Assembly: GCA_025354525.1 (NCBI GenBank)
Contig: JANXMS010000258.1
Span: 1-42,084 of the forward strand
DNA: 42,084 nucleotides
Source: Acidobacteriota bacterium
Lineage (GTDB): Bacteria > Acidobacteriota > Terriglobia > Bryobacterales > Bryobacteraceae
Direction of reading: 5' to 3'
This document shows positions 1 through 42,084 of this stretch, piece after piece; positions within the stretch are counted from its first letter, which is position 1, and the number at the start of each line of letters is the position of its first letter. The notes beneath the pieces were generated by a model. It worked only from the letters and a program-made list of their open reading frames with translations, was not told the origin of the DNA and did no database searches. The translations under genes and the position numbers were made by a program.

Positions 1-168
1 CGTCGACTCCGTGCTCCAGGCCGCGTTCACGCTCAAGTTCGTCACCGGAATTCCGCTAAACTGGCCGGCTCCCGTTCCGCCGCCAGCGCCAGCGCCGCTC
101 CCCCGATTAAGATCGTCGACTCCGTGCTCCAGGCCGCGTTCACGCTCAAGTTCGTCACCGGAATCCCG
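1..168. repeat. 55-bp imperfect direct repeat at the left edge
   Basis: Bases 1-55 recur at 114-168 with a single visible mismatch (t52 against c165). The period is 113 bp. On the minus strand both copies read as the same peptide, of the form GIPVTNLSVNAAW, but 113 is not a multiple of three, so the copies lie in different frames. This suggests a coding repeat broken by an indel. The segment between the copies is rich in short GCC/GCG runs. No complete gene is visible in it. Confidence 0.8.
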
Positions 169-447
169 TTAACCTGCCCGGCGCCCGTTGTCCGTCGCGC
201 CCATGATGCTCAGCTGGAAGTAGAACGTCCGCGCCCGTCCCACCGTTAGTCCAGCCATCATCGTATCGCCACCCAGCGAAGGAGCATCGAAGCCATTCGA
301 AGCCAATCCGCCATTGATGTCAAATCCCACCCAGCACCTACGCCGCAATGTTTCCAGGCCGTTCACTACCACCGGATTCAGATGGCAACCGGAGAGGGAT
401 ACGCCCAACAGCCCGATCCCCACTTGGGGAAAGGCGGCTGACAGCAC
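169..447 (-). CDS. possible small hypothetical protein (weak)
   Basis: A 92-residue reading frame starts with GTG and ends immediately before the 55-bp repeat. The N-terminal stretch is hydrophobic with a possible LSGC lipobox near residue 20, which would fit a small lipoprotein, but the rest resembles no family I recognise. The frame that would continue it into the repeat is shifted, so this may be the remains of a longer protein. The 1-499 interval otherwise holds nothing I can support. Confidence 0.25.
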   Translation of the reverse strand: MLSAAFPQVGIGLLGVSLSGCHLNPVVVNGLETLRRRCWVGFDINGGLASNGFDAPSLGGDTMMAGLTVGRARTFYFQLSIMGATDNGRRAG

Positions 448-499
448 CGCGCTGCCATAGCCGCCAAGCGCTAATCAAAAGGTTCCAAAGAACTCCGAG

Positions 500-1783
500 C
501 TATTTCCGGCCCCGTACCCCTTCCGAAACAGTGCCGTCCCAAGTCCAGTCCGCCTGCGGCCCGTACTCCTTCGGCAACTTGTCCCAGCTCTGGCGCGCCA
601 ATCCGTTCAGGTCCCAGTACATCTTGCCGCCCTTGAACGTCAGCTCAGAGGTGATCATCTGCGTCCCGTCGAGCTTAGCGCCGTAGACGTCAGTGAAGCC
701 GAACTTCCCTTTTTGCACCGAAAAAACGGCGATGTCGGCCGTCATTCCTACACTCAAATTCCCTAGCTCCGTCCGCTTGATTTGCCGCGCCGGATGCCAC
801 GTCGAAGCCTGGATTACCTGCTCCAAACTCATACCCATATTCAGAAATTTCGACATCACATTCGTCATGTCCTTCATCCCGCCAATCATCGAGGAAGCAT
901 GCAGGTCGGTCGAGATGGAATCTGGAATGAATCCCTGCTTGATCGCCGGCACCGCGTAGCGAAACACGAAGCTGCCGCCACCGTGGCCGGCGTCGAATAG
1001 AACGCCGCGCTTGCGGCCGTCCCACAGATACTGCCGAACCTTGCCGTCCTTATCGAGCATCGGCACCGCAGGCAGATAAAGATGCGTGTACATGTCGCCC
1101 GGGCGCAGCCGCTTCGTGATCAACTCTTCGTGGGGCCGATCCACACGGAACGCGCCGAAGTCCACCATCACCGGAATGTTGGCACCGGTGCCCGCCTTCA
1201 CCGCATTGTCTACCGCCGTCCATTCGGGACCGGCGAAATGGGCGGTCTTCACGCCGACGATGATCTGCGGGTACTTCTTTGCCAAGGCGATCAGCGGAGC
1301 CGGATCCATGTCGCTTTGGTTCTGCTCGACCTTCCCTCCCATACCTGCTCCGACGATGTTGACGAAAGAGAGCACGCGGGTCTTCGACCGATCAATGATT
1401 CGTTTCTTAAAAATCTCAAAGTTCTTCGATCCGGCCGTACCAGCGTCCACCATGGTCGTCACGCCACTCCGGAACGAAAAGGCGTCCGGCAATACGCTTA
1501 GACCGCCGTCGCTGTAGCTGGGCCCGTCGCCGTAGAAGACGTGGACGTGCAGATCGATAAAGCCGGGAGCGACGTAAAGGCCGGCGACGTCGATCACCTT
1601 CTTCGCCTTGGCGGCGTCGATCGAGGCCTCAACGGCGGCGATCTTCCCTCCGCTGATGGCGACATCCCGGCGGGCGTTCAAGTTGTTCTTAGGATCGATG
1701 ACGGTGCCGTTCTTCAGCAGCAGGTCATAAGTGGGCTGCGCCGCCAGCGTAGTGGCGACACAGAGAAAAAGCAGAAAGCGCAT
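500..1783 (-). CDS. exported amidohydrolase-family metallohydrolase
   Basis: A 427-residue enzyme of the amidohydrolase superfamily, D-aminoacylase/dihydroorotase-like branch, predicted to hydrolyse a cyclic amide or N-acyl bond; the substrate cannot be told from sequence. An N-terminal signal peptide (about residues 1-15, ending LAAQ) sends it out of the cytoplasm. The metal ligands of the family are visible: HVH at 79-81, a probable carbamylated lysine K179 (VGVKTAH), H234 (YTHLY), H267 (DAGHGGG) and catalytic D293 (STDLH). The N-terminal beta-sandwich strand (YDLLLKNGTVIDP) and the C-terminal return to it (GMTADIAVF) are both present, so the protein looks complete. It lies 9 bp downstream of galE on the same strand and is probably co-transcribed, although no shared pathway is evident. 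Confidence 0.88.
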   Translation of the reverse strand: MRFLLFLCVATTLAAQPTYDLLLKNGTVIDPKNNLNARRDVAISGGKIAAVEASIDAAKAKKVIDVAGLYVAPGFIDLHVHVFYGDGPSYSDGGLSVLPDAFSFRSGVTTMVDAGTAGSKNFEIFKKRIIDRSKTRVLSFVNIVGAGMGGKVEQNQSDMDPAPLIALAKKYPQIIVGVKTAHFAGPEWTAVDNAVKAGTGANIPVMVDFGAFRVDRPHEELITKRLRPGDMYTHLYLPAVPMLDKDGKVRQYLWDGRKRGVLFDAGHGGGSFVFRYAVPAIKQGFIPDSISTDLHASSMIGGMKDMTNVMSKFLNMGMSLEQVIQASTWHPARQIKRTELGNLSVGMTADIAVFSVQKGKFGFTDVYGAKLDGTQMITSELTFKGGKMYWDLNGLARQSWDKLPKEYGPQADWTWDGTVSEGVRGRK

Positions 1784-1792
1784 TCCGACATT

Positions 1793-2767
1793 CTACGCCC
1801 AACGGAGCTGCTCGCTGGGCCAGGCAGAGGCGACGATTCCTTCGAGGTCGGTGAATTCGGGCGTCCAGCCGAGTTGCGTCCGCAGCTTGGTCGAGTCGGC
1901 GACGAGTTCGGCTGGGTCGCCCTCGCGGCGGGGGCCGAACGAATGCGGCACCGGTTGGCCGGTCACTTTTTCGACGGCGGCGAGCACTTCGCGAACGGAG
2001 CAACCGCTGCCGGTGCCGACGTTGAAGGCCTCGCTGGCGCCGCCCGCCAGCAAGTGCTCGATGGCCACGATGTGGGCTTTGGCGAGATCGTCGACATGGA
2101 TGTAGTCGCGGATGCACGTGCCGTCCGGCGTCGGATAGTCGGTGCCAAAGATGGTCATCGGCTGGCCGGTTACGACCGCCTTCAGCATCAACGGAATCAG
2201 GTGCGTTTCCGGCACGTGACGCTCGCTCAAACCGCCCGCGGGGTTGGCGCCACAGGCATTGAAGTAGCGGAGCTTGACGCTGCGTAAACCCCGGAGCTGG
2301 TCGAGCCAAGCGAGGACGCGCTCCACCATCACCTTCGTCTCGCCGTAGGCATTCACCGGCTGGATGGCCGCCGTCTCCGGAATCGGGGTACTGACCGGGT
2401 TGCCATACACTGCGGCGGTCGAAGAGAAAACGAGCTTGTCGACGCCAGCCTGACTCATCGCGGTAAAGAGCGCAATGCTGCCCGAAACGTTGTTCGTGAA
2501 GTATTTTTCAGGCTCCTTCGTGGACTCGCCGACGGCGATGAAGGAAGCGAAATGGATCACCGCGTCGATCTTCTGGCGGACGAGAAGTTGTCGCACCTGC
2601 TCGGTATCAAACAGCGAGCAGATGTGAAGGTGCCCCTCTGCAACGGCGTCGCGAAAGCCGGTCGAAAGGTCGTCGAGAACGGTTACGGCATAGCCCCGTT
2701 TCAGCAACTGATGGACGGTGTGGGAACCGATGTAGCCGGCCCCTCCTGTAACTAGGATGTTCGGCAT
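1793..2767 (-). CDS. galE: UDP-glucose 4-epimerase
   Basis: GalE interconverts UDP-glucose and UDP-galactose in the cytoplasm using tightly bound NAD. At 324 residues it has normal length. It is an extended short-chain dehydrogenase: the Rossmann motif GGAGYIGSH spans residues 8-16, the catalytic triad is T117 (SSTAAVYG), Y141 and K145 (YGETK), and the substrate-side motifs LRYFNACGA and CIRDYIHVDDLA are intact. Together with galU at 7 kb it can supply nucleotide sugars for surface polysaccharide. Its ATG is only 14 bp from the ATG of the divergent ThDP enzyme, so the two promoters must reach into each other's coding sequence. Confidence 0.95.
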   Translation of the reverse strand: MPNILVTGGAGYIGSHTVHQLLKRGYAVTVLDDLSTGFRDAVAEGHLHICSLFDTEQVRQLLVRQKIDAVIHFASFIAVGESTKEPEKYFTNNVSGSIALFTAMSQAGVDKLVFSSTAAVYGNPVSTPIPETAAIQPVNAYGETKVMVERVLAWLDQLRGLRSVKLRYFNACGANPAGGLSERHVPETHLIPLMLKAVVTGQPMTIFGTDYPTPDGTCIRDYIHVDDLAKAHIVAIEHLLAGGASEAFNVGTGSGCSVREVLAAVEKVTGQPVPHSFGPRREGDPAELVADSTKLRTQLGWTPEFTDLEGIVASAWPSEQLRWA

Positions 2768-2781
2768 GAGAAAGTTTCAGT

Positions 2782-4407
2782 ATGGCAGACACGAATAACG
2801 GCGCTGGACTCTTCCTCGATAGCCTAGAGACGTTAGGCATCGACCGCATATTTACGTTGGTCGGGGACCATTTGAACGAGTTGCTTTCGCAGGCGGGTGC
2901 GCGCGGCGTGGAGATCGTCCACATGCGGCATGAGGCGGCGGTCGTCCACGCGGCTGATGCCTGGGCACGGTGCACGCGGCGACCGGCGTTGTCGCTTGTC
3001 ACCGGCGGCCCCGGGCATACGAACTCGTTGACCGGCCTGGCCACCGCGCAGTCCAACGGCACGCCGTTGATCACCGTCAGCGGCGCGCCCGCCCAACTGA
3101 TGCGGCACCGCGTCGTCTTCCAGGATCTTGACCAAGCCGGCATGGCGGCGCCGGCGGCGAAGTGGACGCACACGGTAACGTCTTCCGCGCAAATTCCGTT
3201 CGCCCTTGGCAAGGCGTACGCCGAGGCGTCGACGGGCCGGAAGGGCGTAGCGCATTTGACAATTCCGGTGGACTGCTTCCGCGGAGCCGGAGCGGGACGG
3301 CTCGCCGTGCCGCGCGTCGCGCCCATCTCAGGCGCGCCCGACGTCGGCCCTGCGCTGAAGCTGCTGAAGGGCGCCAATCGGCCGGTTGTGATCGGCGGGA
3401 GCGGACTCTGGTGGGCCGATGCCGGCGTTGCCCTGCGCGAGTTCATCGAACGAACCGGCCTGCCCTACTACGACGTCACAATGGCCAGGGGCATGATGCC
3501 CAGCCGAGGCTACGCCGACCCCGCGCTGAACAAGGCGTGCCCGGAGGTGTTCCGCGAGGCGGATTTGGTGCTCGTGTTGGGCAAGCGCATTGACTACCGG
3601 CTGGCGATGGGCGGGGCGCGGCTGTTCTCTCCAACGGCGAAGTTCGTCCAGGTAGATATTCATGCTCCCGAGTTGGGCGCGAATCGGGACTTGGCGTTGG
3701 GCCTGTGCGCCGATGTACGGCTGGTGCTGGAGGCGCTGAATGGGAAGATCGGCAAATGGAAAGCGCCGGATTGGGTAGCGCCGTCGACGTGGCCGGCGGA
3801 GTTGGACGCGCTCGCCGCAGCGAGGGCCAGAGACCGCGTGATGCACCCGGCGTCGTTCTTCGCCGAGATGCGCCGGACGTTGCCGACGGATCCGTTGTTG
3901 TCTTGGGACGGGGGCGACTTTGTCCACTGGGGCCGGTGCATGATGCCGGCGCGGCATCCCGGCGGCTGGCTGCGACTGGGGCCGATGGCGACGATCGGCG
4001 CGGCGCTGCCGAACGCGATCGCGCTACAGATGCATCGGCCGAAGCAGCCGGTGCTGATGGTGACCGGGGATGGCTCGTTCGGCTTCTATTTGGCTGAACT
4101 CGATACGGCGGTAAGGTATCGGCTGCCGATCGTGATCGTGGTGGGCAACGACGGCGGTTGGGGGCTGGAGCGCGAGTTGCAGGGAGAGTTGCTGGGTTCA
4201 ACCGTGGCTTGTGAGCTGCGGCGGACGCGCTACGACCAGGTCGCCAAAGGCTTCGGCTGCGGGGGCGAGAACATCACGAAGCTGAGCCAGGTGGGTCCGG
4301 CGATGGCTCGGGCGTTTGCTTCGGCGGTGCCGTATGTGTTGAACGTGAACGTGGAAGGGGCAAGATCTCCGTTTACGCAATGGCAGTTGGACGGGCGCGG
4401 GAAATAG
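2782..4407 (+). CDS. ThDP-dependent acetolactate synthase-like enzyme
   Basis: A 541-residue thiamine-diphosphate enzyme with the three-domain POX/acetolactate-synthase fold. The N-terminal Pyr domain carries the cofactor-activating glutamate E51 in a HEAAVVHAADA context. The C-terminal PP domain carries the ThDP/Mg motif GDG at 429-431 with N456 (VVGNDGGWG). It probably decarboxylates or ligates a 2-keto acid or acyl-CoA; acetolactate synthase, benzoylformate decarboxylase and oxalyl-CoA decarboxylase are related alternatives that I cannot separate. The stop at 4405-4407 is followed directly by an ATG at 4408 that once opened a methyltransferase gene (see the pseudogenes downstream). The last ~95 bp of this gene are copied twice more downstream. 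Confidence 0.88.
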   Translation: MADTNNGAGLFLDSLETLGIDRIFTLVGDHLNELLSQAGARGVEIVHMRHEAAVVHAADAWARCTRRPALSLVTGGPGHTNSLTGLATAQSNGTPLITVSGAPAQLMRHRVVFQDLDQAGMAAPAAKWTHTVTSSAQIPFALGKAYAEASTGRKGVAHLTIPVDCFRGAGAGRLAVPRVAPISGAPDVGPALKLLKGANRPVVIGGSGLWWADAGVALREFIERTGLPYYDVTMARGMMPSRGYADPALNKACPEVFREADLVLVLGKRIDYRLAMGGARLFSPTAKFVQVDIHAPELGANRDLALGLCADVRLVLEALNGKIGKWKAPDWVAPSTWPAELDALAAARARDRVMHPASFFAEMRRTLPTDPLLSWDGGDFVHWGRCMMPARHPGGWLRLGPMATIGAALPNAIALQMHRPKQPVLMVTGDGSFGFYLAELDTAVRYRLPIVIVVGNDGGWGLERELQGELLGSTVACELRRTRYDQVAKGFGCGGENITKLSQVGPAMARAFASAVPYVLNVNVEGARSPFTQWQLDGRGK

Positions 4408-4440
4408 ATGGACGGATCAAACGGATACGAGGTGGTCGGC

Positions 4441-4536
4441 GGCGATGGCGCGGGCGTTTGCTTCGGCGGTGCCGTATGTGTTGCATGTGAACGTGGAAGG
4501 GGCAAGATCACCGTTTACGCAATGGCAGTTGGACGG
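4441..4536 (+). pseudogene. duplicated C-terminal tail of the ThDP enzyme (copy B)
   Basis: The sequence repeats the last ~30 codons of the upstream ThDP gene (ARAFASAVPYV, then NVEGARSPFTQWQLDG) with few changes. In copy A the tail ends with a stop followed by the methyltransferase ATG. In copy B 18 bases between two GGACGG hexamers are missing, which removes both the stop and the ATG and joins the tail in frame to the methyltransferase start (QWQLDG-SNGYEAVAAG). Confidence 0.8.
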
Positions 4537-5083
4537 ATCAAACGGATACGAGGCCGTCGCGGCGGGTTTCATCGCGGGTCGGCCGCTGGGCGGAGTGGGA
4601 CCGCCGACCGTCGCAGAATGGGCTAGGGCGCTGCCCCGGACGGAGCGGCGGTGCTCGACTTAGGCTGCGGGTGCGGGGTCCGATCACGGCGGTACTGGCG
4701 GCGCGGGGCTTGATCGTCTACGGATTGGACGCATTTCAGGCCAGGTTTCCAGCGGCGGCGGCGGAGTGCTCGACGGTGGAAACTTCGGACTTCTTTGGCC
4801 CTCAGTTTTATGCGATCGAGGCCTGGGGGCTCTTGTTTCTGCTTCCGGCTTCGACCCAGCGGGAGTTGATTGGGAAGATGGGAAAGGCCCTTGAAAGCGG
4901 AGGACGGCTGCTGTTCACGGCACCGTGCAGGTGGGCGCTTGGCTGGATGCGAAGACGGGCCGAGAGTCCGTTTGCTTGGGGCGGGACGAGTACAGGCGAG
5001 CCTTGGAAGCGGCTGAGTTTAAACTTGACGGGTTCCGGGTCGACGAAGGAGGGAACCTCTACTACCTGGCGACCCGCCGATAG
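4531..5083 (+). pseudogene. class I SAM-dependent methyltransferase, frameshifted (copy B)
   Basis: Reading across frames recovers a recognisable small methyltransferase: SNGYEAVAAGFIAGR, then TVAEWARALP, the SAM motif VLDLGCGCG near 4650, PITAVLAARGLIVYGLDA, WGLLFLLPASTQRELI, ALESGGRLLFTAP, then WLDAKTGRESVCLGRDEY and a terminal GGNLYYLATRR ending at the stop 5081-5083. At least three frame changes are needed (just before the SAM motif, just after it, and near 4920), and residues are missing after YGLDA. It therefore cannot make a working enzyme as written. The undamaged gene would have started at ATG 4408, directly after the ThDP stop, which suggests a former two-gene operon. Confidence 0.8.
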
Positions 5084-5109
5084 ATCACGGCACCCGAGGT
5101 CCGACGCGA
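5062..5109 (-). pseudogene. remnant of glycosyltransferase C-terminus (copy B)
   Basis: The minus strand reads as SRRTSGAVIYRRVAR followed by a stop. This matches the last residues of the intact gene at 5433 (ARTPGAIIYRRVAR and stop). It is embedded opposite the tail of methyltransferase copy B, in the same relative position as the intact pair, which shows that the duplication included both convergent gene ends. Confidence 0.7.
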
Positions 5110-5154
5110 AGACGGGGCAGTCGGGGTCGACAGTCGATAATGCGGCGCGGCAGA

Positions 5155-5225
5155 CGATGGCGCGGGCGTTTCCTTCGGCGGTGCCATAGGTGCTGCGCGT
5201 AAACGTGGACGCGCGTGGGAAGTGA
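5155..5225 (+). pseudogene. duplicated ThDP tail (copy C)
   Basis: A third version of the ThDP gene end (ARAFPSAVP, stop, then VLRVNVD) with an in-frame stop and an internal deletion that removes most of the last 15 codons. It ends GGGAAGTGA, like the original stop region, and therefore derives from a copy that had not suffered the 18-bp loss seen in copy B. Confidence 0.7.
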
Positions 5226-5454
5226 GTGGACGGGTCAAACGGTTACTAGGCCATCGCGGCAGAGTTTATAGAAGCCCGTCGGCGACACGACATCGGACGC
5301 GGGCGGCGGAGAGCCCATCACAGCGGTCTTGGCCGCGCGTGGGCTGGCTGTCTTTGGAGTCGATGGCGTCCTGAGCGCGCTTCCCAGAGGAGTGCGCCGG
5401 AGGCGGCGGGGTAAAGCTGGAGAGAACCACTACTACCTGGCGACGCGGCGGTAG
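5226..5454 (+). pseudogene. methyltransferase remnant with large internal deletion (copy C)
   Basis: The segment starts GTG (VDGSNGY, then a stop codon, then AIAAEFIEAR), continues with PITAVLAARGLAVFGVDG around 5313-5370 and finishes GENHYYLATRR with a stop at 5452-5454. The middle, including the SAM-binding motif and the C-terminal core, is missing. Its end overlaps the 3' end of the intact glycosyltransferase on the other strand by about 20 bp, the same relation seen in copy B. Confidence 0.7.
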
Positions 5455-6770
5455 ATGATCGCGCCGGGAGTGCGGGCGACCTCTTCGTATTGGCCGAGCC
5501 AGGCGGCGAGGTCGGGGAAGCGGGTGATGGCGAGTTCAGGGTTATACGGGCCGAGGCCATCGACGATGTAGTGGGGCCGGCACTCGATGAGTCGGCGACG
5601 GTCGCCAGGAACGCTGGGGGTCGAAGAGGTGAGATGACGGTCGGCCATCACGCCCGTCAGCGGTTGCGAATCGAGAAACGGGGAGCCGGGGCGGCAGCCG
5701 GAGATGGCGTAAATATCCGGACGGTAGCCCCAGACGAACAGACTCTGGCAGCCCACGAGGCGGGCGGCCACTTGATGGCTGTCGCGCTCCATCGCGAGGT
5801 CGGCCCAGTTTTCATGCCAGTAGTAGCGGGGGCCAAAGCGGACGAGCGGGATAAACAGGAGCAGGAGCACCGCGACGGCCCAGCGCCGGGGTAGCATCAC
5901 GAGGCCGCGGCTGGCGAGCAGAACGACCAGGGGGAGGACGTGGAAGTAGTAGCGGGGGAAAAAGCGGAAGCCGGCCGCGACGGCGACAAAGGAGATAGCC
6001 AGCCACAGGAGCCAACGGCGGCGACCGGGACCTTGGCGAAGGAACGAGCCGGCGGCAACGACGGCGGCCGAGTGGAAGCCGAGCCAGTTCGCGGTGCGGA
6101 GGAGGCCTTCGCGCAGAGGTTGGAGAACGTAAGTGTCCCGCGAATAGGCCATTCCCCAGATCCAGACCTGTTGCCAATACTCGCCGGCGACGGGGAGCAG
6201 CAGGAGTTGAGGGGCCAGCAGCGCGAGTCCGAACGTAGGCAAATGGCGATAAAGCCAGAAGGCGCAGACGGCGGCGATGAACATCGCTTTGGTGTTGACG
6301 AGCAGCCCGGCACCGCACCAGAGGCCGCTGAGCAGAGGGCGACCGCGCCAAGCGTAATGGACCGCCATCAGATGCGGCACGATCAGTAGCATGTCTGGGC
6401 CGAGAACCAGGGCGGCGCTGGGGACCGTGAAGGTGAGGTAGAAAGCCAACAGGCCGGCGGCGATAGAGCCTTCGCGCCGACCCCACTCCGAATGAGCGAA
6501 GCGATAGGCGGCGTAGCTAGCCAGAGTGATGTAAATCGCTCCGGCGAGGCGGAGCACCCAACCCGTTTGCGCGCCCCAGAGCAGGTAGAGAAACGCGCTG
6601 CCCGGGGGCTTATCAAACCAGATGTCGCGGTAGAGCCAAGAGCCGTCGCGGAGAGCGAGAGCGGCGGCGGAGGGGTAGCCTTCCTCTACCCAAACGAGCC
6701 CATGATGGCCGAGACGCACGGCCAGCACCACTGCGAACAGCAGCAGGAACAGGACGCGCGGGCTGGTCAT
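5433..6770 (-). CDS. polytopic membrane glycosyltransferase (GT39/ArnT-like)
   Basis: A 445-residue integral membrane protein with roughly ten hydrophobic segments. Its N-terminal layout is that of GT-C glycosyltransferases (PMT/ArnT/DUF-type mannosyltransferases): a first helix, then an acidic loop motif (VEEGYP, E29/E30, where the catalytic Asp/Glu normally sits), then LYRDIWFDKPPG near residues 47-57. Such enzymes move a sugar from a polyprenyl-phosphate carrier to a lipid or protein outside the membrane. The soluble C-terminal part contains SLFVWGYRPDIYAISG, a pattern common in this family. Its ATG overlaps the galU stop by 4 bp (ATGA), so it is translationally coupled to nucleotide-sugar supply. 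The acceptor is unknown. Confidence 0.8.
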   Translation of the reverse strand: MTSPRVLFLLLFAVVLAVRLGHHGLVWVEEGYPSAAALALRDGSWLYRDIWFDKPPGSAFLYLLWGAQTGWVLRLAGAIYITLASYAAYRFAHSEWGRREGSIAAGLLAFYLTFTVPSAALVLGPDMLLIVPHLMAVHYAWRGRPLLSGLWCGAGLLVNTKAMFIAAVCAFWLYRHLPTFGLALLAPQLLLLPVAGEYWQQVWIWGMAYSRDTYVLQPLREGLLRTANWLGFHSAAVVAAGSFLRQGPGRRRWLLWLAISFVAVAAGFRFFPRYYFHVLPLVVLLASRGLVMLPRRWAVAVLLLLFIPLVRFGPRYYWHENWADLAMERDSHQVAARLVGCQSLFVWGYRPDIYAISGCRPGSPFLDSQPLTGVMADRHLTSSTPSVPGDRRRLIECRPHYIVDGLGPYNPELAITRFPDLAAWLGQYEEVARTPGAIIYRRVAR

Positions 6771-7651
6771 TTGCGGTTGAGCAGCCTTTCGAGAGTGACG
6801 CGGAAATCAGCGCCGTAGAGCGGGTCGGCCAAGGCGAACTCGACGAAGGTTTGAAAGTAGCTGGGGAAGTTGCCGATGTCGTAGCGCTTGTCCTGAGGCG
6901 GAAGCTTGAGGGCGACGACTCGTTTGCCTTCTTCGCACAGAAGCTGGATGGCGTTCGTCAATTGGATCTCGCCGCGCTTATCGGGGACGACGCGGCGGAT
7001 CATGTCGAAGATGATGGGCGAAAAGGCGTATCGCCCGGCGACGGCGTAGCGGCTCGGGGCGGAGTCCTTGGACGGCTTTTCGACGATGTTGCGGATGCGG
7101 GTCCAATCGCCTTCCCCTTCGCCGGGATCGATGATGCCGTAGTGATGGACCTCATCCTCCGGCACCTCTTCGACGGCGATGATGCATGTGGCACGGAGTT
7201 CGACGAAGAGTTCCGACATGCGGGCGACGCTGCGGGAGAGTCCGTTGAGGCCGAGGATGGAGTCGCCGAGGGCAACGAGGAAAGGCGATTCGCCGGCGAA
7301 GTTCTCGCCGCAGAGGATGGCGTCGCCGAGACCGCGCTGGACGCGTTGGCGGGTGTAGTAGAACTTGGCGGCTAGTTCTTCGAATTTGAGTTCGTCGAGC
7401 AGGTCCTGCTTTTTGCCTTCGGTGAGGACGCGGGTGAGTTCGGGATCGGAGTCGAAGTGGTCTTCGATGGAGGTCTTGCTGCGCCCGGTGATGAAGCAGA
7501 TATTCTCGATACCGTTGGCGACGAGCTCTTCGGCAACGTATTGCACGATGGGCTTACGCGCGACGGGGAGCATCTCTTTGGGCTGCGACTTGGTCGCGGG
7601 GAGGAGTCGGGTGCCGTGGCCGGCTACAGGAACAATCGCGCTGCGGATCAC
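6767..7651 (-). CDS. galU: UTP-glucose-1-phosphate uridylyltransferase
   Basis: GalU makes UDP-glucose from UTP and glucose-1-phosphate in the cytoplasm. The 294-residue protein opens with the nucleotidyltransferase signature GHGTRLLPATKSQPKEMLP (residues 11-29), followed by KPIVQYVAEE, and later has the family motifs VALGDSI and VEKPSKD. The start used is GTG at 7651, which begins exactly with the conserved IRSAIVPVAG strand, so no longer form is expected. It lies 20 bp from the divergent pseudouridine synthase gene. UDP-glucose from this enzyme is also the substrate of the GalE in this window. Confidence 0.95.
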   Translation of the reverse strand: MIRSAIVPVAGHGTRLLPATKSQPKEMLPVARKPIVQYVAEELVANGIENICFITGRSKTSIEDHFDSDPELTRVLTEGKKQDLLDELKFEELAAKFYYTRQRVQRGLGDAILCGENFAGESPFLVALGDSILGLNGLSRSVARMSELFVELRATCIIAVEEVPEDEVHHYGIIDPGEGEGDWTRIRNIVEKPSKDSAPSRYAVAGRYAFSPIIFDMIRRVVPDKRGEIQLTNAIQLLCEEGKRVVALKLPPQDKRYDIGNFPSYFQTFVEFALADPLYGADFRVTLERLLNRK

Positions 7652-7671
7652 CTACACAGGATACTGGACAG

Positions 7672-8574
7672 GTGGAGTTTTATGTCAATGACACGGAGAA
7701 GGGCCAGCGGCTCGATCACTACTTGCAGGAGAAGCTGCCGGAGTTCAGCCGGTCGCGGGTCCAGGAGTGGATCAAAGCGGGACGTGTCCTGGTGGCGGGA
7801 ACGGTGCCGAAGGCATCGCTGTCGCTGAAGGGCGGCGAGACGATATCCGTTGAGCCGATGCAGCGGCCGCCGCTGCGGGCCGAGGCGGAGGATCTGCCGC
7901 TCGATGTGCTGTACCAGGACGACGATGTTGTCGTGGTGAACAAGGCGGCCGGGGTGGTGGTTCATGCCGGCGCGGGGCAGCATTCGGGAACGCTCGTGAA
8001 CGCGCTGCTGCACCACTTCGGGACTTTATCGACGGAGGGCGGAGACGAGCGGCCCGGCATTGTGCATCGGCTGGACAAGGAGACAAGCGGCGTGTTGGTA
8101 GTCGCCCGGACGGACGCGGCGCACCGATCGCTAAGCGAGCAGTTTGCGAGCCGCGAGGTGGACAAGATTTATCTAGCGATGGTGCAGGGGTTGCCGAAGG
8201 CCGAGAGCGGACGGGTGGAGAAGCCGATCACGCGGGATCCGATGCACCGGACGAAGATGACTTGCCGGCTGGAGACGGGGCGGCATGCGTTGACGGATTG
8301 GAAGGTGCTGCGGCGGTTCGCTGAGCACAGCTTGTTGGAGGTGAAGCTTGGCACGGGGCGGACGCATCAGATTCGGGTGCATCTGTCATCGTTGGGGCAT
8401 CCGATTTTGGGGGATCGGGTTTATGGAGCGCGCGGGACGGAGTTGTTGACCGATCGATTCTTTCTACACGCGGCTCGTTTGGCGTTTCGGAGCCCGGGGA
8501 CGGGGGAGCGAATTACGGTGGAAGCCCCGATGCCGCCGGAGTTGACGGCTATAATCGAGTCAGGCAGCTTATGA
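7672..8574 (+). CDS. RluA/RluD-family 23S rRNA pseudouridine synthase
   Basis: It isomerises specific uridines of large-subunit rRNA to pseudouridine. The 300-residue protein has an N-terminal S4 RNA-binding domain (about residues 10-60, RLDHYLQEKLPEFSRSRVQ) and a catalytic domain with the family signature HRLDKETSG at 132-140, where D135 is the nucleophile. The motifs GRTHQIRVHL and HPILGD complete the active site. The full S4 plus catalytic architecture resembles RluD. The start is GTG at 7672; the nearby ATG is out of frame. Its stop overlaps the ATG of the next gene (ATGA at 8571-8574). Confidence 0.93.
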   Translation: MEFYVNDTEKGQRLDHYLQEKLPEFSRSRVQEWIKAGRVLVAGTVPKASLSLKGGETISVEPMQRPPLRAEAEDLPLDVLYQDDDVVVVNKAAGVVVHAGAGQHSGTLVNALLHHFGTLSTEGGDERPGIVHRLDKETSGVLVVARTDAAHRSLSEQFASREVDKIYLAMVQGLPKAESGRVEKPITRDPMHRTKMTCRLETGRHALTDWKVLRRFAEHSLLEVKLGTGRTHQIRVHLSSLGHPILGDRVYGARGTELLTDRFFLHAARLAFRSPGTGERITVEAPMPPELTAIIESGSL

Positions 8575-9473
8575 ATCGACGTACTTTCCTTACTTCGTTG
8601 GCGGCGGGTTCGGCGGCAGCGCAACAGTCGTCCGAAGAGCGGACGCGAATCGTCCTGGACGTGGCTCGTGTGAACTTGTTGTTCGCGGTGACCGATAAGA
8701 AGGGCCGATTCGTGACGAACCTGACGAAGGACGACTTCGAGATCAAGGAAGAGAAGAGAGAGCAGCAGATCCTGGAGTTTGTGGCCGAGTCGGATTTGCC
8801 GTTGCGGTTAGGGATTTTGGTGGACTCGTCGAATAGTGTGCGGGATCGGTTTAAGTTTCAGCAGGAAGCGGCGGTCGAGTTTGTGAACTCCGTGGTGCGG
8901 CCAGAAGACAAAGCGGTGGTCGTGAGCTATGACTCCGGTGCCGAACTCGTCGCGGATCTGACGGGGAACACCGAGGTGTTGGCGAAGGCTATTCGCAGTT
9001 TGCGGCCGGGGGGCGGGACGGCGCTGTACGAGGCGATCTATTTCGCTTGCCGGGATAAGCTGATGCAGGACCAACCGCGACACAAGTTCCGCCGGGCGAT
9101 GGTGGTGCTGGGCGACGGGGACGACAACGCGAGCCGGTACACGCGGGACCAAGCGCTGGAGATGGCGCAGAAGGCTGACGTGGTGATCTATACGATTTCG
9201 ACCAACAACAGCAAGCTGGAGCAGGAAGGCGACAAGGTGCTGCGGTACTTCGCTTCGGAAACGGGCGGGATGCCGTTTTTTCCGTTTCAGGCGCGGGAGC
9301 TGTCGCAGTCGTTTGAGAACATCTCGAACGAGCTGCGGCACCAGTACAGCGTGTTGTATCGCCCGGAACCGTTGAAGGCTGACGGGCTGTTCCACAAGGT
9401 GGACATCCGGGTGAAGACGCGGAAGGATCTGATTGTGCGGGCCCGGAAGGGTTACTACGCGCCGCGAGCCTGA
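8571..9473 (+). CDS. VWFA-related Acidobacterial-type secreted protein
   Basis: A 300-residue exported protein with a twin-arginine-like or Sec signal (NRRTFLTSLAAGSAAAQ). A lead-in strand domain (VVVNLLFAVTDKKGRFV-like, then LTKDDFEIKE) is followed by a von Willebrand A domain from about residue 78. The metal-binding MIDAS residues D85, S87 and S89 (DSSNS) and T150 (GGGTALYEA) are present, as is a third acidic site (LGDGDDN). This architecture corresponds to the VWFA-related Acidobacterial domain family, expanded in Solibacter-like genomes; ligands are not known. It is translationally coupled to the pseudouridine synthase by ATGA and overlaps the convergent sulfatase by 19 bp at the 3' end. 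Confidence 0.88.
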   Translation: MNRRTFLTSLAAGSAAAQQSSEERTRIVLDVARVNLLFAVTDKKGRFVTNLTKDDFEIKEEKREQQILEFVAESDLPLRLGILVDSSNSVRDRFKFQQEAAVEFVNSVVRPEDKAVVVSYDSGAELVADLTGNTEVLAKAIRSLRPGGGTALYEAIYFACRDKLMQDQPRHKFRRAMVVLGDGDDNASRYTRDQALEMAQKADVVIYTISTNNSKLEQEGDKVLRYFASETGGMPFFPFQARELSQSFENISNELRHQYSVLYRPEPLKADGLFHKVDIRVKTRKDLIVRARKGYYAPRA

Positions 9474-10819
9474 AGGATCGCTTCGAGCTGTTGGCGGAGG
9501 GCGGCTTTTTGCGGGGCCGTGGCGGCGATGTTCTTGAACTCGCGCGGGTCGGTCTGGTAGTCGTAAAGCTCTTCGCCCTCGGCCCCTTTACTCCACATGG
9601 TGTAGCGGTAGCGTTCGGTGCGGATGGAGTAGCCCATTACTTTGCCGCGCAGCACTTGGCTGACGGCGGGATGGTCCCACTTGGTTTGCGGCTTTTCGAG
9701 GAGCGGCTTGATGCTGCGGCCGTGTAGGCCGGGGGGTGGTTTCAAGCCGCAGAGATCGGCCAGCGTGGGATAGATATCGAGCATCTCAACGGGCGCGGGG
9801 CAGACGCGATTCCGCGCAAGGACGCCGGGTCCGGAGAAGAGCAAGGGGATGCGCGTTGATGGTTCGAAAAGGGCCTGTTTCATCCACTGGCCGTGTTCGC
9901 CGAGGTGGTAGCCGTGGTCGGACCAGAAGACGATGTTGGTGTTGGCAGTAAGCTTGAGCCGGTCGAGGGCATTGAGGACTTTGCCGACCTGTGCGTCAAG
10001 GAAGGCGATGGAGGCGAAGTAAGCCTGCATGGCTTCTTTGCGCTGTTGCAGGGTCATGCCCCAGTTGCCGGGCTTGGTGAAGTAGGCCCATTGGGGAGCG
10101 ATCTTCAGTTCGTCGGCTTCGAAGGAGACCGGGTCCATCTTATCGACGGGGAAGAGGTCGAAGTATTTCTTGGGTGCGATCCAGGGGACGTGGGGCCGGT
10201 AGAAGCCGATGGCGAGGAAGAACGGTTTATCCTTGTGTTTTTCGAGGAGGGTGACGGCGTGAGCGGCACCGATGCCGTCGGTGTGTTCTTCGTCGGGCCG
10301 GTCGGAGGCGCGGAGAGTGATGGCGCTGCCGATGCCCTTGCGTTCCGGGGTGTGGTTGATGAGGAGCGGTTCGTCGATGGTCTTATCGACACCGATGGGG
10401 TTGAAGGTGTAGTCCCAGGAGGGCGCGTCGTCGAGGCCGGGGGTGCCGATGTCGCCGGGGACGCCGTAGTGATAAATCTTGCCGATGCGGGCGGCGAAGT
10501 AGCCGTTGTTGCGGAAGAGTTGGGGCAGGGTGACGGCGTTGGGCCGGGACTCGCGGAAGTGCTTGGCGAGGTTGTAGACGCCGGTCGCATCGGGCGAGAG
10601 GCCGGTCATCAGTGACGTGCGCGAGGGGCTGCAGAGCGGGAACTGGGTATAGGCTTTATCGAAGCGGACGCCGGCCTTGGCGATGCGGTCGATATTGGGC
10701 GTTTTGACGAGCGGATGGCCGTAGCAACTGAGGCAGGTATTGAGATCGTCGACGCCGATGAAGAGGACGTTGGGACGGGGCGCGGGTGCGAAGGCGGCGA
10801 GAAAAGTTCGACGGGTCAT
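9455..10819 (-). CDS. sulfatase, iduronate-2-sulfatase-like
   Basis: A type I sulfatase of 454 residues that should cleave sulfate esters, probably from sulfated polysaccharide, outside the cytoplasm (N-terminal MTRRTFLAAF signal). The active-site Cys to be converted to formylglycine is C63 in CSPSRTSLMTG. Metal ligands are visible at the N-terminus (DDLN, D24/D25) and near residue 300 (WSDHGYHLGEHGQW). The motif order and the HGYHLGEH block fit the iduronate-2-sulfatase subgroup. It depends on a formylglycine-generating enzyme that is not in this window. Its ATG overlaps the stop of the upstream sulfatase (ATGA at 10816-10819). Confidence 0.92.
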   Translation of the reverse strand: MTRRTFLAAFAPAPRPNVLFIGVDDLNTCLSCYGHPLVKTPNIDRIAKAGVRFDKAYTQFPLCSPSRTSLMTGLSPDATGVYNLAKHFRESRPNAVTLPQLFRNNGYFAARIGKIYHYGVPGDIGTPGLDDAPSWDYTFNPIGVDKTIDEPLLINHTPERKGIGSAITLRASDRPDEEHTDGIGAAHAVTLLEKHKDKPFFLAIGFYRPHVPWIAPKKYFDLFPVDKMDPVSFEADELKIAPQWAYFTKPGNWGMTLQQRKEAMQAYFASIAFLDAQVGKVLNALDRLKLTANTNIVFWSDHGYHLGEHGQWMKQALFEPSTRIPLLFSGPGVLARNRVCPAPVEMLDIYPTLADLCGLKPPPGLHGRSIKPLLEKPQTKWDHPAVSQVLRGKVMGYSIRTERYRYTMWSKGAEGEELYDYQTDPREFKNIAATAPQKAALRQQLEAILQARGA

Positions 10820-12186
10820 GCGGAGAGGACTTCCTTGTGGAGGGATTGGAGACGGGTTTGGAGCTTCAAGAGTTGCTTGGGGTTTTGCGTCGAAAGATCG
10901 GTCTTTTCGCCGAGGTCAGTGGGGAGATGGTAGAGCGCGAAGCGGGTGAGCGACTGCTGGCGGGCGATTTCGAGATGGGGCGGACGGAAGCCGGCGACTG
11001 GCACGGAGGGAGCCCCGGCGGGCCACATGCCGACGACCTTCCAGGGGCCATCGCGGAGGGAGGCTTTGGGATCGTACATGGAGTTGATGTAGTGCCAGTG
11101 GAGGGGGACGGTGCGTTTGACGGGCGTGCCTTTGAAGATCGGCAGGATGCTGGCTCCGTCGAGGGGCTTGACGGGTTTGGCGGCGTGGGCGGCTTCGATC
11201 AGAGTAGGCAGCACGTCGACGCCGCAGATGGGTTCGGAAGACGTGACGCCGGCTTTTGCGTGGCCGGGCCAGCGAAGAATGCCGGGGACGCGGTAGCCGC
11301 CTTCGTAGAGCGATAGCTTCATGCCACGGAAGGGGCCCGGGGTTCCGTAGGATCGATTGGCGCCGGGGTAGCGGAGGAGCGTTTCTGGGCCATTGTCGGA
11401 GGTGAAGTAGACGAGGGCGTCGCCGCGGCCTTGGTCGGCGAGGGCGGCCATGAGGCGGCCGAAATGATGGTCCATTTCGGCGACGTTGCCGAAGTACTCG
11501 GCGCGTTCGCGGGGAGAGGCGGTGCCGTACTTGGCGGTGAAAGCGTCGGAGGTGGCGACCTTTTCGTGGGGCGAATGGAAGCAGGCGAAGAGGCAGACGG
11601 GCTTGGCGGCGGGGACGGACTGGAGCCAGGCGATGGATTCATCGGCGACGATTTGGCTGGAGTAGCCGGTGAGAGGCCCTGCGGGTTGGCCGTTGCGGAT
11701 GAAGTTGATGGGGTTGTGATGGGACGGAAGCGAGTTGTTTTGCGTCGAGACCCAATGGTCGAAGCCGTGGTCGTTGGGCTGGGGCTGCGCGGGCGAGTTG
11801 AAGAGGCCGTTGCAGTGCCACTTGCCGATGTGGGCGGTTGTGTAGCCGCTGGATTGGAGAAGCTTGGCGAAGGTCTGCTCGGAACGCTGGAGGTGAGTGG
11901 CGGAGCCTTCGGGGATCCAATCGTAGACGCCGAGGCGGGTGGGCGTGCGGCCGGTGAGGAGGCCGCAACGCGAGGGGGAGCAGACGGGGGCGGCGGCGTA
12001 GCAATCGGTGAAGCGGATGCCTTGGGTAGCGAACTTGTCGAGGTTGGGCGTAGTGATATTCGGATGGCCGAAGCAGCCGAGGTCTCCGTAGCCGAGGTCG
12101 TCGCAAAGGACGACGACGATGTCGGGCTGCTTCGATTTGGCGGTGAGCAGAGCGGGGGCGGCGAGGAGGGCTCGGCGGGTGATCAT
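10816..12186 (-). CDS. sulfatase, arylsulfatase-like
   Basis: A second type I sulfatase, 456 residues from ATG 12186. A longer frame exists upstream, but that part is low-complexity shadow of the preceding gene, and the chosen ATG overlaps the preceding stop as ATGA and opens a proper twin-arginine-like signal (MITRRALLAAPALL). The formylglycine precursor is C69 in CSPSRCGLLTG, and the N-terminal metal ligands are D29/D30 in CDDLGYGDLG. The SDNGPE block near the middle is typical of arylsulfatases. Being adjacent to a different-subgroup sulfatase suggests that the two act on different bonds of one sulfated glycan. Confidence 0.93.
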   Translation of the reverse strand: MITRRALLAAPALLTAKSKQPDIVVVLCDDLGYGDLGCFGHPNITTPNLDKFATQGIRFTDCYAAAPVCSPSRCGLLTGRTPTRLGVYDWIPEGSATHLQRSEQTFAKLLQSSGYTTAHIGKWHCNGLFNSPAQPQPNDHGFDHWVSTQNNSLPSHHNPINFIRNGQPAGPLTGYSSQIVADESIAWLQSVPAAKPVCLFACFHSPHEKVATSDAFTAKYGTASPRERAEYFGNVAEMDHHFGRLMAALADQGRGDALVYFTSDNGPETLLRYPGANRSYGTPGPFRGMKLSLYEGGYRVPGILRWPGHAKAGVTSSEPICGVDVLPTLIEAAHAAKPVKPLDGASILPIFKGTPVKRTVPLHWHYINSMYDPKASLRDGPWKVVGMWPAGAPSVPVAGFRPPHLEIARQQSLTRFALYHLPTDLGEKTDLSTQNPKQLLKLQTRLQSLHKEVLSA

Positions 12187-13091
12187 GCGAGTAAGGGGAG
12201 GAGGTGGGCGTCGAGTTCGGCGTCGGTGAAGTCGGTGAGGGGAACGTCGGGATGGAGGCTCCAGAGTTCGGTGTGGGTGAGGGCTTCGCCGTGGGCGAGT
12301 TGGGTAAGCGGGCCCATGGTTTCGAGTTCGAGGAAATCGGCGTTTGTGAAGATCTCGAAGGAGGCGCCGAATTCGGGGTGTTCTTCGGCGAAGCCATCGG
12401 GGAAGTATTGCTTCAGGAAGAGGCCGCCGTGGAGGCTGTAAGCGCCCCAGGTGTGATCGTTGAAGTGGCCGAGCTTTTGGGGGACTGGATTGGCGGGATC
12501 CTGCCGGAGTAGGAGGTACTTCTTCGTAAACTTCCAGCGGGGGTCGCTTAGGTCGGTGAAGGCCCACATGATAATTGGGTTGGTGGGTTCGAGCATTTCA
12601 GGGTGGGTGCCGCGCGGGGGCCAACCGGTGATGCCGACGCCACCGGGTGCCATGACGGTGGGGGTCCAGGCGGCGAGTTCGACGGGGAGGGCGTTGGTAT
12701 TCTCGATGCGGTGGAGGACTTCGACGGAGGACGAGTCCGGCGAGAGGGTGAGGTGGATGGACTTGCGGAGACCGGTTTCGCGCTCGACAGGTTGGAGGGC
12801 GAGGATCGACAGTTCTTCGGCGACGATCTCGACGGGGCCGTTATCGAGGGCGTAAGTGGCGAGGCGGTCTTCGGGGCCTTTCCAGAGGCGATGGCCGCCT
12901 CGGATCATCCAATGGGATTCGCCGGTGGTGCCCATCATCGAGTCGAACTCTTTAAAGAAGTTAGGGCCGCCGGTGAAGCCGTAGTGGATGACGCGCGGGC
13001 CGACGTCGCTGGTGACGATGAGATCGACGATGCCGTTAGAGAGCTTGTAGGAGTTGGGCCAGCCGCGGAAGTTGAGTTTTTCGATAGACAT
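12183..13091 (-). CDS. DUF4380-like protein, mutarotase-type fold
   Basis: A 302-residue protein without a signal peptide. The N-terminal region (YKLSNGIVDLIVTSDVGPR, then HWMIRGGHRLWKGPED) matches what I know as the DUF4380 pattern, whose members are thought to adopt the galactose-mutarotase beta-sandwich. No catalytic function is established. It sits directly upstream of the two sulfatases with an ATGA overlap, so a role in handling the sugar released by them is a reasonable inference and nothing more. Confidence 0.65.
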   Translation of the reverse strand: MSIEKLNFRGWPNSYKLSNGIVDLIVTSDVGPRVIHYGFTGGPNFFKEFDSMMGTTGESHWMIRGGHRLWKGPEDRLATYALDNGPVEIVAEELSILALQPVERETGLRKSIHLTLSPDSSSVEVLHRIENTNALPVELAAWTPTVMAPGGVGITGWPPRGTHPEMLEPTNPIIMWAFTDLSDPRWKFTKKYLLLRQDPANPVPQKLGHFNDHTWGAYSLHGGLFLKQYFPDGFAEEHPEFGASFEIFTNADFLELETMGPLTQLAHGEALTHTELWSLHPDVPLTDFTDAELDAHLLPLLA

Positions 13092-13104
13092 ATAACCCGC
13101 CAGT

Positions 13105-14358
13105 TTATCGTTTACGGGGGGCGAGTTGTTCGACGTCGAGGAGGACGTTCAGGGTGTGGTCGCCGGCGCGGCGGATTTCTTCGGGAGCGACGTTGGATTC
13201 GCGGAGGAGGCGGTCGACGTAGGTGAGCCACTCGGTGGGGTGCTCGGTACGCATGGGGGAGAGGGCGAGGAAGGTGACGTACTCGGTGGTGACTTTGCGG
13301 AGGAGCGGGCCGGAGGGAATGATGGCGAAGAGGGCTTGGTGGATGATGGCCCGTTGGTGAAAGATTGATCGGGGCGTTTCGTCGTCGTCGTGCTTCCATT
13401 CCGAGAGTTCGTTTAAGAAAGCGCGGAGGCGGGTGTCCCAATCGGGCTTGCGGCGCTCGGCTTCGGGAAGGATTTCTTTGCCTCCACCGAAGCGGAGTTC
13501 CTTGTAATGGGCCATGATGAGCTTCCCCTTGGGCGCGACCCAGAAATTTGGAATGGTTGGCGTTTTGTCGGTTGAGGAAGGCTTCAACTCTTTTGCGTCT
13601 ATAGGGGTAGTGGAGAGTTTGTTGAAGATTTCGATGGCCTGTTTGTGGGAGGCGTTCTCGCGGGTCGAGGAGCAGCGGCGACCGTTCATGTGGTTAGTGA
13701 ACCAAGTTCGCCAACCGGGCAGGATGTTTCGATAAATGTAGATCTCGTTGGTCGTGCTGAACGGGGCAGGCGAGAAGGCTCGCCAGGAGTCATGGATTTC
13801 GGGGAGTGCACCGGCGAGGAGGATAACCAGCTCATCCGGATGGGGCAACCGAGCGATCGCGCGGAGGGCGGGTGCGATTTGGGAGGAAGTTGTGATGCGA
13901 CGGAAGGCTTCAGAGGCGAGCGAGGGAAAGCGGGGGAGGCTCTCGTAGTAGAAGTCCGGCTGGTAGGAGAAGGGATCGTCGCAGGTCTGGGTTGGGGGAG
14001 CGGGATCAATCTCTCGAAAGAGCTTGGCGGACGTGAGCGCGACGGCGACACGGACCTGGATGGAGAGGCGGTCGAGTTTAAACCGGCCGGCGGCGTCGAT
14101 GACGCCAGAGAGAGAGTCGGAATGAAGAACGAGATCTTCGTTTGTGCGAGGGCGCGCGCCGAATTTGACTTGGTGGGCGAGGAGGAAGATGCTTTCGAGG
14201 AGTTGCTCTGGTTCCTTGACTTTGAGCTTGTCGGCTTCGGCGAGGCGGAGGACGACGTCGGCGTAGAGTTCGGGGGGTAGGGCGGCGGCGCGGTCGAGAA
14301 GGTCGGACTGCGCGAGCAGGGGAAGGGCGAAGAGGCTACTTACGAGCAAGAATCGCAT
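13105..14358 (-). CDS. exported hypothetical protein
   Basis: A 417-residue protein with a clear signal peptide (MRFLLVSSLFALPLLAQ) and no domain I recognise. The mature part is predominantly helical in appearance, with a stretch near residues 105-250 that includes DPFSYQPDFYYESLPRFPS and IYRNILPGWRTWF. It lies in the middle of the overlapping operon: the upstream methyltransferase stop overlaps its start by 23 bp, and its stop is 13 bp from the DUF4380-like start. Similar lineage-specific exported proteins are common in Acidobacteriota. Confidence 0.7.
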   Translation of the reverse strand: MRFLLVSSLFALPLLAQSDLLDRAAALPPELYADVVLRLAEADKLKVKEPEQLLESIFLLAHQVKFGARPRTNEDLVLHSDSLSGVIDAAGRFKLDRLSIQVRVAVALTSAKLFREIDPAPPTQTCDDPFSYQPDFYYESLPRFPSLASEAFRRITTSSQIAPALRAIARLPHPDELVILLAGALPEIHDSWRAFSPAPFSTTNEIYIYRNILPGWRTWFTNHMNGRRCSSTRENASHKQAIEIFNKLSTTPIDAKELKPSSTDKTPTIPNFWVAPKGKLIMAHYKELRFGGGKEILPEAERRKPDWDTRLRAFLNELSEWKHDDDETPRSIFHQRAIIHQALFAIIPSGPLLRKVTTEYVTFLALSPMRTEHPTEWLTYVDRLLRESNVAPEEIRRAGDHTLNVLLDVEQLAPRKR

Positions 14359-15310
14359 CGAGGGGGGCTCCGGTTCGATGGGCGGTTATTTGGGTGAAGC
14401 CTGCCGCGGTAAGCAGGGCTTGGTATTCGGGAAACGAGCGTTCGCGGCCTTCGGTGCAGGTGAGCATGTTCAGCGACTGCAGCAGGGCCGGGCGGGGGCC
14501 GGAGTGATCGTCGTCAAGGAGGGCTTCGGCGATGAGGAGGCCGCCGTGAGGGGGCAGGGCGGCGTGGATTTTGGCGAGGAGGAGTTCGACCTTCGGCGTG
14601 GACCAATCGTGGAGGATGCGACCGAGGGCGTAGAGGTCGGCGGGGGGCAGCGGGTCCGAGAAGAAGTCGCCGGGGAGGCCTTGGACGTTCGGGACGGGAA
14701 AGGCTTCGATGACGGCGGGCAGATCGAAGTTGGTGGCTTGGAGATGGGGCCAGCGGGCGATGGCGGCGGCTGGAAGATGCCCGGTGCCGCCGCCGAGGTC
14801 GCAGAGGTGGGTGAACGGCGTGAGATCAAAGGCGGCGACGACTTGGGGAGAGGAGAGAAGGCCGAAGCCGTGCATGCCTTGCTGGAAGGTTCGGAGCGAT
14901 TCGGGGGTGCGGAAGAAGTGGCCGAAGATGTCGGCGGAGGAATCGACCTGGAAGGTTTGGGACCACCGATGGGAGCCTTCACGGACGGCGTCGGGGAGGT
15001 TGGCCCAGAGGTGCCAGAGGACGTCGCGGGAGTAGAGAATATAGCCGACGAGGGTATCGGGGCTGGAGCGGGTGCAGTAGCGTTGGGCGTCGGGCGTGTT
15101 GCGGTAGCGTCCGTCGGCCTTCGTGAGCAGGCCGAGATTGACGCAGGCGTCGAGGAGGAGTTCGGTGGCTCGGAGGTCGGCGGCCAGGCGGTTGGCGATG
15201 GCGGCGGCGGTGTGGCCGGTGGTTAGAAGATCGAAGACACCGAGGTGGACGGCCGAGAACATGACCTGGGAGCGGCGGAAGGATTCGATGAGATCAAGGA
15301 CGGGGTTCAT
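14336..15310 (-). CDS. SAM-dependent O-methyltransferase (ASMT/COMT type)
   Basis: Predicted to methylate a hydroxyl group on a small molecule. The 324-residue form from ATG 15310 has the two-part plan of plant/bacterial small-molecule O-methyltransferases: an N-terminal winged-helix dimerisation domain (residues 5-75, AVHLGVFDLL) and a Rossmann domain with SAM motif DLGGGTGHLP at 171-180. H234 in ILHDW is the usual catalytic base of the family. A longer frame upstream is low-complexity sequence antisense-like to thiL, so I reject it. The start overlaps the end of thiL by 17 bp. The substrate is unknown. Confidence 0.85.
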   Translation of the reverse strand: MNPVLDLIESFRRSQVMFSAVHLGVFDLLTTGHTAAAIANRLAADLRATELLLDACVNLGLLTKADGRYRNTPDAQRYCTRSSPDTLVGYILYSRDVLWHLWANLPDAVREGSHRWSQTFQVDSSADIFGHFFRTPESLRTFQQGMHGFGLLSSPQVVAAFDLTPFTHLCDLGGGTGHLPAAAIARWPHLQATNFDLPAVIEAFPVPNVQGLPGDFFSDPLPPADLYALGRILHDWSTPKVELLLAKIHAALPPHGGLLIAEALLDDDHSGPRPALLQSLNMLTCTEGRERSFPEYQALLTAAGFTQITAHRTGAPLDAILARK

Positions 15311-16157
15311 GGTAGTGGTCCCAGCCGAGAGGCGGGAGGGGCGAGCTTTCATAGAAGACGCAGTCGGGATGGGATTGGACGACGGTGCCGATGGGGTAAG
15401 TGCCGGGGATGGGTTTTCGGGAGGTGAAGAGGAGTTGGTAGTCTTCACCTCCGTGGAGAGCGTGTTCCAGATGGGCTCCTTTGGCCCTGGGGACGGCCGT
15501 GAGGCGCGCGGACACCTTACTTGCTAGGCAGAGGCGGCGGAGGTCTGCCGAGAGGCCGTCAGAGAGGTCCATGGCGCAGCGGACGCCTTGGGCGTAGAGG
15601 GTGCGTCCGAGCGCGAGTTGGGGCAGGGGGAGGCGGCGCTTGCCGCGTTCGAGAGCGAGGGCGGCGGCACCGAGGGGGCCGGAGACGGAGATCGTATCGC
15701 CGAGTCGGGCTTTTGAGCGGAGGAGGGCTTGGCCGCGGGGTACGCTGCCGCAGACCATGACGTCGCAGGAGGGGGTGGGCGTGGCAGAGAGGTCGCCGCC
15801 GGCGAGGATGACGCCGTGGCGTTGGGCGAGGGGGAGGAAACCGGCGTAGAAACCGTCGATCCAGACGGGGTCGGATGCGGCGAGGGCGACGAGGGCGAAG
15901 AGGGGGCGGCCGCCCATGGCGGCGATGTCGGAGAGGGAACGGGCGAGGGCGGTATGGCCTACATCGCTGGCTTTGGTTGTGGTGGTGAAGTGGCGATCGA
16001 GGTGCATTTGATCGGTGGTGAAGAGGAGGTCGTCGCCGGATTTTGGGCGGAAGATGGCGCAATCGTCGCCGATGCCGGTTAGGATTCCGTTTCCGGTCGA
16101 GAGTCCGCGGCGGGCGAGGTTGGCTTCGATTTTGGCGATGAGGTGGGCTTCGTCCAC
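15294..16157 (-). CDS. thiL: thiamine-monophosphate kinase
   Basis: ThiL phosphorylates thiamine monophosphate to thiamine diphosphate, the cofactor of the ThDP enzyme near 3 kb. It belongs to the AIR-synthase-like ATPase fold. From GTG 16157 the protein has 287 residues and shows the family motifs GIGDDCAIF (D31/D32), LFTTDQ with HLDRHF, ALARSLSDIAAMGG, LAGGDLS and CAMDLSDGLSADL. I chose GTG because the upstream extension would cross the divergent RNase promoter region and is not conserved-looking. It heads the overlapping operon that ends with the sulfatases. Confidence 0.9.
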   Translation of the reverse strand: MDEAHLIAKIEANLARRGLSTGNGILTGIGDDCAIFRPKSGDDLLFTTDQMHLDRHFTTTTKASDVGHTALARSLSDIAAMGGRPLFALVALAASDPVWIDGFYAGFLPLAQRHGVILAGGDLSATPTPSCDVMVCGSVPRGQALLRSKARLGDTISVSGPLGAAALALERGKRRLPLPQLALGRTLYAQGVRCAMDLSDGLSADLRRLCLASKVSARLTAVPRAKGAHLEHALHGGEDYQLLFTSRKPIPGTYPIGTVVQSHPDCVFYESSPLPPLGWDHYHEPRP

Positions 16158-16182
16158 AGGGCTATTGTATGGTGGTAAGGCT

Positions 16183-16827
16183 ATGCGATTGGCTTTGCTT
16201 GTACTTTTACTGACGGTTTCGGGGTGGGGACAGCGGCGGGACACGCCACGCGGGGAGGCGGGTAAGTTCGATTTTTACTTGCTGAGCTTGTCGTGGTCGC
16301 CACAGCATTGTTCGACTCCGGCGGGGGAGCGCGACCGGATGCAGTGTGGAGGAACGCGGCAATACGACTTCATTGTGCATGGGTTGTGGCCGCAGTACGA
16401 ACGGAGCTGGCCGCAGTTTTGCGAAACGAACGAGACGCTGGCGAAGCCGGTGATCGATAAGACTTTGGACATTATGCCGAGCCCGGGGCTGATTCGGCAT
16501 GAGTGGAGGAAGCACGGGGTATGCGCTGGCGGCACGGCGGACCAGTACTTCGACCGGGCGCGTCGCGCCTTTGGCGCGTTGAAGATTCCGGCGGCGTTGC
16601 AGAGCCCTAAAAAGGCGCGGACGGTGGCTCCGGCGGTGATCAAGAACGAATTTTTGGCCGCGAATCCGGGGATGCCGGGAGATGCCGTGTCGGTCGGCTG
16701 CAACGGCAAATTTCTGAACGAAGTCCGGGTTTGTTTGACCAAGGACCTGAAGGCACGGGCGTGCTCGGCGGACGTGGTTCGGCAGGCTTGCCGGATGTCT
16801 GAGATTATTGTGCAGCCTTTGCGGTAG
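16183..16827 (+). CDS. secreted ribonuclease T2 family
   Basis: A 214-residue endoribonuclease that cleaves RNA through a 2',3'-cyclic phosphate intermediate. A signal peptide (residues 1-16, LLLTVSGWGQ) points to export. Both catalytic blocks are intact: CAS1 FIVHGLWPQ with H66, and CAS2 HEWRKHGVC with H106, E107, K110 and H111. Six or more cysteines (e.g. C43, C55, C80, C114) allow the usual disulfides. The start ATG 16183 is 25 bp from the divergent thiL start. A longer frame beginning at 16015 is rejected because the extension lies antisense within thiL. It probably scavenges phosphate or nucleosides. Confidence 0.92.
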   Translation: MRLALLVLLLTVSGWGQRRDTPRGEAGKFDFYLLSLSWSPQHCSTPAGERDRMQCGGTRQYDFIVHGLWPQYERSWPQFCETNETLAKPVIDKTLDIMPSPGLIRHEWRKHGVCAGGTADQYFDRARRAFGALKIPAALQSPKKARTVAPAVIKNEFLAANPGMPGDAVSVGCNGKFLNEVRVCLTKDLKARACSADVVRQACRMSEIIVQPLR

Positions 16828-16875
16828 GCTGATGTGGTTCGAGGCAGCGGGGTGATTTTGCGATTCGAAGTGGGG

Positions 16876-17550
16876 TCAGCAGCGGGGTGTGAACGAGGTG
16901 GCGCCCGCGGCCATGGTGAGCGGTTTTTGCGATTCGAACTCGATGGGCGGGGGAACTGGTTTCGGCTTGATGACGACCAGGACTGGTTTCGCTTGTTCGA
17001 CAGCCGGGGGCGGGGCTACGGTTTGGGGACGGTTCTTCTGGGCGGTGAGCAGGTTTTTTAGGGCTCGGTGATGGCTGCGTTCGGCGGTGGTGACGTAGTG
17101 CTGGACACGTTCCCAGACGGCAGCGTGGTCGTCGTTCCAGAAGGCGTCAGCGAGGTCTTCGTTTTGCTGGTCGAGGGTGTTCAACGTTTTAGCTTCGACG
17201 CGACGGGCACGGAGGAGACGCCATTGGGCTTCGACGAGTTCGACGGTGAGGAGGACCTCTTCCGGGTTGGCCGGGGCGTAGGCGGCTGTGACTTGCGCTT
17301 TGACTACGCCGAACTCGATGGTCGATTCGCTATCGAGGAGGAGCGCGGCGGAGCAGAGACCGTGGTCGAGGCGATTTTTGCTGGAGCGGGCTTTGCCTTC
17401 TTTGGTGCGGGGTCCGGTGGAACCATTGGCGTTTTTCAGTTGGATGCCGTAGCGGGCGAGATCGATAGGGGGCGGCATGAAGGGCCGGATTTCGGCTTCG
17501 AAGGCGATCTTCTGTTCGGGCGTCATTTGGTCATAGGGCGTGTGGATCAT
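16876..17550 (-). CDS. conserved hypothetical, GPRT-EGKA-SS motif family
   Basis: A 224-residue protein from ATG 17550, which has a good Shine-Dalgarno (AGGAG, about 7 nt upstream). The motif NANGSTGPRTKEGKARSSKN near residues 41-60 followed by DHGL is a signature I know from a family of short proteins repeated in Acidobacteriota genomes; no function is established. The remainder is a helical domain rich in Gln, Arg and Glu, ending in a proline-rich tail (KPKPVPPPIEFESQKP). A hairpin with a T-run lies 30 nt upstream of the start. Confidence 0.7.
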   Translation of the reverse strand: MIHTPYDQMTPEQKIAFEAEIRPFMPPPIDLARYGIQLKNANGSTGPRTKEGKARSSKNRLDHGLCSAALLLDSESTIEFGVVKAQVTAAYAPANPEEVLLTVELVEAQWRLLRARRVEAKTLNTLDQQNEDLADAFWNDDHAAVWERVQHYVTTAERSHHRALKNLLTAQKNRPQTVAPPPAVEQAKPVLVVIKPKPVPPPIEFESQKPLTMAAGATSFTPRC

Positions 17551-17581
17551 GGTCGTATCTCCTGGATTTTGAAAATGAAAA

Positions 17582-17613
17582 ACCCGACGGGCCGAAGGGG
17601 TGGCGCGTCGGGT
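17582..17613 (-). terminator. hairpin with U-run upstream of the 16876-17550 gene
   Basis: 8-bp arms ACCCGACG (17582-17589) and CGTCGGGT (17606-17613) enclose an inner GCC/GGC pairing. On the minus strand the stem is followed by TTTTC ATTTTC, as in an intrinsic terminator. It lies about 120 nt downstream of the truncated frame ending at 17735 and 30 nt upstream of the next start. It therefore either ends upstream transcription or acts as a leader attenuator. The rest of 17551-17734 shows nothing I can name. Confidence 0.55.
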
Positions 17614-17734
17614 AGATCTGTTTGGAGGATACGGGGCTGGAGAGGAGTATTTTCGGAGGGATTTTTTCAAACTACTGAAAAGAAGGGAAATATAAATCTC
17701 GATACCTTGTGATTTCTGCTTGCTACAGATGTAG

Positions 17735-17890
17735 TTATTTAGATTGGAGGCCGAGGTACGTGCAGAAGGGGTCGAAATTGCGGTCGCTGAGGAGGTCCGA
17801 CCGGTGGGTATTCCAGAAGGTCCGTCCCAGGTTGGTGCCCCAGGCAGTCGTTTTCGTTCCTTTGGGTATCGTTAGGTGTGGAACCCGGAA
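17735..17890 (-). pseudogene. orphan C-terminal gene fragment beside the defence cassette
   Basis: An open frame of 51 codons, bounded upstream by TGA (17891-17893) and closed by TAA (17735-17737), has no ATG but strongly GC-rich third positions. It reads like a protein end (HLTIPKGTKTTAWGTNLGR, FWNTHRSDLLSDRNFDPF, CTYLGLQSK). I do not recognise the family. Its upstream side stops within about 25 bp of the LexA promoter, so it looks like the tail of a gene whose front was lost when the neighbouring cassette arrived. An artefactual frame is possible. Confidence 0.45.
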
Positions 17891-17911
17891 TCAGGTTTGT
17901 CCAAAAACCCT

Positions 17912-17941
17912 TTGGCATACTGCCATTTTGAGCAGTATGCT
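17912..17941 (+). promoter_or_regulatory. sigma-70-type promoter of the LexA-MTase-nuclease operon
   Basis: TTGGCA (17912-17917, one mismatch to TTGACA) is followed after 18 bp by TATGCT (17936-17941, four of six to TATAAT). A start of transcription about 7 bp further on would fall at or next to the GTG at 17948, giving a leaderless or nearly leaderless message. The SOS box lies across the spacer and both elements. This is pattern matching only; no mapping data. Confidence 0.55.
17915..17940. promoter_or_regulatory. SOS box / LexA operator
   Basis: A perfect 9-bp inverted repeat, GCATACTGC at 17915-17923 and GCAGTATGC at 17932-17940, with 8 bp between. Its core is TACTG-N10-CAGTA, the same outer bases and spacing as the Escherichia coli LexA box. 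It overlaps the predicted -35, spacer and -10 and ends 7 bp before the repressor start codon, so a bound repressor would block its own operon. Confidence 0.75.
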
Positions 17942-17947
17942 TAGGGT

Positions 17948-18565
17948 GTGGCATTGCCGCCCACAGAGCGTCAGCAGCAAATTGCGTCATTCCTCCATTC
18001 CGAATCGCGCAAACGCGGAATCGCGCCGACGCAACGTGAGATCGCCGAGCGCTTTGGGTTTGCCAGTCTCAATTCCGTGCGGTCCCATCTGCGGCTGATG
18101 GAGAAGAAAGGAATGATCAATCGCCTGCCGGGTAAGGCGAGGGGGCTGGAATTGAAACATTGTGCCGCGATGGGCATACCGCTCTTAGGAGACATTGCCG
18201 CGGGCCATCCGCAGATCGCAATTCAAGATTATGGCGAGAGTATCGCGGTTTCCCCGGAGCTGTTTCCGGGTTCGGATTTATTCGCCCTTCGGGTGAGAGG
18301 CGAAAGCATGAGGGATGATGGAATTTTGCCGGGGGATATTGCCGTGATGGATCGTCAGGTGGATGTAGCGGACGGCGAAATCGCGGCGGTGCTACTCAAC
18401 GATGAGGCTACGCTCAAGCACGTCTATCAACCCAGCGGGATGGTCATTCTTCGGGGAGCAAATTCGGCATTTCCGGACATTGTGATTCGCAACGATGGAC
18501 AGGGCGCCGTTCGGATTCTAGGCAGGTACGTCGGCCTAATCCGCAACCACGGGAGCCGCCGATGA
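17948..18565 (+). CDS. lexA: LexA-type self-cleaving repressor
   Basis: A full-length LexA-like protein of 205 residues. The N-terminal winged helix (residues 7-68, TERQQQIASFL through KGMINRLPGKARGLEL) binds operator DNA. The C-terminal S24 peptidase domain has the cleavage site A85-G86 (IAAGHP), nucleophile S120 (GESMRDDGI) and general base K157 (EATLKHVY), one residue off the E. coli numbering. It should lose repression when RecA filaments form on damaged DNA. The start is GTG 17948; TTG 17954 has a better-spaced AGGG and is an alternative. Its stop overlaps the methyltransferase start (ATGA, 18562-18565), so this LexA is built into a restriction-like operon. Whether it is also the cell's general LexA cannot be told here. 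Confidence 0.88.
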   Translation: MALPPTERQQQIASFLHSESRKRGIAPTQREIAERFGFASLNSVRSHLRLMEKKGMINRLPGKARGLELKHCAAMGIPLLGDIAAGHPQIAIQDYGESIAVSPELFPGSDLFALRVRGESMRDDGILPGDIAVMDRQVDVADGEIAAVLLNDEATLKHVYQPSGMVILRGANSAFPDIVIRNDGQGAVRILGRYVGLIRNHGSRR

Positions 18566-21500
18566 TGGCGTCAACACCTCCCAGCTCCGCCCTGCCGTTA
18601 AATGAGCGCCTAGCAGCCTACGGCTGTTCCGCCGTTATTCGGCTTGACCAAAAGCTTACGGCGGCGGAGCAGCTTGATTACCTCGACTTACTGCCTAAGC
18701 AAAGCAACCACACGCCGATTCTTACGGCGGTGGCCGAGCACCAAGGTGCCGCTTTGCTATACCTCGTGGACGCGAGCAGCGACGTAAAGAGCGATGCCGC
18801 CTCCCTTGCCGTCCTATGCAAGCAACTCGCGAATCGCAGCGATCCCGCATGGCTTGGCGTGCTCCGGCCTGGCTGCCTAGAAATCTTTCCCATTGGATTT
18901 CGGGAGACAGCAGACTCCCAGCCCGTGAAGATTGTGAAGGAGAAAGACACGACGACAGCGTTGTTCTTCCAGAGCCTAGTGCATGGCACCTTCGAAGAAA
19001 ATCATCGGCTGAGTGGCACCGACTACGTATTCAACAAAATTTTTGATCTGCTCACCCAGATGACGACCGAGTTTGTCCCTACTGAAGTCAAAGGCAAGCT
19101 GGAAGCGCTGGAGGTCCTGTCGATGGCAGGTCGAGCGCTATTCTTCCGCTTCCTCATCGACCGCCGCATCGTAGTGGAAAGTGAGCGCGACGAAGTCTGT
19201 CCGGGTGCGGCCGAATTGAAGGATGCCTTCTCCTCCGCGGAAAAAGCGGCGCAAACCTCCGCTTGGCTGGATGCGACGTTTAACGGCGACTTTCTCCCTC
19301 TCATTGACGAATCGATTCCAGCCAGCGACCGGGAGGCTCGTGAGGCGGAGTATCTTCGCTACTTCCGGCGTACCGAACGGCAGGCCGGGCGGCGAGTCTT
19401 CCTTCATCTCGACGCAATTCTTCGCGGATGGCGCGCGTCGGGAGAGACGGTGCAGACTGAACTTGACTGGGACGACTTCGACTTCGCTCACATCCCCGTG
19501 GGTGTGCTGAGCCAAGTTTATGAGAGTTTTAGTCACCGTGCCGACCCGCGGACCGCGCGGGATACGAGCGTTCATTACACCCCCCGCACGATTGCGGGAT
19601 TGATGGTTGAACAAGCGTTCGCTGCAATCAAAGGCAAGGGGAACGCCCAAGTTCTGGACAGTTCGTGTGGCGCGGGTATTTTCCTCGTCCTCGCGTTTCG
19701 TCGGCTTGTTCGCGAACACTGGATTAGCAACGAGCGACCGAAGACTGCCGTCATCCAGAGCATCCTTTACAATCAAGTGCGAGGCTTTGACATCAGTGAG
19801 TCGGCGCTGCGACTTGCGGCGCTGGCGCTCTACATCACCGCGATTGAACTGACCGCCAGTCCGCGACCGCCGCAGGCGCTGAAATTCCCCCGCAACTTAC
19901 GGGGTGAGGTGCTCTACCGCTTCGGAGGTGGTGACGAAGGCGGAGCGGAGAAAGCGTTCCCGCTTGGCAGCCTCGGCTTGGAGGTGTCCTCGGACTTCGA
20001 CAACAGGTTCGACATTGTTATCGGCAACCCGCCGTGGACGCGATTGCGCGACGGCAAGAGTGATGCTGAGAACGACGCCGACGAAAAGGGGACAAAGTCG
20101 CCGACTGATGACTTGAACGAGGCTTTCACGGCGATTGGGCGAAGAGTACTGGTCGAACGTGGATTGGGGGATATCGCAAAAAGCTATGAAAACCCTGACA
20201 AGAATCCCGATCTGCCCTTCTTATGGCGCGCGATGGAATGGGCGAAGGAGGATGGGGTCATCGCTTTGGCCATGCATGCAAGACTCTTCGGCCGCACTTC
20301 GGGTAAAGGATTCGAGGCGTGGCGGGCAGTACTGCGAAGCGTAGAAATAACAGGGCTCATTAACGGAGCCGATTTACGCTGGTCGGCGGTTTGGCAGGAC
20401 GTAAAGGTACCGTTCTGTCTGTTGTTCGCTCGCAACAAAAGACCCGGGCCCGATCACCGCTTTTACTATGCTGCCCCCGTTAACGAGCCCGAAATGAACG
20501 GACGAGGACGATTCCGGATCGACTATGAGATTGCTCAGCCCGTAAGCGTGGCGCGAGTCGAGAGGCAGCCTTGGATCCTCAAGACGTTAGCGTTTGGAAC
20601 ATGGTTGGATGTGGAATTGATGGAGACGCTCTCGGGGATCGACAACGAAACTTTGGGGAGTCGCTGGGCTGCGTGGGACCCGGTTGGCGATAAGACCGGA
20701 CAAGGCTACAATCGATCTCCCTCCTTGCCGCAGAAATTCGTGGGTTTTCTTGGTGACTTGCCCCTATTTGAGCCGCCTACACAGACTCTGATTGAGCCAA
20801 CCAGGCAGACGTACGGAGAACGATTCGGCAAGAATTCCGATGGAAAAAGTGGTGCTTATTGGCCAAAGCAAAAAGAACTGTTTCAGCCGCCCCTTGTCAT
20901 TATTCGTCAATCTCCGGGCGACGACAACAGACGACCACGCGCCTACATCCTAGATCATCCGGTGGCATTTTCCCAAAGTTACTATGGTTATTCGTGTGCC
21001 GGCCATCCAGAGGCTGCGACACTGGCAGGACTCATCTACTTACTCGCTCACTCTACTCTGTTCGACTATTACTGCCTATTGACCAGCCGCCGGAGTGGCT
21101 TTGATCGGCAGACCTTCAACAAAGCGGAGTTCGACGCGCTGCCGTTCCCGAACATCGCGAACCTTTTCGCAAGCGATCGGGCAAGTATTCATAGCCTTAC
21201 TGAACGACTTCAAAATAGTGCCGTCGAGCCGCGGGCGCATTTGAACGAATTCATCTTCCGGCTATATGGTTTCAGCCCAGCCGCGGTCCAGGTCGCCGAG
21301 GATACTCTTTTCTCCGCCGCGTCCTATCGAAAAGCGGGGAAGGCGGCACTGGATCGAACGACTTCCGAAACGCGGAAGCCTTTCCTTGCTACTTTGCGCA
21401 AGGAATTGGAACCTTATTTCGACGTCTGTGACGAACATGCGGCGGTGGACGCGGCGACGTTTCAGCCGGACGATTGGCGCGAACCCTGGTTTTTCTTTTC

Positions 21501-21735
21501 CGTCTCTCGCGAGGGCGTCTCGATTCCAATCGATCCGGCGCTGATGAAAACGGCGATGGAGGCGGCGAACCAACGCGGCTGCAGTCGCATCCTTGTCAAT
21601 GCTCCGGGTAAACGCGGCCTCCTGGTAGGCCTCTTGAATCAGCGCCGCTGGTGGACCATAACCCGCGCTCGACTCTGCGCGCAACACATCATCCGCGAGC
21701 GCCTCGGGGCGTGCGGACTTGTGGAGCATGCATGA
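18562..21735 (+). CDS. Eco57I-type N6-adenine DNA methyltransferase
   Basis: A 1057-residue DNA methyltransferase of the Eco57I/type IIG/PglX-like class, expected to methylate adenine at N6. Motifs: the pre-catalytic YTPRTIAGLM at about 339-348, SAM motif I VLDSSCGAG at 364-372, and catalytic motif IV NPPW at 489-492. The C-terminal half holds a probable target-recognition region ending FDRQTFNKAEFDALPFP (around 850), as in Eco57I relatives. The N-terminal ~160 residues form a separate domain I cannot assign, followed by a helical linker; no complete PD-(D/E)xK site is evident there, unlike true type IIG enzymes. ATGA overlaps join it to LexA upstream and the nuclease-like gene downstream. 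Base composition is visibly richer in A+T than the flanks, suggesting transfer. Confidence 0.87.
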   Translation: MMASTPPSSALPLNERLAAYGCSAVIRLDQKLTAAEQLDYLDLLPKQSNHTPILTAVAEHQGAALLYLVDASSDVKSDAASLAVLCKQLANRSDPAWLGVLRPGCLEIFPIGFRETADSQPVKIVKEKDTTTALFFQSLVHGTFEENHRLSGTDYVFNKIFDLLTQMTTEFVPTEVKGKLEALEVLSMAGRALFFRFLIDRRIVVESERDEVCPGAAELKDAFSSAEKAAQTSAWLDATFNGDFLPLIDESIPASDREAREAEYLRYFRRTERQAGRRVFLHLDAILRGWRASGETVQTELDWDDFDFAHIPVGVLSQVYESFSHRADPRTARDTSVHYTPRTIAGLMVEQAFAAIKGKGNAQVLDSSCGAGIFLVLAFRRLVREHWISNERPKTAVIQSILYNQVRGFDISESALRLAALALYITAIELTASPRPPQALKFPRNLRGEVLYRFGGGDEGGAEKAFPLGSLGLEVSSDFDNRFDIVIGNPPWTRLRDGKSDAENDADEKGTKSPTDDLNEAFTAIGRRVLVERGLGDIAKSYENPDKNPDLPFLWRAMEWAKEDGVIALAMHARLFGRTSGKGFEAWRAVLRSVEITGLINGADLRWSAVWQDVKVPFCLLFARNKRPGPDHRFYYAAPVNEPEMNGRGRFRIDYEIAQPVSVARVERQPWILKTLAFGTWLDVELMETLSGIDNETLGSRWAAWDPVGDKTGQGYNRSPSLPQKFVGFLGDLPLFEPPTQTLIEPTRQTYGERFGKNSDGKSGAYWPKQKELFQPPLVIIRQSPGDDNRRPRAYILDHPVAFSQSYYGYSCAGHPEAATLAGLIYLLAHSTLFDYYCLLTSRRSGFDRQTFNKAEFDALPFPNIANLFASDRASIHSLTERLQNSAVEPRAHLNEFIFRLYGFSPAAVQVAEDTLFSAASYRKAGKAALDRTTSETRKPFLATLRKELEPYFDVCDEHAAVDAATFQPDDWREPWFFFSVSREGVSIPIDPALMKTAMEAANQRGCSRILVNAPGKRGLLVGLLNQRRWWTITRARLCAQHIIRERLGACGLVEHA

Positions 21736-22484
21736 AAACGGCAGGAAACAGTGGATTCTTCACTCTTGGGGTGCAGCCGGATCGATACGATCTCCCCCAT
21801 CCGCGCTTGGGCTTACCAGTGATTCTCTTTCTTCGCCGTGTCCTGTTGAGGGCATTCACTAAGCTTCGAGATCGCGGCTTTCCGTTAGCCACGGAACGCG
21901 AAGACAGTGTGACGGAACAGCTCTTCAATGTCCTTGAGAACGACCTTCGTCAAACCGGGGAAATCGGAGGATTCAACTCCACTTTCTATGAGCGCGTTGT
22001 GCGCCATGCCGAAGTCACGAACTACAACGGCCAAAAGCTCGCAAAGACGCCGGATTTATCATTCAAGCTCCGTCATGCGGGCGCGGAGCCGCGTCGTGTT
22101 GTTTCAGCGCATGATGCCCTTTTTGTGGAGTGCAAGCCTGTTGACGCAGGCCATGCGGCCGGAAGCGCATATTGCGACGATGGCCTGATCCGGTTTGTGA
22201 ATGGCGACTATGCTTGGGCAATGCAAGAGGCCATGATGCTCGGCTACGTCCGCAGCGGCAGAACGATTGCAGGGCACCTCACTCCCGCAATGGAAGTATC
22301 CACCCGAAGAACGTCACTCGGAATTATCCAGCCACTCCAACTCTGCCCCGGGCTCGCTGCCGCCGCTTGTGCCGAGGCAGAGGCCGTCTATCTCACGAAG
22401 CATCACCGTGCTTTCCCCTGGCGCGATGGCAAAGGTCCGGCGACTGACATAACCGTTTATCACCTCTGGCATCGCTGTTCGTGA
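21732..22484 (+). CDS. PD-(D/E)xK nuclease-like protein, probable restriction partner
   Basis: A 250-residue protein whose ATG overlaps the methyltransferase stop (ATGA, 21732-21735). I recognise no named family, but it has the arrangement of a PD-(D/E)xK nuclease: an N-terminal helix with conserved-looking acidic residues (EREDSVTEQLF, 56-65), then TPD at 106-108 and, after a strand, FVECKPV with E133-x-K135, followed by a helix with QEAMMLGYVRSGR (165-177). D108, E133 and K135 would bind metal and cut DNA. Paired with the methyltransferase it would be the restriction or effector arm. A frame extending upstream to 21651 exists but lies inside the methyltransferase gene. The gene ends about 50 bp before the convergent DUF1501 gene, the right edge of the cassette. 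Confidence 0.65.
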   Translation: MKTAGNSGFFTLGVQPDRYDLPHPRLGLPVILFLRRVLLRAFTKLRDRGFPLATEREDSVTEQLFNVLENDLRQTGEIGGFNSTFYERVVRHAEVTNYNGQKLAKTPDLSFKLRHAGAEPRRVVSAHDALFVECKPVDAGHAAGSAYCDDGLIRFVNGDYAWAMQEAMMLGYVRSGRTIAGHLTPAMEVSTRRTSLGIIQPLQLCPGLAAAACAEAEAVYLTKHHRAFPWRDGKGPATDITVYHLWHRCS

Positions 22485-22536
22485 GCAATTACCGTGTTCT
22501 TTGACAACCGCTTGTTGTTGTCGTTGCCGGAAGCCC

Positions 22537-23784
22537 CTAGGCGAACAGTTCGGCGATGGGGGTGCCCCGATCGGTGATCGGGACCGGCCGGTCGCCGGCG
22601 TAGAGATTCTTGTGGGGGTCGATGCCGAGGGCGCAGTGGATTGTCGCGTGGAAATCCGGGATGGAGACCGGGCGGTCCACAACCTTGCGGCCAACTTCGT
22701 CAGTACGACCGATGACCTGACCGGTCTTCAAGCCTCCACCGGCTAGCACCATGCTGAAACCAGCCGACTGATGGCCGCGGCCGCCGCCGGCGTCGAAATC
22801 CGGGGGACGACCGAATTCGGTGGCGATGACGACTAACGTCGTATCGAGCATCTTGTTTTTTTCGAGGTCGATGAGAAGAGACGAAAAGGCTTTGTCTAGC
22901 TCCTCAATGAGGAGATGTTGTTTGACTTGACCGTCGTTGTGCGTGTCCCAGCCGGAGCCGTTGAGGAAGTTTAAATTGTGCGACACCTCGACGAAGCGGA
23001 CACCGGATTGGACCAGACGACGGGCGAGGAGACAGCGTTGGCCGAACTCGCCGCCGTAGGATTCCCGGAGCGTCGAGGACTCGCGGGCGAGGTCGAACAC
23101 GTTCAGAAACTTGGGACCGGCGAGTTTGTAAGCCGAGGTCGTGATGGCTTCCTGCTGGAGGACGGTTTGATCCTTCGGATGCCGCTTCGTGTACTCTTCG
23201 CGTATTTTGGCGAGGAGGGTTTCGCGGCGGTCTTCGCGGTTCAGATCGACGTCAGGCGGACGGAGGAGACCGGCGGGGCCGGTTTCGATTTGCGTGAGGT
23301 AGATGTAGCCGTAGCGGGCACCGAGGAAGCCGGGGTCTCGAATGATGCTGGGGTAGCCCATGACAACGTAGGGCGGGACTTCGGCGGTCTTGGCGCCGAG
23401 TTGGTTCGACACGATGGAGCCGATGGCGGGATAGATGATCGTCCCGCTGGGCTTGCGGCCGGTGTGGACGAGGTTGGCGGCGGCGGCGTGTTCTCCCGAG
23501 ATGTCATGCATGATGGAGCGGACAGCAATCGCGCGGTCCATCAGCGGGGCGGTGCGGTGGAGATGCTCGCAGACCTGCTCGCCTTTGATAGCGGTGTTGA
23601 TGGCCTTATAGTAAGACCCGGCGACCTTTTTGCCGTCGCCGAGGGGCTTGGGGTCGAAGGTGTCCATGTGAGCGGCACCGCCGCCAAGCCAGAGGAAGAT
23701 GCAGGCATCGGCTTTGCCCTTCGGGACGTGGGCCGCGGTGGCGAGAGTGGCAGTGGAGGCGGCGAGAAAATCACGGCGTTTCAT
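22537..23784 (-). CDS. DUF1501 family exported protein
   Basis: A 415-residue member of the DUF1501 family (alkaline-phosphatase-like/sulfatase-related fold), start ATG 23784 with a twin-arginine-type signal (MKRRDFLAASTATLATAA). Conserved patterns include FLWLGGGAAHMDTFDPK near the N-terminus, GSGWDTHNDG and VVIATEFGRPP near the C-terminus. No reaction is established. These proteins are nearly always encoded next to a DUF1549/DUF1553 cytochrome-like protein in Planctomycetes and Solibacter-like Acidobacteriota, as here, 11 bp downstream of its stop. Confidence 0.9.
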   Translation of the reverse strand: MKRRDFLAASTATLATAAHVPKGKADACIFLWLGGGAAHMDTFDPKPLGDGKKVAGSYYKAINTAIKGEQVCEHLHRTAPLMDRAIAVRSIMHDISGEHAAAANLVHTGRKPSGTIIYPAIGSIVSNQLGAKTAEVPPYVVMGYPSIIRDPGFLGARYGYIYLTQIETGPAGLLRPPDVDLNREDRRETLLAKIREEYTKRHPKDQTVLQQEAITTSAYKLAGPKFLNVFDLARESSTLRESYGGEFGQRCLLARRLVQSGVRFVEVSHNLNFLNGSGWDTHNDGQVKQHLLIEELDKAFSSLLIDLEKNKMLDTTLVVIATEFGRPPDFDAGGGRGHQSAGFSMVLAGGGLKTGQVIGRTDEVGRKVVDRPVSIPDFHATIHCALGIDPHKNLYAGDRPVPITDRGTPIAELFA

Positions 23785-23795
23785 GGGCGGGATCC

Positions 23796-26357
23796 TTAGG
23801 GGAGTAATACGAATTCGGGGCTGTTGAGCATGGCCCACAGCGCGTCTTCAAAGAGCACGCGGAACTCGGTTTTCAAGCGCTTGGTGGGTTCGGCTCCGAG
23901 GCGCATTTTCTTCTCTTCGTCCATACGAATCAGCGTTGCTTCGGCGCTGAGATGGTTGGACCAAGATACGCGGTTATCGCTTTTCAGCGCGGCGTAACCG
24001 GTTTGGGCACCGGCCACTTTTCGGGTGGCGTAGGCGGGCCGGAGCAGGTTGGCCATGGCGGTGATCTCGGTGGCCGTGGGGGGCCGAGACAAGATGCGGA
24101 GGAAGGCTTCTTCGACGAGCTTTTCGACGGGGAGGTCCAACAGAGCCAGGTCGGTGAAGGCGCTATCGTCCGAGAGCCGAAGGATGCGGGTGCCGAGGAC
24201 GCCGTTGGCGAGGATGAGGGTTTGCATGGGAGATGCGCCGTCGTCGCGGGTGGTGGAAGGATTCTGCCGAGACTGGCGCCAGCCGTAGTTAGTGAGCACG
24301 TCGATGAGTGCTTGGGCGATGGGCAGGGCGAGGGCGGGGCGGTCGCGCTCGTTGGATAGAGCCGTCATCTGCCACGAGCGGGAGGGCTTGCCCATGTTGA
24401 GGAACTGGGCGGGGGGACGATCGCCGGCGGGGTTGAGATTGAGGTCTTCACATTCGAAGGCTTTGCCGACGGCGCGGTGGAGCGAGTCGACGAGTTGTTC
24501 GGCGGAGAGTTTGCGGCGGACGGGTCCGGCGAAGAGGCGGTTTTGCGGGGAGAGTTGGGTGGCGGCGAGGGATTCGAGGGGGCGGCGTTGGTAGGCGTGG
24601 GAAGAAAAGATCAAGCGGGCGAGGTGTTTGAGATCGTAGCCGCTCGTGACGAATTCGCGGGCGAGGAATTGCATCAACTCCGGGTGGGACGGTTTGGCGA
24701 AGGCCCAGTCGTCGACGGGTTCGACGATGCCGATGCCGAAGTAGCGCTTCCAGACGCGGTTAACGACGACTTGGGCGAAGCGCTCGTTTTTGGGCGAGAC
24801 GATGAGGCCGGCGAGGGTGCGGCGGGATTCGACTTTGCCTTCGGTGGGGAGGGAGCCGGTTTCGTCGTGGCGGATGAGATCGTTGAAGGCCCAGCCGGGG
24901 TTGATGGCTTCGCCGGCTTTGAGCGAGATGGAGACGGCCGGCTTGCGGCTGCCTTCGCCGAGGGGGACGGTGCTGGCGACGGGGAGCTTGAGCGCCTTGC
25001 CGTTGAGCATCGCGGCCATGGAGAACAGATCCTGCTGCTTGTAGGGATGGAAGGGGGCGTCGTGGCAGCGGGCGCAACCGAGCTTGGTGCCGAGGAAGGC
25101 GAGGCCAAGGATTTCAGCTTTGGCGGCCATGGGAGCATCGTTCAGAGTGGCTTGAGAAAAGGCCGCGGGGGCACCGAGATGGACGCTGCCTTCCATTTGG
25201 ACTAGTTCTGTAACGAAGCGATCGAAGGGGATGCCGTCCGAGAACGACTGGTGGATCCAGTAGCGGAAGGGGCCGGTGTTATTGAGATCGGGCTTGAGGA
25301 TGCCGGGATTTTCGGCGAGAACGTCCTGCCAGTAGCTGACCCAGTTGTCGGCCCAGTCGGGATGGTTGAGGAGACGATCGATGGTTTTGGCGCGGCGGGT
25401 GGCGGCGGGGAGGGATTGGAAGGCCCGGATTTCGTCGGCGGTGGGAATGAGGCCGGTGGAATCGAGGGAGAGTCGGCGGAGGAATTCGAGGTCGTCGGTT
25501 AGGGGCCGGGGGGCGAGGGCGGCGGCTTTGAGCTTGGTATTGAGGAAGTGGTCGATTGCGTTGTTCGCGGGGAGGTTGGGGGTGGCGGCGGGGATGGGGA
25601 CGTGGCGGTCTTTATAGAACGCGCGGGCTTCGTCGTGGCGGGTGTTCCAGCGGGCGGAGACTTCGCGGGAGGCTTCGAGGCGGCGTTCGCGGTCGGCTTG
25701 GCGATGGAGGGTTTCTTGTTGGGCGACGTGGGTTTCCCAGCCGAGGTCGGTGAGTCGGGGGGAGTTATCGGGACCGAGGAGGTGTTCGAGTTCGCCTGGT
25801 TTGCCGAAGGAGACGGCGAGTTCGCCGGGGGTGGGCATGAGGCCTTTGCCGCCGATGAGGGCGATGAGAGCGAAGGTGTGGGGTTTGCCGTCGCCGGGGA
25901 AGTTGAGGAAGACGTCCTGATGGGGATGGGTGAGGGGGCGGTGGCCGGTTTCGTCGCGGACGGGCGGTTCGGGGACGGGGTCGTCGCCGGTGGTGTTGGG
26001 TTTTTGCTTATTGGTTTTGGCGACTTCGACGCCGTCGATGAGGAGGCGGGCGGCACCGCGGGCGCGTAGGCGGAAGCGATGGGGGCCGGCGGGAATTACC
26101 CGTTCGAAGGAGGCGCGGAGGGCGAAGGGAACGGAGCGATCCTGGGGCAGGGCTTCGGCGGAGTATTTGAGCGGGAGGCGGGGGAAGCCGAAGGCGGATT
26201 CGGTGTATTGGTAGGCGGGGGCGCCGGTGGGGGATAGTTCAGTGCCGGGGGGAAGATTTTCGAAGATCTCGACGCGGACGGGAGATTTATCGAGGAGGCC
26301 GGCGGAGAGGGGGGAGGCAGCGGCGAGGGTGAGCAGGGTGACGAGTTTATGGAGCAT
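23796..26357 (-). CDS. DUF1549/DUF1553 protein with c-type haem site
   Basis: An 853-residue secreted protein from ATG 26357 (signal MLHKLVTLLTLAAASPLSAG). The N-terminal ~250 residues form a beta-rich region that may bind carbohydrate. Then comes DUF1549 (NNAIDHFLNTKL through LSLDSTGLIPTADEIRAF), a haem-attachment motif CARCH at 428-432 followed by FHPYKQQDLF, and the C-terminal DUF1553 (ERFAQVVVNRVWKRYFG, then LARLIFSSHAYQ and RKLSAEQLVDSLHRA). It is thought to act at the cell surface with its DUF1501 partner, possibly in oxidation of polysaccharide; the true activity is unknown. Confidence 0.9.
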   Translation of the reverse strand: MLHKLVTLLTLAAASPLSAGLLDKSPVRVEIFENLPPGTELSPTGAPAYQYTESAFGFPRLPLKYSAEALPQDRSVPFALRASFERVIPAGPHRFRLRARGAARLLIDGVEVAKTNKQKPNTTGDDPVPEPPVRDETGHRPLTHPHQDVFLNFPGDGKPHTFALIALIGGKGLMPTPGELAVSFGKPGELEHLLGPDNSPRLTDLGWETHVAQQETLHRQADRERRLEASREVSARWNTRHDEARAFYKDRHVPIPAATPNLPANNAIDHFLNTKLKAAALAPRPLTDDLEFLRRLSLDSTGLIPTADEIRAFQSLPAATRRAKTIDRLLNHPDWADNWVSYWQDVLAENPGILKPDLNNTGPFRYWIHQSFSDGIPFDRFVTELVQMEGSVHLGAPAAFSQATLNDAPMAAKAEILGLAFLGTKLGCARCHDAPFHPYKQQDLFSMAAMLNGKALKLPVASTVPLGEGSRKPAVSISLKAGEAINPGWAFNDLIRHDETGSLPTEGKVESRRTLAGLIVSPKNERFAQVVVNRVWKRYFGIGIVEPVDDWAFAKPSHPELMQFLAREFVTSGYDLKHLARLIFSSHAYQRRPLESLAATQLSPQNRLFAGPVRRKLSAEQLVDSLHRAVGKAFECEDLNLNPAGDRPPAQFLNMGKPSRSWQMTALSNERDRPALALPIAQALIDVLTNYGWRQSRQNPSTTRDDGASPMQTLILANGVLGTRILRLSDDSAFTDLALLDLPVEKLVEEAFLRILSRPPTATEITAMANLLRPAYATRKVAGAQTGYAALKSDNRVSWSNHLSAEATLIRMDEEKKMRLGAEPTKRLKTEFRVLFEDALWAMLNSPEFVLLP

Positions 26358-26435
26358 CGCGGGTGTACCTGTTTTACTACGCCTACGCTTCCAATTCAAG
26401 GGTCTCCTTTTGACGGGGAGTCGAGGATAAGTGAT

Positions 26436-26462
26436 TCAAGTTATTCATTCGATCACCGATAT
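26436..26462 (+). promoter_or_regulatory. sigma-28-like promoter before the MCP-like gene
   Basis: TCAAGTTA (26436-26443), 11 bp, then ACCGATAT (26455-26462). Against the FliA consensus TAAAGTTT-N11-GCCGATAA this is 12 of 16 matches at the exact spacing. The predicted message would start near 26469, about 60 nt before the ATG. A similar element precedes the chemoreceptor operon at 38.2 kb. The remainder of 26358-26528 holds only a ribosome site (GGAGG, 26514-26520 area). Confidence 0.5.
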
Positions 26463-26528
26463 GTGAAGTTGGGGTGTGAAGCCCAGTATTGGGCGTGCCT
26501 GGATGTCCGAATTGCGGAGGAAATTATC

Positions 26529-28325
26529 ATGAGTTGGATACGCGGATGGGAATCGCATTTAGGGTTCGCCCCGGCGGGCTTCGTCGCTGGACTTCAGGCG
26601 CTTCAGTCTGCGTTGCACTCCCGATCCGGCAAGGTTAGCGCAACGGAGACGGTGGGAAGAGTGATTGCTGACCTGGAAGAGTTGAATCGGGCGACCGAAG
26701 CGGACTTTCTGTTGATCAGCGGAAATCTGATGGAGTTCCTGACGGGAGTCCAGAAGCTGCAAAGCCGGGTGGAAGCGTTTTCGGCGATGCTCGAGGGGGA
26801 GCAGTCGCGAACTACCCACGATGTGATGGCTTCGGTGAGAGAGCGCGTCGAACAGATGCAGTTTCGATTGGGGGAGGGTAACCGGCTATTCGAAACCTTG
26901 CAAAGAGAAACGAGAGGCATTCTGCGGACGTTTTCCACGTTCGGGAAAGTGGTCTCGACCTTTCAGATTACGGCCATTTTGGCGCGCATTGAGACGGCAC
27001 ACTTGTCGATGACCCAGGAGGATCTGAGCAACCTAGCGGATGAGGTGCGACTGGCCAGTCAGGGGATGGAAGTGCGAGCCGACGAGTTGCTGACGGCGGC
27101 GAGCGCCCTGGGAGAATGCGTTGCGAGGGCCCTGCGCGAGATTGCCCGTTTGAACACGATTCAACTAAAAACGATAGAGGATGTTTTGGCACAAGTCGAT
27201 AAAGGCTTGGAATCGACCGAGGCCCGAAAGCGGAGTACCGCGTTGGTTTCCGTTCGCTTGGGCGAGGAGTTGAAGGCGCTTTCCCGCGACTTGGGAACGA
27301 TTGCGATGTCGATTCAATTTCACGACATTACAAGGCAGCAGGTGGAGCATGTCATTACGGGACTGCAAGAGTCGCTACCGTCCGCGCCTGGTCGGCCGCC
27401 TTTGCGCTCCGGGTTACCTTTGATTCGGCTACAAGGGGCGCAGTTGGGCGAAGCGGCGTTAGGTTTCACTCGATCCGCGGGCAAGATCGACGACGATCTC
27501 GAAGGAGTGTCGGAGCGGGTGGGCGAGATGATTCGGGTCTGCCAGTCGCTCTCGGCAACGGGCGAGGGGAACGAGTGCGATCGTCTCGCCGTCATGCGGG
27601 AGCAATTTGACGCGGTCCTGGGAGCGATCAACGAATTGGAGGTAACGGAGGGGGGGAGACAGGCGTTATCGGCAGAGCTCCGGGTGATCGGCGATCGATT
27701 GCAAAAGGCGATTGTCGAGATCCAGGCGATTGAAATCCAGTTGAGCAGACTAGCCGTGAACACTTCTATTACGGCCTGTCATATTGGGCAGATTGGCGAT
27801 CCACTCATCGTGGTGGCAGGATCGATGCAAATATTGCAGGCGGATTGCTCCACCCGTTCGGCAGCGGCGGCGGATGCGCTGGTCGTGATTCGATCGGCGA
27901 TTGATTCGCTTGCGGAGGTGCGTAGCCACAAGGTGGGCGATGCTCAGTTGCGCCAGTGGCGGCAGCGGATGGAGGGGGTTCGCGTAGAACGCCAAGCAAG
28001 TATGGGGGCGGTGCGCCCGATCTGCACGCTAGCGGATTCGCTGAGCGGCCAAGCGCAACGATCAGGGGGCCACGGGGCGATTGGGCAGCGGTTTGCGACA
28101 ACGGCGAACCAGTGTCGCGCAATGCTCGGAGCGCTGGTGGAGAAGTTCCCGCGCAGTTCCGCAATTGATGAGGGGACGGCTTCGGATGAGGGTGAATTGA
28201 CCGCTCGTTACACGATGAAATCGGAGCGTGCGGTTCATGCGGCTATGTTTGGTAGGACGGTTGAGCAGGAAGCGAAGGGCGGTGGTGTGGCGACGGAGTC
28301 GGGCGGAGACGTTGAACTATTCTGA
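26529..28325 (+). CDS. soluble MCP-like coiled-coil chemotaxis protein
   Basis: A 598-residue protein without signal peptide or membrane segments. It is almost entirely helical with heptad patterns. Two stretches resemble methyl-accepting chemotaxis protein signalling sequences: FQITAILARIETAHL with LSNLADEVRLASQGME (about 145-185), and LAVNTSITACHIGQIGDPLIVVAG (about 409-432), which aligns by eye with the canonical [20 protein letters not shown] tip but with key residues altered. FHDITRQQVEHV near 262-273 is a motif I know from MCP- and CheZ-like proteins. It probably interacts with the Che complex encoded convergently next door. The start ATG 26529 has a strong Shine-Dalgarno. The sigma-28-like promoter supports a motility role. 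A variant receptor or an adaptor are both possible. Confidence 0.65.
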   Translation: MSWIRGWESHLGFAPAGFVAGLQALQSALHSRSGKVSATETVGRVIADLEELNRATEADFLLISGNLMEFLTGVQKLQSRVEAFSAMLEGEQSRTTHDVMASVRERVEQMQFRLGEGNRLFETLQRETRGILRTFSTFGKVVSTFQITAILARIETAHLSMTQEDLSNLADEVRLASQGMEVRADELLTAASALGECVARALREIARLNTIQLKTIEDVLAQVDKGLESTEARKRSTALVSVRLGEELKALSRDLGTIAMSIQFHDITRQQVEHVITGLQESLPSAPGRPPLRSGLPLIRLQGAQLGEAALGFTRSAGKIDDDLEGVSERVGEMIRVCQSLSATGEGNECDRLAVMREQFDAVLGAINELEVTEGGRQALSAELRVIGDRLQKAIVEIQAIEIQLSRLAVNTSITACHIGQIGDPLIVVAGSMQILQADCSTRSAAAADALVVIRSAIDSLAEVRSHKVGDAQLRQWRQRMEGVRVERQASMGAVRPICTLADSLSGQAQRSGGHGAIGQRFATTANQCRAMLGALVEKFPRSSAIDEGTASDEGELTARYTMKSERAVHAAMFGRTVEQEAKGGGVATESGGDVELF

Positions 28326-28696
28326 ATCTTGGCTTAACGAAGGGCAGCGCTGCAATTTCATGAGCAGTAACTGACTGGGCCTTGAGTTGGCGCAGACTTT
28401 GTCGGGCGACCGACCAGGGGACCTGGACCGGGTTGAAGTGGGGGTCCCCGCATGAAGCCGTCGTCCGCGGGGCGCTGGTCGATACAGCCTCGATTGCTCT
28501 GGCCGCCGACCTCGTTCCGCGCGATCCCGATTTTTTCTCTGTGGCGTCAGGATAATTGTTGGCGGATCGCTGCGGTCAGACGGCGGGGAAAGCCGTGTGG
28601 ACTTGCGGCAGGTCGTGAGGAACGGCCGGAATCCCGCTTGGTTTTCCAGATGTTTTGGGCCGGGCCCGGCTCCCTGGGAACAGCGAGAGTGCGGTC
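28326..28696. other. convergent intergenic region without a recognisable gene
   Basis: 371 bp between the MCP-like gene and cheA. It contains a 7-bp inverted repeat GGGGACC (28417-28423)/GGTCCCC (28443-28449) and a 12-bp perfect palindrome GCCGGGCCCGGC (28659-28670), either of which could fold. Neither is followed by a T-run in the useful direction. No small RNA, tRNA or convincing frame is seen. Confidence 0.6.
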
Positions 28697-30649
28697 TCAG
28701 GCAGCCCTGCGGGCGGCTTCTGCGAGAGCTGAATGGGCTAACTTGTCGACATCGAGAATCAGGGCGATGCATCCGTCGCCGAGGATCGTGGCACCGGACA
28801 CGGCCTCGACCTGCTGGCAGAGGGGGCCGAGTTGTTTGATGACGGTCTTGTGATCTCCGATCACGGCATCGACGACGAAGCCGAAGTCACCAGCCGTGGT
28901 TTGGGCGACCAGGATCTGGGTGCGGGATCCGGGGCCGGAGCCGAGGCGGAAGAAGCGATGGAGGAAGACAAGCGGCACGAGTTTGCCGCGGACTTCGATA
29001 AACTCGCGACCGCGGAGGAGCGTATCGGTTTTGACTTCGAGGCATTCGATGACCTGAGCGACCGGAAAGACGAAGTATTGATCGGCGACGCGGACGAGGA
29101 GTCCATCAATGATGGCCAGGGTGAGGGGGAGCTTGAGAGTGAAGACAGTTCCCTGGCCGAGGGTCGAGGTGACGTCGATCGAACCGCGGAGCGACTCGAC
29201 ATTTCTCTTGACGACGTCCATGCCGACGCCGCGACCCGAGACGGCGGAGACAGAGGACGCGGTGGAGAATCCGGTGCGAAAGATGAGCGAGAAGATTTCG
29301 GATTCTGAAAGTTCCGCCCGGGGATCGACGAGCCCTTTTTCGACGGCCTTGGCGCGGACGCGGACGGGGTCGATGCCGTGGCCGTCGTCGGAGACGGTGA
29401 TATGGACTTGCGAGCCGGAATGGGCGGCGGACAGGACCAGCCGTCCGCGGGCGGGTTTGCCGAGTAGGCGACGCTGTTCGGGGGATTCGATGCCATGATC
29501 GACGGAGTTGCGGATGAGGTGGACGAGGGGATCGGCGATCTGATCGATGACGCTCTTGTCGAGTTCGGTATCGCCCCCGACGGTGGAGAGATCGACCTGT
29601 TTGCCGAGTTCTCCGGCGAGGTCGCGAACGAGACGGCGATAGCGGGCGAAGGTGGCCTCAATCGGGAGCATGCGGAGACTCATTGTGTTGTCCCGCAAGA
29701 GGCTCGTCAGCCGTTCGGTCTCTTCGGCGATATGCGCGATTTCGATGTCGCCGGACTGGGCGGCAAAGCGGGTGAGGCGGGCCTGGGTGGTGACAAGTTC
29801 TCCGACGATGTTGATGAGCTCATCGAGTTTGGCGGCAGGGACGCGGAGACTTGTGGTGGCGGGCCGGGCGGTCGAGTCAGCCTTTTCGCCAGGCGGTGTT
29901 TCGACAAATTCGTCGGCCATCGCAAACTCCGACGAATCCTCCACGGCAGTAATTGTCAGCGACTCTCCGTCGTCGACAAAGAGGAAGACGTCGCGAATGG
30001 CCTGGGGAGAGCAAGCAGCGAAGAGACGCATGTTCCAGACGAGGTAGCAGTGGTCGGGGAGGAAGTCGGCCAGGGGAGGGAGAGCCGCGGCATTGGCGTT
30101 AATGACGAGGTCGCCGAGGTCGCGGAGTTCGTCGAACAGCGGTAGGAGATTGGATCCACGGAGAAAAAGATCAACGGGCGGGGCAAAACGGATTTTGAAC
30201 TCTTTCAGGGCGGCGACCGGAACGACGGGATCGACACAAATCGAGACAGCGGTGCCGACATCCACGAACTCACGAATGGCGTGGAGGATGGCCAAACCGG
30301 GGGCTCGATTGAGGGGGGTATGGCCGAGCGAAGATTCGAGGAGGTGTAGGATGTGGTCGCGGGCGCAGAGGGTGAGCGAAATGAGGGCGGGAGTGACGGC
30401 TAGTTCGCCCGAGCGAACGAGGTCGTAGGCCGATTCCAGGTTGTGGGTGAAGGAAGCGACTTCATCGAAGCCGAACATGGAGCCAGAACCTTTGATCGTG
30501 TGCAAAGCGCGAAAGACCCGACCGATGGTTTCGGAGTCGCGGGGATCGTTTTCGAGTTCGAGCAAGGCGGATTCGAGGTCGATGAGGAGGTCGCGGGCCT
30601 CTTCACAGAAGGCGAGGCGGGGGTCACCCATTCCGGTAGAGTCACTCAT
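28697..30649 (-). CDS. cheA: chemotaxis histidine kinase CheA
   Basis: CheA autophosphorylates on histidine under receptor control and passes phosphate to CheY and CheB. The 650 residues show all five modules: P1/HPt with H50 (ALHTIKGSGSMFG), a P2-like region at about 150-240 (FKIRFAPP, LRDLGD, CYLVWNMRL), P3 dimerisation at 268-330, P4 ATPase with N381 (HLIRNSVDHGIE), D421 in VSDDGHGID and GRGVGMDVV at 472-480, and P5/CheW-like to the end. It is the last gene of the operon, its ATG overlapping the cheY stop (ATGA, 30646-30649). P1 and P4 look functional. Confidence 0.95.
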   Translation of the reverse strand: MSDSTGMGDPRLAFCEEARDLLIDLESALLELENDPRDSETIGRVFRALHTIKGSGSMFGFDEVASFTHNLESAYDLVRSGELAVTPALISLTLCARDHILHLLESSLGHTPLNRAPGLAILHAIREFVDVGTAVSICVDPVVPVAALKEFKIRFAPPVDLFLRGSNLLPLFDELRDLGDLVINANAAALPPLADFLPDHCYLVWNMRLFAACSPQAIRDVFLFVDDGESLTITAVEDSSEFAMADEFVETPPGEKADSTARPATTSLRVPAAKLDELINIVGELVTTQARLTRFAAQSGDIEIAHIAEETERLTSLLRDNTMSLRMLPIEATFARYRRLVRDLAGELGKQVDLSTVGGDTELDKSVIDQIADPLVHLIRNSVDHGIESPEQRRLLGKPARGRLVLSAAHSGSQVHITVSDDGHGIDPVRVRAKAVEKGLVDPRAELSESEIFSLIFRTGFSTASSVSAVSGRGVGMDVVKRNVESLRGSIDVTSTLGQGTVFTLKLPLTLAIIDGLLVRVADQYFVFPVAQVIECLEVKTDTLLRGREFIEVRGKLVPLVFLHRFFRLGSGPGSRTQILVAQTTAGDFGFVVDAVIGDHKTVIKQLGPLCQQVEAVSGATILGDGCIALILDVDKLAHSALAEAARRAA

Positions 30650-31008
30650 CCGAGCACCTTCTTAATCGTGGCGAGGAGTTGTTCGGGCTGAAAGGGTTTT
30701 ACGAGCCAGCCGGTAGCCCCGGCGGCTTTGGCCTCGAGCTTGCGGGCTGGATCGGACTCCGTCGTGAGGAGAAGGATGGGGGTATAGCGATAGTCGGTGG
30801 TAGCCCGGATCGCGCGGGTAAGTCCGAGGCCGTCGAGACGGGGCATGTTGAGATCGGTGAGAACGAGGTTGATCGGAACTTTGAGCTTCTCGAGGGCGTC
30901 TTGCCCGTCGGAGGCTTCAATGACGGTGTAGCCAGCACCGCGAAGGGTGAAGCCGACGAGTTGGCGCATGCTGGTGGAATCGTCGACGGCAAGGATTGTT
31001 TTAGACAT
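30646..31008 (-). CDS. cheY: chemotaxis response regulator CheY
   Basis: A single-domain receiver of 120 residues. The acidic pair D9/D10, phosphoacceptor D52 (LTDLNMPRLDG), switch T82/T83 and K104 (LVKPF) are all present. Phosphorylated by CheA it should bind the flagellar switch or another motor. A Shine-Dalgarno (GGAG) precedes the ATG and lies inside the STAS gene, whose last 8 bases it overlaps. The stop overlaps cheA by ATGA. Confidence 0.93.
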   Translation of the reverse strand: MSKTILAVDDSTSMRQLVGFTLRGAGYTVIEASDGQDALEKLKVPINLVLTDLNMPRLDGLGLTRAIRATTDYRYTPILLLTTESDPARKLEAKAAGATGWLVKPFQPEQLLATIKKVLG

Positions 31009-31270
31009 CGGAGGCTCCTGAGCGGAAGATAGCTGGATCGATCCCGGCGGCGAGACAGACGTGGTTGAGCGGAAGATTCGCAGCCTGCGTCACGAGGAGT
31101 CGGTCTTCACGAGCGGCGGCGAGCAGCAACTGGAGCGCGGCAAGATCGATCAAGGTGGTGGCGCGCAGGTCGAGGTGAACGCCGGAGGGCGCGGCGCGAA
31201 ACTGCTTGAGAAGGTCGGCGACCAGGGGAAGGGTCAGTTCGACGGGGGCGAGAATGGTGGGACGACTCAT
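31001..31270 (-). CDS. STAS-domain protein without phosphorylatable serine
   Basis: An 89-residue protein with the STAS (SpoIIAA/anti-anti-sigma) pattern: strand ELTLPLVADLLKQF, then VHLDLRATTLIDLAALQLLLAA. In SpoIIAA-type proteins the loop reads D-S-S-G with the second Ser phosphorylated; here it reads D-L-A-A, so phosphorylation at that point is not possible. Its place between cheB and cheY, with ATGA overlap on cheB (31267-31270), argues for a constitutive scaffold or partner-binding role within the chemotaxis complex. Confidence 0.75.
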   Translation of the reverse strand: MSRPTILAPVELTLPLVADLLKQFRAAPSGVHLDLRATTLIDLAALQLLLAAAREDRLLVTQAANLPLNHVCLAAGIDPAIFRSGASDV

Positions 31271-32358
31271 GACTTTAACTCCAGAGGCTTCCTCTCCCGG
31301 GCTAGTTGAATCAGCGCGGGGGCGATTTGAGTGAGGGGGAGAACCCGCTCGACGCCGCCCCGTTTTATGGCCTCGTTCGGCATCCCAAAGACGACGCAGG
31401 AATCTTTGTCCTGGGCGAAGGTGTGTGCACCGGCCTGTTTGAGTTCGAGCATTCCGGCGGCACCATCGTCGCCCATACCGGTGAGGATTACGCCAACCGC
31501 GTTGCGCCCGGCCTGCTGAGCAGCGGAACGGAACAGAACGTCGACCGAAGGCCGATGGCGGGAAACTGGCGGCCCATCGAGGAAGTCGACGACGAAACGA
31601 TGGTGTTTGCGGAGGAGCACGAGATGGCGATTTCCGCGAGCGAGGAGCACTTGGCCGTGCTTAATTTCGTCGCCGGCTTCGGCCTCTTTTACCGACAACG
31701 CGGAGAGCCGATCGAGCCGTTCCGCAAAGGAGGCGGTGAAGAACTCGGGCATGTGCTGGACGATGACCATGCCGGGCAGGTCGGGGGGTAGACCGCTGAG
31801 CAGGGTAACCAGGGCGTCGGTGCCGCCGGTGGAAGCGCCGACGACGAAGATGGGATCGGAGAGGGCGGCCACCCGGGTGGAGCGCGACTTGGCAAGCACG
31901 GCGTCAGCGTTGAGCTTGGCAGCGACCGGAACAACGGCTCGACGGGTTCGGACCTGGACTTGCGAGGCGGCGTAGACGATATCGCAGATCGTGTCGCGCG
32001 ATTCTTCAAAGTATTGCCTCGTTCCCATCCGGGGTTTGGCTATGACTTCGACGGCACCGGCGTCGAGAGCTTCGAGAGCGACGCGGGAGCCGGTTTCGAC
32101 GGCACCGGAACAGAGGACGACCGGGATGGGATGCTGGGCCATGAGCCGCTTGAGAAAGCTAATACCATCCATCCGGGGCATCTCGACGTCGAGAACGATC
32201 ACGTCGGGGATGCGTTCCTGAATGCGGGCAGCGGCGACGAAAGGGTCGGCGGCGGGAGGGAGAACCGAGAGGCGAGGATCGGAGGAGAGGATCTCAGAGA
32301 GCGCTCCGCGGACAAGCGCCGAGTCATCCACGATAAGGACAGTAACCTGACGCTTCAT
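31267..32358 (-). CDS. cheB: chemotaxis methylesterase/deamidase CheB
   Basis: CheB removes methyl groups from receptor glutamates and is activated by CheA phosphorylation. From ATG 32358 (363 residues) the receiver domain has D57 (VLDVEMPRMDG) and the C-terminal esterase has the triad S176 (GASTGGT), H202 (VQHMP) and D298 (GMGDDGAAG). A TTG six bases upstream is in frame, but ATG 32358 forms an ATGA overlap with the cheD stop and has AGGAG at 8 nt, so I prefer it. Confidence 0.94.
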   Translation of the reverse strand: MKRQVTVLIVDDSALVRGALSEILSSDPRLSVLPPAADPFVAAARIQERIPDVIVLDVEMPRMDGISFLKRLMAQHPIPVVLCSGAVETGSRVALEALDAGAVEVIAKPRMGTRQYFEESRDTICDIVYAASQVQVRTRRAVVPVAAKLNADAVLAKSRSTRVAALSDPIFVVGASTGGTDALVTLLSGLPPDLPGMVIVQHMPEFFTASFAERLDRLSALSVKEAEAGDEIKHGQVLLARGNRHLVLLRKHHRFVVDFLDGPPVSRHRPSVDVLFRSAAQQAGRNAVGVILTGMGDDGAAGMLELKQAGAHTFAQDKDSCVVFGMPNEAIKRGGVERVLPLTQIAPALIQLARERKPLELKS

Positions 32359-32852
32359 GCGCAATGCTCCTTGGCAAGAGGGGAAAATTGAGGCAGGGAT
32401 CGGATCCAGACATCGCCATTGGCGGTATCGAAGATCAAGTGAAGACCCACCACCCCGGCGATATTCCGCGCACTCGGCGAAAGGCCGAACGAGGAGAGAA
32501 CGGCCAAAGCACGGGTCGAATTGAGCGCACCCACCAGAGGCCCGATGGCCGGGCGGCTCAGGCCGGGAAGGACCTCGGCACCGCCAAAGAGTTTGACATC
32601 GAGTCGGTCGGCGGGAACGTGTCGTTCGGCAAAGAAGTTGAGCATGGCAGGAATCGCCGTGTCACAGAAGCGAAAGCGTTCGGCGTCGGCGACACCGAAG
32701 GGAGCATTGGGCACTACACAATGGGAGATGGCCGCCAGACCGGAGACCGGATCGCGGAGAGTGATCGAGACGCAGGACCCAAGGATGGTTTCGACAAGTT
32801 CGGGGGATGTGGAGAATCGAACGTCGCCGGGATGGAGAAAGTAACGGGTCAT
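32355..32852 (-). CDS. cheD: chemoreceptor glutamine deamidase CheD
   Basis: CheD converts receptor glutamines to glutamates and in some species interacts with CheY-P phosphatases. The 165-residue form starting at ATG 32852 has the catalytic Cys in TILGSCVS (C27) and His in AAISHCVVP (H44), followed by the conserved KLFGGAEVL block. A GTG at 32861 is in frame, but GGAG sits directly against it and is correctly spaced (8 nt) for the ATG. The start lies just inside the end of cheR. Confidence 0.9.
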   Translation of the reverse strand: MTRYFLHPGDVRFSTSPELVETILGSCVSITLRDPVSGLAAISHCVVPNAPFGVADAERFRFCDTAIPAMLNFFAERHVPADRLDVKLFGGAEVLPGLSRPAIGPLVGALNSTRALAVLSSFGLSPSARNIAGVVGLHLIFDTANGDVWIRSLPQFSPLAKEHCA

Positions 32853-33778
32853 ATGGCGCACTCCGGAGAGCGGCGGTTCACTCGATATGCGCTGGGAGCG
32901 AGAGCGGTGAGGGTATCGCCGGAATTCTGCAGCGACTCGGAATGGCCGACAAAGAGGTAACCCGAGGGGGCGAGGTTTTTTGTAAGCTTACGGGCGACCT
33001 CTGTTTGCGTTTCGCGGTTGAAATAGATCAACACATTGCGGCAGAAGATGATGTGGAAAGGATGCGGGAGGCCGTAGTCGGCGTCCATGAGATTCAGTTG
33101 GCCGAACTGAACGCGGGCGCGCAGTTCCGGGGCGATCCGGAAGGGAGCGGGGGCGGTGCTGGAGCGAGCGCGCAGCAGGTAGGCGCGGCGCCAGGAGTCT
33201 TCGAGGGGCGCGATGGCCAGCTCGTCGTAGGTGGCCGCGCGAGCCTGGGCGAGGACGCGAGTAGAGATATCGGTGCCGAGGATCGTGAAGTCGAACGACC
33301 GTTGGGCGCGGCCCCATTGCGCCAGGACCATGGCGAGGGTGTAAGGTTCTTCGCCGGTCGATGCAGCGGCGCTCCAAACGCGCAAGGGAGTGCGACGACC
33401 GATGCCGTCCGCGTAGAGAGCGGGTAAGACCGTGCGTTCGAGAAGGGCAAAATGAGCCGGTTCGCGAAGAAAATCGGTTTTGTTTGTGGTCAGGGCATCC
33501 GTCAGGGGAACTAGTTCGGAGGCTTGGCGAGCCGGATCGAACAAGAGGCGCCAATAGTCGTCAAACGAGGAAAGGCCGAGTTGGAGCAGCCGTTTCCGCA
33601 GTCGGGCTTCGACCATCGTACGCTTGCTGTCGGGCAACTGGATCCCACAGCGATCTTCGATGAGTGTTCGGAGACGAGCGAAGTCAACAAGGGCAATGGG
33701 TAACAGTTCGGGGCTGAGGGCGGGCTCAGTGGATGCGGCCAACCAAGCGGGAGCGGGGCGAGCAAGCGTGGGTGCCAT
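32849..33778 (-). CDS. cheR: chemoreceptor methyltransferase CheR
   Basis: CheR methylates receptor glutamates with SAM. The 309-residue protein has the N-terminal helical domain (LRTLIEDRCGIQLPDSKRTM, TTNKTDFLREPAHF at 97-110) and the catalytic domain with the SAM-binding ASTGEEPYTLAM (139-150), LGTDIS and CRNVLIYF motifs. An N-terminal ~28-residue Pro/Ala extension is unusual but in frame with a normal ATG. It lies 7 bp downstream of cheW; no CheR-binding pentapeptide is seen on the receptor. Confidence 0.94.
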   Translation of the reverse strand: MAPTLARPAPAWLAASTEPALSPELLPIALVDFARLRTLIEDRCGIQLPDSKRTMVEARLRKRLLQLGLSSFDDYWRLLFDPARQASELVPLTDALTTNKTDFLREPAHFALLERTVLPALYADGIGRRTPLRVWSAAASTGEEPYTLAMVLAQWGRAQRSFDFTILGTDISTRVLAQARAATYDELAIAPLEDSWRRAYLLRARSSTAPAPFRIAPELRARVQFGQLNLMDADYGLPHPFHIIFCRNVLIYFNRETQTEVARKLTKNLAPSGYLFVGHSESLQNSGDTLTALAPSAYRVNRRSPECAI

Positions 33779-33785
33779 GATCGAG

Positions 33786-34283
33786 CTACTTGGTGGCTTG
33801 CGCCAATTGCGAGACGTCGGTCGAGGAAAAGACCCTGTCGATGTTGAGGATCATGAGGAATCCGTTATCGCGCTGTCCCATGCCCTGGATGAAGTCGGTT
33901 CGGATGGCGGAGCCTAGTCGGGGAGGCGGCTGGATCTGTGCGGCATCGATATCGATGACCTCCTCGACGGCGTCGCAGAGGGCTCCGACGATGATGGTTT
34001 CTCTGTCCATCGAGACTTCAACGACGATGATGCAAGTGTTGACGGTGGGTTCGACGGATTCGAGGCCAAAGCCCAGGCGAAGATCGACAACGGGCACGAC
34101 GCTGCCGCGGAGGTTGATGACTCCGCGTAGGAAGTCTGGAGTGCGGGGAATCTTCGTAATGGTGGTGAAATCAAGCACCTCCCGTACCTTACTGACTTCG
34201 AGGGCAAAGACCTCGATCCCGAGTTTGAAAGTAAGGTACGGCTGGATGCCGGCCAGGGTAGCGACGGACATTGTGGTTTCCAT
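33786..34283 (-). CDS. cheW: chemotaxis coupling protein CheW
   Basis: CheW links receptors to CheA. A 165-residue SH3-like protein with the motifs [46 protein letters not shown] (seen in parts) and a [11 protein letters not shown]-terminal strand. The start is ATG 34283, which has TGGAG at 6 nt; an upstream TTG at 34295 is less likely. Most of the gene is also covered, in another frame, by the read-through end of the receptor gene upstream, but the CheW frame is clearly the coding one. Confidence 0.92.
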
Positions 34284-37200
34284 GCGGGGCTCCAAGTAGG
34301 AATTAGGGGCGACGGCTTAGTAGCGCGTTTGTACTGCTGATCCAGGTCGTCAGGACCGGAAAGCAGATCAAGAGTGACACCGCCCTTGCGAGTCTGGGCT
34401 ACTGGTCGGGGAGCGGCGGCGGCAGGGCGGCGCAGGGGCGGCGGGGGCGGCTGGACCCGCGTTGGCCACACGTTATTAGCGGCCCGAACGGGAACCGAAC
34501 GCGCCGGTGGAGAAGGGCGGGATGTGACCGCCCGATCAAGCCGTTGAAGGGAAGATTCCACGTCGTCGTTTTCGCAGACCTGGAACTGATCGACCGAGGC
34601 GAGCATCTGTTCGGCCTGCGACGAGAGCTCCTCGCTGGTTGCGGCCATCTCCTCCGAACCGCTGGCGTTTTGCTGAATGACGGACTGGAGTTGCTGGAGC
34701 GCCGAATTGATCTGTTCCGCCCCGGCTTGCTGTTCGGCGCTGGCGGCAGAGATCTCCTGGACGAGGGAGGCGGTCTTTTCGATGTTGGGTACGAGGCGTT
34801 CGAGCATTTCGCCGGCACGCTCGGCGACTTTGACAGTGGAGGCCGAGAGCTGGTTGATTTCGTTGGCTGCTTTTTGGCTCCGTTCGGCCAGCTTGCGGAC
34901 TTCTGCCGCCACCACCGCGAAGCCCTTGCCATGTTCGCCGGCGCGAGCGGCTTCAATCGCCGCGTTGAGCGCGAGCATGTTGGTCTGGCGGGCGATCTCT
35001 TCAATGATGGAGATTTTGCTGGCGATCTCCTTCATCGCGTTGACGGCGTCGCTGACCGAGCGGCCGCTGTCCTTGGCATCGGAAGCCGATTGCACAGCGA
35101 TTTTTTCGGTCTGCTCGGCGTTGGCGGCATTCTGCCTGATGTTGGAGACCATCTGCTCCATCGAAGACGATGCTTGCTCTGCCGCGGCGGACTGTTCGCT
35201 AGCCCCCTCCGACAGTTGGGTGGTGGCAGTGGAGAGCGCCACGCTTCCGGAGGCGACCTCTCCGGCGGCGGTTTTAATCTGTCCGATGGTACTCGTGAGC
35301 GAGGCGACCATCTGGGCGAGCGACTTCATGAGCTGATCGCGTTCTGAACGGGGCACTATTTCGACGGTGAGATTGCCTTGCGCTACGGCATCGGCGGAGT
35401 GACTGACTTTGTGCATCGACTCGATCAGCGCATTCAGGTTGTTGCGAAGCGTGTCGAAGTCGCCTTGGTACGTTTGCGTAATGACCGGTGGGATGTCGCC
35501 GACACTGATTCGCTCGACGTAGGCAGCGGCGGTGTCAAGGGGTCCGATGACGGCATCAAGGGCCCGATTGACGCCATCCACCACTTGGCGGAAGTCGCCA
35601 TGGTGCACCGAGGAGTCGGCGCGTACTTTGAGTTCTCCGGCGACGGCGGCCGTAGCCAGGCGAGCGGTGTCAGCCACCAGACCCTGAATGGCCGCCGAGG
35701 TCGTGGCGAGGCCTGTATTGAGTTTGGCGAAGTTCGCGGCTACGGCTTGCGTGTCTTCGTCGGAGGCGGTGATGGAGGCATCGATGTCCTGGAGGTTGCC
35801 AGCCGCCATGCGGTCCAGGTTGACGACGAGGCGGGCCACTTCGCGTTCCTGAAACGCGGCTTCACGGCGGGCCCGTTCTTCCGCGGCGACTCGTTCTATC
35901 GTCCGAGAGACAAGGCGGCCGACGTTGCGAAGCGCTTCGAGCCGTTCGGGACTGGGCGTGATGGTCATCGTCACGAAGAAGTCAAGCGTGCCGAGGACGT
36001 TGCCTTGCACAACGAGCGGAAAGGCAACGCCACTTTTGACGCCGAGGCGGACGGCCGCATCGCGGCGGGGGCAGTCGGTCACCGTGCCGAGATCTTCGAC
36101 AAAGATGAGGTCACGAGCCCGCCAGGCGCGGCCGTTAACGCCCTCTCCTTCGCGGAAACGGGCCTCGGCGGAAACACGACGGAACTCCTCGTTAACGGTG
36201 CCAGAATCCTGACCAAAACGGAGCGTCTGCGAAGCGGGATCGACTTGCCAATAGGAGCCATAGGCCCAACCGAAGGCGTCGCGGACGATCTCGAGCGCGG
36301 TTCCGATGGCATGGGAAACGGTCCCAGCGCGACCCATCGCTTCGAGGACCCGATTCAGGGCCGCGGTGTCGCGGGCGGAATCGGCCTGCAGAGCGGCGTC
36401 GCGAATCCGTTCAAAGGCGGCGGAGACCAGTTGGCCGACACTGCGCAGGGCGTTCAGGCGTTCGGCGCTGGGGTCGAGAGTTTCCAGGCTGAAGAAGTCC
36501 ATGGTGCCAGCTACTTCGCCACCGATGAGAATCGGGAAGCAGACACCGGATTTGACCCCGGCTCGTTGCGCCGATTCGCGGCGAACACAATCGGTTAGTT
36601 CACTCAGGTCTTTGACGAAGTAAAGATCTCTGGACCGCCACGTGCGACCGGACAAGCCTTCTCCTTCGGCGAAGCGAGCGCGTTGGGTGACCCGGCGGAA
36701 CTCCTCGGTGACGGAGCCGGACTCGGTGCTGAATGCCAGATTGTTTTCCTTGCGATCCAACGTCCAGTAGGAACCATAGGCCCAGCCAAACGCGGCGCGG
36801 ACGGTTTCGAGGGCAATGCGGGCGGCCTCTTCTTCTGATTGCGCGTTGCCGACGGCGGTCAGGACGCGGTTGACGGCATCGGAATCTTTGGCGGCGTCGC
36901 GCTGGCGCTGCGTTTCGCGGATCCGGGCGATCGCAGACGAGACGAGCCGACCGACGCTGCGGAGCGCGTCGAGACGGTCAGCGCTGGGCGAGAGAGTTTC
37001 GAGGGCGAAGAAGTCCATGGTGGCGACGACTTGGCCGTCGACTTCAATCGGAAAACAGAGCCCGGATTTGACCCCGGCCCGTTGGGCCGCCGGAGCGCGG
37101 ACACAGTCCTTAACCTCGGCCAGATCAGCGACAAATACGAGTTCGCGGCGAGCCCAACTGCGACCGCTTAACCCGACACCTTCGGCGAAGCGGGCTTGCT

Positions 37201-38161
37201 GAGTGATCCGGCGGAACTCCTCGTTAACCGAGCCGGCTTCGACGGAGAAACGAAGGGCGCGGTCTTGGGAGTCAACGACCCAGTAAGAAGCATACGCCCA
37301 ACCGAAGGCATCCTTCACGGTGGTCAACGCCGCTAGTGCGGCGGCGGCTTCGGTAGTGGCGCTTCCAACCGATTCAAGAACCTGACTGACGGCGCGAGAG
37401 TCGGCAGCCGCCTGCGCGGCGAGAATGCTTTGGTCCATGCGCTCGAGAGCGGCCGAAACCAACCGACCGACGAGCCGCAACGAGCTCAAACGGTTAGGGC
37501 TAGGAGTCAGCGATTCAAGCGAGAAGAAATCCATTGTGCCGCGGACTTGGCCGCCCACAACGACAGGAAAGCAAACCCCGGCCTTCACGCCAGCCAACGT
37601 GGCGACCGGAGCCCGAACGCAGTCCCGAACATCGCCCAGATTGGGGACGAAAACAAGATCGCGCTGCTTCCAGGCGCGACCACTGAGGCCTACGCCTTCT
37701 TTAAAGCGGGCTTCCTGCGTCACCCGGGCGAATTGCTCATTCACAGCACCCGACTCAATGGCGAAGACGAGAGATTGGCTGGTCGAATCGATCACCCAAA
37801 ACGATCCGTAGGCCCAGCCAAAGGCCGAACGGACCGTGTCGAGCGCCAAACGGGCGGCTTCGAGCGGAGTGGTGGCATTGGCGATCTCAGCGACCACCTG
37901 AGCGACGGCACGGGCGTCGGCGAGTTCCTCGGAGAGAACGACCGCATTCAGTTCGGTCGTCTGGCGACACCCCTTGGCTTGAGCAGCGAGATGATCGAGG
38001 AGCTCGTTGACGGCACCGGCAACCTTTAGATCAGCGGCGGCCAAGCCATCTAGCGAGAGACGACCGGAGAGGTCGTCTCCAACCAATTGAAGCTGGATTT
38101 CCCGGACTCTATCCAGGAAAAGCGACGGCGTCGCACGAGGACTCTTTACCGCAGATTTCAT
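33914..38161 (-). CDS. cytoplasmic chemoreceptor with four tandem GAF domains
   Basis: A chemoreceptor without membrane segments. After a short N-terminal region come four GAF domains of about 171 residues each (about 75-240, 245-410, 415-580, 590-755), each starting VGS/VLE-type helix and FGWAYGSYW. Domains 1-3 carry a D-C-V-R and a later V/L-C-F-P cysteine; domain 4 has DCPR but VAFP. Two HAMP-like segments follow ([32 protein letters not shown]), then a long coiled coil with the canonical tip [22 protein letters not shown] (in parts) and [17 protein letters not shown] near 1057-1085. It would sense a soluble ligand or redox state and control CheA. The natural end is expected at about residue 1281; the frame as written reads through to 33914, giving 1415 residues, the last ~130 of which are nonsense over cheW. 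Confidence 0.88.
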
Positions 38162-38164
38162 AAA

Positions 38165-38201
38165 AACTCTCCCAGGTGGAGAGTTGCTGAAGGAACTCTC
38201 C
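38165..38201 (-). promoter_or_regulatory. leader with competing hairpins over the receptor ribosome site
   Basis: On the minus strand, GGAGAGTT (38201-38194), AACTCTCC (38185-38178) and GGAGAGTT (38172-38165) occur in order, with loops of 8 and 5 nt. The middle arm can pair perfectly with either outer arm. The downstream outer arm contains the Shine-Dalgarno GGAGAG, followed by TTTTT and the ATG at 38161. Pairing with it would hide the ribosome site, and also makes a terminator-like stem plus U-run; pairing with the upstream arm would free it. Confidence 0.6.
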
Positions 38202-38215
38202 GATGCCTAAAAGAC

Positions 38216-38242
38216 TCATCGGGAGAATATATGCAATTTTTA
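38216..38242 (-). promoter_or_regulatory. sigma-28-like promoter of the chemotaxis operon
   Basis: On the minus strand TAAAAATT (38242-38235), 11 bp, CCCGATGA (38223-38216): 12 of 16 matches to the flagellar/chemotaxis consensus TAAAGTTT-N11-GCCGATAA with exact spacing. Transcription would start near 38208, so the leader begins just before the first GGAGAGTT arm, about 47 nt before the receptor ATG. Confidence 0.55.
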
Positions 38243-38411
38243 GAACATTTCAGCGCCGATGAATTGTGGGGCCGTTTTTTGAACCAGTTGAAGGGATCTG
38301 GAGCCAAACCGAACGAATCGGCGTAAGCCGCGGTAGACCTCCCGGTAGCTGAAGCAGCGAGGTAACTGACGATTTTTTAAGGGCCCATCGACGGCGTCGA
38401 GGCCGGAGAAT

Positions 38412-41400
38412 CTACCAGTAAACCTTCAGGCCGACTTGCATTTGGCGCGGGTCGTTGGCTTGGTTCTGGACCTGGCCGAAGGTACCGGCGTTGAGGTTGG
38501 TCGAACCGGTGCCAAAGATCGTGCGGTTGAAGATATTGAACGCTTCGCCGCGGAGATCGATGCGGAGGCGTTCGGTCACGTTGAACGTTTTCGCGAGGCT
38601 GACGTTCTCCGACATGTTGGCGAACGACCGGAGGTTGGGGTTGAAACGGGTGGCGTTGCCAAACGCGGCCGTCGGCTGAGCCGGGAACTGGTTGGCCGGC
38701 TTCAGGAAGCGGTCTACGTTCGGGTCGAACTTATCGCCGGCAATCGGAGCGCGCCAGTTGTCATAGCTATCGATGAACGGTCGGGTTTGGCCGTTAAAGA
38801 TCGGCAAGGGGTTATTGCGCTGCAAGGCGATGGGGAGACCGCTGGCGTAAGACTGAATGGCCGCGATGCGCCAGCCGCCGATCGCCTGATTCAGGAAGCC
38901 ACCGGTGAACCACTTGCGGCCTTTGCCGAAGGGAAGTTCGTAGATGGTGGAGAACTTAAGCGAGTGGGTTTGGTCGTTCTGGCCGATCGACTTTTCCAGG
39001 CGACGGTTATAGTGATCCTGCGAGGCGGCACCGTTGGCGAAGTACGTATCGGAGTCGGTAAGAAGCTTCGAGAAGACGTAGTTCCAATTGAAGGTGAGGC
39101 CGCCAGACATGCGACGGTCTGCTTTCAGGATAAAAGCGTGATAGGAGGAGTGACCGGACTTGTCGCCGTTTTGTACGCCGGTGACGACATTCTGATATTG
39201 GGGATAGGGGCGCAGAGACTGGTTCACTGTGCGGAGCCGCTGGGTCAGGAAGGCTGGGTACGGGGCGGTGATGCCCGCGCTAACCGCCAGCGGGGAGGCA
39301 ATATCCGCGCGAAGGATGTTGCCAGCCTGAACGCCACCAAAGCGGGTAACGAGGTTGTCATAGATCTGGGTAGGAACCTGGTTGAAGTTGAGAAGACCGG
39401 TCTGGAGATGGGAGCCGGCGCTGCCGTTGTAGCCGACTTCCAGGACGAGGCTCGGGGAGATTTGGCGTTGAACCGTCAGCGTCCAGAAGGAGTTCTCCGG
39501 CGCGCGGGTGGCTTCCTGACCTTGCCAATAGTCGACGTTCAAGCCGTTCGAGAAGCCGGGGTCGAGCGAGGGTGGCAGGACATAACCAGGGAGGCCTTGG
39601 TCGAGGCGGAACGTGGGCTGGACGCCTTGCGAGGCGTTGTCGAACTGGTACTGGCCAATGAAACCAGCAAAGTGACCGGAACCTTGGACGGCGGTAACGC
39701 GGGAGAAACTCCGGCCGTAGCCGGAGCGGACGGTGGTTTTGGGGTCGACGGTGTAAGCGAGCCCGATGCGGGGGCCGACACCGCCGTACCAGCCGGGGAC
39801 GAGGCTGCGGGTGTTCTCGCGGCCTTGGCCGAAGCCGGCGAACCAGAGGGCGCCGGGGCGGCCGTTAGCACTGGGATTGGGGCGGTCGGGATTGAAATCG
39901 GAGTACTCGTCGGCCCCGTTAGTGGGGGGCATCGTGACGTCATAGCGAATGCCGTAATTGACGGTGAGCTTCCGGGAGATGCGGAAATCGTCCTGGGCGT
40001 AGAAGCCGTAGTAGGGGAAGCGCTGCGTCACGTTGCGGATGGTTTCCGTGCGGCCGAGGAAGGCGTCCCCGACAAGAAACGAGGCGAACGAGCTGCCACC
40101 GCTGGCGGGGAAGCTGACGTTGCCGGGAATACCAGTGCTGAGGTAGCTGAAGTCGGCGCGGCCGGCGATGTCCTGCTGGCCGAAGCCGTCAGCGTTCTGC
40201 TGCTGGAAGGCGAAGCCAAACTTGAACGTGTGAGCGCCGCGGACGTAGCTGAGATCGTCTTTCAGGCCCCAGCCGGGCTGGTTGGTGCCGTTGTAAGAAG
40301 CGCTGCCCCATCCGGAGAATTCCGTGAAGTTGATGGTGGGGAAGTTTTGGTTACAGTCGACGACGTTCTTGATACAAACCTTGTCCTTCCAATTTTTATC
40401 GACGTTGGCGGAAAAGCTGTTCTTTGTAAAGGTGTTCTTGGCAAACGAGAGGTGATTGACCATGTGCGACGAGATGGTCCAATCGTGAGTGAGGCGGTAG
40501 GCCTCGGTGTCCCAAGCCTGGAGCTGTCCGCTCCAGAGGGGCTGGGGCAGGCCGGGGGCGCCGGAGGGGCCGGGTTTGCGACGGAATTCGGTGGTATTCC
40601 ACAGGAAGCTGACACGGTGGTTCGAACCGAAGAGCTGGTCGCCTTTGACGGACCACTTATCGGTGGGGGTGATTTCGGTGCCACCGGTGACGATATAGTT
40701 TTGACGGACGTAGCCGGAGGTGCCGGGGGCAGAGCCACGGTTCGGGGCGACGGCGGCACCAAAAGTGGCGATGGAATTGGCGGTGGGGGAGATGCGGTTG
40801 GCGGGAATCTGATTATTAGGAAAGACGTCGCGGATGGAGCCGGTCCCGGCGGGGTTGGAGCGAGTGGTGCTGGGATCGTAGATCGGAACGGGACGGTTGC
40901 TCTGGTCAACCCAATTGCGAAAATCGCCGCGGTACATTTCGGGGGTAGGAACTGAAAGTACCGTGTCGTTGGCCCCGACGCGGTTCCGGAAGCCTTCAAA
41001 GGCGGCGAAAAAGAAAGTTTTGTTGCGACCGTCGTAGAATTTGGGGATGCGGAGCGGGCCAGAGAAAGTGCCGCCGAAGTCGTTCTGACGGTAGACGCTT
41101 CGCTTGGCGGGGAAGAAGCCACGGGCGTCCATGGCGTCGTTGCGGAGAAAGTTGTAGACGGTCCCGTGGATGTCGTTGGTGCCGGACTTGGAGGCGAAGC
41201 TCATGACGCCACCGCCGGCTTGGCCATACTCGGCTTTGAAGCCGTTCGTATCGACCGAAAATTCGGTTAGACCTTCAACGGAAGGCGTGTTGAGGGCAGC
41301 TTCGGCGGTGTCGCCGGAGCGATTGGTGCCGACGCTGTGACCATCAAGGGTGGCGTCCCAAGCGGCGGCCTGGCCTCCGCCGAGCGAGAGGCGCTGGCCA

Positions 41401-41891
41401 TCTCCACGAGCTTCGGCGGCGACAGCGACAAGGTTGAACGGGCTGCGCATGGCACCGCCGACGACCAAGGGTAACTCGTCGACCAGCTTGTTCTGCACTT
41501 GCGTCGAGACCTTAGCGTTGTCGGTTTGGATGGCGGCGGCAGAGGCGATGACCTCAATCTGTTCGGAGACTTGACCGAGCTGAAGTTGGAGTTCGAGGCG
41601 GACGGAAGACGAGGCGGCGACGACTACGTTTTGTTGGACGTAGCGTTTGAAGCCGGCCGCGGTGACTGTAATGCGGTAAGTTCCCGGGAGGAGGTTCGGG
41701 GCGGTGAATTCTCCGGTGGCGGTGGAGGTGGCTTTGAAGGACGCGTTAGTGTCGCGGTTGACAATATAAACCTCGACGGCAGGTACGGCGGCTCCGGATT
41801 GATCCGTGAGAGTGCCAGCGATGAGCCCGCGTTCACTTTGAGCGAAGGTGGCGGCGGTAAGGGCGAGGGCAAGGAACAGACCTTTCAGCAT
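38412..41891 (-). CDS. Oar-like TonB-dependent receptor
   Basis: An 1159-residue outer-membrane protein. The signal peptide (1-17, ALALTAATFAQS) is followed by a carboxypeptidase-regulatory (CarboxypepD_reg) domain at about 22-105 (GLIAGTLTDQSGAAVPAVEV, GTYRITVTAAGF), a plug region (ELPLVVGGAMRSP; FSVDTNGFKAEYGQAGGGVM) and a long beta-barrel ending LKVYW with a terminal aromatic. This is the receptor type massively expanded in Acidobacteriota and Myxococcota (Oar). The substrate is unknown. It is transcribed away from a probable short upstream gene end and shows no SusD partner. The 3' end is 250 bp from the chemotaxis operon promoter. Confidence 0.93.
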   Translation of the reverse strand: MLKGLFLALALTAATFAQSERGLIAGTLTDQSGAAVPAVEVYIVNRDTNASFKATSTATGEFTAPNLLPGTYRITVTAAGFKRYVQQNVVVAASSSVRLELQLQLGQVSEQIEVIASAAAIQTDNAKVSTQVQNKLVDELPLVVGGAMRSPFNLVAVAAEARGDGQRLSLGGGQAAAWDATLDGHSVGTNRSGDTAEAALNTPSVEGLTEFSVDTNGFKAEYGQAGGGVMSFASKSGTNDIHGTVYNFLRNDAMDARGFFPAKRSVYRQNDFGGTFSGPLRIPKFYDGRNKTFFFAAFEGFRNRVGANDTVLSVPTPEMYRGDFRNWVDQSNRPVPIYDPSTTRSNPAGTGSIRDVFPNNQIPANRISPTANSIATFGAAVAPNRGSAPGTSGYVRQNYIVTGGTEITPTDKWSVKGDQLFGSNHRVSFLWNTTEFRRKPGPSGAPGLPQPLWSGQLQAWDTEAYRLTHDWTISSHMVNHLSFAKNTFTKNSFSANVDKNWKDKVCIKNVVDCNQNFPTINFTEFSGWGSASYNGTNQPGWGLKDDLSYVRGAHTFKFGFAFQQQNADGFGQQDIAGRADFSYLSTGIPGNVSFPASGGSSFASFLVGDAFLGRTETIRNVTQRFPYYGFYAQDDFRISRKLTVNYGIRYDVTMPPTNGADEYSDFNPDRPNPSANGRPGALWFAGFGQGRENTRSLVPGWYGGVGPRIGLAYTVDPKTTVRSGYGRSFSRVTAVQGSGHFAGFIGQYQFDNASQGVQPTFRLDQGLPGYVLPPSLDPGFSNGLNVDYWQGQEATRAPENSFWTLTVQRQISPSLVLEVGYNGSAGSHLQTGLLNFNQVPTQIYDNLVTRFGGVQAGNILRADIASPLAVSAGITAPYPAFLTQRLRTVNQSLRPYPQYQNVVTGVQNGDKSGHSSYHAFILKADRRMSGGLTFNWNYVFSKLLTDSDTYFANGAASQDHYNRRLEKSIGQNDQTHSLKFSTIYELPFGKGRKWFTGGFLNQAIGGWRIAAIQSYASGLPIALQRNNPLPIFNGQTRPFIDSYDNWRAPIAGDKFDPNVDRFLKPANQFPAQPTAAFGNATRFNPNLRSFANMSENVSLAKTFNVTERLRIDLRGEAFNIFNRTIFGTGSTNLNAGTFGQVQNQANDPRQMQVGLKVYW

Positions 41892-41938
41892 AGTGACGAG
41901 ACTCTATCGACTTTTCAGCCGAATTGCAATAGGTCCTC

Positions 41939-42084
41939 TTACTCCCTGATCGTTCGATAAGCGGTTCGTAGGATTTCGATTTTGGGCAGTTTAGTGCGTA
42001 GGAGGGCCGGTGGAATTGGTTCGGGTTGAGGCGGGTGCCAAAGAAGAGGGACGATTTGCTTGCACCCGGCGGGTGTGGACTGGG
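41939..42084 (-). CDS. possible C-terminal end of an upstream gene (partial)
   Basis: One minus-strand frame is open from the window edge to a TAA at 41939-41941 and reads PAGCKQIVPLLWHPPQPEPI, then PPALLRTKLPKIEILRTAYR and TIRE. The composition looks like a plausible protein end, but a second frame is also open here, so the call is weak. It would stop 48 bp before the receptor start. Confidence 0.25.
   Translation of the reverse strand, partial: QSTPAGCKQIVPLLWHPPQPEPIPPALLRTKLPKIEILRTAYRTIRE

Follow-up and report, generated by a model that had tools for sequence, protein, structure and literature searches.

Damage-responsive control of bacterial immune operons has been assigned to CapW/BrxR and to CapH with CapP, and CapK with CapS has been added to them (PMC13373217). 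These controllers share a layout in which a repressor gene stands before an immune-type operon and DNA damage releases the repression; the word LexA is absent from its main text. C proteins are autogenous regulators of restriction-modification operons, which travel with the operon and set the timing and level of its expression, and a review that covers them likewise does not use the word LexA (PMC12707154). A private LexA operon has its closest parallel in lexA2-imuA-imuB-imuC of Pseudomonas putida, where a second lexA shares a transcript with the operon genes whose expression it controls after DNA damage (PMC5261740).

Here we analyze an operon that opens with lexA and continues with a gene for an adenine methyltransferase (MT) and a gene for a predicted nuclease (P3). 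It shares with CapH and CapP, CapW/BrxR, and CapK and CapS the placement of a repressor gene at its head, but the protein families differ: the cassette has what appears to be a true LexA, whose cleavage is predicted to be aided by the RecA of the host. LexA is the sole regulator gene in the operon, which encodes neither a CapH-CapP pair, nor a WYL repressor, nor a CapK kinase with CapS. The original prediction knew of no parallel for a true LexA as the first gene of an operon, a claim too broad in view of lexA2-imuABC. The cargo of that precedent is a mutagenic polymerase set (PMC5261740), as opposed to the methyltransferase and nuclease of the cassette. No paper with lexA as the first gene of a restriction-modification or defence operon was found in the open-licence literature, which is a part of what is in print.

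The window, by which we mean the whole 42,084-nucleotide stretch analyzed, carries the three genes joined by two ATGA overlaps, just as had been read at the outset (Table 1). G+C content per kilobase is 0.54-0.59 in the cassette and 0.57-0.69 in the rest of the window. The A+T-richer composition had been offered as evidence of transfer; the lower G+C is there, but the ranges overlap, which leaves a modest argument. Synteny with the sister genome (G094) stops at 17795 and restarts at 22538 on a different G094 contig, so that the cassette fills the gap between the two breakpoints. The flanks lie on separate contigs of G094 and no empty junction was seen there, nor did we find notable repeats at the cassette ends. 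In two further genus genomes (G095 and G097), sequence matching the window up to 16826/16827 runs straight on into 38413, and the intervening 21.6-kb block is therefore variable in the genus.

Table 1. Features of the lexA-MT-P3 cassette in window coordinates
Feature	Position	Strand	Description
Operator and three genes	17796-22537	.	segment between synteny breakpoints relative to sister genome G094
Operator	17915-17940	.	perfect 9-8-9 palindrome GCATACTGC-N8-GCAGTATGC, with TACTG-N10-CAGTA inside at 17918-17937; position kept in relatives
lexA	17948-18565	+	205 aa, GTG start
lexA residue codons	18071-18073; 18200-18205; 18305-18307; 18416-18418		N42 (recognition helix); A85-G86; S120; K157
MT	18562-21735	+	1057 aa, Eco57I/type IIG-like adenine methyltransferase; NPPW (residues 489-492) at 20026-20037
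P3	21732-22484	+	250 aa, predicted PD-(D/E)xK nuclease; P107-D108 at 22050-22055; E133-x-K135 at 22128-22136

The cassette is patchily distributed. At E values up to 1e-20, MT has relatives in 10 of the order's 257 genomes, counting the own genome, and in none of the 18 other genomes of the genus. P3 relatives were found in 8 of the 257. lexA, MT and P3 stand in the same order in five genomes of five other genera, with identities ranging from 79-85% down to 41-46%, and a sixth genome of the order has lexA and MT followed by the contig end. No adjoining LexA was seen beside the distant MTs of G248, G241 and G178 or the distant P3s of G232 and G148, the view being cut by the contig start for the MT of G178 and the P3 of G148. 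Conservation of this LexA in strains lacking the other two genes had been named as one of the conditions that together would make the idea of a system fail; the six best non-self LexA matches in the order all adjoin MT, which does not refute the idea.

A wider scan of public genome contigs with a P3 alignment of six sequences yielded 64 loci. MT lies directly upstream of P3 in 63 of them, the remaining locus being cut at a contig start, and the assigned start of P3 is within 10 nt of the MT end in 61 of the 63. LexA is found upstream of MT at 31 of the 64 loci, including a broken copy at L114, and the suggested co-occurrence of the three families in one order thus extends well outside the host's order. 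Another 26 of the 64 have sufficient upstream sequence and no LexA, indicating that LexA is not needed for the MT-P3 pair, and 7 cannot be told. On the MT tree the LexA label changes 7 times, compared with a mean of 19.1 when shuffled. Carriers include the named strains Malonomonas rubra DSM 5091 (L102) and Bradyrhizobium pachyrhizi PAC 48 (L096). MT matches also occur in 25 plasmid records, and in the four that we opened the regulator slot holds an XRE-type gene in two and an unnamed small gene in two. Among non-LexA upstream genes, of which seven were scanned for families, those at three gammaproteobacterial loci matched HTH families weakly or not at all. We found no MT relatives in phage records by tblastn, and no P3 relatives among 95 pattern matches in viral contigs.

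Enrichment in defence neighborhoods had also been anticipated, and here the flanks sampled tend the other way. Defence-type annotations adjoin two of the four opened plasmid relatives. At E 1e-10, the 146 ORFs flanking 28 of the 64 loci (up to three per side, none longer than 700 aa) gave few PADLOC matches, as raw counts without a control set; examples among the 25 of 224 models listed are mad3 with four members and GajB and PDC-S05 with two each. Flanking Pfam families, judged from the best 25 of 154 by frequency, are mostly ordinary.

The first gene product passes the NCBIfam equivalog model TIGR00498 with 167.8 bits against a cut-off of 110.95, and has a winged-helix LexA DNA-binding domain and an S24 domain. 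Its residues 6-200 align with solved LexA repressors, with A85-G86, S120 and K157 falling on their AG, S and K. We take the aligned Ala-Gly to be the LexA cleavage site and the Ser and Lys to be the catalytic dyad, so the full LexA with intact cleavage site and S120/K157 dyad of the original prediction is borne out. All of A85, G86, S120 and K157 are kept in 33 of 33 cassette LexAs; the broken lexA at L114 was excluded from these residue counts, as it was from the distance counts, the operator scoring and the LexA tree. By these measures the protein appears to be a true LexA, that is, an S24 autoproteolytic repressor, and operator binding and RecA-stimulated self-cleavage are predicted for it.

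We then considered the putative operator. A near-perfect SOS box had been noted at the promoter, and the window in fact holds an exact TACTG-N10-CAGTA. Within the host's own genome alone, the frequency of this box is no more than chance: there are 3 exact copies in 7.3 Mb, where base composition predicts 3-4 by our estimate, and allowing one mismatch brings the number to 66 places, as against 183 for a reversed control pattern. The remaining two exact copies lie within a 968-aa ORF and within an ORF of just 94 aa. The case for a real box is therefore comparative. In all seven cassettes of the order with lexA (7/7, own included), an exact TACTG-N10-CAGTA starts about 30-40 nt before lexA, and the DNA around the operator has diverged among those seven.

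Across the phyla, the pattern TAC(T/C)G-N10-C(A/G)GTA scores at least 10 of 11 in 29 of 33 upstream regions (110 bp) of cassette lexA genes, compared with 0.08 expected under first-order Markov resampling. None of 29 upstream regions of MT genes without a detected lexA reaches that score; three of these 29 loci (L088, L093, L131) are close to a contig edge and may have a lexA farther upstream. This 11-point scale was defined after the operators had been inspected; the plain TACTG-N10-CAGTA, used earlier, is exact in 14 of 33 cassettes and 0 of 29 controls. Widening the regions to 300 bp brought matches of a looser pattern at two control loci (L124, L143). Given retention in all seven cassettes of the order and the difference between cassettes and controls, we rejected the explanation of a chance box.

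Operator variants mostly appear to follow the recognition helix. N42 of the window LexA aligns with Asn41 of solved LexA, and the position is Asn in 28 of 33 cassette LexAs. CCG-type operators occur where it is Ser (L099, L127) or Thr (L116), and a CTAG-type palindrome where it is Arg (L126). L109 breaks the rule, having Thr yet a near-standard box. At L132, where the LexA has Asn but comes from elsewhere in the tree, the sequence is GAAC-N4-GTTC. Four cassettes miss the operator cut-off: L126, L132, and L103 and L107 with their weak boxes (9 of 11).

The host has a LexA of its own. In the own genome (G000, 97% complete) a second LexA was matched at 34% identity on contig C609, so the cassette LexA is not the sole LexA of the genome; that it might be the sole one was another of the conditions named against the idea of a system, and this one does not refute it either. 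Upstream of the housekeeping lexA, 10 of 11 genus genomes, own included, have the exact direct repeat TTCGC-N6-TTCGC, and the eleventh, the sister G094, has an imperfect one; no TACTG-N10-CAGTA was seen by eye in about 160 nt upstream of the host lexA in these 11 genomes. TTCGC-N6-TTCGC occurs 53 times in the own genome versus 24 for the reversed control. One copy lies just before a gene that matches the RecA family and that we take to be imuA-like; imuA is an SOS target. To judge from these upstream sequences, the host LexA probably does not use the cassette box, and we infer that the cassette LexA controls little beyond its own operon. As the box of the host lexA is a different one, a direct repeat, the switch formed by the cassette LexA appears to be private. 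In 18 other cassette genomes searched, several of them drafts, a further LexA above the family cut-off was present in 12 and absent in 6.

The history of these LexAs supports the same distinction. In a tree of 78 LexAs from a quick search, with the short row L073 and 18 duplicate rows dropped, 31 of 33 cassette LexAs fall into a single group (SH-aLRT 93, below the tool's star) apart from 45 others, 12 of them from cassette genomes; the LexAs of L126 and L132 are placed elsewhere. By record names, the group spans Acidobacteriota, Verrucomicrobiota, Pseudomonadota, Thermodesulfobacteriota, Myxococcota, Nitrospinota and Kiritimatiellota. LexA and MT distances are correlated (r 0.87 over 31 loci, 0.94 over 29 loci), a value reached in 0 of 2000 permutations. 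Transfer as a unit, as originally proposed, is supported by the r of 0.94 over 29 loci, the seven-phylum LexA group and the two breakpoints relative to the sister species. The regulatory part is real and recurs across phyla: on comparison, the operon, its intact LexA, the operator with its link to the helix, the constant MT-P3 pairing and the joint LexA-MT history all hold. Control of the operon by a true LexA appears well supported, given the autocleavage residues in 33/33, the operators in 29/33, the helix link and the separate LexA group.

We next turn to the cargo. MT matches the Pfam families Eco57I, N6_Mtase and MmeI_Mtase, has the SAM-binding and NPPW-type motifs of a Type II restriction-modification methyltransferase, and fits the Eco57I-type adenine enzyme that it had been called. 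Its best PADLOC matches are type IIG models, and its structural model (pLDDT 84.5) has as best PDB fold matches the type IIG enzymes BpuSI and DrdV (3s1s, 7lo5), followed by CamA and the BREX protein PglX, with low whole-chain TM-scores of about 0.3-0.45 (0.31-0.42 for the type IIG enzymes) and partial profile matches to the same enzymes. Membership of BREX was rejected, as PglX models give MT 22-27 bits against cut-offs of 400-900. Type IIG enzymes have nuclease and methyltransferase in one chain. In the model, the N-terminal 130 residues of MT seem to us to have a nuclease-type fold that lacks the acidic and lysine residues, and the intact nuclease-type residues of the cassette sit instead on the separate protein P3.

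Comparison with Pfam (E 0.01) and with PADLOC and NCBIfam (E 0.1 for both) placed P3 in no family. The TPD...ECK motif reported for it is confirmed, and P107-D108, E133-x-K135 and E57 are invariant in 51 aligned sequences (the window and 50 of the 64 loci). In the P3 model (pLDDT 91.6), D108 and E133-x-K135 lie on the strands expected of a PD-(D/E)xK core. A profile search against PDB found no relative and a Foldseek comparison gave nothing below E 0.001 (best 0.097), so the nuclease assignment is based on motif and strand order. P3 is a probable, albeit unproven, nuclease.

We consider it probable that the cassette is a mobile, two-subunit restriction-modification-like system, formed by MT and P3, under a private SOS switch; a restriction or defence role is plausible from the protein families. 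In the mechanism that we infer, the cassette LexA would bind the operator before lexA and keep lexA, MT and P3 low. Phage attack or other damage would produce single-stranded DNA that loads RecA, upon which the cassette LexA would cut itself at Ala85-Gly86, and the operon would be expressed to give more MT and P3. MT would recognize and methylate a sequence and P3 would cut, the two probably acting as one complex, in defence of the cell. If LexA does hold MT back, P3 may be induced on a host genome with little methylation, and the cell could die.

This last consequence leads to a different reading, a damage-triggered suicide or abortive-infection module in which P3, induced on a poorly methylated genome, kills the cell. 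MT and P3 share an operon and its operator, so no separate promoter lets methylation run ahead of cutting, and published damage-responsive controllers often guard host-killing systems (PMC13373217). We nevertheless regard such a module as quite unlikely, because MT is always translated before P3 and the pair stands without LexA at 26 of 64 loci, both of which fit ordinary restriction-modification. Alternatively, LexA might be mainly an autorepressor for establishment, akin to a C protein, with SOS induction secondary: a naive cell lacking LexA would undergo a burst of MT and P3 in which its genome is methylated, and LexA would later keep the operon low. A single autogenous operon spread horizontally over seven phyla speaks for this, and C proteins offer the known parallel for autogenous regulation of restriction-modification operons (PMC12707154). 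The universal retention of self-cleavage residues, needless for a plain autorepressor, makes it unlikely, as does the finding that relatives fill the regulator position with XRE-type genes or other small ones, which marks LexA as a special choice.

SOS control is typical of repair genes and few defence genes were found in the sampled flanks, so the cassette might act in DNA repair, or in epigenetic control following damage, and not in the restriction of foreign DNA. A type IIG-like methyltransferase beside a PD-(D/E)xK protein, patchily distributed in the order and horizontally spread, resembles restriction-modification genes instead, and we hold a repair or epigenetic role to be decidedly unlikely. 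That the LexA is the host's housekeeping SOS repressor, beside two unrelated genes by chance, might be argued from its full length, its score above the equivalog cut-off and the 6 of 18 cassette genomes, several of them draft assemblies, without a second LexA above cut-off. With a second LexA in the own genome and a further one in 12 of the 18, a different box at the host lexA and a separate group in the tree, we rejected this account as extremely improbable.

Returning to the restriction-modification-like system under a private SOS switch, we lean, by a little, toward seeing in it a further family of damage-responsive immune-operon controllers: a dedicated, mobile LexA lineage that has a separate operator code, stands apart from the host SOS regulon and couples a split restriction-modification system to RecA. 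If this is true, a private and mobile copy of the classic SOS repressor has come to switch a restriction-modification-like system, tying SOS regulation to immune-operon control. DNA breaks from the activity of the system or of other defences could then act through RecA to boost its expression. The operator and recognition-helix variants across phyla also amount to a natural data set for studying shifts in the DNA specificity of LexA. If confirmed, the cassette would represent an unusual form of control for a restriction-like defence, one held in check until DNA is damaged.

The 21.6-kb region around the cassette in the window is, as judged from sequence, variable within the genus, because this block is missing between matching flanks in two congeneric genomes (G095 and G097). 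A 658-aa open reading frame in the window has no Pfam match at E 0.01. In genome G241, a distantly related pair of the Eco57I-like methyltransferase (MT) and the predicted PD-(D/E)xK nuclease (P3) lies amid open reading frames that by eye have a restriction-type look: helicase-like, a second methyltransferase, endonuclease-like and a KAP-type ATPase. Broken MT and lexA copies are listed with the other features below.

Coordinates of features in the window and at related loci
Feature	Coordinates	Genome or note
Block missing between its flanks in G095 and G097	16828-38412	window
658-aa ORF	26349-28325	window
MT-P3 pair amid restriction-type ORFs	L043:2668-13757	G241
MT with in-frame stop	L036:11916-15080	G231
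Broken lexA	L114:1035-1262	
MT split into two ORFs	L079:5737-8906	Burkholderia plasmid
Small gene in regulator slot	L134:4457-4909	before MT
Small gene in regulator slot	L140:4436-4909	before MT
Small gene in regulator slot	L143:4258-4707	before MT
Small gene in regulator slot	L076:5462-5914	before MT

At four gammaproteobacterial loci, the regulator slot before MT holds a small gene of ~150 aa, and comparison of these genes with Pfam gave weak HTH matches or none. LexA is absent upstream of MTs closely related to that of the window at L084, L086, L087, L089, L090, L091 and L092, records that are mostly from Planctomycetota and Verrucomicrobiota, and inspection by eye revealed no obvious regulator gene among those upstream genes that were listed.

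One assembly, Geobacter sp. UBA6151, carries two cassettes on two contigs. L116 combines a CCG-type operator with Thr at the LexA recognition-helix position corresponding to N42 of the window protein, and L107 a weak CTG-type box with Asn. Since operator type and helix residue differ between them, the two switches look as if they were mutually insulated.

The cassette LexAs at L126 and L132 differ in origin from the main group of cassette LexAs, and their operators are of other types too (CTAG-type at L126, GAAC-N4-GTTC at L132). These differences in origin and operator suggest that LexA was recruited independently in these cassettes.
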